Made by a program: the position numbers and the translations under genes | NCBI GenBank assembly: GCA_000153145.1 | Contig: CH672415.1 | Span: 1,013,208 to 1,077,207 of the forward strand | Direction of reading: 5' to 3' | Length of the DNA stretch: 64,000 nucleotides | Source of the DNA: a marine actinobacterium PHSC20C1 | Lineage (GTDB): Bacteria > Actinomycetota > Actinomycetes > Actinomycetales > Microbacteriaceae | Notes under the pieces: model-generated | Told to the model about the DNA's origin: nothing | What the model saw: the letters and a program-made list of their open reading frames with translations, nothing else | Databases searched by the model: none | Part shown: piece by piece, positions 1 to 64,000 of the stretch | Position numbering within the stretch: position 1 is the first letter of the stretch | Layout: the number at the start of each line of letters is the position of its first letter

Positions 1-18
1 ACAGAAAAGGACGACACA

Positions 19-912
19 ATGAATAAGCAGACACGCGCTGCAATCGCAATCGGAGCGGCAACGCTCCTCGGTCTGTCGGCTTGCGCCGCAGGCGGAGACG
101 ACACCGCGGCAGGTGACGCTCCTGAGAACAAGGATCTCACCATTGCCGTATTCAACGGATGGCCTGAGGGCGAAGCAGTTTCGTACCTCTGGAAGGCAAT
201 CCTTGAAGACAAGGGTTACAACGTAGAGCTGGAATACGCTGACGTCACCCCCATCTTCTCGGGCCTCAGCACCGGCGACTACGACATCGCGCTTGACGGA
301 TGGCTTCCAGTCACCCACGCAAGCCTGATGGAAGAGTACGGCGCAACCATCACCGACCTCGGCGCATGGAACACCGAAGCCGGCCTGACCGTTGCTGTAA
401 ACGAAGACGCACCAATCGACTCGCTCGAAGAGCTCGCAGCTAACGCTGACAAGTTCGGCAACCGTATCGTCGGTATCGAGCCTGGTGCTGGCCTCACCGA
501 GGCAGTCATGACCAAGACCATGCCTACGTATGGTCTTGACGGCATGGAACTTCTGACCTCATCCACTCCCGCGATGCTCGCTGAACTTCAGGCAGCACTC
601 GACAACGGCGAGAACATTGCTGTTACGCTCTGGCGTCCGCACTGGGCCTACGATGCATTCCCCATCAAGGACCTCGCTGACCCAGAGGGAACTCTCGGAG
701 ACGCTGAAGGAATTCACTCCTTCTCACGCGACACCTTGAGCGATGACATGCCTGAAATCACTAACTGGATCTCCGACTTCAAGATGGACTCCGAGCTGCT
801 CTACTCGCTCGAGAACGTCATGTACAACGAGTACGAAGGAACCGACTTCGAGCCCATCGTTGCAGACTGGATCGCAGCGAACCAGGACTACGTAGACGGC
901 CTCACCAGCTAA
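19..912 (+). CDS. Glycine betaine/proline-type ABC transporter substrate-binding lipoprotein
   Basis: A 297-residue extracytoplasmic binding protein of the OpuAC/ProX type, which captures quaternary ammonium osmolytes and hands them to a membrane permease. Residues 1-21 form a lipoprotein signal ending in the lipobox LSAC with Cys22; a Thr/Asp-rich linker follows, then one OpuAC domain from about residue 38. Trp residues in FNGWPEG, DGWLP and LWRPHW are of the kind that build the aromatic cage around the trimethylammonium group. A good ribosome-binding site (aaaggacg) precedes the ATG. The gene lies at the window edge and ends in a strong terminator, so it is probably the last gene of an opu-like operon whose permease and ATPase genes lie upstream, outside the window. 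The exact ligand (betaine, choline, proline betaine) cannot be told from sequence. Confidence 0.9.
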   Translation: MNKQTRAAIAIGAATLLGLSACAAGGDDTAAGDAPENKDLTIAVFNGWPEGEAVSYLWKAILEDKGYNVELEYADVTPIFSGLSTGDYDIALDGWLPVTHASLMEEYGATITDLGAWNTEAGLTVAVNEDAPIDSLEELAANADKFGNRIVGIEPGAGLTEAVMTKTMPTYGLDGMELLTSSTPAMLAELQAALDNGENIAVTLWRPHWAYDAFPIKDLADPEGTLGDAEGIHSFSRDTLSDDMPEITNWISDFKMDSELLYSLENVMYNEYEGTDFEPIVADWIAANQDYVDGLTS

Positions 913-953
913 TACTGTGTGAATCTGTGGTGCTATTAGCACTGTGATTTACG

Positions 954-984
954 AAAAGGGGTCGCCTTCGGGCGGCCCCTTTTT
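954..984 (+). terminator. Rho-independent terminator after the betaine-binding protein gene
   Basis: A nine-pair stem (958-966 with 971-979, one G-U pair) closed by a TTCG tetraloop. It is flanked by AAAA on the left and a run of T on the right, so the stem can extend into A-T pairs. It lies 41 bases after the stop codon and ends the upstream operon before the glycerate kinase gene. Confidence 0.9.
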
Positions 985-1064
985 GCGTCCGCCATCACGC
1001 CTCAACACCCCGCGGCTGTCACCTTATGCATCGCCGACGGAGACGTTCCCAGTAGGGTCGAAGA

Positions 1065-2297
1065 ATGCCTGAGATTCACAATCCCGTCGTCATAATCGCC
1101 CCCGATTCGTTCAAGGGAAGCCTCAGTGCTCCGGATGCCGCAGCAGCGCTCGAACGCGGCGCTCGCGAGATGCTTCCCGATACCGCGACCGTGCTCACGT
1201 TTCCCATGGCTGACGGCGGAGAAGGCTCCCTCGACGCTATTCTCGCCGCCTGGCTTCAGCCAGCACTAACCATGCCAACCGTTGATGCTCTCGGACGCCA
1301 GCGGGAGGCCAGCTACGGCTTCGATCTCGAGGGCAATCGCGCCGTCATCGAATCCTCACAAGCAAACGGACTCCCCCACGTCAGCGACGTCGCCGCTGAC
1401 CCTCTCCGCGCCGACAGCTACGGTGTCGGCCTCATTGCGGCCAGAGTCATCGAACGGGGTGCTCGCGACGTGACGCTATTTCTCGGCGGCTCCGCCAGCA
1501 CAGACGGAGGCAGCGGCCTGCTGCGCGCGCTCGGCGCACGCTTTCTCGATGCCGAGGGCAATGAACTGGAACCCGGAGGTGGTTCACTCACCGAGCTCAA
1601 CACGATCGACCTCAGCGGGCTCATTGATGGCGCACTGGAGACGCAATGGCACATAGCGGTCGACGTGACGAACCCACTGACCGGGACTCTGGGCGCTGCC
1701 CACGTTTTTGCGCCACAAAAGGGCGCTACGGCATCCGATGTTGAGGTGTTGGATGCCGGCCTCACCCGCTTAGCGCACGTGCTCGCCGAGCACCCGCTGG
1801 TTGCCGACCGCAGCTTTTCCGCCGCGGGAATCGCTGCACTCCCCGGCATCGGGGCGGCCGGGGGAACAGCGGCGCCCCTCGTTGCGCTATTCTCGGCGGA
1901 GCTTGTGCGGGGAGCCCAACTCGTGGCTGACACCACTGGTCTCAGCGAGGTGATTGCCAGCGCCGATGTCATTATCAGCGGCGAAGGAAAGCTCGATGCC
2001 CAGTCCCTCGACGGCAAGGTCGTCGACTACTTGCGCCGCGCCAAGAGCCGCTCGTCATTTCTGGTGGTTGTGGCAGCAATTATCGATCTCACGCCAGAGC
2101 AATCGTCTGCGGCAGGAATCAACGTGGCGCTGCCGCTGGGTTCTGGCGTCGAAAATCGCAAAGAGCTCTTTCAGTACGCGGAACATTTGTTGGAGGCGCG
2201 CGGAGCACACGCGATTGCCGAATGGCTTGACCCGACAGACCTCGATGAGGAGTTCACAGACGATGACGCTGATGACACCATCGTCGACGGCACCTAG
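1065..2297 (+). CDS. Glycerate kinase (class I, GarK/GlxK family)
   Basis: A 410-residue protein that phosphorylates D-glycerate, feeding glyoxylate/glycerate or serine catabolism into lower glycolysis. Family motifs are visible: IAPDSFKGSLSA at the N terminus (about residues 10-21), ADGGEGSLDAI near residue 50, and the Gly/Ser-rich stretch GGSASTDGGSGLLRALGA near residue 145. The C-terminal ISGEGKLDAQSLDGK segment is also typical. Length is slightly above the usual 370-390 because of an acidic tail rich in Asp and Glu. There is no strong Shine-Dalgarno before the ATG. The gene stands alone and runs toward the thioesterase gene on the other strand, 22 bases away. No other glycerate or glyoxylate genes are adjacent, so the pathway source of its substrate is unclear. 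Confidence 0.92.
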   Translation: MPEIHNPVVIIAPDSFKGSLSAPDAAAALERGAREMLPDTATVLTFPMADGGEGSLDAILAAWLQPALTMPTVDALGRQREASYGFDLEGNRAVIESSQANGLPHVSDVAADPLRADSYGVGLIAARVIERGARDVTLFLGGSASTDGGSGLLRALGARFLDAEGNELEPGGGSLTELNTIDLSGLIDGALETQWHIAVDVTNPLTGTLGAAHVFAPQKGATASDVEVLDAGLTRLAHVLAEHPLVADRSFSAAGIAALPGIGAAGGTAAPLVALFSAELVRGAQLVADTTGLSEVIASADVIISGEGKLDAQSLDGKVVDYLRRAKSRSSFLVVVAAIIDLTPEQSSAAGINVALPLGSGVENRKELFQYAEHLLEARGAHAIAEWLDPTDLDEEFTDDDADDTIVDGT

Positions 2298-2319
2298 CGG
2301 AGCGGGCTAGCGGCGCAAC

Positions 2320-2787
2320 CTAGCGGCGCTTGGCGAACTGCAACGGCTCTTCGACGTAGCGAGCAAAAACCTCGCGTTGTTCTTCGCTGATGCGTTGAGG
2401 GCGTGACGTTGCGGCATCCACAAGCACAAGAGTTGTGGATGCTCGAACGTAAAGTTTCCGAGGATCAACGCCAATCGGCGTGTGGATCTGGTAACAGACT
2501 TCGAGACTCGCTCCCCCGACGCGACCGATCCACATCTCAATATCAATGGGTTCGCGCATGTAGGGAATCGGCAACAGGTATTCGATCTCTTGGCGCGCGA
2601 TGAGCGTCATCGTTGGGCCGCCAGGCCGACCATCGAGCACAGCGGTGAGGGGCGCATCCACTCCCGCGGCTGGCCAGAATGCGTGAATGCGCGCCTCTTC
2701 GAGCAGGCGAAACACTTCAGCATTGTTGACGTGTTGGTACGCATCAACGTCTGACCAGCGCAGCGGGAGTGGGACGTGAAGCCTCAT
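2320..2787 (-). CDS. Acyl-CoA thioesterase, 4HBT hotdog family
   Basis: A 155-residue single-hotdog protein that probably hydrolyses acyl- or aroyl-CoA thioesters. The N-terminal active-site region reads RWSDVDAYQHVNNAEVF, with Asp15 as the likely catalytic acid, followed by the conserved helix LLEEAR. The open frame reaches further upstream, but that part is the antisense of the neighbouring ettA gene. The ATG at 2787 begins the recognisable domain and lies two bases after the ettA stop, so the two genes are almost certainly co-transcribed and translationally coupled. This ettA-thioesterase order recurs in actinobacteria as far as I know, but its meaning is not established. The substrate is unknown. 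Confidence 0.88.
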   Translation of the reverse strand: MRLHVPLPLRWSDVDAYQHVNNAEVFRLLEEARIHAFWPAAGVDAPLTAVLDGRPGGPTMTLIARQEIEYLLPIPYMREPIDIEMWIGRVGGASLEVCYQIHTPIGVDPRKLYVRASTTLVLVDAATSRPQRISEEQREVFARYVEEPLQFAKRR

Positions 2788-2789
2788 AC

Positions 2790-4472
2790 CTAGTCGCGAG
2801 TGAGCTTGCGGTAGGCGCTGCGGTGCGGCTTTGCGGCATCTGGGCCGAGTCGCTCGATTTTGTTCTCTTCGTAAGCGTCGAAGTTTCCTTCGAACCAGTG
2901 CCAGTAGCCTGGGTTCGCTTCTGTACCTTCGTACGCGAGGATGTGGGTCGCGATGCGGTCGAGGAACCACCTATCGTGAGTGATCACCACAGCGCAGCCC
3001 GGGAACTCAAGAAGTGCGTTTTCGAGGCTACCGAGAGTTTCAACGTCCAAGTCGTTAGTCGGTTCGTCAAGCAGCAGAAGGTTTCCGCCCTGCTTGAGCG
3101 TGAGCGCGAGGTTGAGACGGTTGCGCTCACCACCGGAGAGCACTCCAGCCTTCTTCTGCTGGTCTGGCCCCTTGAAGCCGAACTGCGAGACGTACCCGCG
3201 AGACGGGATCTCGGTCTTGCCGACCTGGATGTAGTCCTGCCCGTCGGAGACAACTTCCCAGAGCGTCTTGTTTGGATCGATGCCACCACGGCTCTGGTCG
3301 ACGTAGGAGATGTCGACGGTGTCGCCGATCTTGAGATCGCCGGAGTCGAGGGGTTCTAGGCCAACAATGGTCTTGAACAGTGTGGTCTTACCGACACCGT
3401 TCGGGCCGATGACTCCAACGATCCCGTTTCGGGGAAGGGTGAAGCTCAGTCCGTTGATCAGGATGCGCTCGTCGAAACCCTTGGTGAGTTTCTTGGCGTC
3501 GATGACTTGAGATCCGAGGCGTGGCCCCATGGGGATGACGATCTCTTCGAAGTCCAGCTTCCTGGTCTTCTCCGCCTCGTTTGCCATTTCTTCGTAGCGT
3601 GCGAGTCGGGCTTTCGACTTGGTCTGGCGGCCCTTGGAGTTTGAGCGTACCCATTCGAGTTCACTCGAGAGACGCTTCGCGAGCTTGGCGTCTTTCTTTC
3701 CTTGAACCTGAAGTCGTTCTTGCTTCTTCTCGAGGTACGTGGAGTAGTTGCCCTCATAGGGGTAGAGGTGCCCGCGGTCGACTTCAGCAATCCATTCGGC
3801 GACGTGGTCGAGGAAGTACCTATCGTGGGTTACGGCCAGTACGGCGCCCGGGTACTTGGAGAGGTGTTGCTCGAGCCACAGCACGCTTTCAGCGTCGAGG
3901 TGGTTAGTGGGCTCATCGAGAAGTAGCAGGTCAGGCTTCTGCAGGAGGAGCTTCGTGAGCGCTACACGGCGCTTCTCTCCACCGGAGAGCTTGTTGACGG
4001 GCCAGTCTCCCGGCGGGGTGCGCAGGGCATCCATTGCTTGTTCGAGTTGGGAGTCGAGGTCCCACGCGTCGGCGGCATCGATGTCCTCTTGAAGCGAACC
4101 CATTTCGGCCATGAGCGCGTCGAAGTCAGCATCGGGTTCGGCCATTTCGAGGCCGATGGCGGCGTGACGGTCGACTTTCGCTTTGATCGGGCCAACGCCT
4201 TCTTGCACGTTTTCGAGAACCGTCTTGGTTTCGTCGAGTTCGGGCTCCTGCATGAGGATGCCGACGCTGTAGCCGGGGCTCAGTCGCGCTTCACCGTTGC
4301 TGGGAATGTCGAGGCCCGCCATGATTTTGAGGATCGTGGACTTACCGGCACCGTTGGGGCCGACGACTCCGATCTTTGCTCCGGGATAAAACGACATCGT
4401 GACGTCGTCAAGAATGAGCTTGTCACCGACCGCTTTTCGCGCGCGCACCATGGAATAAATAAATTCGGCCAT
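2790..4472 (-). CDS. ettA: Energy-dependent translational throttle protein EttA (ABC-F)
   Basis: A 560-residue soluble ABC-F protein that binds the ribosomal E site and gates the first elongation step according to cellular energy charge. Two ATPase domains are visible. The first has Walker A GPNGAGKS at 38-45, signature LSGGEKRR at 162-169 and Walker B LLLLDEPTNHLD at 182-193. The second has Walker A GPNGVGKT at 356-363 and signature LSGGERNR. The charged linker between them (about 245-305, rich in Lys, Arg and Glu) is the P-site tRNA interaction motif. An insertion around 95-150 in domain 1 matches the EttA arm, which separates EttA from Uup, YbiT and YheS. There are no membrane segments. 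It is followed two bases later by the thioesterase gene. Confidence 0.96.
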   Translation of the reverse strand: MAEFIYSMVRARKAVGDKLILDDVTMSFYPGAKIGVVGPNGAGKSTILKIMAGLDIPSNGEARLSPGYSVGILMQEPELDETKTVLENVQEGVGPIKAKVDRHAAIGLEMAEPDADFDALMAEMGSLQEDIDAADAWDLDSQLEQAMDALRTPPGDWPVNKLSGGEKRRVALTKLLLQKPDLLLLDEPTNHLDAESVLWLEQHLSKYPGAVLAVTHDRYFLDHVAEWIAEVDRGHLYPYEGNYSTYLEKKQERLQVQGKKDAKLAKRLSSELEWVRSNSKGRQTKSKARLARYEEMANEAEKTRKLDFEEIVIPMGPRLGSQVIDAKKLTKGFDERILINGLSFTLPRNGIVGVIGPNGVGKTTLFKTIVGLEPLDSGDLKIGDTVDISYVDQSRGGIDPNKTLWEVVSDGQDYIQVGKTEIPSRGYVSQFGFKGPDQQKKAGVLSGGERNRLNLALTLKQGGNLLLLDEPTNDLDVETLGSLENALLEFPGCAVVITHDRWFLDRIATHILAYEGTEANPGYWHWFEGNFDAYEENKIERLGPDAAKPHRSAYRKLTRD

Positions 4473-4520
4473 GGGACCATTCTACGGAGCATTCGGGCCC
4501 AGTCGAACCGGGTTGGGGCA

Positions 4521-5006
4521 CTACCAGTCGATCGCGCGGGTCTTTCCAACGAGGCAGCCACCGGTGCCCAGCAACGGCTCGATTGACGACACGTAGCTTT
4601 CGGACAAGAACTGTCCGAGGAGGCATTCTCCCTTGATTCGTACGGACACCACTATGGAGTCTGCTGCGAGGCCAATCGAAGTGTTGTCAGGCGTGACTTC
4701 CATGTCTTGTTTTGCAAAGCCGTTTTCCACAAGGTTGTCGACAATGCTTCGGCCTTTCCCTCGACCATTGGCATCAAAATATTCGTTGTTGAGCTGGTCG
4801 AAAAACTGACGATTTGCTGCAGCAGCTTCTCCCGGGCGCAGAATTGGTCCGGTAGGAGTCGCCTCTGGCGAGGGTGTGCTTGACGCTTCGACGGTCGGGG
4901 TCGCAGAGGGTTCTGGCGCAGAAGCAACGCAACCGCTCAGTACGACTGCAGTCGCGAGAGTAAGCCCGATCACTTCACCGAGTCGGCGAGTTGGTCGTAC
5001 GCGCAT
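4521..5006 (-). CDS. Small secreted lipoprotein of unknown function
   Basis: A 161-residue exported protein. A basic n-region and hydrophobic core end in the lipobox LSGC (Cys26), so it should be anchored to the outer face of the membrane. Residues 27-55 are a Ser/Thr/Pro-rich linker typical of actinobacterial lipoproteins. A compact domain follows, with RPGEAAAANRQFFDQLN and two cysteines (in GECLLG and GGCLVGK) near the C terminus that could form a disulfide. It lies between ssb and ettA on the same strand, 48 bases before ettA. It resembles short DUF-type lipoproteins conserved in Microbacteriaceae, but I cannot name a function. Confidence 0.8.
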   Translation of the reverse strand: MRVRPTRRLGEVIGLTLATAVVLSGCVASAPEPSATPTVEASSTPSPEATPTGPILRPGEAAAANRQFFDQLNNEYFDANGRGKGRSIVDNLVENGFAKQDMEVTPDNTSIGLAADSIVVSVRIKGECLLGQFLSESYVSSIEPLLGTGGCLVGKTRAIDW

Positions 5007-5076
5007 TGCAATCCCTTCGACGGCCGTGAGTCTTCAGAGCCTCGTCAAGTCTAGATTGATTGCGCGTACGATCTGA

Positions 5077-5547
5077 TCAGAACGGCTTTTCTGCATCGCT
5101 CTCGTCACTGGGTGAGTCATCGGGTGCATCGTCGGGAGCGTTCTCGGCTTCCGTCCACTGTTGCCCCGGCGCACCGCTGCCTCCCCCGTTCGATATTGTG
5201 CGCGAGAACTGCGCTGTGCCCCACATGAGGTCGTGCCCGAGGGAGTCTGCTTCGATTTCGATGTTGGTGCCGCTGCGATCTGCGTTCTCCCACTCGCGGA
5301 TACGCAACCGACCATTCAAGACGACTCGATCGCCCTTACCTACCGATGTTGAACTGTTGATCGCCAGTTGACGAAATGCAGTGATCGTGTACCAGTTGGT
5401 TTCGCCGTCAATCCACCGCTGATTGCTGCGGTCGAACCGGCGTTGAGTTGACGCGAGCCGAAACGAGGTAATGGGCAGCCCCTCGCCCGTCACAATATGG
5501 CGGGGCGCCGTCGCTACGAGGCCTGAAATGGAAATGCTGTCAGTCAT
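5077..5547 (-). CDS. ssb: Single-stranded DNA-binding protein (SSB paralogue)
   Basis: A 156-residue OB-fold protein that coats single-stranded DNA. The fold is recognisable from ISGLVATAPRHI, the strand FRLASTQRRFDR, WIDGETNWYTITAFRQLA and GDRVVLNGRLRIREW. The C-terminal tail is acidic and ends in Pro-Phe (DAEKPF), the tip that recruits repair and replication partners. The ATG at 5547 is chosen because taggag lies just upstream and the OB fold starts there; the frame extends 34 codons further without homology. The principal actinobacterial ssb normally sits between rpsF and rpsR, which are absent here, so this is likely the second, recombination- or competence-associated SSB. It is upstream of the lipoprotein gene and ettA on the same strand. 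Confidence 0.88.
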   Translation of the reverse strand: MTDSISISGLVATAPRHIVTGEGLPITSFRLASTQRRFDRSNQRWIDGETNWYTITAFRQLAINSSTSVGKGDRVVLNGRLRIREWENADRSGTNIEIEADSLGHDLMWGTAQFSRTISNGGGSGAPGQQWTEAENAPDDAPDDSPSDESDAEKPF

Positions 5548-5797
5548 GTCTGCTCCTAGTTGTGCGTCGCTGCAGCGCACTGCGCGACAGTGGATGGAGA
5601 CAGATGTGGGCCGACACTCGTGCCGGGAAGCCGACCCAGCATCCGTCACTCACCAGTCTCGGAGCGCGCACTAGAGGCGGGCGGCCGCGGCAGCTATCTG
5701 TGGATGCTGAGCTCACCGCACGCACTATCAGGAGCAGTCGAGTAGACCGCTTCGACCTCATAAACCACATAAACCGCGAATCGCACCAGCGGAGCTT

Positions 5798-6010
5798 CTA
5801 GTGCTCGCGGAACTCCGGCCAGGCCGTGCCCGGAAGCAGGTTTGCGTGTAACGCAGCCTTGGCAGCGTCGAGCGTGGGGTAAACGCCGCGATAGTCCTCG
5901 TCTTTCAATAACTTGAAGGTGAACCCGTCTGTCACCCGGTGAACCGAGCCAACTGCTCCGGCCTGAGTGAAAGCCACCCAGGTTTGTCCGGTCAAAGTGT
6001 GATCAGTCAT
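5798..6010 (-). CDS. Small conserved protein, unknown function
   Basis: A 70-residue cytoplasmic protein without signal peptide or membrane segment. It looks real because a near-perfect ribosome-binding site (aaggagg) lies at the correct distance from the ATG. Its sequence is balanced and folded-looking: WVAFTQAGAVGSVHR, a beta-rich middle, then GVYPTLDAAKAALHANL and a C-terminal PGTAWPEFREH. I recall similar short proteins in other Microbacteriaceae, but no function. About 250 bases separate it from the ssb start downstream; that gap holds no convincing gene. Confidence 0.7.
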   Translation of the reverse strand: MTDHTLTGQTWVAFTQAGAVGSVHRVTDGFTFKLLKDEDYRGVYPTLDAAKAALHANLLPGTAWPEFREH

Positions 6011-6062
6011 TTCCGAACCTCCTTCGACTAGTAAGGCGACAACGGCGTCGCTCGTTAACGAC

Positions 6063-6114
6063 CGTACGCCGCCTCACTCAGAAGATAAAGAACATCTTTG
6101 CGGGGCGGCGTACG
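6063..6114. repeat. Inverted repeat between msrA and the small-protein gene
   Basis: Perfect 11-base arms (6063-6073, CGTACGCCGCC, and 6104-6114) enclose a smaller 5-base hairpin (6082-6086 with 6094-6098). The structure begins 12 bases after the msrA stop codon and may serve as its transcription terminator or RNA 3' end, although no T run follows on the minus strand. No gene fits in the region. Confidence 0.5.
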
Positions 6115-6125
6115 ACTGCGTGCAG

Positions 6126-6647
6126 TTAGCGGATATAGCTCGAGAATGACGAACGAATCTTGTTCACCTTCGGCAGTGCGACCGCCATGCAGTAGCCCTG
6201 TCCGGGGTTCTTAGCAAAGAAGTCCTGGTGATATTCCTCACCCTTGTAGAACGTCTCAAGAGGTTCGATTGTCGTCACGATGCCGCCATCCCAATATTCG
6301 GACGCGCGGTCGCGGGCAGCCTCGAAAAGTGCCTTCTGCTCGTCACCCTCGTAAAACATGGCTGAACGGTAGGAGGAACCGACGTCATTGCCCTGTCGGT
6401 TGAGTTGGCGCGGGTCATGCAGCGTGAAATACACATCGAGGATGACCTCATCCGGAATGATTGCAGGATCGAAAGTCACGGCAACCGCCTCAGCGTGTCC
6501 TGTGGTTTCGGTACAGACGAGCTCGTAGCTCGGATTCGGCACCGTTCCGCCCGTGTACCCAGACTCGACTTCAGATACTCCATTGAGCGTGCGATAGACC
6601 GCATCGAGACACCAGAAACAGCCGCCTGCGAGATGAAATGTGTGCAT
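6126..6647 (-). CDS. msrA: Peptide-methionine (S)-S-oxide reductase MsrA
   Basis: A 173-residue cytoplasmic repair enzyme that reduces methionine-S-sulfoxide in proteins and free methionine. The catalytic motif GCFWC (residues 9-13, nucleophile Cys10) sits at the N terminus. It is followed by the family signatures VESGYTGGTVPNPSYELVC, GHAEAVAVTFDP and YFTLHDPRQLNRQGNDVG. The C-terminal GQGYCMAVA carries a cysteine that can act as the resolving residue. Length is normal for the short form and there is no fused MsrB domain. It is a single gene with an inverted repeat just downstream; the aldo/keto reductase gene starts divergently 90 bases away. Confidence 0.96.
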   Translation of the reverse strand: MHTFHLAGGCFWCLDAVYRTLNGVSEVESGYTGGTVPNPSYELVCTETTGHAEAVAVTFDPAIIPDEVILDVYFTLHDPRQLNRQGNDVGSSYRSAMFYEGDEQKALFEAARDRASEYWDGGIVTTIEPLETFYKGEEYHQDFFAKNPGQGYCMAVALPKVNKIRSSFSSYIR

Positions 6648-6737
6648 AAGTTGAGCCTACTTTCTTGGTCTGGATGTCTCATACAACACTCATGAGTCCG
6701 GCGGTGTTCCCTCAGTCACTGGGCATATGCTGAATGG

Positions 6738-7745
6738 ATGCCTTACGACGCCTCCACCGACCGATACGACTCCACCGAGTACCACCGCGTAGGCCGCAGC
6801 GGCCTCAAACTTCCCGCTATTTCGTTGGGATTGTGGAACAATTTTGGTTCCGATCGCCCCATCGCGACCCAGCGGGCGATCCTTCGCCGAGCCTTCGATC
6901 TGGGAATCACCCATTTCGATTTGGCCAACAACTACGGTCCAGATATTGGTGCCGCTGAGCGCAACTTCGGTCACATCTTCGCCGACGACTTTGCTCCATA
7001 CCGCGACGAGTTGATCGTGTCGACCAAGGCCGGCTACGAAATGGGTGTCGGTCCGTACCAAGACTGGGGATCCCGCAAATACCTCCTCTCGTCGCTCGAC
7101 GCGAGTCTCGACCGCATGGGCCTCGAATACGCGGACATTTTCTACCACCACCGCCCAGACCCAGAGACTCCAATTGAAGAGACAATGGGTGCTCTCGCAA
7201 CAGCGGTCAATTCGGGCCGTGCGCTCTACGTTGGTGTCTCGAACTACAATCCGGAACAGACTGCCGCCGCCGCACAAGCACTGGCAGAGCACGGCATTCC
7301 GTTGACGATTCACCAGCCCCGCTACAACATGTTTGACCGCCACATTGAAGAAGGCCTCCTTCCTGTTCTCGATCAGATCGGCGCTGGCGGCATCGTGTTC
7401 TCTCCGCTCGCTCAGGGCCTTCTGACTGATCGATACATGGATGGCACGATTCCCGACGGTTCGCGCGCATCAGAGGGTCGCTGGCTTCAGCCTGGTCCGA
7501 TCAGCGATACCTACCTTCAGCGAGTTCGCGCGCTCAACGAGATCGCGCAGAACCGCGGACAGAGCCTCGCTCAGCTTGCTCTGACTTGGGTGCTGCGTCA
7601 TCCGCAGATCACGTCCGCTCTCGTCGGCGCTAGCAGCGTTGCACAGCTGGAAAACAACTTTGCAGCCCTTGATGGACCGTCACTCACGGATGACGAACTC
7701 ACCGCGATCGAACCGCTCGCAGTCGACGGCACGAGTCTTCGCTAG
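6738..7745 (+). CDS. Aldo/keto reductase, YghZ/L-glyceraldehyde-3-phosphate reductase type
   Basis: A 335-residue NADPH-dependent reductase with a TIM-barrel fold, closest in appearance to the KvAP-beta-like YghZ subgroup that detoxifies aldehydes such as methylglyoxal or L-glyceraldehyde 3-phosphate. The catalytic tetrad is visible: Asp61 and Tyr66 in FDLANNYG, Lys97 in STKAG, and His137/138 in FYHHRPD. The cofactor-phosphate region LVGASSVAQLENN is near the C terminus. The opening YHRVGRSGLKLPAISLGLWNNFG is typical of the subgroup. It is monocistronic, ending in a strong hairpin, and divergent from msrA, an arrangement that hints at a shared stress theme but does not prove it. Confidence 0.92.
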   Translation: MPYDASTDRYDSTEYHRVGRSGLKLPAISLGLWNNFGSDRPIATQRAILRRAFDLGITHFDLANNYGPDIGAAERNFGHIFADDFAPYRDELIVSTKAGYEMGVGPYQDWGSRKYLLSSLDASLDRMGLEYADIFYHHRPDPETPIEETMGALATAVNSGRALYVGVSNYNPEQTAAAAQALAEHGIPLTIHQPRYNMFDRHIEEGLLPVLDQIGAGGIVFSPLAQGLLTDRYMDGTIPDGSRASEGRWLQPGPISDTYLQRVRALNEIAQNRGQSLAQLALTWVLRHPQITSALVGASSVAQLENNFAALDGPSLTDDELTAIEPLAVDGTSLR

Positions 7746-7768
7746 CCGAAATAAGCAAACCCGATGCG

Positions 7769-7801
7769 GCCGGACGCAGCGTTCTCAACGCTGCGTCCGG
7801 C
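7769..7801 (+). terminator. Terminator hairpin after the aldo/keto reductase gene
   Basis: A perfect 15-base-pair stem (7769-7783 with 7787-7801) with a three-base loop, 23 bases after the stop codon. The T tract that follows is short and interrupted (ttcctcgtt), as is common in actinobacteria. Confidence 0.85.
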
Positions 7802-7847
7802 TTCCTCGTTAAGGCCCGTCGAACGATTCTCGTCAGAATGTCAGTGT

Positions 7848-7863
7848 TCGAACATATATTCGA
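7848..7863 (+). promoter_or_regulatory. Putative LexA (SOS) box
   Basis: The sequence TCGAACATATATTCGA fits the Gram-positive/actinobacterial LexA operator TCGAAC-N4-GTTCGA with a single mismatch, and one more pair extends each arm (TTCGAA...TTCGAA). It lies 40 bases before the start of the 81-residue gene and overlaps TATATT, a possible -10 element, so repressor binding could block the promoter directly. It was matched by eye to the known consensus. Confidence 0.5.
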
Positions 7864-7902
7864 ATAACACACATTCGCGTTCGTTCTTTCGAAGGAGCAA
7901 CC

Positions 7903-8148
7903 ATGACCATTCTTGAATTCGCCGGAACCGCAAGCTCTATCCGTTCGGGCATTGTGACCGTTCAACTCAACGACGACCTCTGGCGAATCACACGACCCGA
8001 TGGCGAAGTTCTCGGATACGTTCACCGCTGGCAATCGGTAGCTGGATCCCGGTATCAAGCCAAACGGATGCTGCAACGTCAACGCCGGTTCTTGCCCCTT
8101 GGTGACTTCTGGTCGATCGACGACGCCCTCGATATATTTCGGTTTTGA
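7903..8148 (+). CDS. Small protein with LexA-like box upstream, unknown function
   Basis: An 81-residue cytoplasmic protein behind a strong ribosome-binding site (gaaggag). The sequence begins MTILEFAGTASSIRSGIVTVQLNDDLWRI (written here in part) and has a beta-strand-rich N-terminal half. A basic C-terminal half (RYQAKRMLQRQRRF) ends in the amphipathic stretch GDFWSIDDALDIFRF. There is no membrane segment, so it is unlike the SOS division inhibitors ChiZ, YneA or DivS. The putative SOS box suggests damage-inducible expression, with a possible DNA- or protein-binding role. I do not recognise a family. Confidence 0.72.
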   Translation: MTILEFAGTASSIRSGIVTVQLNDDLWRITRPDGEVLGYVHRWQSVAGSRYQAKRMLQRQRRFLPLGDFWSIDDALDIFRF

Positions 8149-8203
8149 TGTGACGCGCCTGTCGCTATGCGCTCGCGCTCGATAGCCGGGTTACAGTGCC
8201 AAC

Positions 8204-8851
8204 ATGATGCTTCAGTGGTGGAACGATCTCGTCAAATGGTTCAACTCCGATGAGGGGTGGACGATTGTCACGGGCGCACTCGTGCCCATTATTGCGATCA
8301 TTGTGGGCGGAATCATCGTTGGCATGATTGCACGCTCGTCACTTCGTAGATTGATCAGCCAGCAAGACCGCCAGGCGAAGGCCGCAGCAGTCGCAGCCCT
8401 CATTTCTTCTGGGCGACGCGCCGCAGTCTGGAGCACCCTGTCCGCTGGCGAAAAGGAACACGTCGACTATCAGGCAAGTGAAGCCGAAGTCCGCGTACGA
8501 CTGTTGCCACTCAAGGGCGCCAACGTTGCAGCCGACTGGGCAGCCCACAAACTCACTGCGATGAAGAAAAACTCGGTCAACTACAGCTTCCAAGCTGAAC
8601 AAGACCTCGCCGAACTGCAAGAAGGCCTCATCGATTGGCAGGCCCGCCCCGGGCGCGCCAAGAAGCTCTTCGCACAAGACCTCGCAAGCTGGAAGTACGA
8701 GACTGGCGAAGCAGAAGACGAACTAGTCGTCAAGCAACAAGAGTGGGCTTCGAAACAAGCAGCTGAAGAAGCTGCCCACGCTAGCGCCGCGGCGTCGTCG
8801 AATAGCGCGAACACCGCGCCCACCGTCGTCGTTACTCCGTCGCGCGACTAG
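8204..8851 (+). CDS. Single-pass membrane protein with charged C-terminal tail, unknown function
   Basis: A 215-residue protein with an amphipathic Trp-rich N terminus (LQWWNDLVKWF) and one strong transmembrane helix at about residues 18-45 (IVTGALVPIIAIIVGGIIVGMIA). It then has a basic juxtamembrane segment (RSSLRRLISQQDRQAK) and a long helical cytoplasmic region. The C terminus (about 185-215) is Ala/Ser/Thr-rich and disordered. Tandem ATG codons occur at the start; no clear Shine-Dalgarno is seen. It follows the 81-residue gene by 55 bases and may be co-transcribed with it. No family is recognised. Confidence 0.75.
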   Translation: MMLQWWNDLVKWFNSDEGWTIVTGALVPIIAIIVGGIIVGMIARSSLRRLISQQDRQAKAAAVAALISSGRRAAVWSTLSAGEKEHVDYQASEAEVRVRLLPLKGANVAADWAAHKLTAMKKNSVNYSFQAEQDLAELQEGLIDWQARPGRAKKLFAQDLASWKYETGEAEDELVVKQQEWASKQAAEEAAHASAAASSNSANTAPTVVVTPSRD

Positions 8852-8905
8852 GCCTTTTGATTAGTTACGCCAGTTCGCCCACTTTCGAGAAGTGGCGTTC
8901 GAGCG

Positions 8906-9316
8906 CTAAGCGCCTGGACCATCGATGGCGATGACGCGGGCAGACCACGGGCAAAATCTGTCGGAAGTGACAATCTCATCCTCGACATATTGAGGAATGC
9001 CATCGCAGACACCGATCGTGACGTTCGCAAACTCAAGAGTCGTTGGATCGATGTGCCACGACCATGGCTCGTTCACTGACGAATCGCCCCGCACCACAAC
9101 CCCGTTGGGTATTGCTGCCAAGTTCTCCCCGGCGAGCAGAGCTTTGGCGTGCTCAATGAGTTCGGGCGTCGCCAGTTCAATCTTGTACTGCTCACCGCCG
9201 GCAACCTCAAAGGTTGCAACAGTCGGTTGCGGGCCAAGTCCGCAGCCGGCAAGCGAAAGTGTCGCGATGGCCAAAACCGCAGCAGTCACCGCAGCTCGCA
9301 ACCGCCTCGCGCCCAC
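8906..9316 (-). CDS. Secreted lipoprotein with BP74 N-terminal-like domain
   Basis: A 136-residue exported lipoprotein with lipobox LAGC (Cys25). The mature part resembles the BP74 N-terminal domain: ATFEVAGGEQYKIELATPELI, IPNGVVVRGD, the core WSWHIDP and VTIGVCDGIP, then RFCPWSARVI. The two cysteines of the mature domain probably pair. BP74-type domains are known from a calcium-dependent adhesion protein of Dictyostelium; the bacterial role is undefined. It starts with GTG three bases after the stop of the DUF1801 gene and has no strong ribosome-binding site of its own, so it is likely translationally coupled to that gene. Confidence 0.8.
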   Translation of the reverse strand: MGARRLRAAVTAAVLAIATLSLAGCGLGPQPTVATFEVAGGEQYKIELATPELIEHAKALLAGENLAAIPNGVVVRGDSSVNEPWSWHIDPTTLEFANVTIGVCDGIPQYVEDEIVTSDRFCPWSARVIAIDGPGA

Positions 9317-9319
9317 GAC

Positions 9320-9757
9320 TCAGCGACCCTCAGTGCGCGCGTCGTAGTCGACTCGCGCGACTTCGTAGCTTCGTGTGAGAAGTTCCTCGAGCACGGCAAG
9401 GTCAACGTCAGCGAGCTTGTTGACGTAGAGGCATCCAACCGCAAGTTCGTGCTTGCCCAACCGTTCGAGCAGTTCGGGAAACTCGCGGAAGTTGCGGGCA
9501 GTGTAGAGCGAGATCTTCGCCTTGCGCGGCGAGAAACCAATCGTTGCCGTGTCACCTTCGCGACCGGTCGCATACCGATAGTGGCTCGACCCAAAGCCAA
9601 CAATTGACGGCCCCCACATCACAGCAGGTTGGCCGGACGCGCGGCTAAAGATCGTAAGAAGAATTTCGGCTTCATCCCGACGCCCTACGGATGACACTCC
9701 GGCGATGAACTCAGCAACACTTACGGAAGTTACAGCAGTCTTGTTTGGCTGATTCAT
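9320..9757 (-). CDS. DUF1801 domain protein
   Basis: A 145-residue cytoplasmic protein of the DUF1801 (YdhG-like) fold. Family features are AEILLTIFSRASGQPAVMWGPSIVGFG, HYRYATGREGDTATIGFSPRKAKISLY and the C-terminal CLYVNKLADVDLAVLEELL. The ATG at 9757 was chosen because the frame upstream runs into the tRNA-Arg gene and a purine-rich stretch (gaaggggatg) precedes this codon. The function of the family is not settled; members are often stress-induced or linked to iron-sulfur or lipid-binding roles by fold only. The next gene, the BP74-like lipoprotein, starts three bases after its stop. Confidence 0.88.
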   Translation of the reverse strand: MNQPNKTAVTSVSVAEFIAGVSSVGRRDEAEILLTIFSRASGQPAVMWGPSIVGFGSSHYRYATGREGDTATIGFSPRKAKISLYTARNFREFPELLERLGKHELAVGCLYVNKLADVDLAVLEELLTRSYEVARVDYDARTEGR

Positions 9758-9783
9758 GGGCCGATCATCCCCTTCTTCGCGGG

Positions 9784-9856
9784 TGCCCTCGGCAGGATTC
9801 GAACCTGCGACCAAGAGATTAGAAGGCTCCTGCTCTATCCCCTGAGCTACGAGGGC
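9784..9856 (-). tRNA. tRNA-Arg (anticodon UCU)
   Basis: A 73-base cloverleaf reads on the minus strand from 9856. The acceptor stem GCCCTCG/CGAGGGC is perfect, with a normal D arm GCTC/GAGC and T arm GCAGG/CCTGC around TTCGAAT. The anticodon loop CTTCTAA gives UCU, decoding AGA and AGG, rare codons in this organism. One C-U mismatch occurs at the base of the anticodon loop (position 31-39). CCA is not encoded. Confidence 0.95.
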
Positions 9857-9890
9857 GGGGTATACGCCTTAAACGATAGCGTGTCGGCCG

Positions 9891-10223
9891 CTAGACAGCT
9901 TTCGCGAGCGCGACAAGCATCTGATTGACCGTTGGAGCTCCGTGAGCACGAAAGACCTCGTGACCGTCGGCAGCAACGATCACGATCGTGGGTGTCGACA
10001 AGATGCCAGCGCGCTCGGCTTCGTCTGAATATCGCGCAACATCCAATTCCGCGTAATCAACATTCGGAACGAGAGTCGACACTTGGTCAATGGTGTGGCG
10101 CGCAGTCGCACAAGGGTCGCAGAATGCTGAAGAAAAGAAGAGCACCGTAGGACGCTGCTCAGCTGAAGTGCTGGCAGCCCCCTCGGACGTGGTGTCTGGC
10201 TTAGAGGTCGTTTCGTTCGTCAA
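9891..10223 (-). CDS. Thioredoxin-fold protein with CDPC active site
   Basis: A 110-residue small thioredoxin-like protein. After a disordered 22-residue Ser/Thr-rich N terminus comes the fold: PTVLFFSSAFCDPC (Cys35 and Cys38), then VDYAELDVARYSDEAERAGILSTPTIVI with the cis-proline, and a C-terminal helix. The redox motif is CDPC, not the usual CGPC, so its potential may differ from housekeeping thioredoxin. It probably starts at a TTG inside the last codons of the upstream 92-residue gene (23-base overlap), with ggaag as ribosome-binding site. No partner reductase gene is next to it. Confidence 0.85.
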   Translation of the reverse strand: MTNETTSKPDTTSEGAASTSAEQRPTVLFFSSAFCDPCATARHTIDQVSTLVPNVDYAELDVARYSDEAERAGILSTPTIVIVAADGHEVFRAHGAPTVNQMLVALAKAV

Positions 10224-10479
10224 GGTCTTCCAGTGGCTCGCTATCTGCTTTGTCCCAGGTGTATGTCACGTGAACCTGCTCGCCTACCTGCTTGGCGGTC
10301 GGGCGGTCATAACGCAATTGAGTTTCTGAACCCTCGGTATCTGCAACGTTAAGGGTCACGTAATCATCCCACCCCTCCTCGGTCGCAATACGCCGATCGT
10401 TCTGGCCGTCGTAAGGACCATCGACAAAAAACACGACGTACTCGTCACCGTGCGCAAGCTTGGGGGTTGATTCGCTCAT
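10201..10479 (-). CDS. Small acidic protein of unknown function, coupled to thioredoxin-like gene
   Basis: A 92-residue acidic cytoplasmic protein preceded by agggg at a suitable distance from its ATG. It shows DEYVVFFVDGPYDGQNDRRI, VADTEGSETQLRYDR and HVTYTWDKADSEPLEDLDER, a beta-rich sequence without cysteines or membrane segments. It is divergent from orn (66 bases between starts) and overlaps the CDPC thioredoxin gene by 23 bases, so the two are probably one operon. I do not recognise the family. Confidence 0.72.
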   Translation of the reverse strand: MSESTPKLAHGDEYVVFFVDGPYDGQNDRRIATEEGWDDYVTLNVADTEGSETQLRYDRPTAKQVGEQVHVTYTWDKADSEPLEDLDERNDL

Positions 10480-10545
10480 ACCCCTGTTTTATCAGACGCG
10501 GTTGAGGGAACGCTGGAGTCGGCCCATCGCCGGTAGAATCGTTCA

Positions 10546-11166
10546 ATGGCATCTCACGCTGATTATCTTGTTTGGATCGACTGCGAAATGACAGGACTCG
10601 ATGTCGAAATCGATGAACTTGTTGAAGTGGCCGTAGTTATCACCGACTACGACCTCGTTCCCGTCGACGAAGGCATGTCTATCGTGATCAAGCCCAGCGC
10701 CGACGCCCTCGAGCACATGGGCGAATTCGTCACTCAAATGCACACCTCAAGTGGACTCATTGAGGAACTTGCTAACGGTGTCTCACTGGCAGACGCAGAA
10801 TTCGCCGTGAATGAGTACATCGTCAAGTACGTGCCCAACCCTCGCAGCGCCCCGCTCGCTGGCAACACCATCGGCACCGACCGAACCTTCTTGGCAAAGT
10901 ACATGCCGCGGGTTGATTCACACCTGCACTACCGCAGCGTCGACGTGTCGTCGATTAAAGAGCTATCGAAGCGCTGGTTTCCCCGCGTGTACTTCAATGC
11001 ACCATCAAAAGATGGCGGTCACCGAGCGCTGGCAGACATCCTTGAATCGATTCGTGAGCTCGACTACTACCGCAAGGCAGTCTTCGTTGACGACCCTGGA
11101 CCGACTACAGATCAGGTTCAAGTAATTTCTGCTGATGTAGTGGCTGGATTTGCCTCGCGGCTGTAA
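10546..11166 (+). CDS. orn: Oligoribonuclease (3'-5' exoribonuclease)
   Basis: A 206-residue DEDDh-family exonuclease that degrades di- to pentaribonucleotides (including pGpG) to mononucleotides, the last step of RNA turnover. Metal-binding motifs are complete: [10 protein letters not shown] with Asp12 and Glu14, the second Asp in [10 protein letters not shown], and [10 protein letters not shown] with the catalytic His and last Asp. [12 protein letters not shown] is typical of Orn. Length is slightly above the usual 180-200 due to the C terminus. No strong ribosome-binding site is visible. tRNA-His follows 45 bases after its stop, as is common next to orn in actinobacteria. Confidence 0.96.
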
Positions 11167-11211
11167 TACACTAGTAGAGTTGCTTGTCGCCGAAGGGTGA
11201 AAAACAACCTT

Positions 11212-11288
11212 GGTGGGCGTAGCTCAGTTGGTAGAGCGCTGGCTTGTGGAGCCGGAAGTCGCGGGTTCGAGCCCCGTCGTTCACCCCA
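11212..11288 (+). tRNA. tRNA-His (anticodon GUG)
   Basis: A complete 77-base gene with the extra 5' G(-1) pairing with C73, the identity mark of tRNA-His. The acceptor stem GTGGGCG/CGTTCAC has two G-U pairs; anticodon stem CTGGC/GCCGG holds the loop TTGTGGA with GTG at 11246-11248. The T arm is GCGGG/CCCGT around TTCGAGC. The 3' CCA is encoded (11286-11288). Confidence 0.97.
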
Positions 11289-11295
11289 AGTAAAT

Positions 11296-11345
11296 AGTGG
11301 CTTGGCACGTGTTCTTAGAATCCGTGCCAAGTCGCTGTTTTGTTT
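11296..11345 (+). terminator. Terminator of the tRNA-His gene
   Basis: A stem of 14 pairs (11296-11309 with 11323-11336, including G-U pairs) with a core CTTGGCACG/CGTGCCAAG and a 13-base loop, followed by the T-rich tract GTTTTGTTT. It sits eight bases after the encoded CCA. Confidence 0.9.
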
Positions 11346-11375
11346 AACCGGCCGCCTGTCTAGCAAGGTGTACTC

Positions 11376-11726
11376 ATGCTGAATCTCACCGAAGAAGAGT
11401 TTGAGGCTCTCGTCGTTGAGGGACTCGATGCTCTTGATGACGAGATCGTTGAGGGTTTAGACAACGTGGTCTTCGTCACGGATGCCCGTCCCGAAGATGG
11501 CTCGCTCAATGTCCTTGGGCTCTATGACGGTGTCGCGCTGACCGAACGCGGTCAGTACGGCTTCGGAGAACTGCCCGACCGCATCATCCTGTTTCGGGAA
11601 CCACTCCTCTCGATCTCAGACACCCTTGACGAGCTAACTGAGCAAATTCACATCACGCTCGTGCACGAAATCGCTCACTATTACGGCATCGACGATGAGC
11701 AATTGCACGAACTTGGCTGGGCGTAG
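11376..11726 (+). CDS. Minimal metallopeptidase (zincin, MMP-like family)
   Basis: A 116-residue protein with a single compact zincin domain. The zinc motif HEIAHYYGIDD (His97 and His101 as ligands, Glu98 as base, Asp107 as probable third ligand) is near the C terminus, as in the small DUF1025-type metallopeptidases. ILFREPLLS and the acidic N-terminal helix LTEEEFEALVVEGLDALDDEIV are also characteristic. No signal peptide is present, so it acts in the cytoplasm. The physiological substrate of this family is unknown. It is a single gene 30 bases after the tRNA-His terminator. Confidence 0.9.
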   Translation: MLNLTEEEFEALVVEGLDALDDEIVEGLDNVVFVTDARPEDGSLNVLGLYDGVALTERGQYGFGELPDRIILFREPLLSISDTLDELTEQIHITLVHEIAHYYGIDDEQLHELGWA

Positions 11727-11796
11727 TGGTTGGTGAGCCGTCTTAAGGTTGTGACCGCGTAGGATTTCGTGAGTGTCACGAACCTCAGGAGGATTG

Positions 11797-12387
11797 ATGA
11801 TTTCGAGCAAGCGTGCGAGCGCGTTGATGATGGCTCCCGCCGTCATGTTGGTGCTGTCGGGCTGTGCCCTGATCGAACCCGCCGATACGAGTGAGCCACC
11901 AACCGCGATGCAGCGATGCGCTCTCGGTCAAACCTGGAGCCTCGACACCACCGATCTGTCCGAAAAGTTGCTCGCTGAACTGCCTGGAGATGGTGTTCCC
12001 GCTAAGGCTGTTGAGCCAAGTGGCGGTCAAACGCTTATCTGGAAAACCGATGGCGATCTAACGATTGAATCGGATCTTGTTTTCACGATTACGGCAGAGC
12101 CGAAGAGTGATCAGGTCATGACAATCACGCGCTCCTACACCGGCACAGTGGTCGGTCAAGCTCTCATCAACGTTGATGTGGCGATCCCCCGCAAGTGGAA
12201 CTTTTCCCAGTACAAGGTAGAGACATCCGCCGTGCTCAACGACGAACCTGTTGAAGAACTCAAGTACACGATCCCGCGAAACGACCTCAACGACGTGCTC
12301 GGTTTGGTAATTACGTGTGAGGCAGACGTTTTGACCATCAACCCGCGCGGAACCGACCTCATTCAGCGGTGGACGAAAGAAAGCTAG
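11797..12387 (+). CDS. Secreted lipoprotein, unknown function
   Basis: A 196-residue predicted lipoprotein with lipobox LSGC after a hydrophobic stretch (MMAPAVMLVLSGC). The mature part has CALGQTW and ITCEADV cysteines that could pair, and alternating beta-strand patterns (DLTIESDLVFTITAE, MTITRSYTGTVVGQALI). The ATG at 11797 is preferred because aggagg lies four bases before it; a GTG further upstream lacks such a site. Gene order gives no hint: it follows the zincin gene by 70 bases and converges with the P-loop kinase gene. No family is recognised. Confidence 0.78.
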   Translation: MISSKRASALMMAPAVMLVLSGCALIEPADTSEPPTAMQRCALGQTWSLDTTDLSEKLLAELPGDGVPAKAVEPSGGQTLIWKTDGDLTIESDLVFTITAEPKSDQVMTITRSYTGTVVGQALINVDVAIPRKWNFSQYKVETSAVLNDEPVEELKYTIPRNDLNDVLGLVITCEADVLTINPRGTDLIQRWTKES

Positions 12388-12414
12388 GCAGACCGAGCCC
12401 TCGCAACCGATTGG

Positions 12415-12927
12415 TTAGCGATTCTTAAACCACCGAGCGACGTCATTGCCGTCGAGCACTTCATCGGCTAGTGCCTGAGGGTTCTCGCGAGCGATAAAGC
12501 GCAATTCTTGGCGGGCCCAGCGTTCCCAATGCGGAGCGTAAGAAGCTCCGTCGCGCTTCAGTGCACGCACTTTACGGGCGGCATCATCGAGCTCGACCCA
12601 AATCCTGTGATCAACAATCGGGGAGGATGCTCGGCTCAGCGCGCCAACGCCTTCGATGACGATCGGCCGATCGGCATCAAGCTCGTGCCAGGGCCCTGGC
12701 GCATCAAGTACCCAGTCCCACTCCTGCCAACGCAATTCAGTGAGGATGCTTGGAATCATGGCACTCGCCGCGTCGAGCCCATCCCAGCCAGGGTAAAAGT
12801 CGTCGAGCTTGAGTAGTTGCACCGTCGGCCAGGCTGCAGCAATTGATTTGCCCAGCTCGGTTTTGCCTGAGCCCGAGCGACCGTCAATGAGGCAGCGCCA
12901 GCGGGCGCCAGGAACACTATCGAGCAA
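12415..12927 (-). CDS. Uridine-kinase-like P-loop NTPase at the end of the thiamine-transporter operon
   Basis: A 170-residue soluble P-loop protein with Walker A GRSGSGKT (residues 16-23), the acidic LLKLDDFYPGWDG motif near 40-50 and a VIEGVGAL strand near residue 92. This is the layout of uridine kinase and phosphoribulokinase relatives, and it suggests phosphorylation of a small alcohol or nucleoside. It probably starts at a TTG lying inside the 3' end of the EcfT gene (11-base overlap), so it is the fourth gene of the TPP-riboswitch operon. Phosphorylation of an imported pyrimidine or thiamine precursor would fit the context, but that is inference; the substrate cannot be read from sequence. 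Confidence 0.82.
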   Translation of the reverse strand: MLDSVPGARWRCLIDGRSGSGKTELGKSIAAAWPTVQLLKLDDFYPGWDGLDAASAMIPSILTELRWQEWDWVLDAPGPWHELDADRPIVIEGVGALSRASSPIVDHRIWVELDDAARKVRALKRDGASYAPHWERWARQELRFIARENPQALADEVLDGNDVARWFKNR

Positions 12928-13672
12928 TGAAGGTCCAGCTTCCCGTGAGCACAGCTACTACGGTAGCGGCGACTCCGATCAGTAAGCCAACAATGAGAGT
13001 GATCCACTCAGCGGCACCCCACCGTGATTCCCTCGCCCACGTGCGAGGTGTATCGCCGCCAAAGCCTCTGGCTTCCATGGCGATAGACAGTTTGCTTCCG
13101 CGACGGATCGAGAGCACCAGTAGCGCGAAGCCCTGTCCGGCAACGCGTCGGAGGCGACCGCGGTCGGCCACTCCACGAGCGCGGCGGGCCAGCTCAAGCG
13201 AGCGCCAGTCATCCAAAAAGAGTCCAACCATTCGCACAGCAGCGAGAGCACCGAGCACGAAGCGGTCAGGTAGGCGCAGGCGCTGTGCGAGGCCGTCAGC
13301 GAAGTCGGTCGGGTCGATAGAGATGAAGAGAACGACCGCGGGTAGGCCGATGGCCAGTACCCGCAGGAAAGTCGCGAGTGCAAGCTCTACCGATCCATCA
13401 CTTATGCGAATGAATAGGAATTCGAAGTACACGTCGCCGCCGTAGCGACCGTAGAGCATGATTGTGAGGGCCGTGAGCGGAGCCGCCAGCCATACCGGCA
13501 ATGTTCGCAGCCAGAACCGTCGTGGCTCAATGCCCATGAAGGCGATGATGGAAAGCTCAAGGAGGAGCGCGGTAGTCGCCGAAACCCAGTCGATTGTGAC
13601 GATCAAAAATAGGCTGACGATGAGTCCAGCCCCCAGCTTGGCTACTGGGTTCACTGCAGCGATGGGGATCAT
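12917..13672 (-). CDS. Energy-coupling factor transporter T component (YkoC-like)
   Basis: A 251-residue integral membrane protein linking the substrate-binding S component to the ATPases of an ECF importer. Hydrophobic segments occur at about 12-47, 57-75, 95-118, 136-152 and 222-248. The two cytoplasmic coupling helices are marked by the Ala-Arg-Gly motifs RARG (164-167) and EARGFG (200-205), the T-component signature. Its start overlaps the end of the ATPase gene by four bases. With the S component of YkoE type and the TPP riboswitch upstream, this is most likely the YkoC part of a thiamine or hydroxymethylpyrimidine importer. Confidence 0.9.
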   Translation of the reverse strand: MIPIAAVNPVAKLGAGLIVSLFLIVTIDWVSATTALLLELSIIAFMGIEPRRFWLRTLPVWLAAPLTALTIMLYGRYGGDVYFEFLFIRISDGSVELALATFLRVLAIGLPAVVLFISIDPTDFADGLAQRLRLPDRFVLGALAAVRMVGLFLDDWRSLELARRARGVADRGRLRRVAGQGFALLVLSIRRGSKLSIAMEARGFGGDTPRTWARESRWGAAEWITLIVGLLIGVAATVVAVLTGSWTFIAR

Positions 13673-15108
13673 GTCAACACCACCGTTGAGTCAGCGAGCG
13701 CGTCTACGAACTCGAGGTCGTGACTGACCGCGATCACGCTGCTGCCGTCATCCACGAGCCGTGCCAGCAGGGCAAGCAGTTCGCTCCAGGTTCGTGAATC
13801 TTGACCGAAGGTGGGTTCGTCAAGCACGAGCACTTGCGGACGCGTGGCAAGCGCTGTCGCGACGCTCAGTCGACGTTTTTCGCCCCCAGAGAGTGTGAAG
13901 GGGTTCGCTTCGGCGAGCGGATCTAGCCTCAGCCGCGTGAGCAGTTCCTCTACCCGAGCATCCACTTCAGCATCGGCCAGTTTGAGCGCGTGCGGCCCGA
14001 CCTCCAGTTCAGCCCGTACCGTGCTTTTGAGAAACTGGTGTTCGGGATCCTGAAAAACGGTACCGATTCGAGTGAGTAGTTCACGTGATTTCCATCGGAT
14101 CGGATACTCGCCAGCGCCGCTTGCGAGTGCTTTATTGGCGACAACGGCACCGGTGACGGGCGCAAGCAGCCCACCGAGTGTTAGCGCAAGGGTCGACTTG
14201 CCTGCCCCATTCGGTCCGGTGATTGCTAGCGCGCGGCTGCTGAGGATGTCGAGGTCGAGAGGCACCCCGAGCGCACGCTTGTTTCGCCCGAATCCCAGTT
14301 GCTCGGCGCGCAGTAGCGTCTGGGGCGCACCGCGTTCTGCCCGCCGGGGTCTCGCAGGCGGGAATTGTGGGACCCAGACACCACGCGCGGCAAGTTCTTC
14401 TCCCTGATGGTTCAGCACCTCGGAGGGTCTACCGTCCGCGATGACTCCCCCACCGGCGGCAAGCACGACGATGCGGTCGACAACCTCGCTCCACACGGCG
14501 ACGCGATGTTCGACCACCACGATTGTTGCGCCGGTGGCTTCCGCAACCCGGATGACCGCATCCCGAACTTCGGTCACTCCGTGGGGGTCGAGATTGGCGG
14601 TTGGCTCGTCGAGCACGATGAGACCCGGCCGCATTGCAAGCACACCGGCGAGAGCGAGACGCTGTTTTTGACCGCCAGACAGCGCGCTGGTGTTTCGATC
14701 GAGTGCGACGTCAAGGCCAACTTGGGCGAGGCTGTCGCGAACGCGCATCCAAATCTCATCACGCGGCACCCCAAGGTTTTCGCACCCGAAGGCGACATCA
14801 TCGCCAACCCGCTCCAAAATCACTTGGCTGTCTGGGTCTTGGATCACTAGGCCGGTGCGCCCGCGCTGTTCTGCTGGATGCACGCCATCAACGAGAAGTG
14901 TTCCCTCGGATTCTCCTTCATCGTCGCCGACGACACCTGCCAGAGCGTGCAGGAATGTCGATTTGCCCGCACCCGACTCACCAAGAATCAGTACTCGCTC
15001 CCCCGGCTCAATGCGCAGGTCAAGCCCGCGTACTGCCCAGGCGAGCCTGCTGGAGTGGCGCCACCCCCATCCTTTGACAGTGACGCCAGCAGGCTTAATC
15101 GGGATCAG
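13669..15108 (-). CDS. Fused dual-ATPase subunit of ECF transporter (YkoD-like), probable CTG start
   Basis: A 479-residue protein with two ABC ATPase domains that powers the ECF importer. Counted from a CTG at 15108, domain 1 has Walker A GESGAGKS at 42-49, signature LSGGQKQR at 143-150 and Walker B LIVLDEPT at 163-170. Domain 2 has Walker A GPNGAGKS at about 298-305 and LSGGEKRR further on. No ATG, GTG or TTG exists in frame upstream of Walker A; the first (GTG at 14883) would remove the first 75 residues including that motif. The CTG overlaps the S-component stop as CTGA, the same geometry as the ATGA couplings seen elsewhere in this window, so I take CTG as the start. ATT or ATC codons a few residues later are alternatives. 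Confidence 0.88.
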   Translation of the reverse strand: MIPIKPAGVTVKGWGWRHSSRLAWAVRGLDLRIEPGERVLILGESGAGKSTFLHALAGVVGDDEGESEGTLLVDGVHPAEQRGRTGLVIQDPDSQVILERVGDDVAFGCENLGVPRDEIWMRVRDSLAQVGLDVALDRNTSALSGGQKQRLALAGVLAMRPGLIVLDEPTANLDPHGVTEVRDAVIRVAEATGATIVVVEHRVAVWSEVVDRIVVLAAGGGVIADGRPSEVLNHQGEELAARGVWVPQFPPARPRRAERGAPQTLLRAEQLGFGRNKRALGVPLDLDILSSRALAITGPNGAGKSTLALTLGGLLAPVTGAVVANKALASGAGEYPIRWKSRELLTRIGTVFQDPEHQFLKSTVRAELEVGPHALKLADAEVDARVEELLTRLRLDPLAEANPFTLSGGEKRRLSVATALATRPQVLVLDEPTFGQDSRTWSELLALLARLVDDGSSVIAVSHDLEFVDALADSTVVLT

Positions 15109-15731
15109 ACTCGCTTCGCAATCTCACGACCAGCGCCGAAGCGATTGAGCGCCCCAGTCGCCGCAAGACCTCGAGTCGCTAGCCACGAGAGCAGTCCAGC
15201 GATGAGCATTCCGCCGACAACGGCAGCAATTGTGTAAACAATGGCGAAGGAAACTTCGGCGCCGACATACCAAATCGTGAGGTCAGTGATCGCCATGGCG
15301 AGGCCAGCACCAGCGCCGGCAAGAACGGCACCGCTGACACGCCAGTTTGCATAGAGGAAGGCGGCGAACACAATCTCAGCACCAAGGCCCTGAGTGAGGC
15401 CGCTGACGAGCGTCAGAACCCCCCACTGGTTACCGATCAACGCTGACACGGAGGCGGCGACAACTTCGCCGTAGATGGCCGCTCCTGGCTTGCGAATGAC
15501 CAGTGCCGTCAGCACTCCGGCAAAGAGCCAGAAGCCACCACCGACGGCCTGTAGGCCAGGAAGCAGCGCGGCAAACGGTGCCAGCGCGGGAGACGACGCC
15601 ACATTCCACACGACGAAGATCAAACCGCTCGCGACGCCGATAACGCTCGCTACGACGATATCGATCACTCGCCACTGAAAACGCGAACGCAGTGGTGTGG
15701 ACGTAGAAGTAGATGGTGCTGTTGTGGTCAC
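15105..15731 (-). CDS. ECF transporter S component, YkoE family (thiamine/HMP)
   Basis: A 208-residue membrane protein that binds the vitamin or precursor and tumbles with the ECF module. It has about five to six hydrophobic segments from VIDIVVASVIGVASGLIFVVW onward, with GGGFWLFAGVLTALVIRKPGAAIYGE and the acidic position in MAITDLTIWYVGAEVSF characteristic of YkoE. The open frame continues upstream through the riboswitch, but the GTG at 15731 is chosen because aaagg lies at the right distance and the upstream part is the TPP aptamer. The gene heads the operon S, A-A, T, kinase. Control is read directly from the TPP riboswitch and a hairpin over its ribosome-binding site. Confidence 0.9.
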   Translation of the reverse strand: MTTTAPSTSTSTPLRSRFQWRVIDIVVASVIGVASGLIFVVWNVASSPALAPFAALLPGLQAVGGGFWLFAGVLTALVIRKPGAAIYGEVVAASVSALIGNQWGVLTLVSGLTQGLGAEIVFAAFLYANWRVSGAVLAGAGAGLAMAITDLTIWYVGAEVSFAIVYTIAAVVGGMLIAGLLSWLATRGLAATGALNRFGAGREIAKRV

Positions 15732-15735
15732 TTTC

Positions 15736-15760
15736 GTGCCTTTCATTTGATGAATGGCAC
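15736..15760 (-). promoter_or_regulatory. Hairpin covering the ribosome-binding site of the YkoE gene
   Basis: On the minus strand GTGCC-A-TTCAT, a CAA loop and ATGAA-A-GGCAC form a stem of ten pairs with one A-A mismatch. The 3' arm contains AAAGG (15743-15739), the ribosome-binding site of the GTG start at 15731. It lies 14 bases after the TPP aptamer and is the natural candidate for a ligand-controlled sequestering hairpin. No T run follows, so translation control is likelier than termination. Confidence 0.65.
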
Positions 15761-15774
15761 GGGTTTCAAGAGTG

Positions 15775-15868
15775 TCTGCTCCCTGCGCTGGCATGATCCA
15801 GATCAGGTTCGACGGTCGAAGCTTGGAGAAGCTCCCTCTCAGCCCGGCTCACCGGACTCCCGTGTTCG
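15775..15868 (-). promoter_or_regulatory. TPP riboswitch (THI element)
   Basis: The minus strand carries the conserved thi-box parts in the right order. First is the opening stem strand GGGAGTCCGG with TGAGCCGGGCTGAGAGGGAGC (its CTGAGA core pairs and binds the pyrimidine of TPP). A short variable P3 hairpin follows. Last is GAACCTGATCTGGATCATGCC, then AGCGCAGGGAGC, which closes P1 and binds the pyrophosphate. It precedes the ECF S-A-T-kinase operon, so thiamine pyrophosphate should shut down uptake of thiamine or its precursors. Confidence 0.95.
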
Positions 15869-15900
15869 CCACCCAGTCTAATCCTCAATAGGCTCGAGAT

Positions 15901-16827
15901 ATGGAATTCCGTATTTTCACTGAGCCTCAGAATGGCGCAACATACACCGATCAGCTCACTCTTGCCCAGGCCGCCGAGAAGCTCGGTTTCAACGGCTACT
16001 TCCGCTCAGACCACTACCTGACGATGGATGATCGCACCGGCGGAATGCCCGGCCCCACTGACTCATGGACGACTCTGGCAGGACTTGCGCGCGAGACTTC
16101 GACGATCCGATTGGGCACGTTAGTTTCATCGGCGACCTTCCGGCATCCAGGAATTCTCGCCATTCAAGTCGCCCAAGTAGACGAGATGTCTGGCGGGCGT
16201 GTCGAGCTCGGTCTCGGCACTGGCTGGTTCGAGCGCGAACACAGCGCTTACGGAATTCCTTTTCCGGCCAAGCGCTTCGGGATGCTCGAAGAACAGCTCG
16301 ACATCGTCACCGGAATTTGGGAAACCGATCCCGGAAGCACGTTCTCCTATGAGGGCAAGCACTACCAGTTGAGCAATTCCCCCGCGCTGCCTAAGCCAAC
16401 TCAGAGCTCGCTACCGATCATCATCGGCGGCAGCGGTCCGAGCCGCACACCGGCACTCACCGCAAAGTTTGCGAACGAATTCAACGCCGGCTTTGCGACT
16501 ATCGCTCCACTGAAGGAGCGCATCGACCGGGTTCGCGCTGCGTGTGTTTACTCTGACCGCGACCCCGAAACGCTCGTACTGTCGATCGCAGGCACGACGG
16601 CCGTTGGTGCAACAGAATCGCAGATCGAGGCACGAGCGACCGCAGCGAATAGTACTCCAGACAAGCTACGCACCGGCGGTTTCGCCGGAACAGCGAGCGA
16701 AGTCGTTGACAAAATTTCCGAACTTCAGGCGCTCGGCTTTACGCGTGTGTACTTTCAGCTGATGGACTTTCACGACCTCGACCAGCTCGATTTTCTCGCC
16801 CGCGAGGTCGTGCCGCAGCTCGACTAA
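15901..16827 (+). CDS. LLM-class F420-dependent oxidoreductase
   Basis: A 308-residue luciferase-like TIM-barrel protein expected to use the deazaflavin F420 (or FMN). Family hallmarks are MEFRIFTEPQNGATYTDQLTLA, GYFRSDHYL, the strand TIRLGTLVSSATFRHPGILA and the loop GRVELGLGTGWFEREHSAYG. The IIIGGSGPSRT segment probably contacts the cofactor phosphate. Length matches the TIGR03560-type subgroup. The substrate is unknown. The gene is divergent from the thiamine operon, 32 bases beyond the riboswitch, and converges on the DUF3097 gene. No F420 biosynthesis genes are in the window. Confidence 0.9.
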   Translation: MEFRIFTEPQNGATYTDQLTLAQAAEKLGFNGYFRSDHYLTMDDRTGGMPGPTDSWTTLAGLARETSTIRLGTLVSSATFRHPGILAIQVAQVDEMSGGRVELGLGTGWFEREHSAYGIPFPAKRFGMLEEQLDIVTGIWETDPGSTFSYEGKHYQLSNSPALPKPTQSSLPIIIGGSGPSRTPALTAKFANEFNAGFATIAPLKERIDRVRAACVYSDRDPETLVLSIAGTTAVGATESQIEARATAANSTPDKLRTGGFAGTASEVVDKISELQALGFTRVYFQLMDFHDLDQLDFLAREVVPQLD

Positions 16828-16840
16828 CGTCGCGCACTCG

Positions 16841-17686
16841 CTACGAGTCTTGGTCGACCGTCACAAAGTCGATGAGCTGCTCTACGCGTCCCAAGAGCGC
16901 TGGCTCAAGGTCGGAGTAGCTCGTGACTTTCGACAATATGTGCTGCCAGGCCCGCGCAATGTCGGCTTGGTCGTTGTGTGGCCATCCGAACGCCTCACAA
17001 ATGCCGTGCTTCCACTCCGTGCCGCGGTCAATCGTCGGCCAGGCGGAAATCCCGAGACTCTGCGGCTTGACGGCCTGCCAAACATCCACAAACGGATGCC
17101 CGACTACGAGCGCGTGTTCGCCATACTTTCCGCGGCCGACGGCATCGGCAATCCGGCTTTCCTTCGAGCCTGCGACGAGGTGATCGACCAGTATGCCCAG
17201 CTTGCGTTTGGAGGTCGGTGCGAACTCCGCGACGATTCCCTCGAGGTCATCAATGCCTCCCAGGAACTCGACGACGACACCTTCAGCGCGGAGATCATCG
17301 CCCCACACCTTTTCGACGAGTTCTGCATCGTGGCGACCCTCAACGTAGATACGGCTTGCGAGGGCTGTACGGGCGCGTTGCTCAGGGGCGGCAAACGATC
17401 CTGAGGCTGTCTTGCGGGCGGCGGCCGCTTGTGGCGCGGGTTTCGTAAGTTCTACCGCCACCCCGTCAATGAGGTAGCCCCTGCCGAGCGGAAAGGCTCG
17501 CGAGCGTCCCTTGCGGTCTTCGAGTTCAAGTAAGCCGTTGGCATAGCGAACGAGGGCACCAACAAAGCCGTCGGCAATTACCTCGACGACCATCCCCGGC
17601 TCGATGGGCACTTTCGGAAGAGCCTTCGGTGCGCGTTCACGGGCGAAGTCTGCGAGCACATCGTGGGAATAGCGGTCTTCGGTCAC
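16841..17686 (-). CDS. DUF3097 family protein, actinobacteria-specific
   Basis: A 281-residue cytoplasmic protein of the DUF3097 family, found almost only in actinobacteria. An N-terminal beta domain (about 22-85, GMVVEVIADGFVGALVRYANGLLELEDR in part) is followed by a linker. A core with VEGRHDAELVEKVWGDDLR and LGILVDHLVAGSKESRI resembles TOPRIM proteins in its first motif, though a DxD motif is not obvious. GHPFVDVWQAVKP and AWPTIDRGTEWKHGICEAFGW are strongly family-like. The function is unknown; a nucleic-acid role is suggested only by the TOPRIM resemblance. It begins as ATGA overlapping the stop of the VanZ-like gene, so the pair is translationally coupled. Confidence 0.9.
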   Translation of the reverse strand: MTEDRYSHDVLADFARERAPKALPKVPIEPGMVVEVIADGFVGALVRYANGLLELEDRKGRSRAFPLGRGYLIDGVAVELTKPAPQAAAARKTASGSFAAPEQRARTALASRIYVEGRHDAELVEKVWGDDLRAEGVVVEFLGGIDDLEGIVAEFAPTSKRKLGILVDHLVAGSKESRIADAVGRGKYGEHALVVGHPFVDVWQAVKPQSLGISAWPTIDRGTEWKHGICEAFGWPHNDQADIARAWQHILSKVTSYSDLEPALLGRVEQLIDFVTVDQDS

Positions 17687-18129
17687 CGATCGAGGTTAAG
17701 CGGTGCCGCGGAGTTGCTGGCGGAGGCGCGTCGGTTCGACGAAAGCTTGCTCGTCGACTTCGTGAGCCGTGCACCGCGGGTGCGACGTGAGTGCGCGCGC
17801 CACGAGCTCACCGCGACAGCAAGCGCAACACCGGTGCCTGCACCGATGCTGGCAAGCAGAATGTCAACGACATCGGCATAGCCGGCGGGCATCCACACTG
17901 TTTGAGCGGCTTCAAGCCAAGCCGCAGCGACGACACTGAACGCGAGTGCAGCCCACCAACGGCGACGACCAAACATGCAAACCAAGAAAACTCCCACGGG
18001 CACAAACGCCAGCGTGGTCCAGAACCAGAACCGACCGTTGCTGCCGGGAGCGATCACAAATGCGAGACTCGCCAGTGCGGCAAAGTAGAGCGCGGCGCAC
18101 ACCGCAACTACGAATCTCGATCGGAACAT
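17683..18129 (-). CDS. VanZ-like membrane protein
   Basis: A 148-residue protein with about three to four hydrophobic segments (VVAVCAALYFAALASLAFVI, FWFWTTLAFVPVGVFLVCMF, WWAALAFSVVAAAWLEAAQ, VDILLASIGAGTGVALAVAV). The order with AGYADVVDILLASIGAGTG after the third segment is typical of VanZ-like domains. The tail is basic and hydrophilic. The ATG at 18129 starts the domain; the frame extends upstream without homology. There is no Shine-Dalgarno: a perfect inverted repeat sits directly before the start. Its stop overlaps the start of the DUF3097 gene. Related VanZ proteins modify teicoplanin resistance or sterol metabolism, but most, like this one, are uncharacterised. Confidence 0.75.
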   Translation of the reverse strand: MFRSRFVVAVCAALYFAALASLAFVIAPGSNGRFWFWTTLAFVPVGVFLVCMFGRRRWWAALAFSVVAAAWLEAAQTVWMPAGYADVVDILLASIGAGTGVALAVAVSSWRAHSRRTRGARLTKSTSKLSSNRRASASNSAAPLNLDR

Positions 18130-18130
18130 A

Positions 18131-18143
18131 GTGACATTGTCAC
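18131..18143. promoter_or_regulatory. Inverted repeat directly before the VanZ-like start codon
   Basis: The sequence GTGACATTGTCAC has perfect 6-base arms around one central T, one base upstream of the ATG. It takes the place where a ribosome-binding site would be, so it may be an operator at a leaderless or near-leaderless transcript. The remaining 140 bases up to the SRPBCC gene contain nothing else I can name. Confidence 0.4.
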
Positions 18144-18282
18144 AAGCGCATCTTTGTGCAAGTTGTGAGAAGGATGCATGCGGCCCGTGAACGGCCCCGA
18201 AAATGACAACGATTCGATAACTGCATCGGCTGAGCTGACAGTGACGGCCCAATTTCTACTGCGAAGCCACCCGGTCAATCTC

Positions 18283-18750
18283 TCACGCTATAGGCGGGAG
18301 CACTTTTCGCATGTACCTAGCCCACCACAAACGCACGATCAGCCGAACGATCCAGCCTCGAGCTGGACGCGCGAAAAACGTGTAAGTCCACTGCACAATC
18401 GCGCCGCTGCGAAGAGGTTCGAATCGCCATTCAGCTCGCGCACCCGAGACAAGCGTTCCAAACAGTTTCTGGAAGTCACTCAGCTCGTATCCGAACAGCA
18501 GAGGAGAATGCGCGTCGGTGATCGTCTCTACGACGTGACCACCATCAGAGAGCATGAGGGTTCGCGTTCGGCCTACCGTGTCCCAGGATCCTGATTGATT
18601 TCGCACTTCGACAACCGCGGGAAGCGGGCCAAAACGGGGATAGAACAGGGTGGGATCGAGTGGTCCCGAAATCTCATAGGCACGATGTGCGTTTGTGCGC
18701 GTCAAGGCTTCGGCGGATGCGCGGATCCCGGCTCCACGACGACGGGTCAC
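18283..18750 (-). CDS. SRPBCC-fold protein coupled to zwf
   Basis: A 155-residue protein of the START/SRPBCC type that usually binds hydrophobic ligands or acts as a small cyclase or hydrolase. Signs are FYPRFGPLPAVVEVRNQSG, the strand pattern RTLMLSDGGHVVETITD, the WRFEPL strand, TYTFFARPARGWIVRLIVRLWW and the long C-terminal helix. It starts at GTG 18750, which overlaps the zwf stop as GTGA and is preceded by ggag at six bases, so translation is coupled to zwf. No known functional link between SRPBCC proteins and the pentose phosphate pathway explains the coupling. Confidence 0.8.
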   Translation of the reverse strand: MTRRRGAGIRASAEALTRTNAHRAYEISGPLDPTLFYPRFGPLPAVVEVRNQSGSWDTVGRTRTLMLSDGGHVVETITDAHSPLLFGYELSDFQKLFGTLVSGARAEWRFEPLRSGAIVQWTYTFFARPARGWIVRLIVRLWWARYMRKVLPPIA

Positions 18751-20111
18751 GACGTGCTCCACTCGGACGGCCCGTGCGAACCGGCCGGATATTCCTCAAG
18801 CGGCACACGGTTTTCGCGGAACGCCTCAAGAACCGGAGCGATGATTCGCCAGCACTGTTCTGCAATATCTCCGCGAACCGATAGGACCGGATCACCGTCG
18901 ATAAGCGCGGCGATTACTTCTCCGTAGGCACTCATTGCTGCGTCTCCTAGTGTCGTCGAGAGCTTGGTGCGATCCAACGAAAACGGGTCGCCTTCGCCAT
19001 TGACGATGAGGTCAAGTTCAAGTGTGGCTGGCTTGATGGAAATCGTTAGTTGCGCTGGCTCAGCAACCCCGGTGAGTCCGCGAGGTAGGTGCGGCACCGG
19101 CGCAAACGTGATCACAATGTCCTGGCGGGCCTCTCCAAGCGCCTTTCCCGAGCGCAAGATAAATGGAACACCCGCCCAGCGCCAATTGTCGATTTCGAAC
19201 GCTATTTCAGCCAGGGTTTCAGTGCCCAAATCGGGGTTGACTCCCTCTTCATCGGTATACGCAGGAAGCTTTCGTTCACCAATCGTTCCCGCCGTGTACC
19301 GCGCCCGGCGCGCGCACGTGCCATCGACTGTCTGTACTCTGGTCGCCCTCAAGACTTGGGCCATCGCGCCTCGAAGATCCTCAGAGCTCACGCTCGCAGG
19401 AGGCTCCATTGCTGTTAGCGCGAGCACGAGAAGCAAATGACTCTGAATCATGTCCACGACCGCACCAGCGCGATCGTAGTATCCAGCGCGGCCTTCTAGC
19501 GCGAGAGCCTCATCGAAAATAAGTTCAACTTTCGCCACGTTCGGTGCCGCCAACAACGGTTCGAATATCCGGTTAGCAAAACGCAAGCCCAAGAGATTGA
19601 GCACGGTCGACTTACCCAAGAAGTGGTCGACTCGAAAGATTTGCTCCTCTGGCAGAACCTTTTCTAGCAGTCGGTTTAGGGTGCGAGCACTGGCCTCATC
19701 GCTACCAAAAGGCTTCTCGAGGGCAAAAACGATTCCGTCTGGCAGATCCTCATTCACCAAGATCTGGCACACCTGTTGTGCGATCGCTGGCGGTAGAGCG
19801 AAGTAGAGGGCAATCCGGCCTGACGCGCCGGCGAGGAGCTCTCGCAACTGGGCAGCGTCGGTTACGTCTGCCTGCACATAGTGGGCACCATGCACAACCT
19901 CATCGGATGCAGCTGACTGCTGAGTTGCGAACGAAGTCGAAACGCGAGACTGCCACGCCAAGTCATCCATTTCTTGGCGATCAACGCCGATCAACGTCAA
20001 CATTTGGGCTTGGTCGCTGGCCAGAAACGACGCTAGCCCGGGCAAAAGCAGCCGCGAAGTAAGGTCTCCCCCTGCGCCAAGAATGATGAGAGTTTCGACA
20101 CGATTATCCAT
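18747..20111 (-). CDS. zwf: Glucose-6-phosphate 1-dehydrogenase
   Basis: A 454-residue enzyme oxidising glucose 6-phosphate to 6-phosphogluconolactone with NADP or NAD. The dinucleotide-binding start GAGGDLTSRLLLPG, the substrate motif RVDHFLGK (catalytic His) and YYDRAGAVVDMIQSHLLLVLALTAMEPP are clear. It is shorter than typical Zwf (about 480-510) and has Phe where most have Tyr in DHYLGK, so it may be a divergent paralogue. The ATG at 20111 follows gggga at eight bases and overlaps the end of the membrane-protein gene by eight bases. Usual partners (opcA, pgl, tal, tkt, gnd) are absent nearby, which supports a second, non-housekeeping copy. Confidence 0.92.
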   Translation of the reverse strand: MDNRVETLIILGAGGDLTSRLLLPGLASFLASDQAQMLTLIGVDRQEMDDLAWQSRVSTSFATQQSAASDEVVHGAHYVQADVTDAAQLRELLAGASGRIALYFALPPAIAQQVCQILVNEDLPDGIVFALEKPFGSDEASARTLNRLLEKVLPEEQIFRVDHFLGKSTVLNLLGLRFANRIFEPLLAAPNVAKVELIFDEALALEGRAGYYDRAGAVVDMIQSHLLLVLALTAMEPPASVSSEDLRGAMAQVLRATRVQTVDGTCARRARYTAGTIGERKLPAYTDEEGVNPDLGTETLAEIAFEIDNWRWAGVPFILRSGKALGEARQDIVITFAPVPHLPRGLTGVAEPAQLTISIKPATLELDLIVNGEGDPFSLDRTKLSTTLGDAAMSAYGEVIAALIDGDPVLSVRGDIAEQCWRIIAPVLEAFRENRVPLEEYPAGSHGPSEWSTS

Positions 20112-20697
20112 CGCGCGATTCCCCAAGCTGGGCCGTCACGGATGCGGTTGCTGTGACTCCCGCGAATTTCGACGCCGATCCTCGGCGAGACCATGCCATC
20201 CACCACCACACAACGGCACCAACGATCGCGGAGCCCAGGATTCCGACGACAGGCCCGAGCAGTAGCGGGCCACCAATGCTGCTGTCCGTCACAGCGGCGG
20301 CGATCGACAGGTAGACGGCGAAGAGCGGTATATCCAGTAACGCGACGATGCCGAGCGATTGGAAGGTCACCTTCCAAGGTTTACGAACTGCACCGCGCTT
20401 GAGGATGAAGCCGCTCGCCAGTACTCCCAACGCAACAAAAATCAGCGCAAGCACCGCGGCAATGAGAATGATCACGCCAATAACGCCGCCAGCACCGCTG
20501 ATGAATTCTGCGAGCGCCGGAATTTCGCCGAAAAGGCCACCGACGCCGGTCACGGTTCCCCCGAGTAGCAACGTGATACCGCCACCTAGAGCCGCAAATC
20601 CGAGCATCAGCCAGCCAATTGAGAACAGCACGTGCCCCACCGCTCCTGCCGCTAACGAGTGGCCACGCTGTGCGCTACTTAGCTGGGCTTTTTGCAT
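20104..20697 (-). CDS. Multi-pass membrane protein upstream of zwf, unknown function
   Basis: A 197-residue integral membrane protein with about four hydrophobic segments (VGHVLFSIGWLMLGFAALGG, GVIGVIILIAAVLALIFVALG, LGIVALLDIPLFAVYLSIAA, LLGPVVGILGSAIVGAVVWW). It is rich in Gly and Ala and has short cytoplasmic ends. It is the first gene of a compact unit with zwf and the SRPBCC gene, all joined by overlaps. I do not recognise a family, and the topology is only a reading of hydrophobic runs. Confidence 0.78.
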   Translation of the reverse strand: MQKAQLSSAQRGHSLAAGAVGHVLFSIGWLMLGFAALGGGITLLLGGTVTGVGGLFGEIPALAEFISGAGGVIGVIILIAAVLALIFVALGVLASGFILKRGAVRKPWKVTFQSLGIVALLDIPLFAVYLSIAAAVTDSSIGGPLLLGPVVGILGSAIVGAVVWWWMAWSRRGSASKFAGVTATASVTAQLGESRDG

Positions 20698-20840
20698 GCT
20701 TCGACGTTAGCGCAGCGCCACCCAGCACGTCGATAATCGCGGAAAAGGTGCTGAAGCGTGAATATTGCTGTGACACCAAAACGCGGGTGATTTGCGCAGT
20801 TCGTGGGACAAGCGGGCAGTGGAGTCGCTACGGTTTGGAT

Positions 20841-21281
20841 ATGCAATCGTGGAGGGACGCGCTCAACGCTGACGAACAGGCCGACGTTGATCGAATTCTC
20901 GACTCCGCTCTTCATGTGGCAAGGACCAATCTTGGCCACGCAAGTGAGTTCATGACCTTCGCGCTCATGACTGACGGAAGCGGTCGAGTACTAGAGATGA
21001 CAGCGGACACTGCGTTGCGCAAGAAGCACCCCAATGCGGAGGCGATCTTGACGCAAACGGTCACTCAGCTGCGACAAATGGCCAACATCTCTCGCTGCAG
21101 TGCGATCGTCTCGAACACCAGAATCGCCGCTCAAAAGACTGATGCCATTGAGGTCAGAATCGAGCACCGAGCAGGCGCAGCACTCATGGTCTTACTTCCG
21201 TACACTCGAGCCAGATTCACTGGCGCACTCACCTTTGGCGAGCTTCGACTCTTCTCGCACACCGCTGAAGTCTGGGTATAA
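20841..21281 (+). CDS. Conserved-looking protein of unknown function
   Basis: A 146-residue soluble protein with balanced composition: QSWRDALNADEQADVDRILDS, FMTFALMTDGSGRVLEM, a helical centre (NAEAILTQTVTQLRQMAN) and a beta-rich end (AIEVRIEHRAGAALMVLLPY). The frame is open for 74 codons further upstream, but that part runs antisense into the neighbouring membrane-protein gene. ATG 20841 begins the plausible fold, although no clear ribosome-binding site is visible. No motif or family is recognised; it could be a small enzyme-like immunity or regulatory protein, but I have no evidence for one. Confidence 0.6.
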   Translation: MQSWRDALNADEQADVDRILDSALHVARTNLGHASEFMTFALMTDGSGRVLEMTADTALRKKHPNAEAILTQTVTQLRQMANISRCSAIVSNTRIAAQKTDAIEVRIEHRAGAALMVLLPYTRARFTGALTFGELRLFSHTAEVWV

Positions 21282-21338
21282 CCCGAGAGTTGAACTAGCA
21301 GCGGAATATTTGCGGGGCTGCGCACGTTACTGGGGTGC

Positions 21339-21824
21339 ATGAACAAGCGAATCCTTGTGATCGTCGTTGCTCTTGCTGTTGTTGTCATCGCAGCGATCGC
21401 CATGATTTCGATCGGTACAGCACAGAACCCGAAAAACTCTGCGGAGTCGAATACCTCGTCAGGAAGCTCTGAGGCTTCTGATGAATCAAACACAGCAACT
21501 GTGGAGAACGATGGCACTGGGGCCTACGTTGACTACAGCCCGTCTGCCATCGCGGATGCTGAGGGTCGCGTCTTCTTGTTCTTCCACGCGACCTGGTGTC
21601 CCCAGTGTGTCGCCCTCGACGGCGACATCCAATCGAAAGGTGTGCCCGCCGACGTCACGATTGTCAAGGTGGACTACGACTCCAACCAGGATCTTCGCGC
21701 CGAGTATGGCGTAACGCAACAGACGACAATTGTTGAGGTTGATTCCAGCGGAAAGAAGCTTCAAGAAAACTTTGTCGCCTACGCTGATCCGACGCTTCAG
21801 ACTGTCCTCAGCGCGCTCTACTAG
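21339..21824 (+). CDS. Membrane-anchored thioredoxin-like protein with WCPQC motif
   Basis: A 161-residue protein with an N-terminal transmembrane anchor (about residues 4-25), a Ser/Glu-rich linker (35-60) and an extracytoplasmic thioredoxin fold. Its active site HATWCPQC has Cys87 and Cys90; YGVTQQTTIVEVD lacks the cis-proline of classical thioredoxins at the expected place and has Gln-Thr-Thr instead. The CcdA-type gene follows after six bases, so electrons from cytoplasmic thioredoxin should pass via CcdA to this protein and on to secreted disulfide targets. Closest analogues are TlpA/ResA-like and DsbD-partner proteins. Confidence 0.88.
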   Translation: MNKRILVIVVALAVVVIAAIAMISIGTAQNPKNSAESNTSSGSSEASDESNTATVENDGTGAYVDYSPSAIADAEGRVFLFFHATWCPQCVALDGDIQSKGVPADVTIVKVDYDSNQDLRAEYGVTQQTTIVEVDSSGKKLQENFVAYADPTLQTVLSALY

Positions 21825-21830
21825 GCCGCG

Positions 21831-22580
21831 ATGCTCAGCCTAATTCTTCTCTCGTTTGTTGCGGGAGTACTCACCGTCGCCGCACCCTGTGTGCTGCCGC
21901 TGCTCCCGGTAATCGTTGGCGGCTCGATGGCTCGCACGAGTAGTGACGCGGCCGTTGCAGAACGCCAGTGGTTTCGTCCGGTCGTTATCGCAACTAGCCT
22001 CGCAGGCTCGGTGATCCTGTTTACTCTGGTCTTGAAGGCGACCACGGCGTTTCTTGGCGTCCCGCAACTGGTCTGGCAGATCATCGCCGGCGGCATCCTC
22101 GTAATCTTCGGGGTCACGCTCGTGTTCCCCTCGTTGTGGGAGCGCTTCATGCTTGCCACTGGCATCCAGAATCGCGCGAACGCGGTGATGAACCGTTCGT
22201 ATTCGCGGGGCGGACTCGGCGGAGACGTGATGCTGGGCGCTGCGCTTGGCCCGACATTTAGCAGTTGCTCACCGACCTATGCGCTGATCTTGGCAACGGT
22301 ATTGCCTGTCTCCTTTGGCGAAGGGCTCCTGTATATCGTCGTGTACGCAGCGGGGCTCGCAATCGCCCTGCTTCTCATCGCGTTTCTGGGTCAGGCGTTC
22401 GCCCGCAAGTTGGGCTGGCTCGCCAACCCGAATGGCGTTTTCAAACGAGTCATCGGAATCCTTCTGATTCTTGTCGGTGTCGCCGTGATCTTCGGTCTCG
22501 ACAAGCAGTTCCAGAGTTATGTTCTTGAGCAGGGTTGGTACGACCCGATTCAAAGATTTGAGAAAGGCATTACCGGCTAG
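21831..22580 (+). CDS. CcdA/DsbD-type transmembrane thiol-disulfide exchanger
   Basis: A 249-residue integral membrane protein with six to seven hydrophobic segments. It has the CcdA hallmarks APCVLPLLPVIVGG (first redox Cys in a Pro-Cys motif) and the second Cys in PTFSSCSPTYALILATVLP. It carries reducing equivalents across the membrane for extracytoplasmic thiol maintenance. It is co-transcribed with the WCPQC thioredoxin six bases upstream. Genes for system II cytochrome c maturation (resB, ccsA) are absent, so the pair probably serves general periplasm-side reduction or a local target. Confidence 0.9.
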   Translation: MLSLILLSFVAGVLTVAAPCVLPLLPVIVGGSMARTSSDAAVAERQWFRPVVIATSLAGSVILFTLVLKATTAFLGVPQLVWQIIAGGILVIFGVTLVFPSLWERFMLATGIQNRANAVMNRSYSRGGLGGDVMLGAALGPTFSSCSPTYALILATVLPVSFGEGLLYIVVYAAGLAIALLLIAFLGQAFARKLGWLANPNGVFKRVIGILLILVGVAVIFGLDKQFQSYVLEQGWYDPIQRFEKGITG

Positions 22581-22626
22581 CAGGCGAGAGAGTAGGCTTC
22601 GGGGCACCACTTCACAGGAGGTTCTC

Positions 22627-23046
22627 ATGGTTCCCGAAATCAATTACATCGCAGTAGTGCTCGCTACCCTCTCAAGCATGCTTGTCGGCACCATTTGGTA
22701 TTCCCCACGAGTGTTCGGTAACTATTGGATGAAAGCTGCAGGGGTTACCCCTAGCGGCAACTCCAAGGATGCACTTCGCCCCATTCTTGTAACGGTCGTC
22801 GTGAGTTTTATCACTGCCTGGGTTCTTGCCGGAGCGGCATTTATCGCGTTCGACTTCTACGGCGGCAGTTTTTTCGTCAATTCGCTTTTCACCGCAATCA
22901 TTCTGTGGGCCGGATTCACGGCAGCGCGTTTCATCACCCACGATCAGTTCGACGGCCGCCCCAACGGCCTAACCGTGCTAAATATCAGCCACGAATTCGT
23001 GACGATCGTGATTATGGCAATCATCATCGGTGTGTGGCCCGCGTAG
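22627..23046 (+). CDS. DUF1761 family membrane protein
   Basis: A 139-residue membrane protein with four hydrophobic segments, matching the DUF1761 pattern. It opens with INYIAVVLATLSSMLVGTIWYSPRVFGNYWMKAAG, then has TVVVSFITAWVLAGAAFIAFDFYGG, a third segment around LFTAIILWAGFTAARFI and a C-terminal FVTIVIMAIIIGVW. The WYSPRVFG and W-M-K motif are diagnostic. The ATG at 22627 has aggagg six bases upstream. The family has no known function. It follows the ccdA gene by 46 bases and may share its transcript. Confidence 0.88.
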   Translation: MVPEINYIAVVLATLSSMLVGTIWYSPRVFGNYWMKAAGVTPSGNSKDALRPILVTVVVSFITAWVLAGAAFIAFDFYGGSFFVNSLFTAIILWAGFTAARFITHDQFDGRPNGLTVLNISHEFVTIVIMAIIIGVWPA

Positions 23047-23110
23047 CCCCACCCTTCGCGCGGCTCACTGGGAGCCTGCTACGAGTGACCACATGCGACC
23101 GAACGAGCGC

Positions 23111-23407
23111 TTAGACGAGCTGGATCGTCGCGTGGACCAGGTCGCCCTCGTCTAGGCCCTCTGCGCGGCGCACAGCAGCCTTCACTGGCAAGAAAAAGCT
23201 GTCAGGCTCGCTACTGATAGGAAAAATCGATGTATTCCACGTGGAGCCGCCGATTGTCACTTCCACCGCGATTGAGCCAAAGCCCCGTGGAGGCGTCGGC
23301 ACATCGTTGACGTTCGCGCCAACATCCGGCGGAACCTGCAGAAAGTACACGCTGGGTTTGGATTCCCAGGGTGTCAACTCAGAGGTGAACTCGAATGAGG
23401 GCTTCAT
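23111..23407 (-). CDS. DUF1905 domain protein
   Basis: A 98-residue single-domain beta-barrel-like protein of the DUF1905 family: FEFTSELTPWESKPSVYFLQVPPDVG, the RGFGSIAVEVTIGGSTWNTSIFP core and SFFLPVKAAVRRAEGLDEGDLV at the end. This split-barrel fold often occurs fused to a YdeI/OmdA domain; here it stands alone. No function is established. It is transcribed in the same direction as the adjacent hydrolase gene but is downstream of it by 33 bases. Confidence 0.88.
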   Translation of the reverse strand: MKPSFEFTSELTPWESKPSVYFLQVPPDVGANVNDVPTPPRGFGSIAVEVTIGGSTWNTSIFPISSEPDSFFLPVKAAVRRAEGLDEGDLVHATIQLV

Positions 23408-23440
23408 GCTTCGAGGCTACTCGCGGCATGTAGGCGCCTG

Positions 23441-24481
23441 CTACTCGTCGGTGGAACTGCCGACGGTGCGAAGAAATTCAACCGTTGAGGCGAAAGCCGA
23501 TCGCGCATCCTCACTATCCAGATGAAACTGGTATTCGTGCGGCAGTTGAGCTGCATGATCGTCCGGGTAGAACACTTCGGTGGTGTCGACTCCCAATTCG
23601 TCGAGCTTCGCTGCAAAAACTTTCGACTGTGAGTCGGTGAGCGGGTCAGCGTTACCACCCGAAATCCACGTGCGCGGGAAATCAGCCGTGACATCGTCGA
23701 TAACTGACATCTGCTCGCCGCCCGGATGAACTGACCAATCTTTGTCTCCGACATAGGCCCAGAGCGCGATACGGAAACCCCAGCCACCGATTCCGGGCGC
23801 ATTAGGAATCCCACTCACGTCATAAATGCCACAATTCAGCACAACAGCTGCCAACTGATCCGCAGAGAGACTCGGAGTCAAACCGATCGTCTCAGCAAAA
23901 TCGGGGCTCGTGATCGCTGTGGCCAGCTGCGCGCTGAGCTGTGCACCAGCGGAGTCTCCTGCAAACACAATATTGGCGGGATCGATCTGGAGACGGTCGG
24001 CATTGTCAACTAGGTAGGCCAGCGCATCGTTGAGCTCATTCAGCGCTATCGGATATTCGGCCTCAGGGGCCACCGTGTAATTGACAGCAACAACGGTGAA
24101 GCCCTCCGCAGCCAAGTTGCGGGCGTAGGGGGTGATGTTCTCCTTGGCGCCGGAGATCCAAGCGCCGCCGTGAATCCACACAACCGTCGTGAGCGGCCCT
24201 GTCGCGTCAGCAGGCGAGAAGACGTCGAGTGACGTACTCCCGCCCGCGTCGCCATACTCCTGATTCATGGTTTCAGTGAGCGGAACACCAGTTGCGTGAC
24301 GTTGCATCTCTTCAACAGTTTTCGCGGCATCCGCTTCGAACATGGAACGGATCAGCAGGGTTGCTGGCCACGGGCTAAGCGTCCACACGAGGGTAGCGAT
24401 CACCCCAAGAGCGAGAGTGCTGAGCCCTACGATGCTCGATCGTCGGCGGATCCAAGGTCGATGCTGGAGGGCTCGGCTCAT
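23441..24481 (-). CDS. Membrane-anchored alpha/beta hydrolase (esterase, HSL-like)
   Basis: A 346-residue hydrolase with an N-terminal signal-anchor (GLSTLALGVIATLVWTLSPW) and an extracellular alpha/beta-hydrolase domain. The oxyanion HGGAW motif is near residue 107, the nucleophile elbow GDSAGAQ near 173, an acidic residue in NADPLTD and the His in DDHAAQLPHEY near the C terminus complete the triad. It is most like bacterial hormone-sensitive-lipase-type esterases. The substrate is unknown. It is followed on the same strand by the DUF1905 gene. Confidence 0.9.
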   Translation of the reverse strand: MSRALQHRPWIRRRSSIVGLSTLALGVIATLVWTLSPWPATLLIRSMFEADAAKTVEEMQRHATGVPLTETMNQEYGDAGGSTSLDVFSPADATGPLTTVVWIHGGAWISGAKENITPYARNLAAEGFTVVAVNYTVAPEAEYPIALNELNDALAYLVDNADRLQIDPANIVFAGDSAGAQLSAQLATAITSPDFAETIGLTPSLSADQLAAVVLNCGIYDVSGIPNAPGIGGWGFRIALWAYVGDKDWSVHPGGEQMSVIDDVTADFPRTWISGGNADPLTDSQSKVFAAKLDELGVDTTEVFYPDDHAAQLPHEYQFHLDSEDARSAFASTVEFLRTVGSSTDE

Positions 24482-24547
24482 GTGCCAACCCTACTGGGAT
24501 GAGGGCGACATTCAGGCCAGTGCTCGGCCCCGCCCTCACCATTTCTG

Positions 24548-25099
24548 CTAGCCCTTGACGACCTGAGTAGTGATCGCGGTGGGGTTGGCAAACAAATCAA
24601 GTACGGGGCAATGAGCGTCGACTGCTTCGCGAAGTTCGTCGTAGCGCTCCTGAGACTCTGGACCCGTGATCGTAGTGTTCAAGCGGATGGCACTAAAGCC
24701 ATTTCGAACGCTCTCATCGATGCCGAAGAGTCCCCGCACATCGAGGTCACCCTCGGCCTTCACCGAGATGTCATCCACCCGGATGTCGAGAGCCTGCGCG
24801 TAGAGACGGAAGACAACCACCTGGCACGCGATGAGTGCCCCGAGAGCAATCTCAACCGGGCTCGCTGCGACATCGTCGCCCGCAAGCCCTTCAGGCTCGT
24901 CAATTCGGAAGACGTGCTTGCCCGCGGTAAGCACGGTACCGACGGAACCTTCGGCTTCACCGGTGACCGTGTAGGTGAGGTTCGCGGCTTCCGCTTTTGC
25001 GGCGATTCGCGAATTCCACGCTTGGCCAGCTGCAGTCAAGCGGCTAGCGCGCTCGGTAGTGAGGTCAGTGGTTACAGTTTCATTTGTCAGAAGTGTCAT
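24548..25099 (-). CDS. OsmC family peroxiredoxin-like protein
   Basis: A 183-residue OsmC/Ohr superfamily protein acting on organic hydroperoxides or related thiol chemistry. It has an N-terminal strand region, then GGDDVAASPVEIALGALIACQVVVFRLYAQ (shown in part) with the first redox cysteine. The second occurs in VDAHCPVLDLFANPT. AEGDLDVRGLFG is the family beta-strand element. It stands alone on the minus strand behind an intergenic region with an inverted repeat, which suggests its own stress-responsive promoter. Whether it is OsmC-, Ohr- or YhfA-like cannot be settled by eye. Confidence 0.9.
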   Translation of the reverse strand: MTLLTNETVTTDLTTERASRLTAAGQAWNSRIAAKAEAANLTYTVTGEAEGSVGTVLTAGKHVFRIDEPEGLAGDDVAASPVEIALGALIACQVVVFRLYAQALDIRVDDISVKAEGDLDVRGLFGIDESVRNGFSAIRLNTTITGPESQERYDELREAVDAHCPVLDLFANPTAITTQVVKG

Positions 25100-25138
25100 G
25101 CGGCGACGGTAATCGCTGTCAGCGCGGCGCGCACTAGT

Positions 25139-25158
25139 GTGTCGTAACAGCGCGACAC
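25139..25158. promoter_or_regulatory. Inverted repeat upstream of the OsmC gene
   Basis: Perfect six-base arms GTGTCG and CGACAC surround an 8-base spacer, about 40 to 60 bases before the OsmC start. A further palindrome CACTAGTG (25132-25139) abuts it. Position and symmetry suit a repressor operator such as an OhrR-type site, but no local regulator gene supports that. Confidence 0.35.
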
Positions 25159-25260
25159 AGTGCTTAACAATTGGTCGTCACAATCAGACCTCGGAGGTCA
25201 GATGGCGGCGTCGCGGCAGAGTATCGAAGACCAACGAAAGAGCATATCGACGTGCTGCGC

Positions 25261-26655
25261 CTAGAACTCTCGTACGCGCACTCGCGTAGCAAGCGGAATC
25301 GTGGCTACGGCGAATAGCGCAGCGAGGGCCAAAGCGGCAACGAATCCCGCACCATTGGCCAGTCCGCCCACTGCTGAAAAAGCGAGACCGCCGAAGGCAA
25401 TAGCGATGGCACCGCCCGCAGCATCCGCAATCGAGAGCGCAGCGCTGTTAAATCCTTGGTCGCGCCTGCTGGAATGACTAAGCACAAGTGTTGACAGCCG
25501 TGGATAAGTAATTCCCATTCCGGCGCCGGCCACGAGCCAGCCGACAGCCGCCACAACCAACGGGAGCATGAAGAAGGCAGTGACAAGCTGGGTGGCGATA
25601 CCGATACTCAAGAGCAGCGCCCCTAGGACAACCACCTTTTCGTGCGGAACCGAATCAGGAAGTCGACCTTGAAGAGCTGATCCAGTAGCCCACGAGACCG
25701 CGCCCACCGTCAGAATGAGCCCCGCCGCCCACGCGGGAAGCCCGTAGCGCTCATTAAGCAAATACGGAAGATAAACCTCGGTCGAGAAGAACGAAGCCGC
25801 GAATACACCGCGGAGCACAATCGTCGCGGGAAGACCCCTGCGGAATACAAGCGCTCCCGTCGGAAGCAAGGGCCGCAAGGCGACGAGGGCGATGGCGAAC
25901 GCCCCAATGGCAAGCGGCCACGCGACGACACTGGCGCTTTCGCCGCCAAGGCTTATTGCCATGACGGCCATGGCAACCACGACGGCCCAGAAGATTGTGC
26001 GGCGGCCCGAGGTTTGTTCGCCGGTGAGCTCGGGCTGGTTCAACAGGACGCGCACTGCCGGGAGGATTGCGGCGGCGGCCCCAGCGACGAGAAACACCAC
26101 GCCGAAGAACACCCAATGCCAACTGATCTGCTCGGCAACAACTCCAGCAAGCGGAGGTCCGATCAGCGAGGGCAACACCCACGCTGACGCAAACAGGCCG
26201 AAGATCTTGGGATGCAGCATTGCCGGATACAACCGCGCCACTACCACGTACAGCGACACAATGAGCGCACCTGAACCAAGCCCCTGCAAGAACCGACCAA
26301 CAATAAAGATCCCCATAGTGCCAGCGAACCCGGCGAAGAGAAGTCCGACGGTGAACACCGCCATTGCTGCAATGAGCGGCCGAGCGGGTCCGGTTCGATC
26401 CGACCAGCGCCCAGCCAAAACCATCCCGATCACACTCGCTGCGAGGGTGCTTGAGAACGCAACGGAGTAGAGCGCTTGACCGTCTAAATCTCTACTGATG
26501 GTCGGCATGATCGTTGTTACTGCGAGCGTCTCGAAAGCGCCCAAGAAGATCAGCGCGAATGCACCGATCGTCGTCCATAAGAGTTGCGGTGCAAAAATAC
26601 TGGCCGGTTGCGGTTCAGTACCCGAAAGCGCATTAATCGGGGTCTCACTTGCCAT
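25261..26655 (-). CDS. MFS transporter, multidrug-efflux type
   Basis: A 464-residue major facilitator with roughly 12-14 hydrophobic helices. The conserved inter-helix loop GRWSDRTGPARPLIA (between helices 2 and 3) and FLQGLGSGALIVSLYVVVARLYP are typical of drug/H+ antiporters. The first helix begins at about residue 27 after a hydrophilic N terminus. The ATG at 26655 is 48 bases upstream of the 110-residue gene's stop on the same strand. No adjacent regulator is seen, and the substrate is unknown. Confidence 0.88.
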   Translation of the reverse strand: MASETPINALSGTEPQPASIFAPQLLWTTIGAFALIFLGAFETLAVTTIMPTISRDLDGQALYSVAFSSTLAASVIGMVLAGRWSDRTGPARPLIAAMAVFTVGLLFAGFAGTMGIFIVGRFLQGLGSGALIVSLYVVVARLYPAMLHPKIFGLFASAWVLPSLIGPPLAGVVAEQISWHWVFFGVVFLVAGAAAAILPAVRVLLNQPELTGEQTSGRRTIFWAVVVAMAVMAISLGGESASVVAWPLAIGAFAIALVALRPLLPTGALVFRRGLPATIVLRGVFAASFFSTEVYLPYLLNERYGLPAWAAGLILTVGAVSWATGSALQGRLPDSVPHEKVVVLGALLLSIGIATQLVTAFFMLPLVVAAVGWLVAGAGMGITYPRLSTLVLSHSSRRDQGFNSAALSIADAAGGAIAIAFGGLAFSAVGGLANGAGFVAALALAALFAVATIPLATRVRVREF

Positions 26656-26703
26656 GTGTACTTCGTTCTTCAGTAGGGCTGAACTACTGCGCCTGAGAGG
26701 GAT

Positions 26704-27036
26704 CTAAGAAATTTCAATCGTGGTGCCTTGACCGAGTTCTTCAGCATCCGAATCAGTGACGACAGCAAAAACACCCGTCGGAATTCCCGGCAAATTCGCT
26801 ACCCGATTGGCAATACCAGTGAGCGTTGACTCATCCGCACCCGTGATCACGATGACATACGCGTCGTTGAAAACGTCGCCCTCTTCGACAACGAAAATGT
26901 CGCCCGCCTCATCGAGTTCAGTCGTGAACTCAACGAGCGACTCAATCCAAGGAAAACGGCTCTCGCCCTCTGCTACCTCGGTGTCAGGGGTGAGAGGAAC
27001 ATGGACTTCGACGACTAGCGTTGCAGATTCAGACAT
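26704..27036 (-). CDS. Small acidic protein after gatB, unknown function
   Basis: A 110-residue acidic cytoplasmic protein with no membrane segments: SATLVVEVHVPLTPDTEVAEGE, FPWIESLVEFTTELDEAGDIF, VFNDAYVIVITGADESTLTG, then a Gly/Val-rich end. It could be an ACT- or ferredoxin-like alpha/beta sandwich by pattern (beta-alpha-beta-beta-alpha-beta), but no motif proves it. ATG 27036 is chosen over an upstream codon because gaggtc precedes it. It lies 43 bases after gatB and before the MFS gene on the same strand, probably in one transcript. Confidence 0.65.
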   Translation of the reverse strand: MSESATLVVEVHVPLTPDTEVAEGESRFPWIESLVEFTTELDEAGDIFVVEEGDVFNDAYVIVITGADESTLTGIANRVANLPGIPTGVFAVVTDSDAEELGQGTTIEIS

Positions 27037-27079
27037 GACCTCAACGGTACTGCCTGCAGCCGACAAGCGGTACGTCTAG

Positions 27080-28597
27080 CTACTCGGCTGAGGCACGCTC
27101 CAAGACGAGCTCGCGAACACGGGCGGCGTCAGCCTGACCCTTCATCGCCTTCATTACCGCACCAATAACAGCACCAGCGGCTTGCACCTTGCCATCGCGA
27201 ATCTTCGCGAGAACATCAGGTTGAGCGGCGAGAGCGTCATCAATTGCAGCAATGAGAGGACCGTCATCCGAAACGAGCTTCAAGCCTCGGCTATCGACAA
27301 CGTCAGCTGGCGATCCCTCGCCGGCGATAACGCCCTCCAAAACTTGGCGCGCCAAGCTGTCATTGAGAACACCATCGTTGATGAGTGCAACGAGCGCCGC
27401 GACATCCATTGGACTAATCAACGAGCTCGGGTCTGCACCCTGAATGTTTGCGAGCCGAGCGATTTCACCAGTCCACCACTTGCGCGCCTGAGCAGCAGTC
27501 GTGCCGGCTTCAATCGTGGCTTCGATCTCACCAAAGAGCCCCGCGTTATTGACATCACGGAACTCGAGGTCGGTAAAGCCCCATGCTTCCTGCAGGCGAC
27601 GACGACGCTCGGCAGGAGGCTCGGGAAGTGCTGCGCGCAACTCCTCAATCAATTCTGCAGAAGGCTCGACTGGCAAAAGATCGGGCTCAGGGAAGTACCG
27701 GTAGTCATCAGCGTCACTCTTGGGGCGACCGGCGCTCGTAACACCAGTGTCTTCGTGCCAGTGGCGCGTCTCCTGAGTGATTGTGCCGCCCTTGTGCAAG
27801 ATTGCGGCCTGGCGTTGGATTTCGTAACGAACTGCCCGCTCAACGCTGCGCATTGAGTTGACGTTCTTTGTCTCAGTGCGCGTGCCAAGCTTCCCTGAAC
27901 CGCGCGGGCTCAGCGAAATGTTGGCATCACACCGCAAGTTTCCGCGCTCCATGCGCGCTTCAGAAATGCCGAGCGAACGGACGATGTCGCGAATAGCAGA
28001 GACATAGGCCTTACCGACCTCAGGAGCATCCGCTTCGGTACCCGTGATCATGTGGGTGACGATCTCAACCAAAGGGACACCGGCACGGTTGTAGTCAACG
28101 AGCGAATATTCTGCGCCTTGGATACGCCCGGTGGCGCCACCAACGTGCGTGAGCTTTCCAGCGTCTTCTTCCATGTGCGCACGTTCGATCGGAATCGTGA
28201 TCGTGCGGCCGCTCTCAAGCTCAATATCTACTGAACCTTCGAACGCAATCGGCTCATCGAACTGGCTGATCTGGTAGTTCTTAGCGAGGTCAGGGTAAAA
28301 GTAATTCTTGCGCGCGAAACGCGAGCTCGGCGCGATCTCACAGCCAAGAGCCAAGCCCAAAGAGATCGAATACTTGACTGCCTCTTCGTTGACGACAGGC
28401 AAGCTGCCGGGCAGTCCAAGATCGACTGGAGTGATCATGGTGTTCGGCTCACCGTGCTCTGCGCCAGAGGCAGCAGGGTTCGGCGCATCCGAAAACATCT
28501 TGGTTTGAGTATTCAACTCGACATGCACCTCGAAACCGAGCGTCGGCTCAAATAGTTCGAGTGCTTTGTCGTAGTCCATCAATTCAGCTTTAGCCAC
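27080..28597 (-). CDS. gatB: Aspartyl/glutamyl-tRNA(Asn/Gln) amidotransferase subunit B
   Basis: The 505-residue kinase/tRNA-binding subunit of GatCAB, which converts Glu-tRNA(Gln) and Asp-tRNA(Asn) to the amides. Key segments are [20 protein letters not shown] near the N terminus, [32 protein letters not shown] and the GATB/YqeY domain at the C terminus ([18 protein letters not shown] to [10 protein letters not shown]). The GTG at 28597 ([16 protein letters not shown]) is preferred because related GatB proteins begin this way. It overlaps the EamA gene by eight bases; gatA and gatC are 1.7 kb away, separated by two inserted genes. Confidence 0.96.
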
Positions 28598-29633
28598 CCA
28601 ACGATTGTACGTGGCGTAACGGCACCGTATCGGTACCCGGTTCGAGAGGCGCGGATGCCGGGGCCAAAATTGGTTCATCCTCCTCGCTCGGGAAGGCTTC
28701 AGCCTCGATAGTGAAGTCACCAATCTTCTCAGTTCGCTCTGATCGAACGAAGGCGATCCCGGCCAGAATCAGGGCTCCCCCAATGAATTGCGCGACTGAG
28801 AGGTTTTCGCCGAGCAAAATCCACGCGTACAGTGCCGCCGTGACGACCTCGAGCAACCCGACGAATGATGCAAGCCGGGAGCCGAGCATTTCACTGGCCA
28901 TGATGCTGGTCGAATAGGCGATGCCCGTCGCGACGATCCCCACAATGAGTAGCGGCACCCACCATGGCGCCATAAACCCGAGAACTGAAACTTCTACCAT
29001 GGGCATGTCGAATGGCACGAGCCCAACCAGGCCCACGAGTCCGAGCAGGATGCCGCCGATCAACAGCCCTGCCGCCGCGAGTGCAACTGCGGGCAGGCCC
29101 TCGCTGGAGCGTGCGGCAACCACGTAATAGACAGCCGCTCCCACGGCGGCGCTTGCACCAAAGATGATCCCGATGGGGTCTAGGCCGCCCGACCCTTCAG
29201 GCGACACGACAAGAATGAGGCCGCCTAGGGCAACAACAGAACCGACCAGCACGACAACTTTGGGCATCCGGCGGGTAGTGATCCAGGCAAAAGCGACGAG
29301 AAGTAGCGGCGCCATGTACTCGAGGAGAATCGCGATTCCCACTGGGATTCGCTCGACGGCCGCAAAGTAGACGAGCTGCGTAGCGGCGACACCGATGATT
29401 GCCATCAACAGGATGCGGGTGCGGGCGTACCACAGGGCAATCCAGCGTCCCTTGAGCGCCACAATCGCGAATGGGGCGAGCACGGAGCCACCAATGAGCA
29501 CTCGCAACGTCACAGCAGCAGCAGGACTCCATCCCGCTTCGAGAACCGGTTTGATAAGCGCGCCAGAGAGCCCGAAACTAGCGGCGGCGACCACCGCAAT
29601 GAGCATGCCGAAAGTCGTGGAAGAGCGCGTCAT
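28590..29633 (-). CDS. EamA/DMT family transporter
   Basis: A 347-residue membrane protein with ten predicted helices in two EamA repeats (about 8-140 and 152-292), as in amino-acid and metabolite exporters of the drug/metabolite superfamily. The first repeat opens [22 protein letters not shown] and the second contains [29 protein letters not shown]-terminal hydrophilic tail (about 295-347, acidic) is unusual in length. The gene ends inside the start of gatB. A CGNR-type regulator is divergently transcribed 71 bases upstream, which makes regulator and transporter a likely unit. Confidence 0.9.
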
Positions 29634-29704
29634 AATTGCTGCCTTGAGATCGTGTTGACGAGTATTTCTGATGACGCTAGTCTGGAAACAAATAAGGAGT
29701 CAAA

Positions 29705-30259
29705 TTGCATTTTGCCCCTGACACCGTGGAGAGTCTCGAGTTCGCTGTTTTACTCGGAAACACTCACGAACTCGCGAGCAGATCAGGCGAGGACGAGCTC
29801 GTGACGGCCGACCAAGTGCACTCTCTCGTTATGCAGTTTCGGTTCAGCGGTCGCATCGACCGCGACGACTCGGAAGTCGCCGAAGTGCGCGCGGTTCGGG
29901 ACCGTATCCGCGGAGTCTGGAAGCTGACACGCGACGATGCCGCGACCGAAATCAATGCGATGCTCGCCGAAGCAAAAGCGCTGCCTTTTCTGGCCCGGCA
30001 CGACGACTTCGACTGGCACCTGCACGCCAACGATCCCGAAGCTCCCCTTGCAGAACGCATTCAAGCCGAAGTCGGCCTCGCGCTCGTTGACGTCGTGCGC
30101 TCCGACGCTATGTGGCGTTTGCGGCGCTGCGAAGCCCCCGATTGCGAAGGTCTCATGGCCGACCTGTCACGAAACGGCTCACGCCGGTTTTGCGGCATCC
30201 GTTGTGGAAACCGGATGAATCAAATCGCCTACCGCGAGCGGCAAGCCGCCGACGACTAG
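29705..30259 (+). CDS. CGNR zinc-finger transcriptional regulator (ABATE domain)
   Basis: A 184-residue protein with an N-terminal ABATE (stress-induced, putative ligand-binding) domain. Its C-terminal CGNR zinc finger reads RRCEAPDCEGLMADLSRNGSRRFC (in part) with GIRCGNRMNQIAYRERQ. The cysteines CxxxxC and C-GIRC bind zinc and the helix after CGNR recognises DNA. The start is TTG behind aaggag. It is divergent from the EamA exporter gene and likely regulates it. It interrupts the gatA-gatB neighbourhood. Ligand and operator are unknown. Confidence 0.92.
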   Translation: MHFAPDTVESLEFAVLLGNTHELASRSGEDELVTADQVHSLVMQFRFSGRIDRDDSEVAEVRAVRDRIRGVWKLTRDDAATEINAMLAEAKALPFLARHDDFDWHLHANDPEAPLAERIQAEVGLALVDVVRSDAMWRLRRCEAPDCEGLMADLSRNGSRRFCGIRCGNRMNQIAYRERQAADD

Positions 30260-30290
30260 TCGCCAACGACCGCCAAACGCCAAACGCTCA

Positions 30291-31805
30291 CTAACCGAGC
30301 GAAGGAACCTGACTCGGCAGAGTGTGCCCCCACTGCTGCTCAAGCAAACGCTCAAGAGTTGCACCCAGCTCGTAGAGTCGAGCATCGCCGCGTGCCGGTG
30401 CCATGATCTGGAAACCGGTTGGCAAACCATCCTCAGGAGCGAGCCCCATCGGCAGTCCCATACCGGGAACGCCAGCAAGGTTCGCCGGAATCGTCGTAAC
30501 GTCGTTGAGATACATCGCCATCGGATCTTCGAGCTTCTCGCCAAACTTGAACGCCGTGGTTGGCGCAGACGGCGAGACCAACACGTCGGCCTTCTCAAAC
30601 GCTGCCGCGAAGTCGCGCTGGATGAGTGTGCGTACCTTCTGTGCACTGCCGTAGTACGCGTCGTAGTAACCAGCGCTCAACGCATACGTGCCCAAGATAA
30701 TGCGGCGCTTAACCTCGGGACCGAAACCGGCCTCGCGAGTCGCGGCCATGACATCCTCAACGGTTCCGCCGCCCTCGGGCGTGACGCGAAGTCCAAAACG
30801 AACCGAGTCGAACTTGGCGAGGTTGCTCGATGCCTCGGCAGGAAGGATGAGGTAGTACGCAGCAACGGCGTATTCGAAGTGCGGAGCATCCACTTCAACA
30901 ATCTCGGCACCGAAGTCGGTGAGCAATTGAAGTGCTTCATGGAAACGCTGCGACACACCGGCTTGAAAGCCGGGGCTATCGAGCTGCTTGATGACTCCGA
31001 CCCGTAGTCCCTTAAGGCTCTCGGCTGCGGCACCAGCACGAGCTGCAGCCGCAAACGACGGCCACTGCTCGTTGAGAGAAGTGGAATCCCTGGGGTCATG
31101 CCCGCCGATGACATCGTGCAGCATCGCCGCATCAAGGACCGTGCGCGAAACCGGGCCAACCTGATCGAGCGAAGACGCAAGCGCAATCGCTCCATAACGC
31201 GAAACTCCGCCGTACGTTGGCTTCACCCCAACAGAGCCTGTGACGGATGCCGGCTGGCGGATGGATCCACCAGTGTCAGAACCGAGAGCGAGCGGGGCTT
31301 CAAACGCGGAAACAGCAGCAGCAGAGCCACCACCGGAACCGCCGGGGATGCGCCCAAGATCCCACGGATTCTTGGTCGGGCCATACGCGGAGTGCTCGGT
31401 AGACGACCCCATGGCGAACTCGTCCATGTTGGTCTTACCGAGTGCAATCAGTCCAGCCGCACGCAGCTTGGCCACTGGGGTGGCGTCGTAGGGCGGAACC
31501 CAGCCCTCGAGAATCTTGGAGCCCGCAGTAGTAGGCATATCGATCGTGCAGAGTACATCTTTGATCGCGATCGGAACACCCGCGAGTTCGCCAAGCGACT
31601 CCCCTGCTGCACGACGCTCGTCGATGCGCGCAGCGTTGGCCAGTGCATCCGTTGATACGTGCAAAAAGGCGTTGACCTGACCATCGACAGCAGAAATGCG
31701 GTCAAGGTGGGCCTGCGTGGCTTCAACCGACGAGACTTCACCTGAGCTCAGCCGACCAGCCAACTCGGATGCCGACATGCGGGTGAGTTCGTTTGCTTCA
31801 GCCAT
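30291..31805 (-). CDS. gatA: Aspartyl/glutamyl-tRNA amidotransferase subunit A
   Basis: The 504-residue amidase subunit of GatCAB that releases ammonia from glutamine. The amidase signature is complete: the catalytic Lys in [10 protein letters not shown] near residue 78, the cis-Ser in [13 protein letters not shown] (about residues 155-167) and the nucleophile Ser in [14 protein letters not shown] near 178. Both ends match the family. It starts one base inside the end of gatC (TAATG overlap). The downstream gene on the plus strand is the CGNR regulator. Confidence 0.97.
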
Positions 31806-32119
31806 TACTGCTCGTCTCCCAGAATCGCGCTAACCGCGAAGCGTGATCCATCGTGCTCGGGTGCCCCAGCAAGGGCCTGCTCAGTCGTGAGGGTGACTCC
31901 GGGCACATCAGCACGGTACACATTGCTCAGCGGGATCGGGTGGCTCGTGGCTGGAACCTCTTCGGTCGCAACCTCGCTTACTTTGGCTACAGAGTCAACA
32001 ATTGCTCCGAGCTCGCCCGTAAGCTTCTCGATCTCGTCATTGGTCAGAGCGATGCGGGCGAGCGAGGCCAAGTGTGCGACGACCTCGCTAGTGATCGCGC
32101 CGGGATTCGTGTCAGTCAT
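31805..32119 (-). CDS. gatC: Aspartyl/glutamyl-tRNA amidotransferase subunit C
   Basis: The 104-residue GatC subunit, a small belt protein that stabilises GatA and links it to GatB. It has the typical N-terminal helix [32 protein letters not shown] and the C-terminal loop region with [20 protein letters not shown]. It leads the gatCA pair, with the gatA start overlapping its stop by one base. The upstream gap before it (32120-32209) holds no gene. Confidence 0.95.
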
Positions 32120-32209
32120 GGAGCTCCGGAGATGGGTGTCAGACAGGGAACCGTATAAGTGTATTCGGCTTAGCTCGGGGCGATGAGCGACAGGGCGCGT
32201 GCGTCAGTC

Positions 32210-33574
32210 TTATCGCTGAAGCGCAGTCGCAACGGCGCGCTCCACTAGCGGTGCATTCTCGGGAATGATGAGGTCGCTGCGGCCAATACACAGGAGCGCA
32301 AAATTTCGCATTGCTTCTGTGCCGGGTTGGAAGTACTCATTGTGACCCACCGACCCGGTGAGTGGCTGTTTCATGATCACATCGAAACCACCGCTGACCC
32401 CGAGTGACTTCGCGCCAAAGCTCGCTGATCCGGGATCCGGACCAAAGTAGGAACTATTAGGGATCGGATCCCACGCGGCCTCTCCCACAAAAACATTGCC
32501 ATCGCGCACGTTGAGATCATCGACTGACTGCGCCGGGCTACCTGGGGAACCGACAAGAGCGAGGGCGTCGACTTCGAAGTCGAATTCCGACAGCGCCATC
32601 AGGGCCGCGGTAGACCCATATGAGTGCGCAACGATCGAAACGTATGGCTGATCTGCGCCGCGCTGCGCCTGCAGGCCAAGAATTGCTCCAGCGAGGGAAT
32701 CGCGACCTTGGTCGGCATTGTCGATTGCGCCGACATTGGTCAAATTGGGGGTGTCGTAGCCGATCCACGCCACTGTAGCTACGGACTCGTTGCGGATAAA
32801 CGGTGACTTCGACTCAAAGTGCTGAAGCCACATCTGCTGCTGGGAGTAGAGCTCGTTGGCAGCATCCACCCAGTACGACATCTGGTTCTCGATCGTAAAG
32901 AACATGCCGGGAACCAAAAAACTGACATAGTCAGCGTCGCTCAAGTCACCGAGAACGATTGCGGCACGCCCCTGACCCGAGACATCGAGAGTGACAAGGG
33001 TACGTTGCGGGTCGGACCTGTCAGATTTGAGCGCATCCGAAATCGACGACAGCATATTTAGTTGCTGGTGGGCACCCTGCTGCACAGCTCTGCCCGCGTC
33101 GGAACTCACCACCTGGTTGAGTTCAGAAATTGTTTGACTCAAGACCGTGCGATTGCTGGTGTCACGAATTGTGTAAGGGACGCCTTCAAGATTGCCGACG
33201 AGCCGCGGAGAAGCCAGCTCTAGTGCTGTCTGACGAGCAACATCAAGGTCTCCCCACCACAGCGCAACTTCTTGAGCGGCGGGCTGCTGGGCGAGTAACT
33301 GATCTACAGCAGTCGGGCGGGCCGCAAAGTACTGAGCAATATTGTCAGCGGGGATGCGAGAAAGCGTTGACAGAGTTTGCGCGCCAAACGAGGCTGTGCT
33401 GCTATTCGCGCCGCCAACAACGCTGGCTCCTCCACCGACGATTGGTCCCACAAAAGCGGGTGGCGCGTCGCTCGTCACGATGGACCCGAAGGTTGCAACG
33501 GGCATGCTTCCGACCTCGGTGGCGGAAAAGCCTGTGACCGAGGTAGCTAAAACGACTGTGAGTTCTAACAGCAA
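32210..33574 (-). CDS. Secreted alpha/beta hydrolase (DUF1023-type)
   Basis: A 454-residue protein with a putative N-terminal signal segment (LLELTVVLATSVTG) and a large C-terminal alpha/beta-hydrolase domain. The core contains WIGYDTPNLTNVGAIDNADQG, the nucleophile elbow VAHSYGST, LALVGSPGSPAQSVDDL and the C-terminal His region GSVGHNEYFQPGTEAM. These fit the DUF1023 alpha/beta-hydrolase family abundant in actinobacteria, of unknown substrate. The start is a TTG and an in-frame stop lies a few codons upstream, so a non-ATG start or a frameshift there is possible. It is transcribed in the same direction as ligA upstream and gatC downstream. Confidence 0.82.
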   Translation of the reverse strand: MLLELTVVLATSVTGFSATEVGSMPVATFGSIVTSDAPPAFVGPIVGGGASVVGGANSSTASFGAQTLSTLSRIPADNIAQYFAARPTAVDQLLAQQPAAQEVALWWGDLDVARQTALELASPRLVGNLEGVPYTIRDTSNRTVLSQTISELNQVVSSDAGRAVQQGAHQQLNMLSSISDALKSDRSDPQRTLVTLDVSGQGRAAIVLGDLSDADYVSFLVPGMFFTIENQMSYWVDAANELYSQQQMWLQHFESKSPFIRNESVATVAWIGYDTPNLTNVGAIDNADQGRDSLAGAILGLQAQRGADQPYVSIVAHSYGSTAALMALSEFDFEVDALALVGSPGSPAQSVDDLNVRDGNVFVGEAAWDPIPNSSYFGPDPGSASFGAKSLGVSGGFDVIMKQPLTGSVGHNEYFQPGTEAMRNFALLCIGRSDLIIPENAPLVERAVATALQR

Positions 33575-33695
33575 CGCCGGGTTGTCCCCTCAAAAACATT
33601 GCTCGAATGCCATCCCCGCACCCGAACACATTGGGTCAAGCTTAGGGCACAACTACCCCGTTTGGGGGTGGAACGTATGCATTAGGTCACTTTGA

Positions 33696-36026
<2,331 letters not shown>

Positions 36027-36090
36027 TCAAGTGTAAACAGCGCCTCCGACTTCTGAGGCTTAGCGCTCAGATCGACACGAGTTCAGCAGC

Positions 36091-37248
36091 TTAAACCTCT
36101 GCAGGAACAGCCGATACGGTTCGAGCAATAGTGCACTGCCCAAGCACCCTGGTGCCAACATAAAGGACTGCAGTTTGCCCGGGCGAGACACCGTTGAGGG
36201 GCTCGTTCGGCGTAACAATCAATTCAGAGACGAGTTCGTTGCCGTCGGCATCCACGCCAGCGACAGTAACCTGCGCAACTGCAGGCATGGGATCAGAGTG
36301 AGCTCGCACCTGAACATGGCACTCGAAGCTCTCGCCCGGCTGAGAGATCAGACCGGATGCGAGCGGATCGAGTCCCGCCCACGAGTACTTGTCGCCGGCA
36401 ATTTCAGCAAGCGCTAGCGCCTCCCGCGGGCCGACAACGACCTGATTGGTCTTTGGACGGATCTCGAGCACAAAACGAGGCTTGCCGTCATCCGTTGGAT
36501 AACCGACGTTGAGGCCCTTTCGCTGGCCGATTGTGAAAGCCAGAGCACCTTCGTGCTTACCAAGAACGTCACCAGAACGGTCGAGAATTTCGCCCTGCTC
36601 AGCGCCAACCTTGTCAGCGAGCCAGCCACGAGTGTTGCCATCCGGGATGAAGCAGATGTCGTGAGAATCAGGCTTGTTCGCTACCGAAAATCCACGCTCA
36701 GCCGCCTCAGCACGCACCTCATCCTTAGAAGGAGTCGCCCCAAGCGGGAACATGCTGTGGGCGAGTTGCTCGGTAGTGAGCACGCCCAAAACATAAGACT
36801 GATCTTTGGCCCAGGCTGCAGCGCGGTGAAGCTCTCGGTTGCCGTTCTCATCTTCAACAATATTGGCGTAGTGGCCGGTTGCAACAGCATCGAAGCCCAG
36901 TGCCACTGCCTTCTCGAGAAGGGCAGCGAACTTGATTCGCTCATTGCAGCGCATGCACGGGTTCGGAGTTCGCCCAGCCGAATACTCGGCAATGAAATCA
37001 TCAACAACATCGAGCTTGAATCGCTCGGAGAAGTCCCAAACGTAGTACGGGATCCCGATGATGTTGGCGGCCCGCTGGGCATCCATCGAATCCTCAATCG
37101 TGCAACAACCGCGAGCGCCAGTACGCAGAGTGCCAGGTTGCCGGCTCAGCGCCAAATGCACCCCAACAACCTCGTGCCCAGCCTCTACAGCGCGCGCGGC
37201 AGCTACCGCGGAGTCCACTCCGCCACTCATTGCCGCTAAAACCTTCAT
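36091..37248 (-). CDS. mnmA: tRNA-uridine 2-sulfurtransferase MnmA
   Basis: A 385-residue enzyme making 2-thiouridine at wobble U34 of tRNA-Lys, -Glu and -Gln. The ATP-pyrophosphatase P-loop [11 protein letters not shown] is at residues 7-17. The two catalytic cysteines lie in [14 protein letters not shown] and [10 protein letters not shown]. The PP-loop is followed by the central domain and a beta-barrel C terminus with [13 protein letters not shown]. The family-typical [18 protein letters not shown] is present. It follows the cysteine desulfurase gene by 74 bases on the same strand, which fits direct sulfur transfer. Confidence 0.97.
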
Positions 37249-37322
37249 AAACCCAGTGTACGAGACGTGATGCTTGGCAAGTTCTTACTGCGGAAAGTCA
37301 GCGACAGGTTGCGAGAGTCCAG

Positions 37323-38501
37323 CTAGCGCCCGAGAACAGTCAATCGATCGGAATAGCCCGCGATTCTGGCTTGCGCAACTGCTTTCGGCAGCGCCGCCAC
37401 GAACTGGGCAACCTCATCCGCCGTTGTCGACTCCCCCAGCGAAATCCGCAGAGCACCCCGAGCGGTTGGTTCATCGAGCCCCATCGCCAAAAGAACATGG
37501 CTCGCCTCGGGAACACCAGCCTGACAAGCGGAACCGGTCGAAACACTGAAGCCCGCGACATCCAACAAGAACAAGAGCGAATCGCCCTCACAGCCGGGAA
37601 AAGTGAAGTGCGCGTTGCCCGCCAAGCGATCGACGGGATCTCCCCTCAGGACCGCCTCTGGAACCGCAGCGAGAACATCCGTGATGAGGGAGTCACGGAG
37701 ATTGGCGAGACGCTGAGCGCTCTCCCCGAGGTGCTCTGTCGCCTCCTGGGCTGCCGCGGCAAACGCGACCGCACCAGGCGCATCCAACGTTCCCGACCGC
37801 GACCGCTGTTGGCTACCACCATGAAGCAACGGAGTTACCGACGCCGAGCGCGCAATCACGAGAGCCCCCACCCCAACAGGTCCGCCAATTTTATGGGCAG
37901 AAACACTCAGTGCCGCGACGCCAGCGGTATGGAAGTTCAACGGAACATAACCGAATGCCGACACAGCATCAACGTGCACAGGAACGTCATGCTCGGCCGC
38001 AAGCGCTGCAATCTCTGACACCGGCTGCACAGTGCCGACCTCGTTGTTTGCCCACAGCATCGTGACAAGCGCAACATCGCCAGCGAGAGCGCTGCGCACG
38101 TACTCAACGTCAACGCGGCCAAAAGAATCGACCGGAATCCAGTCAAGTACTGCGCCCTCATGGGCCTGCATCCACTCAACGGCATCAATTGTGGCGTGAT
38201 GCTCCGCATGCGCGACGAGCACCCTGCGACGCTCGACAGACCCAGAATTACGGGCCCAATAGAGGCCCTTGATTGCTAAATTAATCGCTTCAGTACCACC
38301 AGAAGTAAACGTCACCTCAACGGAATCGGCACCCAGACTTGTCGCCACCGTCTCTCGGGCTTCTTCAAGCATCCGCTTCGCAGCTTGCCCCTGAGAGTGA
38401 ATCGATGACGGATTGCCCACGACAGGCAGTGCTGCGGCAAAAGCCTCAACCACAGACGGGCGCATCGGCGTTGTGGCCGCATGATCCAGATAAATAGTCA
38501 C
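37323..38501 (-). CDS. Cysteine desulfurase (NifS/IscS type)
   Basis: A 392-residue PLP enzyme releasing sulfur from cysteine for tRNA thiolation or Fe-S assembly. PLP-binding features are HAEHHATIDAVEW (stacking His), the aspartate in VHVDAVSAFG, and SAHKIGGPVGVGALVI with the Schiff-base Lys. The catalytic cysteine is in STGSACQAGVPEASHVL, a long mobile loop as in group I desulfurases. The gene lies just upstream of mnmA, its obvious sulfur acceptor. The actinobacterial iscS-mnmA-ligA-gat order is seen in other genera as well. Confidence 0.95.
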   Translation of the reverse strand: MTIYLDHAATTPMRPSVVEAFAAALPVVGNPSSIHSQGQAAKRMLEEARETVATSLGADSVEVTFTSGGTEAINLAIKGLYWARNSGSVERRRVLVAHAEHHATIDAVEWMQAHEGAVLDWIPVDSFGRVDVEYVRSALAGDVALVTMLWANNEVGTVQPVSEIAALAAEHDVPVHVDAVSAFGYVPLNFHTAGVAALSVSAHKIGGPVGVGALVIARSASVTPLLHGGSQQRSRSGTLDAPGAVAFAAAAQEATEHLGESAQRLANLRDSLITDVLAAVPEAVLRGDPVDRLAGNAHFTFPGCEGDSLLFLLDVAGFSVSTGSACQAGVPEASHVLLAMGLDEPTARGALRISLGESTTADEVAQFVAALPKAVAQARIAGYSDRLTVLGR

Positions 38502-38617
38502 CGTAACTCCACTACTCTCGCGTGCACAATGAATGGATGCTCGCGTGTCATTACTCTAGATCGCATGAACCTTCGCTTCGACCTGAGCACGTCATCCCCC
38601 ACTGCGGGTGAGCGCTG

Positions 38618-39097
38618 ATGGCAATTGGCACTCCGGCGACAGTTGCCCTCGACGCACTAACCATTACGTTCGTCCCCCACCCCTATGACCATGATTCGGG
38701 AACCATTGAGTTTGGTGTCGAAGCCGCCACCGCACTCGGAGTAGATGCCGATCAGGTCTTCAAGACGCTCATGACCATGGTGGATGATGACCTCGTCGTA
38801 GCTGTTGTTCCGGTATCCGGCAAGCTCGACCTCAAAGCACTCGCGGCCATACTCCACGCGAAGAAAGCCGTGATGGCTGACCCCAGTGTCGCTCAGCGCC
38901 GCACGGGCTACGTCGTCGGCGGCATTAGCCCTATCGGACAAAAAACTGCACACCGCACTGTGATCGACGAAACCGTGGAACTCTTTGAAACGGTTTTTGT
39001 CAGTGGAGGAAAGCGCGGCTTCGACATCGAACTTGCCCCAAAAGACCTTGTGCGGGTTACCGAAGCGACACTGGCAGCTATCGCTCGCAGTTCTTAG
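38618..39097 (+). CDS. ybaK: Cys-tRNA(Pro)/Cys-tRNA(Cys) deacylase YbaK/EbsC
   Basis: A 159-residue YbaK-superfamily trans-editing enzyme clearing mischarged Cys-tRNA(Pro). The motif order is intact: DHDSGTIEFGVEAATALG near residue 24-40, QVFKTLMTMVD, VVPVSGKLDLKALA, and GYVVGGISPIGQK with the catalytic Lys near residue 105. FVSGGKRGFDIELAPKDLV is the C-terminal mark. It is divergent from the cysteine desulfurase gene (116 bases between them) and converges with the thioredoxin/TPR gene 7 bases from its end. Confidence 0.94.
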   Translation: MAIGTPATVALDALTITFVPHPYDHDSGTIEFGVEAATALGVDADQVFKTLMTMVDDDLVVAVVPVSGKLDLKALAAILHAKKAVMADPSVAQRRTGYVVGGISPIGQKTAHRTVIDETVELFETVFVSGGKRGFDIELAPKDLVRVTEATLAAIARSS

Positions 39098-39104
39098 CCA
39101 GCCC

Positions 39105-40028
39105 CTAGTAGAGCAACAGCGTTAGTCGACGACGCGCGTCAGCCACTCTCGGATCCTCGGCGCCGGCAATCTCGAAGTACTCGAGCAACCGCGTGCGAAT
39201 CGTATTCTTGCCATCAGTATCGGCGGACGGGTAAAGGTCGAGAAGACGACCGAATGCATCGCCCAAATGACCGCCGGAAACATCGAGGTCGGCGACGGCT
39301 AGTTGTGCATCCACATCGTCGGGGCTATGCCCTGCAGCGCTTCGCAGCGCCTCAGTGGTGGTGTTCTCCAACCGCGCAAGCAGCGACACTTGAGCGAGAC
39401 CCGCAACAGCTTGCTGATCACGAGGATTCTGCGCGATGGCCGACTCATATTTGGTGATGGCGGTAGCAAAATCTCCAGCGACTACCGCGTCGTACGCTTC
39501 TTGATGGAGCGGAGGAAGGGGCTCTTCGACAGGTTCCTGAGCATCATCCTCGGATGATTCGCCTGCCGGCAGAGTTCCGGTCACGTTGTTTTGTGCAGCA
39601 AGCTGCAGCACCTGCTCCAGAACATCCTTCAGCTCGGCCTCCGGCAGCGTTCCGGTGAACAACTGCACTGGCCGGCCACCCACAACGGCAGCGACGGTCG
39701 GAACCTGCTGAACTTGGAACGCCTGAACGAGCTGCGGATTGCTGGTGGCGTCAACAGTAACGAGTGCGAAACGACCTGCGTAGGCAGAGATCGTCGGCTC
39801 AAGCGTTGGCTCAACGCCCTGCCCGAAAAACTCAACGATGACAGGAACATTGTTGGAAAGTTCGAGCACTTGAGTGAACGAAGCATCATCGGCGTTCGTT
39901 GCGAATCCGCCAGTTTCTTGAGCCTCTCCTTTGCCTGGCGCCGTCGGCGGGGCGTTGTGCTGACGAACCAATGATGAGAGGTCGACGGCACCGCGCAAGC
40001 TAGCGGCGTTCAGTGGGGCGTTTGTCAA
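39105..40028 (-). CDS. Thioredoxin-like/TPR co-chaperone (YbbN/CnoX type) lacking CXXC
   Basis: A 307-residue protein with an N-terminal thioredoxin fold (about 55-155) and a C-terminal tetratricopeptide region (about 170-300), as in E. coli CnoX/YbbN, a redox-regulated holdase delivering proteins to GroEL and DnaK. The usual WCGPC site is replaced by FGQGVEPT, so no CXXC disulfide chemistry is possible; FQVQQVPTVAAVVGG keeps the cis-proline. Tandem helices RDQQAVAGLAQVSLLARLEN and HSPDDVDAQLAVADLDVSGGH look TPR-like. TTG is the start, overlapping the upstream 574-residue gene as TTGA behind ggag, so it is translationally coupled to that gene. Confidence 0.9.
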   Translation of the reverse strand: MTNAPLNAASLRGAVDLSSLVRQHNAPPTAPGKGEAQETGGFATNADDASFTQVLELSNNVPVIVEFFGQGVEPTLEPTISAYAGRFALVTVDATSNPQLVQAFQVQQVPTVAAVVGGRPVQLFTGTLPEAELKDVLEQVLQLAAQNNVTGTLPAGESSEDDAQEPVEEPLPPLHQEAYDAVVAGDFATAITKYESAIAQNPRDQQAVAGLAQVSLLARLENTTTEALRSAAGHSPDDVDAQLAVADLDVSGGHLGDAFGRLLDLYPSADTDGKNTIRTRLLEYFEIAGAEDPRVADARRRLTLLLY

Positions 40029-41749
40029 TTCAACTCCGATGCTGCAACAAGTCCTTGGGTGTACCCGAGCAGGACGATTTTCTCACCGCTACCTGCGGCC
40101 GGGACATAAAAGAGTAGCTGATCTCCGTAGGTGGATTTGATGCCGGTTTCAGTAATCGAGATACCGGAAAGGGCTTTCGTCTGACCACTAAAGGTCACTG
40201 CCGAGCCTGCTTCTTTCGGCTTCGCAATCTTAGTTTCGTAAAGATGAACCGCAACGATAGCGCCAGCGTCAACAGTTGCCATCGCGATCGGTTCGGCTGA
40301 TCCGAGTTCGTGACCGTACGTGAGCGTCGCGGTACTCGACAGCTCAGACTGCTCCTTCTTCTTGACTGCGAGTCCAACGTTGACTCGCAGGCTGTCCCCC
40401 TCGGCTTCGAAGTCCAAGTACGAGTCGCTATCGACATCCTGCTCAAGAATTTCGGCATAATCGAGCGCGACCTCGGTCGGCGACGACCTTAACAGGCCGC
40501 TATCTGAAGCCAATCGAGAGGTACCAACACTCGCTGCAACCACATCAGGAAATACGACTGACGGCTCAAGGTTTACCGCGTAGCTCACCTTGAAGTTGTC
40601 GCGAGGGTTCGCCTGCTCGAGGAACAGCGCGATAGGGGCGACTGTACTGTCGGTCTCATCGAGGATGATCGTGAATACTGTGCGCGGCCAGGAATCAGTC
40701 TGCTGAGGCAACGTCAACTGAACTGGTCCGTCAGGGATCGCGACAGGTGCATCAATTGAGCTATCTGCCTTGCGCATTTTGTAATTGGCTAGGCGATACT
40801 CCAGAGCCGCATCAGTAAAGCGCGTGTTAATGAGGTCGGTGTCTCGAGACTCGTCCGCTTCGAGAGCAGCAGCGCTGACTCTGGCGACTATCTTCTCTAC
40901 CTGCCGAACGGATACCGCCGGTGAGAGCGCTTCGCCGCCATCGGAAGTCGACGTTGGCGTAGGAACTGGGGCGCCTGCGTCATTGGCCGAATTAGGCGAT
41001 GTTGTCGCAGTACAGCCGGTAAGTACTAGAGCACTCACCAACACAGCGGGTACCGCAATGCGGGTAGTGGTGTTAAGGGTACGCTTCGACGGTTTGTAGC
41101 GCGGCTTCTTGGGAACCTTAGGCATTTTCTGTGGCTTCCGACGGGGTCCACCGGCGCGACGCATGTGGTGCACGGCCCACATGAGGAAAATCAGACCGAG
41201 AAGAAGAATTGCAGCGCCGCCCACGATCAGCGGTCCGGACCACGGAGTGGTGTTGTCGAGAGGCCACGACAGTGAAACTGTGCTCGGAGCGGCCTCGATA
41301 CCGTCTGCAGCCAGAATAAACGACACGTCGCTAGGGATCTTGACGGTAAGCGCAAGATTCAAGTCTGCCTCGTAGCTCTCTAGCCAGAGGTCAGAGTCGT
41401 AGGGGTCGGGCACTTCTGCCTCGCTACCGCGAACGCTTTCGGTGACCAACTCGCCAGTTTCCGGATCGAGCGTGATCTTGTTGTACCAGGCATCGCCTAC
41501 CCAAGCGAGCACGTCTGGCGTTCGTCCATAGGCGGCGACGATGCGGCCGGGCCCTGAGACACTGATCGTTTGATTGCCCGAATACGCGTTAAATGCAGCA
41601 CCGTCGACGACTGTCAATGGTGCTGGCCCGTCGGTTTCTGCCGACACAGTGACCCCGTCGGGGGTCGCAAGAATGGTCTGCTGCGCAATGCCGTAGCCGA
41701 TCATTACGGCTGCGAGCATGAAACTAACTATGGCGAGAACGAATCTCAC
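40025..41749 (-). CDS. Two-part membrane protein with internal lipobox, unknown function
   Basis: A 574-residue protein that reads like two genes joined. Residues 1-23 form a signal-anchor, 24-168 an extracytoplasmic beta domain, 173-194 a second helix, and 197-230 a very basic cytoplasmic loop. Residues 231-246 form a hydrophobic run ending in a perfect lipobox LTGC (Cys246). Residues 250-574 are an extracellular, beta-rich domain with a Ser/Thr/Pro linker. An internal ATG (41125, Met209) has ggaag nine bases upstream and would give a canonical lipoprotein of 366 residues. Start GTG 41749 has aaaggag. Whether the product is one three-helix protein or is cleaved by signal peptidase II at Cys246 is open. 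It is coupled to the thioredoxin/TPR gene. Confidence 0.8.
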   Translation of the reverse strand: MRFVLAIVSFMLAAVMIGYGIAQQTILATPDGVTVSAETDGPAPLTVVDGAAFNAYSGNQTISVSGPGRIVAAYGRTPDVLAWVGDAWYNKITLDPETGELVTESVRGSEAEVPDPYDSDLWLESYEADLNLALTVKIPSDVSFILAADGIEAAPSTVSLSWPLDNTTPWSGPLIVGGAAILLLGLIFLMWAVHHMRRAGGPRRKPQKMPKVPKKPRYKPSKRTLNTTTRIAVPAVLVSALVLTGCTATTSPNSANDAGAPVPTPTSTSDGGEALSPAVSVRQVEKIVARVSAAALEADESRDTDLINTRFTDAALEYRLANYKMRKADSSIDAPVAIPDGPVQLTLPQQTDSWPRTVFTIILDETDSTVAPIALFLEQANPRDNFKVSYAVNLEPSVVFPDVVAASVGTSRLASDSGLLRSSPTEVALDYAEILEQDVDSDSYLDFEAEGDSLRVNVGLAVKKKEQSELSSTATLTYGHELGSAEPIAMATVDAGAIVAVHLYETKIAKPKEAGSAVTFSGQTKALSGISITETGIKSTYGDQLLFYVPAAGSGEKIVLLGYTQGLVAASELN

Positions 41750-41965
41750 TATCTCTCCTTTCGCGCTGCCAACAGTGATTTACATCACGAAACCCTTCGC
41801 CACGCTGGCGGAACCTCAGTACGGTCTGCAGGATAAGGGCCCGAACTAGGCGGGTGGGCAACAACAAAGACGTTCAAGAATAGCCGATGGGTTTGCTGTC
41901 ACCTAGTTACTCTTCTGGGAAGTGTCTGGGAGAACGTTGAGTGCCCATCGCCAGTTATGACGAGA

Positions 41966-41996
41966 ATGACAGTAAGACGCCAAGCACCACTAAACT
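41966..41996 (+). promoter_or_regulatory. Putative promoter of the hendecad coiled-coil gene
   Basis: ATGACA (41966-41971) matches the -35 consensus TTGACA at five of six bases; TAAACT (41991-41996) is a reasonable -10, with a 19-base spacer. Transcription would begin about 30 bases before the TTG start of the gene. The rest of the 282-base gap to the divergent membrane-protein gene holds no gene; a direct repeat ATGAC(gaga)ATGAC overlaps the -35. Confidence 0.5.
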
Positions 41997-42031
41997 CTAG
42001 AAGTCCTTTCCGCTGACCTCGAGGAGACGTC

Positions 42032-44371
42032 TTGGCCGCCAACGATACTGATTTCGGCACCGAAATGCGCGGCTATAAGAAGGACGACGTTGACAAGCTC
42101 ATCGGTGAACTCCGTCGGGAGTTAGTCGCGGCGAAGGCCGACCGCACCTCATCCACAAAAGAGGTCAAGCGGCTACTGGCCGTGAACGAAGACCTTCAGG
42201 CTGAGCTCGACGAGACGGGAAGTCCCACTTACAGCGGACTCGGCTCCAAGCTCGAAAGCATGCTGCGGGTTGCTGAAGAGCACTCAACGCAACTCATCAG
42301 CCAGGCCGACATCGACGCTGAGAAGATGCGCAGGGCCGTTCAATCAGAAACGACCGCTCTGCGTGACGACGCCACGAGCGAATCCGAGCGCATCCTTGCT
42401 GATGCGAATCGCGAAGCAGCCGCCCTTTCCCAAACATCACGCTCTGAAGCAGACTCCCTCATTGCCCGTGCTCGCGACGAAGCGGCACAGCTAACCGCCG
42501 ATGCTGCACGCGAAGCCGCAACAATTCGGGGAGCAGTAGCTACCGAAGCTGCGGATGTTCGCACGTCAGCTAAGCGTGAGGCCGCAGCTCTCCGCGCCGA
42601 AACCGAGCGCGCCATGACTGAACTCCGCGCCACAACCGCTACTGATGTCGCCGAAGCGCGCGAAGCTGCAGAAGCACTTGCCCGCGACGCCGAGCTAGGC
42701 CGCGCTACCTTCGAGGCGGAGAACACAAAACAACGAGAAGATCTTGACCGTGACATTGAGCAGGCTCGAACCGATATCGCTCGGGAAATAGAAACTGCCC
42801 GCGCAGAACTTGAAGCTGAATCCACGACAGCCCGCGAGAGTCTCGCAAACGAGACCAAGGCGGCACACACCAAGCTCGCAAACGAGACCAAGGCGGCACA
42901 CACCAAGCTCGCAAACGAGACGGCGGCAGCACAGGCCAAACAAAAGGCTGAGCTGGATGCTGCCTACGCCGCACTAGAGGCAGAGACACAAGCTACACGG
43001 GCCGCAACGGAGTCCGAGGCTGCACGAATTCGCAGTGAGCTCGAAGCAGAAGTGCTCACTACGCGTGCCGAACTTGCGGCAGAGCTCACCGAAACCCGCG
43101 AGCTTTGGGAAGTCGAAGAACGGGACGCTCGCGCACAACTCGCAGCGGATGACACCTCAACTCGCGCGGCCCTCGAAGACGAAGTCAGCACGACCCGCGC
43201 GGCCGTTGAACATGAAGTAACAAGCACCAAAGCAGCGCTAGAACAAGAAGTAACGACAACCAAGACGGCGCTCGAACAAGAAGTGAAAGTTACCAAGGCT
43301 GCTCTTGAACAAGAAGTAACAACCACTCGTTCGAACCTTGAACAAGAGGTTGCTACCGCCACAGCCGCGCTCAACGACGAAGTTACGACCACTCGCGCTG
43401 AGCTAGAAGCGCATGTCAAGGTGACGCGAAGTGAACTGGCCGCAGACGTTGCGGCACAGAAGAAAGCTCTCGACCGCGAAGTCGCATCCACCAAAAAGGC
43501 ACTCGCGAAGGAAGTCTCTTCAACCCGCACCGCACTCGAAAACGATGTTGAATCAACGCGTGCCGGCCTCGAAGAGGAGATCGCTAACGCGCGAAGCGAG
43601 TTCGACAAGGAAAGCTCGACCGCCCGCGCTGACTTCGAAGCCGAGATGACGAACCGGCGCAACGAGCTCGAAGCAGAAATCGCTACAGGTACAGCCAACC
43701 TTGAGGACGAGATGGCGCGTCGTCACGCCGAACTCGATGCGGAAATCGATAGCAAGCGCACCGCCCTTCACACCGAAGAGACCGAAACCCGTGCAGCTCT
43801 CGCACACGATGTGCAGAAACAAACCGCTGACCTCGAAAGAGACATTGCACGCCAACGCGCAGAACTCGCCAACGAAGTTGAGTCGACTCGGGCATCCAAC
43901 CAGCACCGTTTGGATGAAGCGCGCACGACTGTCGAGCATGAGGCTGAAGCGGCGCGCATCGCGCTAGATCAAGAACTCGCCGCACGTCGCGACGAAGCCG
44001 AAAAGGAATTCTTGGCCCAGCACAAAGAAGCCTCGACTCAAAGCCAGAACTACCTCGAAGAGGCACAGGCCCAATTGGCTGAGGCAGTGCGCGAAGCAAA
44101 TGCTAAGCGCCACGAAGCCGAAGAGCTCAGCGAAACATCACAGGCTGAAGCAAAGTCGATCCTGGCAGATGCGTCAACGCGTGCGGCCGACCAGTTGGCC
44201 GACGCGGAGTCACGCGCCAAGTCGATGGTCGACGACGCGGAGAAGCGTTCCGCTGAACTTGTGAGCGACGCCGAAGAGCGCCTGGCAAAGATCAAGGTGG
44301 AACGCGAGACTGTTGCCGGGTACTTCGAAAACCTGCGCGGAGTTCTGAACCAAGCCGAGGATGTTGGCTAG
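42032..44371 (+). CDS. Giant hendecad coiled-coil protein, DivIVA-like N terminus (Scy/FilP-like cytoskeletal candidate)
   Basis: A 779-residue almost entirely coiled-coil protein, Ala-, Glu-, Thr- and Arg-rich, with no Cys and no membrane segment. Residues 9-32 (GTEMRGYKKDDVDKLIGELR) resemble the membrane-targeting DivIVA N terminus (Gly-Tyr, then Val-Asp). A heptad-like segment runs to about 230. From Arg235 to about residue 652 there are 38 consecutive 11-residue units without a gap, with consensus Arg/Lys-x-x-Leu-x-x-Glu-Val-x-Thr-Thr. Two of the units, LANETKAAHTK, are identical in protein and DNA. The end (about 700-779) is a shorter coil (DAEERLAKIKVERETVAGYF). A TTG start lies five bases after gaggag. 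Relatives in role may be Streptomyces Scy and FilP, which organise the growing pole; no sequence search was done. It precedes the AI-2E-type permease gene. Confidence 0.88.
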   Translation: MAANDTDFGTEMRGYKKDDVDKLIGELRRELVAAKADRTSSTKEVKRLLAVNEDLQAELDETGSPTYSGLGSKLESMLRVAEEHSTQLISQADIDAEKMRRAVQSETTALRDDATSESERILADANREAAALSQTSRSEADSLIARARDEAAQLTADAAREAATIRGAVATEAADVRTSAKREAAALRAETERAMTELRATTATDVAEAREAAEALARDAELGRATFEAENTKQREDLDRDIEQARTDIAREIETARAELEAESTTARESLANETKAAHTKLANETKAAHTKLANETAAAQAKQKAELDAAYAALEAETQATRAATESEAARIRSELEAEVLTTRAELAAELTETRELWEVEERDARAQLAADDTSTRAALEDEVSTTRAAVEHEVTSTKAALEQEVTTTKTALEQEVKVTKAALEQEVTTTRSNLEQEVATATAALNDEVTTTRAELEAHVKVTRSELAADVAAQKKALDREVASTKKALAKEVSSTRTALENDVESTRAGLEEEIANARSEFDKESSTARADFEAEMTNRRNELEAEIATGTANLEDEMARRHAELDAEIDSKRTALHTEETETRAALAHDVQKQTADLERDIARQRAELANEVESTRASNQHRLDEARTTVEHEAEAARIALDQELAARRDEAEKEFLAQHKEASTQSQNYLEEAQAQLAEAVREANAKRHEAEELSETSQAEAKSILADASTRAADQLADAESRAKSMVDDAEKRSAELVSDAEERLAKIKVERETVAGYFENLRGVLNQAEDVG
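42842..42907 (+). repeat. Exact 33-base tandem duplication inside the coiled-coil gene
   Basis: Two identical 33-base units (42842-42874 and 42875-42907), each encoding 11 residues beginning LANETKAAHTK, lie head to tail, and a third degenerate unit follows. Because 33 bases equal one hendecad, the duplication keeps the coiled-coil phase exactly. Confidence 0.95.
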
Positions 44372-44398
44372 CAATAGCCCTTCGGGCACCTAGAATTG

Positions 44399-44434
44399 CG
44401 TCCAGCCTGAATCCTCGTTGCCCCAGGCTGGACG
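44399..44434 (+). promoter_or_regulatory. Hairpin between the coiled-coil and AI-2E-type permease genes
   Basis: Perfect 11-base arms (44399-44409, CGTCCAGCCTG, and 44424-44434) enclose a 14-base loop. Its 3' arm ends at the GG of the cggag that serves as ribosome-binding site for the next gene (ATG at 44444), so the hairpin may limit its translation or end transcription of the upstream gene. No T run follows. Confidence 0.5.
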
Positions 44435-44443
44435 GAGCCAACA

Positions 44444-45505
44444 ATGAAGATTCTCAACCCTTTCCGCATCGGCCTCTTGGGCGGGCTGGGAGTGCTCGTC
44501 GCAGTGGGAATTGGGCAGACAATCATCTCGCTGGCGACGATCCTCACCTACGTCGGCGCTGCGCTCTTTCTTGCACTAGGTCTCGATCCGCTGGTGTCGT
44601 GGCTAGAGAAGAAGAAGTTTCCTCGCTGGACCGCAATTCTGACCGTTTTGGTCGGCGTACTCGGCGTCTTTACCGGGCTAGTCTTTGCGATCGTTCCCGT
44701 GATCGCGGAACAGGTGCGCAACGCCGCTAACGCGATCCCCCGACTGGTGACGGCCCTGTTTGACGGAACAATCCGCGAAAACGTTGAGACGACCTTCCCC
44801 TGGCTCAACGTTCAAGAACTCCTCGATGGATTCACCACGTGGGTAACGGAACTCGACTTCACCACTATCGGCGGCGGCGTATTTGCGGTCGGCATTGGAA
44901 TCGCCACAGGAATCACCGGTGGAATCATCGTTCTCATTCTCACCATCTACTTCGTGTCGTCCCTCAACAACATCAAGTCAGGCATCTATCAACTCGTTCC
45001 GGCAACTAAGCGAGCCAAGTTTATTGATCTTGCTGAACAAGTAAGCAATGCAGTTGGGCGCTATGTAATCGGTCAGGGCTCACTGGCTCTCGTCAACGGC
45101 GTGCTTTCGTTTATCGTGCTCACGCTCATCTTCCCCGCGTTTGATTTGCCGGTGAAGTACTCAGCGCTACTGGCGTTTATCGCATTCATGGGTTCGCTCA
45201 TCCCGCTGGTAGGAACACTGAGTGGTTCAGTTGTTATCACTCTGCTTGTTCTCCTCTTCAACGGCCCGCCGAGTGTTGTTGCTGTCGGCATCTACTACCT
45301 GATCTACATGCAGATCGAGGCCTACTTGCTCAACCCTCGAATCATGAGCAGGGCAGTTAAGCTACCGGGCGCGCTCGTAGTAATTGCGGCACTAGCCGGC
45401 GGAACGCTACTGGGTATTTTGGGCGCGCTCATCGCGATTCCCGTCGCCGCAGCGGTTCTCCTTATCGTGCAGCAAGTCGTTGTTCCTCGCCAGGCTGACT
45501 CCTAG
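44444..45505 (+). CDS. AI-2E/PerM family membrane protein
   Basis: A 353-residue integral membrane protein with seven or eight hydrophobic segments of the AI-2E transporter family (PerM/YdiK/TqsA). Family features are TYVGAALFLALGLDPLVSWLEKKKFPRWTAILTVL (in part), LTIYFVSSLNNIKSGIY and YYLIYMQIEAYLLNPRIMSRAVKLPG near the C terminus, with ALAGGTLLGILGALIAIPVAAA last. Members have been called autoinducer exporters or sodium/proton antiporters, but most are uncharacterised. It lies 72 bases after the coiled-coil gene; a hairpin fills the gap. Confidence 0.9.
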   Translation: MKILNPFRIGLLGGLGVLVAVGIGQTIISLATILTYVGAALFLALGLDPLVSWLEKKKFPRWTAILTVLVGVLGVFTGLVFAIVPVIAEQVRNAANAIPRLVTALFDGTIRENVETTFPWLNVQELLDGFTTWVTELDFTTIGGGVFAVGIGIATGITGGIIVLILTIYFVSSLNNIKSGIYQLVPATKRAKFIDLAEQVSNAVGRYVIGQGSLALVNGVLSFIVLTLIFPAFDLPVKYSALLAFIAFMGSLIPLVGTLSGSVVITLLVLLFNGPPSVVAVGIYYLIYMQIEAYLLNPRIMSRAVKLPGALVVIAALAGGTLLGILGALIAIPVAAAVLLIVQQVVVPRQADS

Positions 45506-45542
45506 ACCGGATTAGCGGCAGCGCTCAATCACTAGTTCAGAG

Positions 45543-46271
45543 CTACTGCGCTGGCTCCGGAGGCCACGTTTGGGGTAACGGCAGCACGGCTGGATTGAGC
45601 CGGGCAACTACTTCGCTCAGAACGCGGTAGGTCTGGGCCTCGCCTACCCACAGATGTTTTCCGCCCTCAACCGCAACGAATTCTAGATCGGGTACTGAGG
45701 CAAACCGTTTTTTGGCCTCCTCCGGCCGCAAGTAGTCGTCAAGCTCGGGGATAACAGCGACGAGGCGCCGTTCATCTCCAGCCCAAGCAGCTACATCCTC
45801 GGCGCTCGCACGATGAAGAGGAGGCGAGAGCAGAATTGCGCCAGTGACAGGATGCTCACGGCCGAATTTGAGAGTCACTTCTGTGCCGAACGACCAGCCC
45901 ATCAACCACACATTGGGCAATCCACGCTCGCGCACGAAGTCCATTGCGGCTTGAAGATCGTGTTCTTCAAGAATGCCATCGCCAAAAGAGCCCTCCGACG
46001 TTCCACGAGGAGAGGTGACTCCACGGAAGTTGAATCTCAATACCGCCACGTCCGCTAGGGCTGGCAGTCGTGCCGCTGCCTTGCGAATAATGTGGGAGTC
46101 CATAAATCCGCCCGCGGTGGGCAGCGGATGCAGCGTAACAAGCGTTGCTGCGACATGCCCAGACTCTGGCAACGAGAGCTCACCAACGAGGGTGAACCCG
46201 TCGCTTGTCTGAAGTTCGATTTCCTCGCGCAGTGCTGGCAATTCAGTTGCGCCTCTAATGGCTTCACTCAC
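45543..46271 (-). CDS. Alpha/beta hydrolase (dienelactone hydrolase-like)
   Basis: A 242-residue soluble hydrolase. Features are the oxyanion region ATLVTLHPLPTAGGFMDSH, LRFNFRGVTSPRGTS, the nucleophile elbow VWLMGWSFGTEVTLKFG, and a C-terminal histidine in VAVEGGKHLWVGEA. This layout matches the small serine hydrolases of the YfhR/dienelactone type (SCOP alpha/beta, about 200-250 residues). It starts with GTG and has no close operon partner downstream. The substrate is unknown. Confidence 0.86.
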   Translation of the reverse strand: MSEAIRGATELPALREEIELQTSDGFTLVGELSLPESGHVAATLVTLHPLPTAGGFMDSHIIRKAAARLPALADVAVLRFNFRGVTSPRGTSEGSFGDGILEEHDLQAAMDFVRERGLPNVWLMGWSFGTEVTLKFGREHPVTGAILLSPPLHRASAEDVAAWAGDERRLVAVIPELDDYLRPEEAKKRFASVPDLEFVAVEGGKHLWVGEAQTYRVLSEVVARLNPAVLPLPQTWPPEPAQ

Positions 46272-46283
46272 AGTACTTAGCGC

Positions 46284-46583
46284 TCACAATCTAATTTTCC
46301 AGCAATGCTGGTGCCAATGGCGGCGGGCAGCGAGATCATCCGCTTCTCCCATGATGCCGTCGGCGCGCCATGTGACGGTGTGGGCTACCCCTGCGGCGAT
46401 GGCCTGGGAACATCCGGGGCAGGTGTATTTCTTGACGGCGTTCCCCGGCGACACCGGCTGCACGTTCCACTCGCCGTCTGACTTGTGCTCTGTGCGTCGC
46501 GAACCGTAGATCACGCGATTAAGGTCGTCATGATCGCCGTCGTCTGGGCGACGCGAGCCGCGGGGACGATTCGAACGAGGCAT
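46284..46583 (-). CDS. Small zinc-ribbon-like protein
   Basis: A 99-residue basic protein with an N-terminal Arg-rich tract (SNRPRGSRRPDDG) and a likely zinc-binding cluster CPGCSQAI ... HWHQHCW, i.e. Cys-x-x-Cys with later His and Cys residues. The pattern KKYTCPGCSQAIAAGVAHTVTW recurs in a conserved actinobacterial family of unknown function. It lies upstream of the hydrolase gene on the same strand with a 12-base gap, so the two are probably co-transcribed. Confidence 0.8.
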   Translation of the reverse strand: MPRSNRPRGSRRPDDGDHDDLNRVIYGSRRTEHKSDGEWNVQPVSPGNAVKKYTCPGCSQAIAAGVAHTVTWRADGIMGEADDLAARRHWHQHCWKIRL

Positions 46584-46614
46584 GACTCAAGCTTATGCGC
46601 TCAGAGGAGCGGGT

Positions 46615-47265
46615 CTAGTACCAGCCGTTGGCTTCTGAATAGGCCCAAGCGCCACAGGGCGTGCCGTAGCGGCCATCAATGTAGCTGAGACCCCAAGCAA
46701 TCTGGGTGGCTGGGTTCGTCGCCCAGTCAGCACCAGCGGTAGCCATTTTGCTACCAGGGAGAGCCTGCGGAATGCCATATGCGCCACTGGATGAGTTCAT
46801 CGCGTAGACGTTCCAGCCCGATTCACGGTTCCACAGACTGACCAAACAGTTGAACTGGTCTGTGCCTTGGCCACGCGCCGCAAGCATCGACTGAGCGATC
46901 GCTTGGGCGGTTCCAGGGTCAGGAGTACCGGCCGCCGGTGCTTCTGGAGCAGCAGGCACCACAGGCTCTACAACAATCTCTTTAATTGCGAACTTGTCGC
47001 GCGCGATCTCGTTGACGAACCCTTCAGCAACTATGAGCGATTGAACTTCAGCACGCGCAACAGGCTTGCTGACCGGGACGCCCGATGCCGAAACCGTACT
47101 GACGGGGTTAGGAGCAGCCATCATGAGGGTCGCAACAAAGCCCAAACTCACAAGGGAAGCAAAAGCGCGAAGGCTCCAAGCGGAGCGTTGGTGGCGCCCA
47201 GAAAGATCCGCGCCCTGGCTTCTTGCCTGAGCGCGGATGGTTGATGCTCGCGAATTAGTCCACAC
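46615..47265 (-). CDS. Secreted lytic transglycosylase-like protein (aggregation-promoting factor C-terminal domain)
   Basis: A 216-residue exported cell-wall enzyme candidate. A signal sequence (about 28-60, AFASLVSLGFVATLMMAAP) is followed by a variable Pro/Ala-rich region. The C-terminal domain has FNCLVSLWNRESGWNVYAMNSSSGAYGIPQ (in part), SKMATAGADWATNPATQIAWGLSYID and GTPCGAWAYSE. It is the soluble-transglycosylase-like fold with the catalytic Glu in NRESGW. This domain is common in actinobacterial resuscitation- and aggregation-promoting factors. The exact start is uncertain, since GTG and further codons are possible near 47265. It is followed by the zinc-ribbon gene. Confidence 0.85.
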   Translation of the reverse strand: MWTNSRASTIRAQARSQGADLSGRHQRSAWSLRAFASLVSLGFVATLMMAAPNPVSTVSASGVPVSKPVARAEVQSLIVAEGFVNEIARDKFAIKEIVVEPVVPAAPEAPAAGTPDPGTAQAIAQSMLAARGQGTDQFNCLVSLWNRESGWNVYAMNSSSGAYGIPQALPGSKMATAGADWATNPATQIAWGLSYIDGRYGTPCGAWAYSEANGWY

Positions 47266-47309
47266 AATAACTGCGATGTTAGCCCACAGACCTGAAAAAA
47301 CAGAGGGAA

Positions 47310-47861
47310 CTATCGAACGGCGAGCATGACATCAATCACAGAATCGAGAAGATAGTCGACTTGTGACTCGCGATAGCCGCCTTTGGTGCTGCGAAATGCG
47401 ACAGTTCGTACGCGCTCGATAGTGAGAGGAGCACCATGCTGGAAGTAACTAGCGAGTTCTTCGGCGAACGCATCAACGTCTTTGACCGCGTAGCCAATCG
47501 TGAATGCACTGACCCGCGAAAACTTCTTGCCGTTCAGCCGAGCGAGCCTGTTGAGGATCTCTTGCGCTTCGGAGCGCGCGTTAGCGTACCAAGCGGATTC
47601 ACCGAACTCGGCGACTGCCTGATCACGCTCGCGAGCAGCGAAGGCATCCTCGAGTCTTTCAAGTGCAGAGTCAACGTGCAGGGGTGAATAACCACCCTTT
47701 TGCATGGCGAAGGCGAGCTTGCGGATGGAACGCGACGTGACTACTGCCGCATCAGCGCGCTCCGACGTGTACGCCCGTCGCGCCTCCTCAAGGAAGTCCT
47801 CGACCTGGTCGACGTTGTAACCCTGCTTTGACTTGCGGTTACGGGGAAAAGTGGTGGTCAC
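47310..47861 (-). CDS. DivIVA-domain repeat protein
   Basis: A 183-residue protein made of four short DivIVA-type elements with a Gly-Tyr turn and a following hydrophobic helix. They are QGYNVDQVEDFLEEA (13-27), KGGYSPLHVDSALERLEDAF (55-75), IGYAVKDVDAFAEELASYF (122-140) and KGGYRESQVDYLLDSVIDVM (160-179). The Gly-Tyr positions are 14-15, 57-58, 123-124 and 162-163. A polar-membrane-targeting or division-linked role is likely by analogy with DivIVA, Wag31 and SepIVA-like proteins. It is the last gene after cdsA (a 14-base gap), an arrangement seen in Microbacteriaceae. Confidence 0.85.
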   Translation of the reverse strand: MTTTFPRNRKSKQGYNVDQVEDFLEEARRAYTSERADAAVVTSRSIRKLAFAMQKGGYSPLHVDSALERLEDAFAARERDQAVAEFGESAWYANARSEAQEILNRLARLNGKKFSRVSAFTIGYAVKDVDAFAEELASYFQHGAPLTIERVRTVAFRSTKGGYRESQVDYLLDSVIDVMLAVR

Positions 47862-47875
47862 GGTTCTATTCTGCC

Positions 47876-48751
47876 CTACGTGAAGATAAGAAACAGCGCA
47901 TACCCTGCAGCGGCCGATAACAGCGAAGAATCAACCCTGTCGAGGAATCCGCCATGCCCGGGCAGCCAGGTGCTGATGTCTTTGATTCCAAGGTCGCGTT
48001 TAATGAGTGATTCGGCGAGATCACCCATCGTGGCCGTACCCAAAATGACGAGTCCGAAAACTATTCCGACCCAAGCGGGCTGATTGAGCATGAAGATTGC
48101 CAGAAGCACTCCGGCGAGAATCGATGCCGCCGCCGCTCCCGCAAACCCTTCCCACGTCTTGTTCGGGCTGATGGTTGGCGCCATCGGGTGCTTTCCAAAG
48201 GAAAGGCCGCTTGCGTAGGCTCCGATGTCACTCACGACGACAACGATGAGCATCGCCAGGGTCCACCACTGACCGCCATCTTGGGCCGTAAGCAAAACAG
48301 TGAAGCTGGCCAAGAATGCAATGTAGAGCATAACGAAAACGCCAGCACCAAGATCACGGAGGACTGAGCGTGCCGAACCTCGGTGACTCGGTCGCACGAG
48401 CTCGACCAATCTCCACAAGCTCACAAACGCAATACCGGCCAGCGTTACGTACCACTGACCTTCTGCGAGCCAATAGAAGGACGCAGGAACTACCGCTACC
48501 GCCGCAACGACCGTGGGTAGTCGCGGAATGTTTAGCCCAGCGAACCGAAGCGCGCTTGCAAGCTCGAACGCCGTGAAAGCGACGAGTACTCCCGCAAAGA
48601 GCATGTAAAGCTCTTTGACGAAAATCAGGCTGAACAACAACGAAAGCCCCAGCGCTAACCCCACGGTGAGAGCCATCGCCAAAGGACGCCCGGTGCGGGC
48701 GTTGATCTTCTCGTTAGTTGCGCGAACCTGAGCTTCGAATTCGGAGACCAT
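47876..48751 (-). CDS. cdsA: Phosphatidate cytidylyltransferase
   Basis: A 291-residue integral membrane enzyme making CDP-diacylglycerol, the precursor of phosphatidylglycerol, phosphatidylinositol and cardiolipin. It has eight or more hydrophobic segments. Family signatures are YASGLSFGKHPMAPTISPNKTWEGF (in part) and the C-terminal hallmark GDLAESLIKRDLGIKDISTWLPGHGG, with DRVDSSL and its metal-binding acidic residues. The chain starts one base inside the end of frr, which is the conserved rpsB-tsf-pyrH-frr-cdsA order. Confidence 0.96.
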   Translation of the reverse strand: MVSEFEAQVRATNEKINARTGRPLAMALTVGLALGLSLLFSLIFVKELYMLFAGVLVAFTAFELASALRFAGLNIPRLPTVVAAVAVVPASFYWLAEGQWYVTLAGIAFVSLWRLVELVRPSHRGSARSVLRDLGAGVFVMLYIAFLASFTVLLTAQDGGQWWTLAMLIVVVVSDIGAYASGLSFGKHPMAPTISPNKTWEGFAGAAAASILAGVLLAIFMLNQPAWVGIVFGLVILGTATMGDLAESLIKRDLGIKDISTWLPGHGGFLDRVDSSLLSAAAGYALFLIFT

Positions 48752-49302
48752 TAGACCTCGAGTAGCTCAGTCTCTTTGCGCTTGAGCGCGTCGTCGACGG
48801 CGTCGACGTGGGCCTTGGTGCTTGCTTCGAGTTCTTTCTCAGCGCGAGCTATTTCATCTTCGCCAACCTCGGTGAGCGCATCCAAGTCGTCCTTGGCTTT
48901 GCGACGGACGTTGCGCAGCGAGACGCGTGCCTGCTCGGCCTTGTCACGCACAATCTTGACGAAGTCTTTGCGGCGCTCTTCTGTCAATTCAGGGAGCGTT
49001 GCACGGATGACGTTGCCATCGTTTCCGACGCTGGCGCCCAAGTGGTGTGCACCGGCAATTGCCTTCTCAATGTCTTTGAGCGCGGTTTTGTCGAACGGCG
49101 TAATGATGAGGGTGCGTGCCTCTTGGTTAACCATCGACGCGAGCTGCTGCAATGGCGTGGGAGTGCCATAGTAGTCAACAAGCACCTTCTGGAACAGCGC
49201 AGGGTTTGCACGGCCAGTACGCACGGTACCGAAGTCGTCTTTGGCAGCTTCGAGTGCCTTGTCCATCTTTTCACTAGCCTCGGCTAGAACATCACTGATC
49301 AC
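48751..49302 (-). CDS. frr: Ribosome recycling factor
   Basis: A 183-residue protein that with EF-G splits post-termination ribosomes. It has the coiled-coil legs [25 protein letters not shown] (in part), the hinge [24 protein letters not shown], and the C-terminal [24 protein letters not shown] with [17 protein letters not shown] 49302 is the start because gaggag lies six bases upstream and the fold begins at [12 protein letters not shown]; the codons further upstream are noncoding. cdsA overlaps its stop. Confidence 0.97.
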
Positions 49303-49406
49303 GGGGACTCCTCTGGGTCTCACCCGAGTTTAGCCTGCCGTTGTTGTAACGGCTGCAGCGGAACGCTCGGGAACTATCGGGTTGTATGGGGTAAAAGTGG
49401 TGCGAC

Positions 49407-50120
49407 TTAGCCGTGGACGCGGGTACCGATCTGCTCCCCCACGATTGCGCGAGTGAGGTTACCTGCTGGCTCCATGCCGAACACGAGCATCGGCATCGAG
49501 TTATCCATGCAGAGGCTAAATGCTGTGGAATCAACAACTTTGAGGCCCTGTACGAGAGCATCTTGGAAGCTGATCGAGTCAAGTTTGCGTGCATCCGGAT
49601 TGCTGCGGGGGTCAGCGTCATAGACGCCGTCTACGCCGTTCTTTGCTACCAAAACTTCTTCAGCACCAATTTCGAGAGCGCGCTGCGCTGCGACGGTATC
49701 GGTTGAGAAATATGGGAGACCAGCACCGGCACCAAAGATCACAACGCGACCCTTTTCAAGGTGACGTTCTGCACGCAACGGAATGTACGGCTCCGCGACC
49801 TGTGTCATTGCGATCGCGGACTGTACTCGGGTCGCGGTACCAGCCTGTTCGAGGAAGTCTTGGAGGGCGAGAGCGTTCATCACGGTGCCCAACATGCCCA
49901 TGTAGTCGGCGCGACCGCGATCCATTCCGCGCTGGCTCAGCTCGGCGCCGCGGAAGAAGTTTCCACCACCAACGACAATTGCGATTTCAACATCCGCCGC
50001 TGCAGCAGCAATCTCTTTAGCGAGCGCCGAAACAACGTCGGGATTGACTCCAAGTTGGCCGCCACCGAAGGCTTCTCCCGACAGCTTCAGCAGCACCCGT
50101 CGTTTGCGTTGTGTTGTCAT
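49407..50120 (-). CDS. pyrH: UMP kinase
   Basis: A 237-residue hexameric uridylate kinase of the amino-acid-kinase fold, converting UMP to UDP. Motifs are KLSGEAFGG near the N terminus, [39 protein letters not shown] (in part), and the ATP loop [24 protein letters not shown] region with [13 protein letters not shown]. It is transcribed in the pyrH-frr order, downstream of tsf, with a terminator between tsf and pyrH. The E. coli-type regulation by UTP is likely but not read from sequence. Confidence 0.97.
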
Positions 50121-50241
50121 CGTCTTCTTTCCGTATTCGTCGTCATGTACAGGCTATTGCGTTGAGTAACGTTCAGCGGATGCATACAGCAAATTCGCCG
50201 CAAGACATCCGCTCAACAAGCGAAGTTGGCTACGGCACACT

Positions 50242-50273
50242 AAAGGCCCGGGACACGAGTGCCCCGGGCCTTT
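50242..50273 (-). terminator. Terminator after tsf
   Basis: An 11-base-pair stem, 50242-50252 with 50263-50273, whose arms read AAAGGCCCGGG and CCCGGGCCTTT. The U-rich end on the minus strand (CCTTTAG) makes it an intrinsic terminator of the rpsB-tsf unit, separating it from pyrH 120 bases further on. Confidence 0.85.
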
Positions 50274-50286
50274 ATGAGTGTGCTTG

Positions 50287-51114
50287 TTAGGCGCCTACCT
50301 TGAAGCGTGCAAAACCTGTAACGGTAATGCCCGCATCGGCGGATACCTTAGCGATCGATACTTTGTTGTCACGCGCGTAGTCCTGGTCAAGCAAGGCGAC
50401 CTGCTTGAAGAACGCACCGAGACGACCTTCGACGATCTTGGGGAGAGCAGCATCAGGCTTGCCCTCTCCGCGGCTGATTTCCTCAACGATGCGACGTTCG
50501 TTCTCGACATCGTCAGCCGGAACTTCTTCGCGCGAGAGGTACGTGGGTGCAGCGAACGAGATGTGCTGCGCGATTCCGCGAGCAGTCTCGGCGTCATCAC
50601 CGGAGTAAGCAACAACAACGCCAACCTGCGGTGGCAGGTCCTTGTTGGTGCGGTGCATGTAGACCTCAAACGAGTCACCCTCGAGCTTGGTCAGTCGGCG
50701 CAATTCGAACTTCTCGCCCAGGATCGCCGCTTCATCGTCGATGAGTTGCGCAACGGTGCTCGATCCAGCGGGTGCCGCAAGTCCCTCTTCAACGGTTGAT
50801 GCACCGGCAGCTGCAACAGCAGCAGCAACGGCCTCGCCGAGAGCAACGAACTTGTCGCTCTTGGCTACGAAGTCGGTCTCGCACGCGAGCTCGATGATCG
50901 TTGTCGAGGTACCAGACGACTGTGCGGCGATGAGGCCTTCGCTGGTGGAACGGTCTGAACGCTTCGCGTTGCTCTTGGCACCGCGCAGACGCAGAAGCTC
51001 GGTGGCCTTCTCGAGGTCACCGCCCGCTTCTACGAGAGCATTCTTGGTCTCAACCATGCCGGTGCCGAGGCGCTCGCGCAGGGTTTTGAGGTCTTCGAGG
51101 CTAAAGTCTGCCAT
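50287..51114 (-). CDS. tsf: Translation elongation factor Ts
   Basis: A 275-residue GDP-exchange factor for EF-Tu. The family opening ADFSLEDLKTLRERLGTGMVETKNAL is followed by the EF-Tu contact motif IIELACETDFVAK near residue 75 (Asp and Phe of TDFV, which insert near the nucleotide site). MHRTNKDLPPQVGVVVAYSGDDAET lies in the core. Its length is normal. It follows rpsB by 11 bases on the same strand and ends at a strong terminator. Confidence 0.97.
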   Translation of the reverse strand: MADFSLEDLKTLRERLGTGMVETKNALVEAGGDLEKATELLRLRGAKSNAKRSDRSTSEGLIAAQSSGTSTTIIELACETDFVAKSDKFVALGEAVAAAVAAAGASTVEEGLAAPAGSSTVAQLIDDEAAILGEKFELRRLTKLEGDSFEVYMHRTNKDLPPQVGVVVAYSGDDAETARGIAQHISFAAPTYLSREEVPADDVENERRIVEEISRGEGKPDAALPKIVEGRLGAFFKQVALLDQDYARDNKVSIAKVSADAGITVTGFARFKVGA

Positions 51115-51125
51115 CTTTCGAATCC

Positions 51126-52169
51126 TTACTTCTTGTCGTCGGCTGCGTCAGCGGCCTTCGCGGGAGTCTTCTTTGCGGCGGGCTTGGCAGCAGGCTTTGC
51201 AGCCTTCGCCTCGTCCTTGTCAGCAGCAGGCTTTGCAGCCTTCTCAGCCTTGACAGGCTCTGCGGCTTTTTCGGCCTTGACTGGTGCTTCGGCCTTCTCA
51301 ACCTTGGCAGCCTTGGCGGGCTCTGCAGCCTTCTCGGCCGGTGCAGGCTCTTCGGTCTTTGCAGCCTCTTCGGCCGGTGCAGGCTCTTCTGCCTTTGCAG
51401 CAGCGTCAGCGTCAGCCTGACCGAGAAGCTCAGCTTCCCACGCAGCCATGGGCTCTACTTCTTTGCCCTCTTCTGGCTTCTGGTGGCGCTGGATGAGGCC
51501 CTCAGCAGCAGCGTCAGCAACGATGCGCGTGAGGAGACCTACCGAGCGGATGGCGTCGTCGTTGCCCGGGATCGGGTACGCAACGTCGTCGGGGTCGCAG
51601 TTGGTGTCGAGGATCGCGATGACGGGGATACCCAGCTTGTGAGCTTCGTCGATTGCGAGGTGCTCTTTCTTGGTGTCGACGATCCAGATTGCCGAAGGAG
51701 TCTTCGTGAGGTTACGGATACCACCGAGGCTCTTCTGCAGCTTCACAAGCTCGCGCTTCTGAATGAGAAGTTCCTTCTTGGTGAAACCACGCGTGGTGTC
51801 GTCGAAGTCAACTTCTTCGAGTTCCTTCATGCGCGCAAGACGCTTGGAAACCGTCTGGAAGTTGGTGAGGAGTCCACCGAGCCAGCGCTGGTTGACGTAG
51901 GGCTGGCCTACGCGCAGTGCCTGCTCAGCGATCGTGCCCTGTGCCTGCTTCTTGGTACCGACGAAGAGGATGGTTCCGCCGTGGGCGACCGTCTCCTTGA
52001 CGTAGTCATACGTCGCGTCGATGTGAGCAAGGGACTGCTGCAGGTCGATGATGTGGCTACCCGAGCGCTCGGTCAGAATAAAGCGCTTCATTTTCGGGTT
52101 CCAACGACGAGTCTGGTGTCCGAAGTGTACGCCGCTGTCGAGCAGCTGGCGAATGGTTACGACGGCCAT
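51126..52169 (-). CDS. rpsB: 30S ribosomal protein S2 with long Ala/Lys/Pro-rich C-terminal extension
   Basis: A 347-residue S2. Residues 1-250 are normal: [25 protein letters not shown] at the start, [15 protein letters not shown] near 96-110, [21 protein letters not shown] and [22 protein letters not shown]. After about residue 250 an extension of nearly 100 residues repeats [12 protein letters not shown] and [17 protein letters not shown] units, low-complexity and charged, about 25% longer than typical S2. A good aaggagg lies before ATG 52169 (codons further upstream are spurious). It leads the rpsB-tsf operon, with a long leader in front. Confidence 0.96.
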
Positions 52170-52396
52170 GGCCGTCCTCCTTTTCTGGCTCACTGCTGCC
52201 CATGGCAACAGCTGCCTTCTCAGTTAATACTCGCGACCGGTTGGCGCGAATCCTGGTGCCCGGGCATACCTCCGCCCCAATCGCAGTGATGCACGAGAGG
52301 GGACTGAGTGGAGATAGCGGCCGTGTGTCGCGGTAGTTGTACTGCAACGGGGCACGCGTAGTCACCGCGAATACACGCGGTGCTGCAAAAATCATA
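52170..52396 (-). promoter_or_regulatory. rpsB promoter and long 5' leader with hairpin
   Basis: An extended -10 (TGgTATGAT, the hexamer at 52391-52396) points toward rpsB and gives a leader of about 215 bases. A perfect 7-base-pair hairpin (CACCGCG with CGCGGTG, 52363-52369 and 52376-52382) begins almost at the transcription start. The leader is unusually long, and may hold an S2 autoregulatory site as in other bacteria. The rest of the 320-base gap, up to the divergent M23 gene at 52490, contains no gene. Confidence 0.45.
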
Positions 52397-52489
52397 CCAT
52401 CGCTCCCCCACAACTTCATCCTCGACTGGGTTGCTCCCCAACTCGTCGTTTCGAGAGCTCAGCGCTGTGCCATCAACGACAGTGAGTGG

Positions 52490-52981
52490 ATGCTTCGAGT
52501 CACGGTTTCGGTCATCCTCGCGCTCATCGCGCTTCCGCTTGTCGGCGCGAGTGCTGCTGCTTCCACGATCCAACCGTGGGAATGGCCGATCGAAGCTCCG
52601 CATCCGATCGTGCGGCCCTATCTTGCACCTGAAACCCCGTACTCCCCCGGTCACCGCGGGATAGACATCGCTGCCGGTTCAACCTCTGAAGTCCGAGCAC
52701 CGGCTGCTGGCGTCGTGCATTATTCGGGTCGCGTCGTTGACCGCCCTGTGTTGTCAATCCGGCATGACGGCGGTGTGATCTCCAGCTACGAGCCCGTGAC
52801 GAGCGCGCTGGCGCCCGGGGACACTGTTGTGGGCGGCCAAATTGTTGGCGAGTTGCATGCGGGACACTGCGTCCAACGCTGCTTGCACTTTGGTGTTCGC
52901 CTCGACGGGGAGTACGTTTCTCCACTCAACTACTTGGCGGCAATTCCGAGAGCAATTCTGCTCCCCACACGAGGGCACTAG
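52490..52981 (+). CDS. Secreted M23-type peptidase
   Basis: A 163-residue exported LytM-like protein with signal sequence (VTVSVILALIALPLVGASAAA). The peptidase domain has the first zinc ligands in GHRGIDIAAGSTSEVRAP (His and Asp) and the last in CLHFGVRLDGEYVSPLNYL. The position that is His in the standard His-x-His motif is Cys here (CLH), so hydrolytic activity is doubtful and it may act as an activator. Such C-L-H forms occur in several actinobacterial M23 proteins. ATG 52490 begins the signal peptide; the open frame upstream is noncoding. The gene is divergent from rpsB. Confidence 0.85.
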   Translation: MLRVTVSVILALIALPLVGASAAASTIQPWEWPIEAPHPIVRPYLAPETPYSPGHRGIDIAAGSTSEVRAPAAGVVHYSGRVVDRPVLSIRHDGGVISSYEPVTSALAPGDTVVGGQIVGELHAGHCVQRCLHFGVRLDGEYVSPLNYLAAIPRAILLPTRGH

Positions 52982-52997
52982 CCATGCATCTGGTCGG

Positions 52998-55100
52998 TTA
53001 CTTGAGCGACGAGTGGTCGACGGCATGTTTGGGGGTGCGAACCTCTGCACCGACTGAGATCACTCGTCCCGGCCACCAGAACTTCTCGCCTGCGATGAAC
53101 GCAAGCGATGGCACAATCACGGTGCGCACGAGGAGCGTGTCTAACAGCACACCGATACAGACGATGATTCCAATCTGAGTAAGCGTGATGAGCGGAAGTA
53201 CACCGAGCACCGCGAACACCGCCGCGAGCAAAATACCAGCACTCGTGATAACTCCACCGGTCGAAGACAGAGCACGGATCATGCCTGTGCGTGTTCCATG
53301 TTCGACAGCTTCTTCTCGAGCTCTCGTCACTAGGAAGATGTTGTAGTCAACACCCAGCGCGACCAAGAACAGGAAGCTGAACAGCACAACGTTCGTATCA
53401 ATCGCCGGGAACCCAAACACGGACTCGAACAGCAGCCAACTGGCTCCGAGGCTGGCAAAGAACGAAGCGACAACAGTAAGCAACAGCAATAGCGGTGCGA
53501 CTAGCGACCGCAGCAAGATCACGAGCACGATGAATACGAGCCCCAAGATGAGGGGGATCACGAGATCTTGATCATTCTGCTGGGCATGCTGCACATCGAG
53601 AGCTTGAGCATCCAACCCACCGACAAGAGCATCGGCGCCGTCGATCGTCGAGAGTTCGGCGCGAAGAGCCTCAATGGCAGCAAACGATGCATCAGTTTCG
53701 GCCGCGTCATCCAACACCACGGTTATTTGCGTGATGCCATCCGCGGCCGCCGTGCTCTCCCCGATGCGGACCGAGTCCACTCCGCTAACGCCCTCGGCAG
53801 CCTGGGCAACAACATCGGCGTAGTCGGAGTTCGCGATGACGGACGCCGGTGAACCACTGCCGGCGGGAAAAGCATCCGCGATGATCTCTTGACCCTGCAC
53901 CGCTTCGGGAACCTGGGTAAAGCTTTCGGTTTGCGAGAGGCCGATCTTGATCTGGGGAACGCCTAACGAGAGTGCGCCGAGGACGACCGCTCCCAGGACG
54001 GCAACAACCACGGGCTTCTTAGATACGAGCACGCCCAGCTTGTGCCAGACGCCACGCTCAGCGGAGCCTTCGGTTCCGAACTTAGGGATGTATGGCCAGA
54101 AGAGTCCGCGACCGAATAGTACGAGCGCTGCCGGCAAAACGATAAGAGCGAAGATCATTGCGATAACAACACCGGTTGCACACGCAATTCCTAGTGCCCG
54201 GTTGCCCTGCAACTCGGCAAAGACAAGAGTAAGAAGGGCAAGTACGACTGTGCTGCCGCTCGCAATAATTGCGGGGCCGGCACCACGCAATGCTCGCGAC
54301 ATGGCATCGCGGCGGTCCTCGACCAGGCGGAGTTCGTCTCGGTAGCGCGCAATTAGGAGCAGCGCGTAGTTAGTGCCAGCGCCGAAGACCAGTACCGAGA
54401 GGATGCCCGTTACTGAAGCATCCAGTTGGATGCCCGCGAGCGCTGCAACTCGTGCTGCCACAATTCCGGCTAGTCCGTCTGCGATACCGACAACAACGAG
54501 CGGAACGAGCCAGAGCCAGGGGCTGCGATAGGTGACTAGGAGCAATACTGCTACGACAATCACGGTTGTGAGCAGCAGAGTGAAGTCAGCACCCTCGAAG
54601 ACTGCGGCGATGTCCACCGCGAACCCTTCTGGTCCGCTCAATAGCGCGGTTAGTCCGCTGGGAAGGTCGGCGTTGGCTGCTGTGCGGATCTGGTCGGCAC
54701 GAGCGGCCTGCTCTGCTGCTTCGGAGAGTTTGTCGAGGGGAACGGTGACGAGCGCCGTGGTTCCGTCGTCAGAAAACGCGGGCGGAGGGACGAAGCCTTC
54801 GGCAGAATAGTCGCTGAGCGCCCCCGCTGCCGTGGTTACCGCGGCACTATCAGCATCGCTGAGGGCGTCTCCATCGCGGCTAAATACGAGAAGTGCGACT
54901 GTGGAGTCTGCGCCGGGAAGGGCTTCTGCAGCGGCTGCCGCTTGAGCGGATTCTGCAGAGTCCGGCAGCCCAATTCCAGGCAGAGTTCCCTCTTCATTGC
55001 CGGTTCCTGCCGCAAAGATCGCGCCAGACACAAGGAGCGCGCCCAGCAAAACGATCCACGACGTGCGCCGAGACGTGATGAATGACCTGAGGCGAGACAT
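52998..55100 (-). CDS. MMPL/RND-family transporter
   Basis: A 700-residue membrane protein with two halves, each with one large outside loop and six helices, as in MMPL lipid or drug exporters. Visible features: the first helix ITSRRTSWIVLLGALLVSGAIF, loop domain about 60-195, helices with FGAGTNYALLLIARYRDEL and the equivalent second-half FLFLVALGVDYNIFLVTRAREEA (both hold the Asp-Tyr motif, here N-Y and D-Y). ATG 55100 follows aaggag. It is divergent from a MarR-type regulator with 78 bases between, which is the standard repressor-efflux layout. It is inserted between M23 and xerC. Confidence 0.92.
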   Translation of the reverse strand: MSRLRSFITSRRTSWIVLLGALLVSGAIFAAGTGNEEGTLPGIGLPDSAESAQAAAAAEALPGADSTVALLVFSRDGDALSDADSAAVTTAAGALSDYSAEGFVPPPAFSDDGTTALVTVPLDKLSEAAEQAARADQIRTAANADLPSGLTALLSGPEGFAVDIAAVFEGADFTLLLTTVIVVAVLLLVTYRSPWLWLVPLVVVGIADGLAGIVAARVAALAGIQLDASVTGILSVLVFGAGTNYALLLIARYRDELRLVEDRRDAMSRALRGAGPAIIASGSTVVLALLTLVFAELQGNRALGIACATGVVIAMIFALIVLPAALVLFGRGLFWPYIPKFGTEGSAERGVWHKLGVLVSKKPVVVAVLGAVVLGALSLGVPQIKIGLSQTESFTQVPEAVQGQEIIADAFPAGSGSPASVIANSDYADVVAQAAEGVSGVDSVRIGESTAAADGITQITVVLDDAAETDASFAAIEALRAELSTIDGADALVGGLDAQALDVQHAQQNDQDLVIPLILGLVFIVLVILLRSLVAPLLLLLTVVASFFASLGASWLLFESVFGFPAIDTNVVLFSFLFLVALGVDYNIFLVTRAREEAVEHGTRTGMIRALSSTGGVITSAGILLAAVFAVLGVLPLITLTQIGIIVCIGVLLDTLLVRTVIVPSLAFIAGEKFWWPGRVISVGAEVRTPKHAVDHSSLK

Positions 55101-55178
55101 CGCACTCCTTCTGAACCCTAAGTATTTCAATTGGTTAGATATTAGACAAGTTAGGAATATAGCCGTAAACTGCGAAGC
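55101..55178. promoter_or_regulatory. Divergent promoter/operator region of the MMPL and MarR genes
   Basis: This AT-rich 78-base gap holds a candidate promoter for the MMPL gene (minus strand TTGTCT, 17 bases, AATACT). The TTAG motif occurs three times: TTAGATATTAGACAAGTTAGG (reading across 55134-55154). Such repeats suit binding of the adjacent MarR-family repressor to both promoters. Confidence 0.5.
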
Positions 55179-55757
55179 ATGCAACACAGTGAAGAAGCAC
55201 CGGCGAGACCCGAAGCTCGACGCCCGACGCAATTGCTTCGCGACATTCTCGATACAAGCGAGGAGTTCGAACAACACGTAGGCCGAACTCTCTCAGTGAA
55301 CGCCCGAGACCTCGAGGCCATGGAGCACCTCATCATGCATGGGCCGCTTGCTCCCACTGAGTTGTCTCGTCGACTCAACATCTCCACCGCCGCTGTAACC
55401 GCCGTTATCGACCGCCTCATTGGTGTTGGTCACGTCTCGCGGGTGCAGCATCCCACCGATCGCCGCAGCGTCGTCGTCGTACCCAACCCCCGGTCCGTCG
55501 AAACCGCGATGGCAACGCTCATGCCCATGATCATGGGCATCGATCGCGTTCTCGACGAGTTCGACGACTCTGAAAAGCAAGTGATCGAGCGGTATCTCGA
55601 CCGAGTAGTCACGATCTATCGGGAGCAGCTTCCTGAGCCGAGCGAGGTGCCACCCCCGAAGCCAGCAATTGCTCCGCGACGTGTCGAGAAGCCAGGGCCG
55701 CGACGCTCATCCTGGAAGCCTGAAACGCACCTCGACGCAACCACTTTCACTGGTTGA
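55179..55757 (+). CDS. MarR-family transcriptional regulator
   Basis: A 192-residue winged-helix regulator with an extended C terminus. The core reads FEQHVGRTLSVNARDLEAMEHLIMHGPLAPTELSRRL (in part), the recognition helix ISTAAVTAVIDRLIGVGHVSRV and the wing HPTDRRSVVVV. A C-terminal Pro/Arg-rich tail (about 155-192) is unusual for MarR proteins and may be disordered. It likely represses its own gene and the divergent MMPL exporter. The ligand is unknown. Confidence 0.92.
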   Translation: MQHSEEAPARPEARRPTQLLRDILDTSEEFEQHVGRTLSVNARDLEAMEHLIMHGPLAPTELSRRLNISTAAVTAVIDRLIGVGHVSRVQHPTDRRSVVVVPNPRSVETAMATLMPMIMGIDRVLDEFDDSEKQVIERYLDRVVTIYREQLPEPSEVPPPKPAIAPRRVEKPGPRRSSWKPETHLDATTFTG

Positions 55758-55773
55758 AATCCCCCGGCGCCAG

Positions 55774-56700
55774 TCAGGCTCGAGGATGCGCCGTGCGATA
55801 GCTCTCGCGCAGGCGTTCCGTTGACACATGCGTATACAGCTGAGTGGTGCCGAGACTCGCATGCCCTAACATTTCCTGCACCGCTCGAAGATCTGCACCG
55901 CCGTCAAGCAGATGAGTTGCGGCCGTGTGGCGCAACGTGTGCGGGCCAGAGCCACCAGAACCCGGAACCTCCGCAAGCAAGTGGGCAATGACCTCATACA
56001 CGGTTCGAGTGCTTACACGTTTGCCTCGGGCTCCCACAAACAGCGGTGCCGAGCCGTCAGTCTCCTCGATTAGCTGAGGCCGCCCACGATCCAAGTAGTC
56101 TGAAATTGCATGGTGCGCGGGTATTCCGAAGGGCACAACCCGCTCCTTAGCCCCCTTGCCAAGCACTCGCACCGTTAGTCGTGAATCGTCGATATCGCTC
56201 AAACTCAACCCAGCAAGTTCGCTGACGCGGAGAGCCGACGCATAAAGAAGCTCGACTATTGCCTGATCGCGCAACGCCACCGGATCTGCGGTGGAGGCTC
56301 GCGTCGCGACACTCTGCAGCATGTCCGCCATTTGGTCGCGATTGAGAACCCGGGGAAGGTGCCGCTCCGCTTTCGGGGCTTTGAGCCGCGCCGCGGCATC
56401 CGTCGACGATTGATGCGTCTGCTCCAGCCATGCGCTAAAAGCGCGAGATGCTGCGGCCCTGCGCGCGAGGGTCGACTTCGCTAACCCGGCCTGAGACGCG
56501 TGCCACAACCAGTCCCGTAGTAGCTCGAGATCAAGATCGTCGGCTGCAATTGCCCGACGCTCAACAGCAAAACCCACCAGATTGGTGAGATCTGAACGAT
56601 AAGAACGAACCGTGTGCACGCTGAAGCCGCGGTCGGCCGCGAGATACGCGGCGAACTCGTCCACAAGACGGTGAAGGTCCACGCCTCTATCGTGCGGCAT
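55774..56700 (-). CDS. xerC: Tyrosine recombinase XerC
   Basis: A 308-residue site-specific recombinase that resolves chromosome dimers at dif. The N-terminal SAM-like core-binding domain spans about 5-95 (LVDEFAAYLAADRGFSVHTVRSYRSDL). The catalytic domain has Arg in YASALRVSELAGL, Lys in LGKGAKERVVPF, the motif HTLRHTAATHLLDGGADLRAVQEMLGH (His and Arg) and the Tyr in TTQLYTHVS. ATG 56700 is chosen; the GTG at 56706 is an alternative. It is two genes away from M23 and, after a five-gene insert, from dprA, with which it is usually contiguous. Confidence 0.95.
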   Translation of the reverse strand: MPHDRGVDLHRLVDEFAAYLAADRGFSVHTVRSYRSDLTNLVGFAVERRAIAADDLDLELLRDWLWHASQAGLAKSTLARRAAASRAFSAWLEQTHQSSTDAAARLKAPKAERHLPRVLNRDQMADMLQSVATRASTADPVALRDQAIVELLYASALRVSELAGLSLSDIDDSRLTVRVLGKGAKERVVPFGIPAHHAISDYLDRGRPQLIEETDGSAPLFVGARGKRVSTRTVYEVIAHLLAEVPGSGGSGPHTLRHTAATHLLDGGADLRAVQEMLGHASLGTTQLYTHVSTERLRESYRTAHPRA

Positions 56701-56738
56701 GCACACGACAATTGGCCTCGCCGCGATAGCGTTTCGGG

Positions 56739-57545
56739 ATGGCTAATCACACTTCACGCTCGCACGCGGGTGTCGCCCTTGTCACCGGCGCAACGTCAGG
56801 ACTCGGTGCAGAGTTTGCCCAACAACTTGCCGAAGGCGGATACGACCTCGTAATCGTTGCGCGCGACCGACCACGACTGGATGCCGTCGCTTCTGCTTTG
56901 CGCGAGAAATTCGGCATCACCGTCGAAGTACTTGCCGCTGACCTCACCGATGCCGCACAGCGGGAGCAGGTCGAAGAGCGACTGCGCTCAGAGAACGCCC
57001 CAGTAACGATGCTCGTAAATAACGCCGGCTACGGGCTCCCTCAAGAATTCGACAAGAACGATATTGACGACGAAGAACGGATGCTCGAATTGCTCGCCAC
57101 CGTTCCGATGCGCCTCAGCCACGCAGTGCTGGCCGGAATGCTGCAAAGGCACTCAGGTACCGTACTTACGGTCGCTAGCATCGCCGGCGAAGCACCACTT
57201 GGACTCTATGCTGCAGCAAAAGCGTGGCCGATGAGCTTCAGCCGCTGGGCAAACGCGCACTACCGCAGTCGCGGTGTGACGTTCACTGCACTCGCCCCTG
57301 GATTCGTGAGAACCGAGTTTCATGCTCGACTTGGAATCGAACGCGAATCGATGGCGCCGAAATGGATGTGGCTCGATGCGGGGTTCGTGGTGCGCTCGGC
57401 TCTGCGCAGTGCGGTCCGCGGTCGCGCCGTCTCGATTCCGAGCGTGCGCTACAAACTACTGTGGGCGGTAGTGAAAATCGCACAACCGGTGATCTTGATC
57501 TTCGTTGCTCGCGCAAGCCGGAAGTCAGCGGCAGGATCCCGTTAG
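56739..57545 (+). CDS. Short-chain dehydrogenase/reductase
   Basis: A 268-residue classical SDR. The NAD(P)-binding motif TGATSGLGAEFA is near residues 16-27, VADR-type Arg (IVARDRP) suggests NADPH, NNAGYG follows at about residue 93, and the catalytic Ser/Tyr/Lys lie in ASIAGEAPLGLYAAAKAW (YxxxK). The C terminus has a hydrophobic segment (LLWAVVKIAQPVILIFVARA) suggesting a membrane anchor. It is divergent from xerC (38 bases between the starts) and converges with the nitroreductase gene. The substrate is unknown; lipid ketoreduction would fit an anchored SDR but is inference. Confidence 0.9.
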   Translation: MANHTSRSHAGVALVTGATSGLGAEFAQQLAEGGYDLVIVARDRPRLDAVASALREKFGITVEVLAADLTDAAQREQVEERLRSENAPVTMLVNNAGYGLPQEFDKNDIDDEERMLELLATVPMRLSHAVLAGMLQRHSGTVLTVASIAGEAPLGLYAAAKAWPMSFSRWANAHYRSRGVTFTALAPGFVRTEFHARLGIERESMAPKWMWLDAGFVVRSALRSAVRGRAVSIPSVRYKLLWAVVKIAQPVILIFVARASRKSAAGSR

Positions 57546-58414
57546 CGGATCGTGAACCCGCGTGACTCCACATCGTCCTTGAGGTGGTCGCGTAGCGCAG
57601 CCGAGGGGCCTGCGAGAGTTTCAGGCTTGCTGGTTCGGCGGGCCGTGTGTTCTGCCCAGCCATATTCGGCATCGGGGATCGTCGGAGCTCCGGTTGCAAC
57701 TTGGCGCCCAGCGTAGAGTCCGTTCGCGATCATGACGGCGTCGTAGTCACGCACGTGTTGCTCAATGTCGTCGGCGGAGTACTGCTCGCGGTGAACTACA
57801 GAGTCGCTCGGGAGCCGAGGCTTGCTGCCACGACGCGCCCCCTCACGCGGGTAGCCAATTGTGAGGCCCGCAATCGCGACTACTCCTTGGGGAAGGCCCA
57901 GCTCTTCGGCAATGAGGTTTGGCTCGTTGCGCACGGAACCGATGGGAACCGCCCCGAGTCCCAGCGATTCGGCGGCCACTAGTGCGTTCTGGAGCGCAAG
58001 GCTCGCATCGAGGGATGCGGTGAGGAACATCTCGAGATTGTTGGCCGCGTACGTGTGACCTTGGCGTTGCGCGAGATAGTGAAGTCGCGATATGTCAGCG
58101 CAGAAGATCAGCATGACGGGGGCTTCGGCGACGTAACGCTGATCGCCAACGAGATGCGCCAGGCGGGCACGGCGCTCCACATTCTCGACAACAACAATGC
58201 TGTACGCCTGAAGGTTTGAGGATGTCGGCGCACTGCGCGAAGAAACCAGAATTGCTTCGAGAACTTCTTCAGCAATCGGGGTTGCTTCGAAGCTGCGGAT
58301 CGATTCGTGGCTGGTCAAAACCCGAATGGTACTTGTGACAAACTCCGGCGAAATGGTTCGCTGTTCCATCTCAAATCGCGTGTGCGGAAGTGTGGTGTCA
58401 GCGCCCGGTGTCAT
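57542..58414 (-). CDS. NADPH-dependent nitroreductase (NfsA/FRP-like)
   Basis: A 290-residue FMN enzyme of the nitroreductase superfamily, most like the NfsA/FRP flavin reductase group. Features are HESIRSFEATPIAEEVLEAILVSSRSAPTSSN (in part, FMN-phosphate contact), HLVGDQRYVAEAPVMLIFCAD and SLGLGAVPIGSVRNEPNLIAEELGLPQGV. Length and the C-terminal extension fit the NfsA subfamily (about 240-280). Its start may be ATG 58414 or ATG 58369; a purine-rich aagga is right before the first. The stop overlaps the end of the SDR gene by four bases on the other strand. Confidence 0.88.
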   Translation of the reverse strand: MTPGADTTLPHTRFEMEQRTISPEFVTSTIRVLTSHESIRSFEATPIAEEVLEAILVSSRSAPTSSNLQAYSIVVVENVERRARLAHLVGDQRYVAEAPVMLIFCADISRLHYLAQRQGHTYAANNLEMFLTASLDASLALQNALVAAESLGLGAVPIGSVRNEPNLIAEELGLPQGVVAIAGLTIGYPREGARRGSKPRLPSDSVVHREQYSADDIEQHVRDYDAVMIANGLYAGRQVATGAPTIPDAEYGWAEHTARRTSKPETLAGPSAALRDHLKDDVESRGFTIR

Positions 58415-58469
58415 TCCTTAATGATTTCATGCCACGCCGAATGGTTTATGCACGCTGTTTGCGCTCGGC

Positions 58470-59408
58470 TTACGCGTCCTCTTCGGACGCTGCTGCGTCG
58501 GCTGAGTTGAAAGTGGAGTTCTTTGCAGAGAAAGTTTCGAGCCGATGCTCAGGTGTCATTGCTTCGATCTGTGCCCACGCCTCTGCCGAGTGCCCCGTAA
58601 TTTCGGTCGTGTCACCGACCGGGATGATCGAGTGCACTGTCTGTTCCTTATACACATGCACTACGTTGACGGCTTGCCCGAAGTCGACACCAGACAGCAG
58701 TCGATCTTCAGCGCTGAGGTCGAGGGTGTAACACGTCGCGGATGCGACGGAGACGGGGATGCCGGCAAAGGTCGAGTGGGTTGAATAGTGCAGGTGTCCA
58801 GCAAGGATCGCTCTCACGTCGGTGCCACGAAGCACCTCAGCAAGTCTTTCTTGACGTTGAAGTTCTAGCATTCCCATTGCCTCGAGCATCGGGGTGGGGA
58901 TCGGCGGATGATGCACTGCAAGTAGGGTGCCGTGCGGAGCCGGGGTGGCAAGTTCGTTGCTTAGCCATTGAAGTTGCGCATCGGTGATGTCGCCGTGATG
59001 GTAGCCAGGAATGGTGGTGTCGAAGGAGATTATTCGCAGTCCGTCGACCATGTAGACGCGGTCTTGTGGGGCATCCGATTCGTCATCGAAGAGTAGTGAT
59101 GAGTACTGAGCGCGTTCATCATGATTGCCCATGACCCAAATTATTTGAGCCTTCATGCGCGCTGCGGCGGGCTCCACTACTTCACGCAAGCGCTTGTAGG
59201 CGTCTGGTTCACCGAGGTCGGCAAGGTCGCCGGTAAACACTATGGCTTGAGGGCGTGCGGTTGAGCGTTCGAGCTGGGCAAGGGCTTGCTCTAGATGATC
59301 AATCGTGTTCACGGCACCGTAGAGCGGTCGTCCGCCAGCGAGGAGATGGGTGTCACTGACATGGGCGATGACGTGGCTGGGTGCTGGGTATTGGCCGAGT
59401 TGAATCAC
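58470..59408 (-). CDS. Metallophosphoesterase (CpdA-like phosphodiesterase)
   Basis: A 312-residue calcineurin-like metallophosphoesterase. The five metal motifs are visible: HVSDTHL (D-x-H), FTGDLADLG (GD), MGNHDE (GNHD), VHHPPIP (H) and AGHLHYS (G-H-x-H). The order and Phe/Pro context resemble the 3',5'-cyclic-AMP phosphodiesterase group (CpdA/Icc), though other phosphodiesters are possible. The C-terminal tail is acidic and disordered. It lies alone between the nitroreductase and the proline permease genes, on the same strand as both. Confidence 0.9.
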   Translation of the reverse strand: MIQLGQYPAPSHVIAHVSDTHLLAGGRPLYGAVNTIDHLEQALAQLERSTARPQAIVFTGDLADLGEPDAYKRLREVVEPAAARMKAQIIWVMGNHDERAQYSSLLFDDESDAPQDRVYMVDGLRIISFDTTIPGYHHGDITDAQLQWLSNELATPAPHGTLLAVHHPPIPTPMLEAMGMLELQRQERLAEVLRGTDVRAILAGHLHYSTHSTFAGIPVSVASATCYTLDLSAEDRLLSGVDFGQAVNVVHVYKEQTVHSIIPVGDTTEITGHSAEAWAQIEAMTPEHRLETFSAKNSTFNSADAAASEEDA

Positions 59409-59503
59409 ACGAATAGCCTAGGTGTCTCGTGTGTCATCCGACAGGGTTGAGCTGTGCTGGTAGTTGCACAGCAGCGGGCCACGTCGTGTCGTTAACGCAG
59501 AAG

Positions 59504-59534
59504 GCCCGCCGCGCCACGAATGTGGCGGGCGGGC
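59504..59534 (-). terminator. Terminator-type hairpin after putP
   Basis: A GC-rich stem (59504-59517 with 59522-59534, one bulged base) with a GAAT loop, about 50 bases after the putP stop. The minus strand ends GGGCCTTCTGCGTT with a weak U tract, so it is a probable bidirectional terminator between putP and the phosphoesterase gene. The 170-base gap holds nothing else. Confidence 0.75.
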
Positions 59535-59580
59535 ATCCTTAGTGTGTGCGTCTAGCTAGACGCTCACAATTGGGCGGAAC

Positions 59581-61101
59581 TTAGTTCTTTGTGGTGATGA
59601 CCGGAAGTTGAACCGTTCCGGTGCGCACGCTTTCAACTGCCGTGTCGAACTCTTCGGTAATTCCGTCGCTGTTCTTGAAGGTGAGCAGGCTCACAACAAT
59701 GGCGACGACTACGTTGAGTGCGAATCCGGGAACGATTTCGTACATGACACCGGACAGCGCTGGGATGTTGCCCCAGATGACTACCGTGACGGCGCCGGCG
59801 ATCATTCCGGCGATCGCGCCCATGCTGGTCAGCTTGCGCCAGAACAGCGAGAGAATCACGATAGGTCCGAATGCGGCTCCGAAGCCTGCCCACGCGTAGG
59901 CGACGAGGCTCAGGATTGACGAGTCCGGGTCCCACGCGAGGATGATCGCGATGACCGACACGATGAGGACACCCATGCGACCCAGGATGACCTGAGCCTT
60001 GGGAGTTGCTTCCTTCTTGGCGACGATCTTGAAGAGGTCTTCAACCAATGCCGATGACGAGACGATGAGCTGCGAGGAGATCGTGCTCATCACAGCGGCG
60101 AGCACTGCTGCAAGAACGAGTCCAGCGATCAGGGGGTGGAAGAAGATCTGTGCGAGTTCGAGGAACACGCGCTCAGGGTTCTCGAGCGAAAGCTCGGGGT
60201 GCTGCTGGAAGTACGCAACACCGATGAGGGCGGATGCCATTGCACCGAGTACGGAAACAATCATCCAAGTGATACCGATGCGGCGTCCGGCGACGGCGTC
60301 GCCTGGCGAGCGGAGTGCCATGAAGCGCACGAGGATGTGTGGCTGACCGAAGTAGCCGAGGCCCCATGCTGCTGCAGAGATCGCGGCAAGTACGGTTCCG
60401 CCGGTGAAGAGGCTGAACATGTCGATTTCGGTGTTTGCGGCGCGGATCGATTCGATGGTGTTGGCGACTCCACCGGTCTGCGTGATTCCGACGATCGGCA
60501 CTGCGATGAGTGCGAGGAAGATCATGATGCCCTGCACGACGTCGGTGTAGGTTGCGCCGATGAATCCACCGAAGAGGGTGTAGAGAACGGTGACGCCACC
60601 AACAACGAGCATTCCGATCCAGTATTCGGAGCCGAATGCGCTCTGGAAGAACACGCCACCGGCCACCATGCCGGAGGATACGTAGAAGGTGAAGAAGACG
60701 AGGATGATGACGCCGGCGGTGATACGCAGTACGCGTGACTTGTCGCGAAGGCGGTTCTCGAAGAAGCTTGGGAGCGTGATCGAGTTCTTGGAGACCTCGG
60801 TGTAGGCACGCAGTCGTGGTGCTACAAATTTCCAGTTGAGCCAAGCACCGATGGTGAGGCCAATTGCGATCCAGCCTTGGAAGAGGCCGCCGATGTAGAA
60901 GGCGCCGGGGAGACCGAGAAGGAGCCAACCTGACATGTCGGATGCTCCGGCGCTGAGCGCTGCGACTCCGGGGCTGAGTTTGCGGCCGGCGAGCATGTAG
61001 TCGTCAAGGTTTGTTGTTCGCTTGTACGCCCACCAACCGATACCAAGCATTGCGGCCAAATAAATGACCATTGCGATAATTTGGAAGAACTGATCGTTCA
61101 T
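59581..61101 (-). CDS. putP: Sodium/proline symporter PutP (SSS family)
   Basis: A 506-residue sodium:solute symporter with about 13 helices. It has the PutP features FQIIAMVIYLAAMLGIGWWAY, LDDYMLAGRKLSPGVAALSAGASDMSGWLLLGLPG (in part, sodium and proline site), SITLPSFFENRLRD, FGGFIGATYTDVVQGIMIFLALI and MSTISSQLIVSSSALVEDLF. ATG 61101 is chosen because aaagg lies 9 bases upstream; the longer frame upstream has no homology. Proline import would supply carbon, nitrogen or an osmolyte, echoing the betaine-binding gene at the window start. The 246-base gap upstream holds a 5-base inverted repeat (61139-61156) and no gene. Confidence 0.93.
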   Translation of the reverse strand: MNDQFFQIIAMVIYLAAMLGIGWWAYKRTTNLDDYMLAGRKLSPGVAALSAGASDMSGWLLLGLPGAFYIGGLFQGWIAIGLTIGAWLNWKFVAPRLRAYTEVSKNSITLPSFFENRLRDKSRVLRITAGVIILVFFTFYVSSGMVAGGVFFQSAFGSEYWIGMLVVGGVTVLYTLFGGFIGATYTDVVQGIMIFLALIAVPIVGITQTGGVANTIESIRAANTEIDMFSLFTGGTVLAAISAAAWGLGYFGQPHILVRFMALRSPGDAVAGRRIGITWMIVSVLGAMASALIGVAYFQQHPELSLENPERVFLELAQIFFHPLIAGLVLAAVLAAVMSTISSQLIVSSSALVEDLFKIVAKKEATPKAQVILGRMGVLIVSVIAIILAWDPDSSILSLVAYAWAGFGAAFGPIVILSLFWRKLTSMGAIAGMIAGAVTVVIWGNIPALSGVMYEIVPGFALNVVVAIVVSLLTFKNSDGITEEFDTAVESVRTGTVQLPVITTKN

Positions 61102-61347
61102 AGTGTCGCCTTTCTTATGCACGTCCGTGGGCTAAGCCTGTCTACCTTGCCAGACAAAAGGTTTAGGAACAATCTGAGCGCCCACCGCTGAAACATCAGT
61201 TCTACTTAACTATTCGATACTGATCGCAGCAATACCGCAATTATCCTGCGTTTCTGCACATTCCTTGCGAACCTTGCAGGTAATTGCCAGCTTTTGAGGG
61301 TGTTGCGCACAGGCAATTTGTGGCGCTTTTTCACGGAATTTTTCGGC

Positions 61348-62652
61348 TCAGGCCGTGCGAGATTGAGATGCTTGCTTCCAGCCACGCTCACTTTCGACGA
61401 CGCGACCGTCGAGTTCTAGTAGGCCGAGGTGGGCACGCACGGTCGCGAGCGCGAGCCCGCTCCGCGAGGCAATGTCGTCTGCGGTGCGGGCGCTGCGGAC
61501 GCTGAGTGCGTCGAGGAGGCGGGTCGTTTCGGTGCTGGGAGGGCTGTCAGCATCCACTTTTGGGGCCGAGGACTCCGGGGGTAGGTTCGTGGGTGGTTGG
61601 GACTCCGGGGTGGTCATCGTGGCGTCTGTCTCCGGCGCACGGTCTAGAGGTGCGAGTTCCGCCATCTGGTCGGGATTGGTTACGCACACGGCGTCGTAAT
61701 CGCGAATGAGGCGGTGACACCCTGCAGAGGCCGCGCTAGTGACTGGACCGGGCACTGCTCCTAGCGGTCGCCCGAGGGCCGCTGCGTGGCCGGCGGTATT
61801 GAGCGAACCGGAGCGCCAGCCCGCTTCGAGCACAATGGTGGCGATGCTCGCTGCGGCGATGAGCCTGTTTCGTTGCAAGAATCTCCATTTGGTCGGCGGT
61901 GACCCGCACGGTAGTTCGGAGATCACCGCACCGTTTTCGACGATGCGGGAGAGAAGGCTGTCGTGGCCGCTCGGGTAGAAGCGGTCTACTCCCCCGGCTA
62001 GAAAAGCGACCGTCAGGCCGTGGCTTGCGAGGGCCGCTCGGTGAGCCATTCCGTCAATGCCGTAGGCGGCACCGGAGACGATCGTGTAGCCGCGATCTAC
62101 GAGACCTGCGGATGCTTCCATAGTGATGTGCTCGCCGTAGCCCGTGGCGGCGCGGGCTCCGACGAGTGCGATCCCATCGACGATTCCGGCGAGTGCAGCA
62201 TCGGTGCCGCGCACCCACAGCGCGGATGGTGCGTGCCAGTCGAGGTCGTGGAGGCGTTCAGGCCAGAGTGAATCGTCGGGGATCAGCAGCCGCGAACCGA
62301 AACGCGCAGCTTGACGTAGTGCGATGAGCGCGGTGTCTGACTTGAGCCGCGGCATCCAGCGGTCGATTGCTTGACGCATGTCGTCGCCGGATACAGGGTC
62401 ACCGTCCGCAGACAGCTCGGTGGCGAATTGTTCGGCATCCCAGTGCTCAACAACAGCAGTGAGCGATCGGGCTGAGCCGAGTTGCTGGATAGCGCGACCC
62501 GCGAGTCGGTCCCCTGGTTCGGCGAGCCCACTCCAAGTTGCGCGCGCAAATCGGTTTTCGATGGAGGCGCGATCGAGGTTGCCCCCGCCGTCAACGCTGA
62601 CTGCCCTGACAAGGGTGGCGATTTCTGATTCTTTGAGTCCAAACATGCTCAC
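61348..62652 (-). CDS. dprA: DNA processing protein DprA
   Basis: A 434-residue protein protecting incoming single-stranded DNA and loading RecA during transformation. The Rossmann-type DprA fold shows VGARAATGYGEH, IVSGAAYGIDGMAHRAAL, GGVDRFYPSGH and GSPPTKWRFLQRNRLIAAAS (in part). A C-terminal winged-helix domain (RLLDALSVRSARTADDIASRSGL) follows a Ser/Pro/Thr-rich linker (about 345-385). The GTG at 62652 overlaps the comM stop as GTGA with aaagg ten bases upstream; ATG 62646 is an alternative. The upstream open frame is noncoding. Together with ComM it suggests DNA uptake or processing, though many dprA-bearing bacteria are not known to be competent. Confidence 0.94.
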   Translation of the reverse strand: MSMFGLKESEIATLVRAVSVDGGGNLDRASIENRFARATWSGLAEPGDRLAGRAIQQLGSARSLTAVVEHWDAEQFATELSADGDPVSGDDMRQAIDRWMPRLKSDTALIALRQAARFGSRLLIPDDSLWPERLHDLDWHAPSALWVRGTDAALAGIVDGIALVGARAATGYGEHITMEASAGLVDRGYTIVSGAAYGIDGMAHRAALASHGLTVAFLAGGVDRFYPSGHDSLLSRIVENGAVISELPCGSPPTKWRFLQRNRLIAAASIATIVLEAGWRSGSLNTAGHAAALGRPLGAVPGPVTSAASAGCHRLIRDYDAVCVTNPDQMAELAPLDRAPETDATMTTPESQPPTNLPPESSAPKVDADSPPSTETTRLLDALSVRSARTADDIASRSGLALATVRAHLGLLELDGRVVESERGWKQASQSRTA

Positions 62653-64000
62653 TGTGACATTGCCTTTCGTAGATACAGTGCCTGACCGACGTGGGTGTCG
62701 TCGGGTCGGGTGTCGTCGGCGAGGTCCGCAAGCGACCAGGCGACGCGGAGCACGCGGTCGTAGCCGCGCATGGTGATTCCACCGCGTTCGAGGGCACGAT
62801 CGAGACCGGCCGTGACTTTCGGGGCGAGCCGCAATTCGCGGCCACGCAGAAACGATCCCGGTACGTGCGAGTTGAGTCGCCACGGCGTTGCTGCAAGTCG
62901 GGCCCGAGCGCGGTCGCGGGCCGCAGTGACAGTGGCGCGGGCATCCGCTGTCGACAACGTTGGTCGCTCACCTGCCAGTCGCAACTGGGCACTCGTGATG
63001 CGCTCAACCCGGAACTGGATATCAATGCGGTCGAGTAGTGGGCCCGAGAGCCGAGCGAGGTAACGGCGGCGGCTGTTTGGCGGACACGTGCATTCGCTGT
63101 CTCGTGCGCCCCACTGACCGCAGGGGCACGGGTTCGCAGCCATTACGAGTTGAAAGCGACCGGGAAAGTGGGCGACGGCGTTAGCGCGATGGATGCTAAT
63201 GACGCCCGATTCGAGAGGCTGCCGAAGCGCGTCCAAGGCTGCTGGCGCGAACTCGGGTGCTTCGTCGAGAAAGAGCACTCCGTCGGAGGCACGGGCGGCA
63301 GCACCCGGACGAATCTGCGTGCTGCCGCCTCCTACGAGCGCCGCGGCCGTCGCCGTGTGGTGTGGCGCTTCGAGCGGTGGTCGAGTGGTGAGGTTGCTGC
63401 CAACGGGGAGCCCGGCGAGCGAACGAATAGAGGAAACTTCGAGGGCTGCTTGGGGATCAAGGTCAGGAAGCAGCCCAGGTAGTCGCGCGGCGAGCATAGT
63501 TTTGCCCGCGCCGGGAGGCCCGAGCAAGAACACATGGTGGCCGCCTGCTGCCGCGACGAGCATTGCGTCGATCGCATCACTGCCGCCGATCATGTCGCTG
63601 AGGTCGCCAGAGTCTGTCGGCACCGCCGCAGCAACCGGCCGGGTAATGATCTCGACTGGCTCGGGTTCGAACTCGCCTCCGTGCCAGATGGCGGCATCTC
63701 TGAGAGAGGGAACCGCAATCACCCGCATATCGGGGACGAGCGCCGCTTCGTCTGCATTGCCGCTGGGCACCATGACGGTCGTAAACCCAGCACGGGACGC
63801 CGCGAGCACGGCAGGAAGCACCCCATTCACCGGGCGAAGGCGCCCGTCGAGCCCGAGCTCACCGATATGGAGAACACGGTCAATGGACTCCGCCGAGACG
63901 GTGCCGGAGGCGGCGAGCGCCGCGAGCGCTATTCCGAGGTCGAAGCCTGAGCCGTGTTTGGGAAGGGCGGCAGGAGACAAATTGACGGTGATTTTGCGGT
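62649..64000 (-). CDS. comM: ComM/YifB magnesium chelatase-like AAA+ protein, 5' end outside window
   Basis: The last 450 residues of a ComM-type AAA+ branch-migration helicase; the start lies beyond 64000. The frame is open to the window edge and reads ITVNLSPAALPKHGSGFDLGIALAAL there. The ChlI-like ATPase has Walker A GPPGAGKTML with Walker B GVLFLDEAPEF, then the SGPLLDRIDIQF sensor region. Four-cysteine segment CPCGQWGARDSECTC is typical of the family. The C-terminal domain ends with VLRVAWSLADLADD. The start of dprA overlaps its stop. ComM promotes DNA recombination during transformation in naturally competent species. Confidence 0.94.
   Translation of the reverse strand, partial: RKITVNLSPAALPKHGSGFDLGIALAALAASGTVSAESIDRVLHIGELGLDGRLRPVNGVLPAVLAASRAGFTTVMVPSGNADEAALVPDMRVIAVPSLRDAAIWHGGEFEPEPVEIITRPVAAAVPTDSGDLSDMIGGSDAIDAMLVAAAGGHHVFLLGPPGAGKTMLAARLPGLLPDLDPQAALEVSSIRSLAGLPVGSNLTTRPPLEAPHHTATAAALVGGGSTQIRPGAAARASDGVLFLDEAPEFAPAALDALRQPLESGVISIHRANAVAHFPGRFQLVMAANPCPCGQWGARDSECTCPPNSRRRYLARLSGPLLDRIDIQFRVERITSAQLRLAGERPTLSTADARATVTAARDRARARLAATPWRLNSHVPGSFLRGRELRLAPKVTAGLDRALERGGITMRGYDRVLRVAWSLADLADDTRPDDTHVGQALYLRKAMSQ

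Follow-up and report, generated by a model that had tools for sequence, protein, structure and literature searches.

Rod length appears to change by whole hendecads in FilP orthologues of the Microbacteriaceae, including a 38-hendecad protein of a Salinibacterium

Background

A stretch of 64,000 nucleotides of DNA from a marine actinobacterium, the whole of which we refer to as the window, carries a gene whose product joins a DivIVA-like N terminus to a long array of 11-residue repeats, or hendecads. The initial annotation suggested that this protein would be a distinct type of polar scaffold. The locus raises two questions: whether the protein is of a new kind or belongs to a known family, and how the length of so regular a rod varies among relatives. 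FilP and Scy are described as having a DivIVA-like domain and, after it, hendecads, over a range from fewer than 200 to more than 1000 residues (PMC9858780), and FilP orthologues, simple ones included, are reported to be very widespread in actinobacteria (PMC4255298). Three members of the FilP family are reported to form filaments in vitro (PMC2680258), and FilP of S. coelicolor to form 37-nm rods and 60-nm striated filaments (PMC6599971). Word searches of the literature returned no experiment on any Microbacteriaceae FilP and, among listings and the openings of abstracts, no description of a quantised FilP rod length or of its variation.

Gene and protein layout

The frame at 42032-44371 (+) is uninterrupted over 779 aa by ORF analysis, and its start codon aligns with those of the orthologues. 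The five nearest named records are from Salinibacterium strains, with 87-91% identity over the first 133-134 residues. Antisense ORFs across the gene were discarded as shadows of the repeat. The features are as follows.

42032..44371 (+): filP of a Salinibacterium; 779 aa from a TTG codon, coordinates including the stop
42021..42026 (+): putative ribosome-binding site GAGGAG, recognised from sequence, five bases upstream of the TTG
42032..42217 (+): DivIVA-like domain, residues 1-62, with RGYKKDDVD at 13-21 and a helix at 17-62; from a family profile against GpsB/DivIVA and predicted helix
42218..42244 (+): conserved PTYSGLG linker at residues 63-71; invariant columns; N-terminal anchor for length measurement
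42245..42733 (+): N-terminal part of the rod, residues 72-234; hendecads with an alanine core, length nearly constant
42734..43987 (+): hendecad array, residues 235-652; 38 units of Arg-x-x-Leu-x-x-Glu-Val type; the length-variable part among relatives
42842..42921 (+): 33-bp tandem unit, 2.4 copies, 100% identical, from repeat analysis
43988..44299 (+): C-terminal part of the rod, residues 653-756, of mixed pattern
44300..44368 (+): cap ERETVAGYFENLR plus tail at the C terminus, residues 757-779; second anchor for length measurement

Structure prediction places helices from residue 67 to residue 778. The AlphaFold model of the whole chain is of low confidence (mean pLDDT 70.6, pTM 0.20); at that confidence it shows a single helix spanning 217-696, and the breaks in the model, near 213-216 and 697-702, lie not far from the borders between the rod segments.

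Hendecad periodicity of the rod

The initial annotation had divided residues 235-652 into 38 hendecads in a single phase, and this division is exact: cutting every 11 residues yields 38 units with no insertion or deletion. Identity autocorrelation over these residues peaks at lag 11 (z = 19.0), with further peaks at lag 22 (z = 17.3) and lag 33 (z = 14.8), and shows no signal at lag 7 (z = -2.1) or lag 51 (z = -0.9), the two periods against which a hendecad reading had been set. The Fourier peak of LIVMF lies at 3.67 residues. A hydrophobic residue at position 4 together with an acidic one at position 7 occurs in 34 of the 38 units, compared with at most eight in 2000 shuffles, and only one of 59 heptads has both a and d hydrophobic. 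The periodicity extends beyond the array, to residues 1-234 (lag 11, z = 4.7) and 653-779 (z = 6.8). At about residues 287-363 the pattern is weak, the 11/3 hydrophobic moment dropping to 0.02-0.35 (taken over 44 residues at a time), and the frame stays intact. An earlier estimate of about 60 nm for the rod holds for the array alone; at 0.148 nm per residue, the whole of the predicted helices (residues 67-778) would reach about 105 nm.

The N-terminal domain

That the N terminus resembles DivIVA was borne out, clearly so only when a family profile was used. The single protein scores below the curated cut-offs for both Pfam (17.7 bits, cut-off 28) and TIGR03544 (16.2 bits, cut-off 22), and a single-protein search against solved structures, run up to E 0.1, was negative. 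By contrast, a profile built from 18 N-termini of the family matches GpsB (E 5.7e-5), DivIVA 2WUJ (E 1.9e-4) and Wag31 6LFA (E 0.049). Residues 17-62 are predicted to be helical. The literal motif GY[DN]xx[QE]V[DN], as defined in PMC9858780, is lacking from the window FilP, which has GYKKDDVD; it is present in 10 of the 18 aligned family sequences, and the R, G, Y, V and D are invariant in all 18. We treat GYKKDDVD as a diverged motif within a family that otherwise meets the definition. Identity of the protein with DivIVA/Wag31 itself was rejected on the Pfam score and on a score of 16.4 bits against an NCBIfam Wag31 cut-off of 260. The same genome has a separate DivIVA at C1:458336, which at 50.4 bits lies over the Pfam cut-off.

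Assignment to FilP and gene order

A Streptomyces-type FilP (L147, a 311-aa protein adjoining a 1298-aa Scy) was used as query against the window's genome, and its sole match there was the gene studied here (E 4.3e-9), in a search that was not exhaustive; a DivIVA-family search of the genome missed the DivIVA-repeat gene at 47310-47861, which lies above the cut-off of the Pfam search. Nor did searching the genome for Scy give a match, an empty result of a kind that carries no weight. The family profile, as distinct from a single protein, finds FilP in eight of eight Streptomyces-type loci and ranks it above the neighbouring Scy in all of them except L148.

Gene order was compared across 80 orthologous Microbacteriaceae loci of 8-14 kb each (mostly 12; one of 7 kb). 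The neighbours of the window gene recur in most of these: a membrane gene in 80, a thioredoxin-TPR gene in 79, an AI-2E family gene in 76, a hydrolase in 73, SLT in 69, a DivIVA-repeat gene in 58 and cdsA in 53. Two genes further upstream in the window recur in only two loci each. Because the gene matches a Streptomyces FilP and its neighbours are conserved in the orthologous loci, we assign it, on this comparative evidence, as the FilP orthologue of a Salinibacterium (Microbacteriaceae). The kinship with FilP and Scy that the initial annotation had proposed is upheld, all three being of one superfamily. Its further claim of a distinct type of polar scaffold is not: by match, anchors and conserved gene order the protein is a FilP, of an architecture already published for FilP and Scy.

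Two of the neighbours merit mention in their own right. The gene divergent from filP at 40025-41749 (-) encodes 574 aa with membrane-like stretches, is the one found beside filP in 80 of 80 loci, and matches no Pfam family at E 0.001 or below; its product is a candidate partner of FilP. The gene at 47310-47861 (-), 3 kb from filP, encodes a DivIVA domain repeat protein (TIGR03543, 192.1 bits, cut-off 154.2) that is probably a PolyDIV in the sense of PMC9858780, and such a gene lies within reach of filP in 58 of the 80 relatives. No Scy gene neighbours filP within the 64,000 nt of the window.

Rod length modulo 11

A search with the N-terminal domain gave a match in 119 of 149 family genomes. 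These comprise a main set of 80 plus the window's own genome, a distant set of 33, and five that were left out (G011, G087, G143, G057 and G096). The 30 unmatched genomes, in which FilP may have been lost or have diverged, include both members of the genera g2, g3, g8, g11 and g16. Rod length was measured between the PTYSGLG linker and the C-terminal cap.

In the 81 orthologues of the main set the RGY-to-linker spacing is invariably 52 residues. The anchor distance ranges from 296 to 1011 residues and takes 47 distinct values. Modulo 11, these distances fall almost entirely into two classes: 53 are in class 10 and 26 in class 6, with one each in class 3 (L064) and class 5 (L107); classes 3, 10 and 6 are separated by successive steps of one heptad. 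When moduli from 3 to 29 were tried on the same 81 distances, no comparable excess was found beyond 11 and its multiple 22. A step of 22 residues was rejected, as both modulo-22 classes are occupied (by 18 and 13 of the 47 distinct lengths).

As shared ancestry had to be limited, lengths were also compared within genera. Among the 33 genera with at least two species, length differs in 20, and in 18 of these the species differ only by multiples of 11, ranging from 11 to 165; g7 (33, 40, 7) and g30 (5) do not conform. The C-tail, which lies outside the rod and serves as an internal control, differs in length in 12 genera; the difference is a multiple of 11 in just two of them, and in both it is the sum of other gaps in the alignments. 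The count of 38 units is a trait of the genus: the anchor distance is 692 in all seven distinct Salinibacterium-genus proteins measured (the window FilP, L035, L036, L207, L208, L210 and L211; L209 is the same record as L036), and other genera differ.

Three further sets extend the comparison. The best 80 of 342 named loci yielded, after removal of six that were unmeasurable and 15 already in the main set, 59 proteins with 23 distinct lengths, all of them in the two main classes (56 in class 10 and three, all Agromyces, in class 6). From 40 loci of distant Microbacteriaceae, with anchors placed by profile, we removed L174 and L201-L206 (without syntenic neighbours), L170 (contig end) and L184 (no cap found); 25 of the remaining 31 fall in the three heptad-related classes. 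The fit depends on length: 19 of 20 rods of at least 300 residues are on the lattice as compared with six of 11 shorter ones, five of the six off-lattice relatives having rods of fewer than 300 residues. Outside the family, 28 of 29 genomes are in class 3, at 201, 245, 289, 300 or 322 residues, and L160 is at 260; this set leaves out L164, the Scy proteins and seven of L125-L144, and counts three duplicate genomes once. Judged from these distances, the lattice spans the FilP proteins examined, being strict in long rods and loose in short ones. Rod length and genome size correlate with opposite signs in the main (rho = -0.29, n = 80) and distant (rho = +0.57, n = 31) sets, with no significant correlation when these are combined (0.13, P = 0.18).

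Some proteins fall outside these counts. The FilP-like proteins without syntenic neighbours have an anchor distance of 255 in all six measured (L174 and L201-L205), and form an apparent paralogue with a fixed rod length. In L234 (Homoserinibacter gongjuensis) the filP frame ends within the rod, before any cap, on a contig that continues; the early stop may reflect a frameshift, a sequencing error or a truncation. Among seven Scy proteins of Streptomyces-type loci (L146-L152), only four share one class modulo 11, and we do not extend the strict lattice to Scy; their anchor distances exceed the shortest (1158) by 11, 69, 88, 127 and 138 residues, which are not multiples of 51.

Position of the length changes and composition of the rod

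When close pairs are aligned, the middle of the rod carries single gaps of 11, 33, 44 or 132 residues. Of the 67 rod gaps in 24 aligned pairs, 42 are multiples of 11 and 25 are not, many of the latter having neighbours with which they sum to 11 or 22 (for example, 4 + 7). Numbered by the first protein of each pair, the gaps are mostly at residues 245 to 680, with some at 122-244 in two divergent pairs. These alignments place the length changes mostly in the hendecad array.

Composition, calculated over the 53 class-10 proteins, divides the rod into three parts: an alanine-core N-terminal segment, a Leu/Val-core array and a mixed C-terminal segment. In the N-terminal segment alanine makes up 70% and 68% of two core positions. 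The array has the consensus Arg 74%, Leu 68%, Glu 66% and Val/Leu/Ile 58%, and in it alanine makes up just 7% and 12% of the two positions buried deepest, and 34% of a flanking one. The Leu/Val core positions of the array lie almost on the axis, at about -13 and +20 degrees, where alanine would be expected in dimeric hendecads (PMC9858780).

Tandem copies of 33 bp are found at the DNA level in the window gene and in its relatives. Those at 42842..42921 suggest recent duplication or exchange between units. Two neighbouring units of the window gene are identical at 33 of 33 bases, and each differs at 3-9 bases from its counterpart in six congeners, which points to recent exchange between units; despite this, total length is constant in the seven Salinibacterium-genus proteins.

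Proposed mechanism and alternative explanations

We consider it likely that the protein is a FilP orthologue, a cytoskeletal protein of intermediate-filament-like kind, in which the rod gains and loses whole hendecads and selection keeps the helical phase. As the family and its Streptomyces members suggest, the DivIVA-like head would pair two chains and dock the molecule at DivIVA-organised poles or septa, and the long helix would be a stiff rod packing laterally into filaments or a mesh. The length of the array would set that of the rod. In the Microbacteriaceae, the array would gain or lose whole 33-bp units (11 residues), and occasionally a heptad, with recombination between units supplying the changes and selection purging those that break the continuous hydrophobic stripe, so that length varies and phase is kept. 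We infer selection for a continuous stripe because in-frame changes other than multiples of 11 are common in the tail and rare in the rod.

The main alternative also takes the protein to be a FilP, with the lattice merely the footprint of mutation: slippage or recombination in steps of 33 bp would let length drift, with no selection on phase or on length. This is what the 33-bp tandem copies, the two adjacent identical units and the variation in length among congeneric species in 20 of 33 genera would lead one to expect. It accounts poorly for the C-tail, in which changes are not multiples of 11 in 10 of 12 genera when such changes are nearly absent, net, from the much longer rod, and for the persistence of the lattice between families at fixed lengths (201, 245, 289, 300 and 322), with short repeats; we regard it as rather improbable. 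A digitally tuned spacer, in which the number of hendecads would set the spacing of the mesh or of the striations in a polar cytoskeleton, with the phase between the two ends kept, lengths selected lineage by lineage and a straight Leu/Val array in another oligomeric state from that of alanine-core FilP, is to us a similarly doubtful proposal.

Two other readings are far less probable than these. The array might be a lipid-binding 11/3 amphipathic helix lying on a membrane, as in apolipoproteins, instead of a coiled coil. The Pfam Apolipoprotein A1/A4/E match (E 4e-18) that would suggest this scores 66.2 bits against a curated cut-off of 90, and the array has a net charge of -39, unlike the usual lipid-binding 11-mer helices. 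On the score and the charge we judged such a helix to be very unlikely. The formation of filaments by FilP relatives (PMC2680258, PMC6599971) also argues against it. As for a polar scaffold that is neither FilP nor Scy, which we hold to be hardly credible, the 38-unit array lacks a 51-residue signal and has a Leu/Val core, as against the alanine-rich cores described for FilP and Scy (PMC9858780); yet the head, linker, cap and 11-residue lattice are those of FilP across the class, the protein matches FilP, and shorter rods at the same gene place make up a continuous family with it.

Implications

A DivIVA-like tip on a hendecad rod was already known; what appears to be new is the phase-keeping, hendecad-counted length of the rod in the Microbacteriaceae. 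If the lattice holds, natural FilP rods would range from about 45 nm (296 residues) to 150 nm (1011 residues), taking 0.148 nm per residue, and the main difference between them would be how often a single building block is repeated. Such a natural series makes it testable whether rod length sets the repeat of bacterial intermediate-filament-like polymers and whether it matters to the cell. The anchor distance modulo 11 also offers an easy check, from sequence, for a hendecad coiled coil that is continuous and constrained, and could be applied to other giant coiled-coil proteins that defeat ordinary alignment.

Comparison with known systems

The closest counterpart is FilP of Streptomyces (SCO5396 in S. 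coelicolor; AbpS in S. reticuli), which has in common with the window FilP a DivIVA-like head, hendecad periodicity, a P-S/T-Y-x-GLG linker at the same 52-residue spacing and a cap R-D/E-x-V/I...L..R at the end of the rod. The two differ in the rod between the anchors, which measures 201 residues in eight of eight Streptomyces-type loci and 692 in the window FilP, with its insertion of a long Leu/Val-core array. JNB03975 (Janibacter) and Mb1709 (M. bovis), compared here by description only, belong to the FilP family by their conserved N-terminal motifs, have differing rods, and are both reported to form filaments in vitro (PMC2680258). DivIVA/Wag31 and GpsB have the N-terminal domain in common with the window FilP and, unlike it, are short coiled coils.

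Scy has a repeat of 51 residues. Its autocorrelation shows side peaks at 18, 29 and 40, as such a repeat would give, whereas the window FilP has no signal at 51. Scy of Streptomyces, a long hendecad-based coiled coil of the same superfamily (about 1244-1449 aa in the loci examined), is said to consist almost wholly of hendecads, and its chain is described as beginning immediately before RGYD (PMC9858780), whereas the window FilP keeps twelve residues before RGY. Scy was rejected as the closest relative of the window FilP on the periodicity and on this difference in chain start. The contrast between the window FilP and Scy is one of regularity and not of kind.
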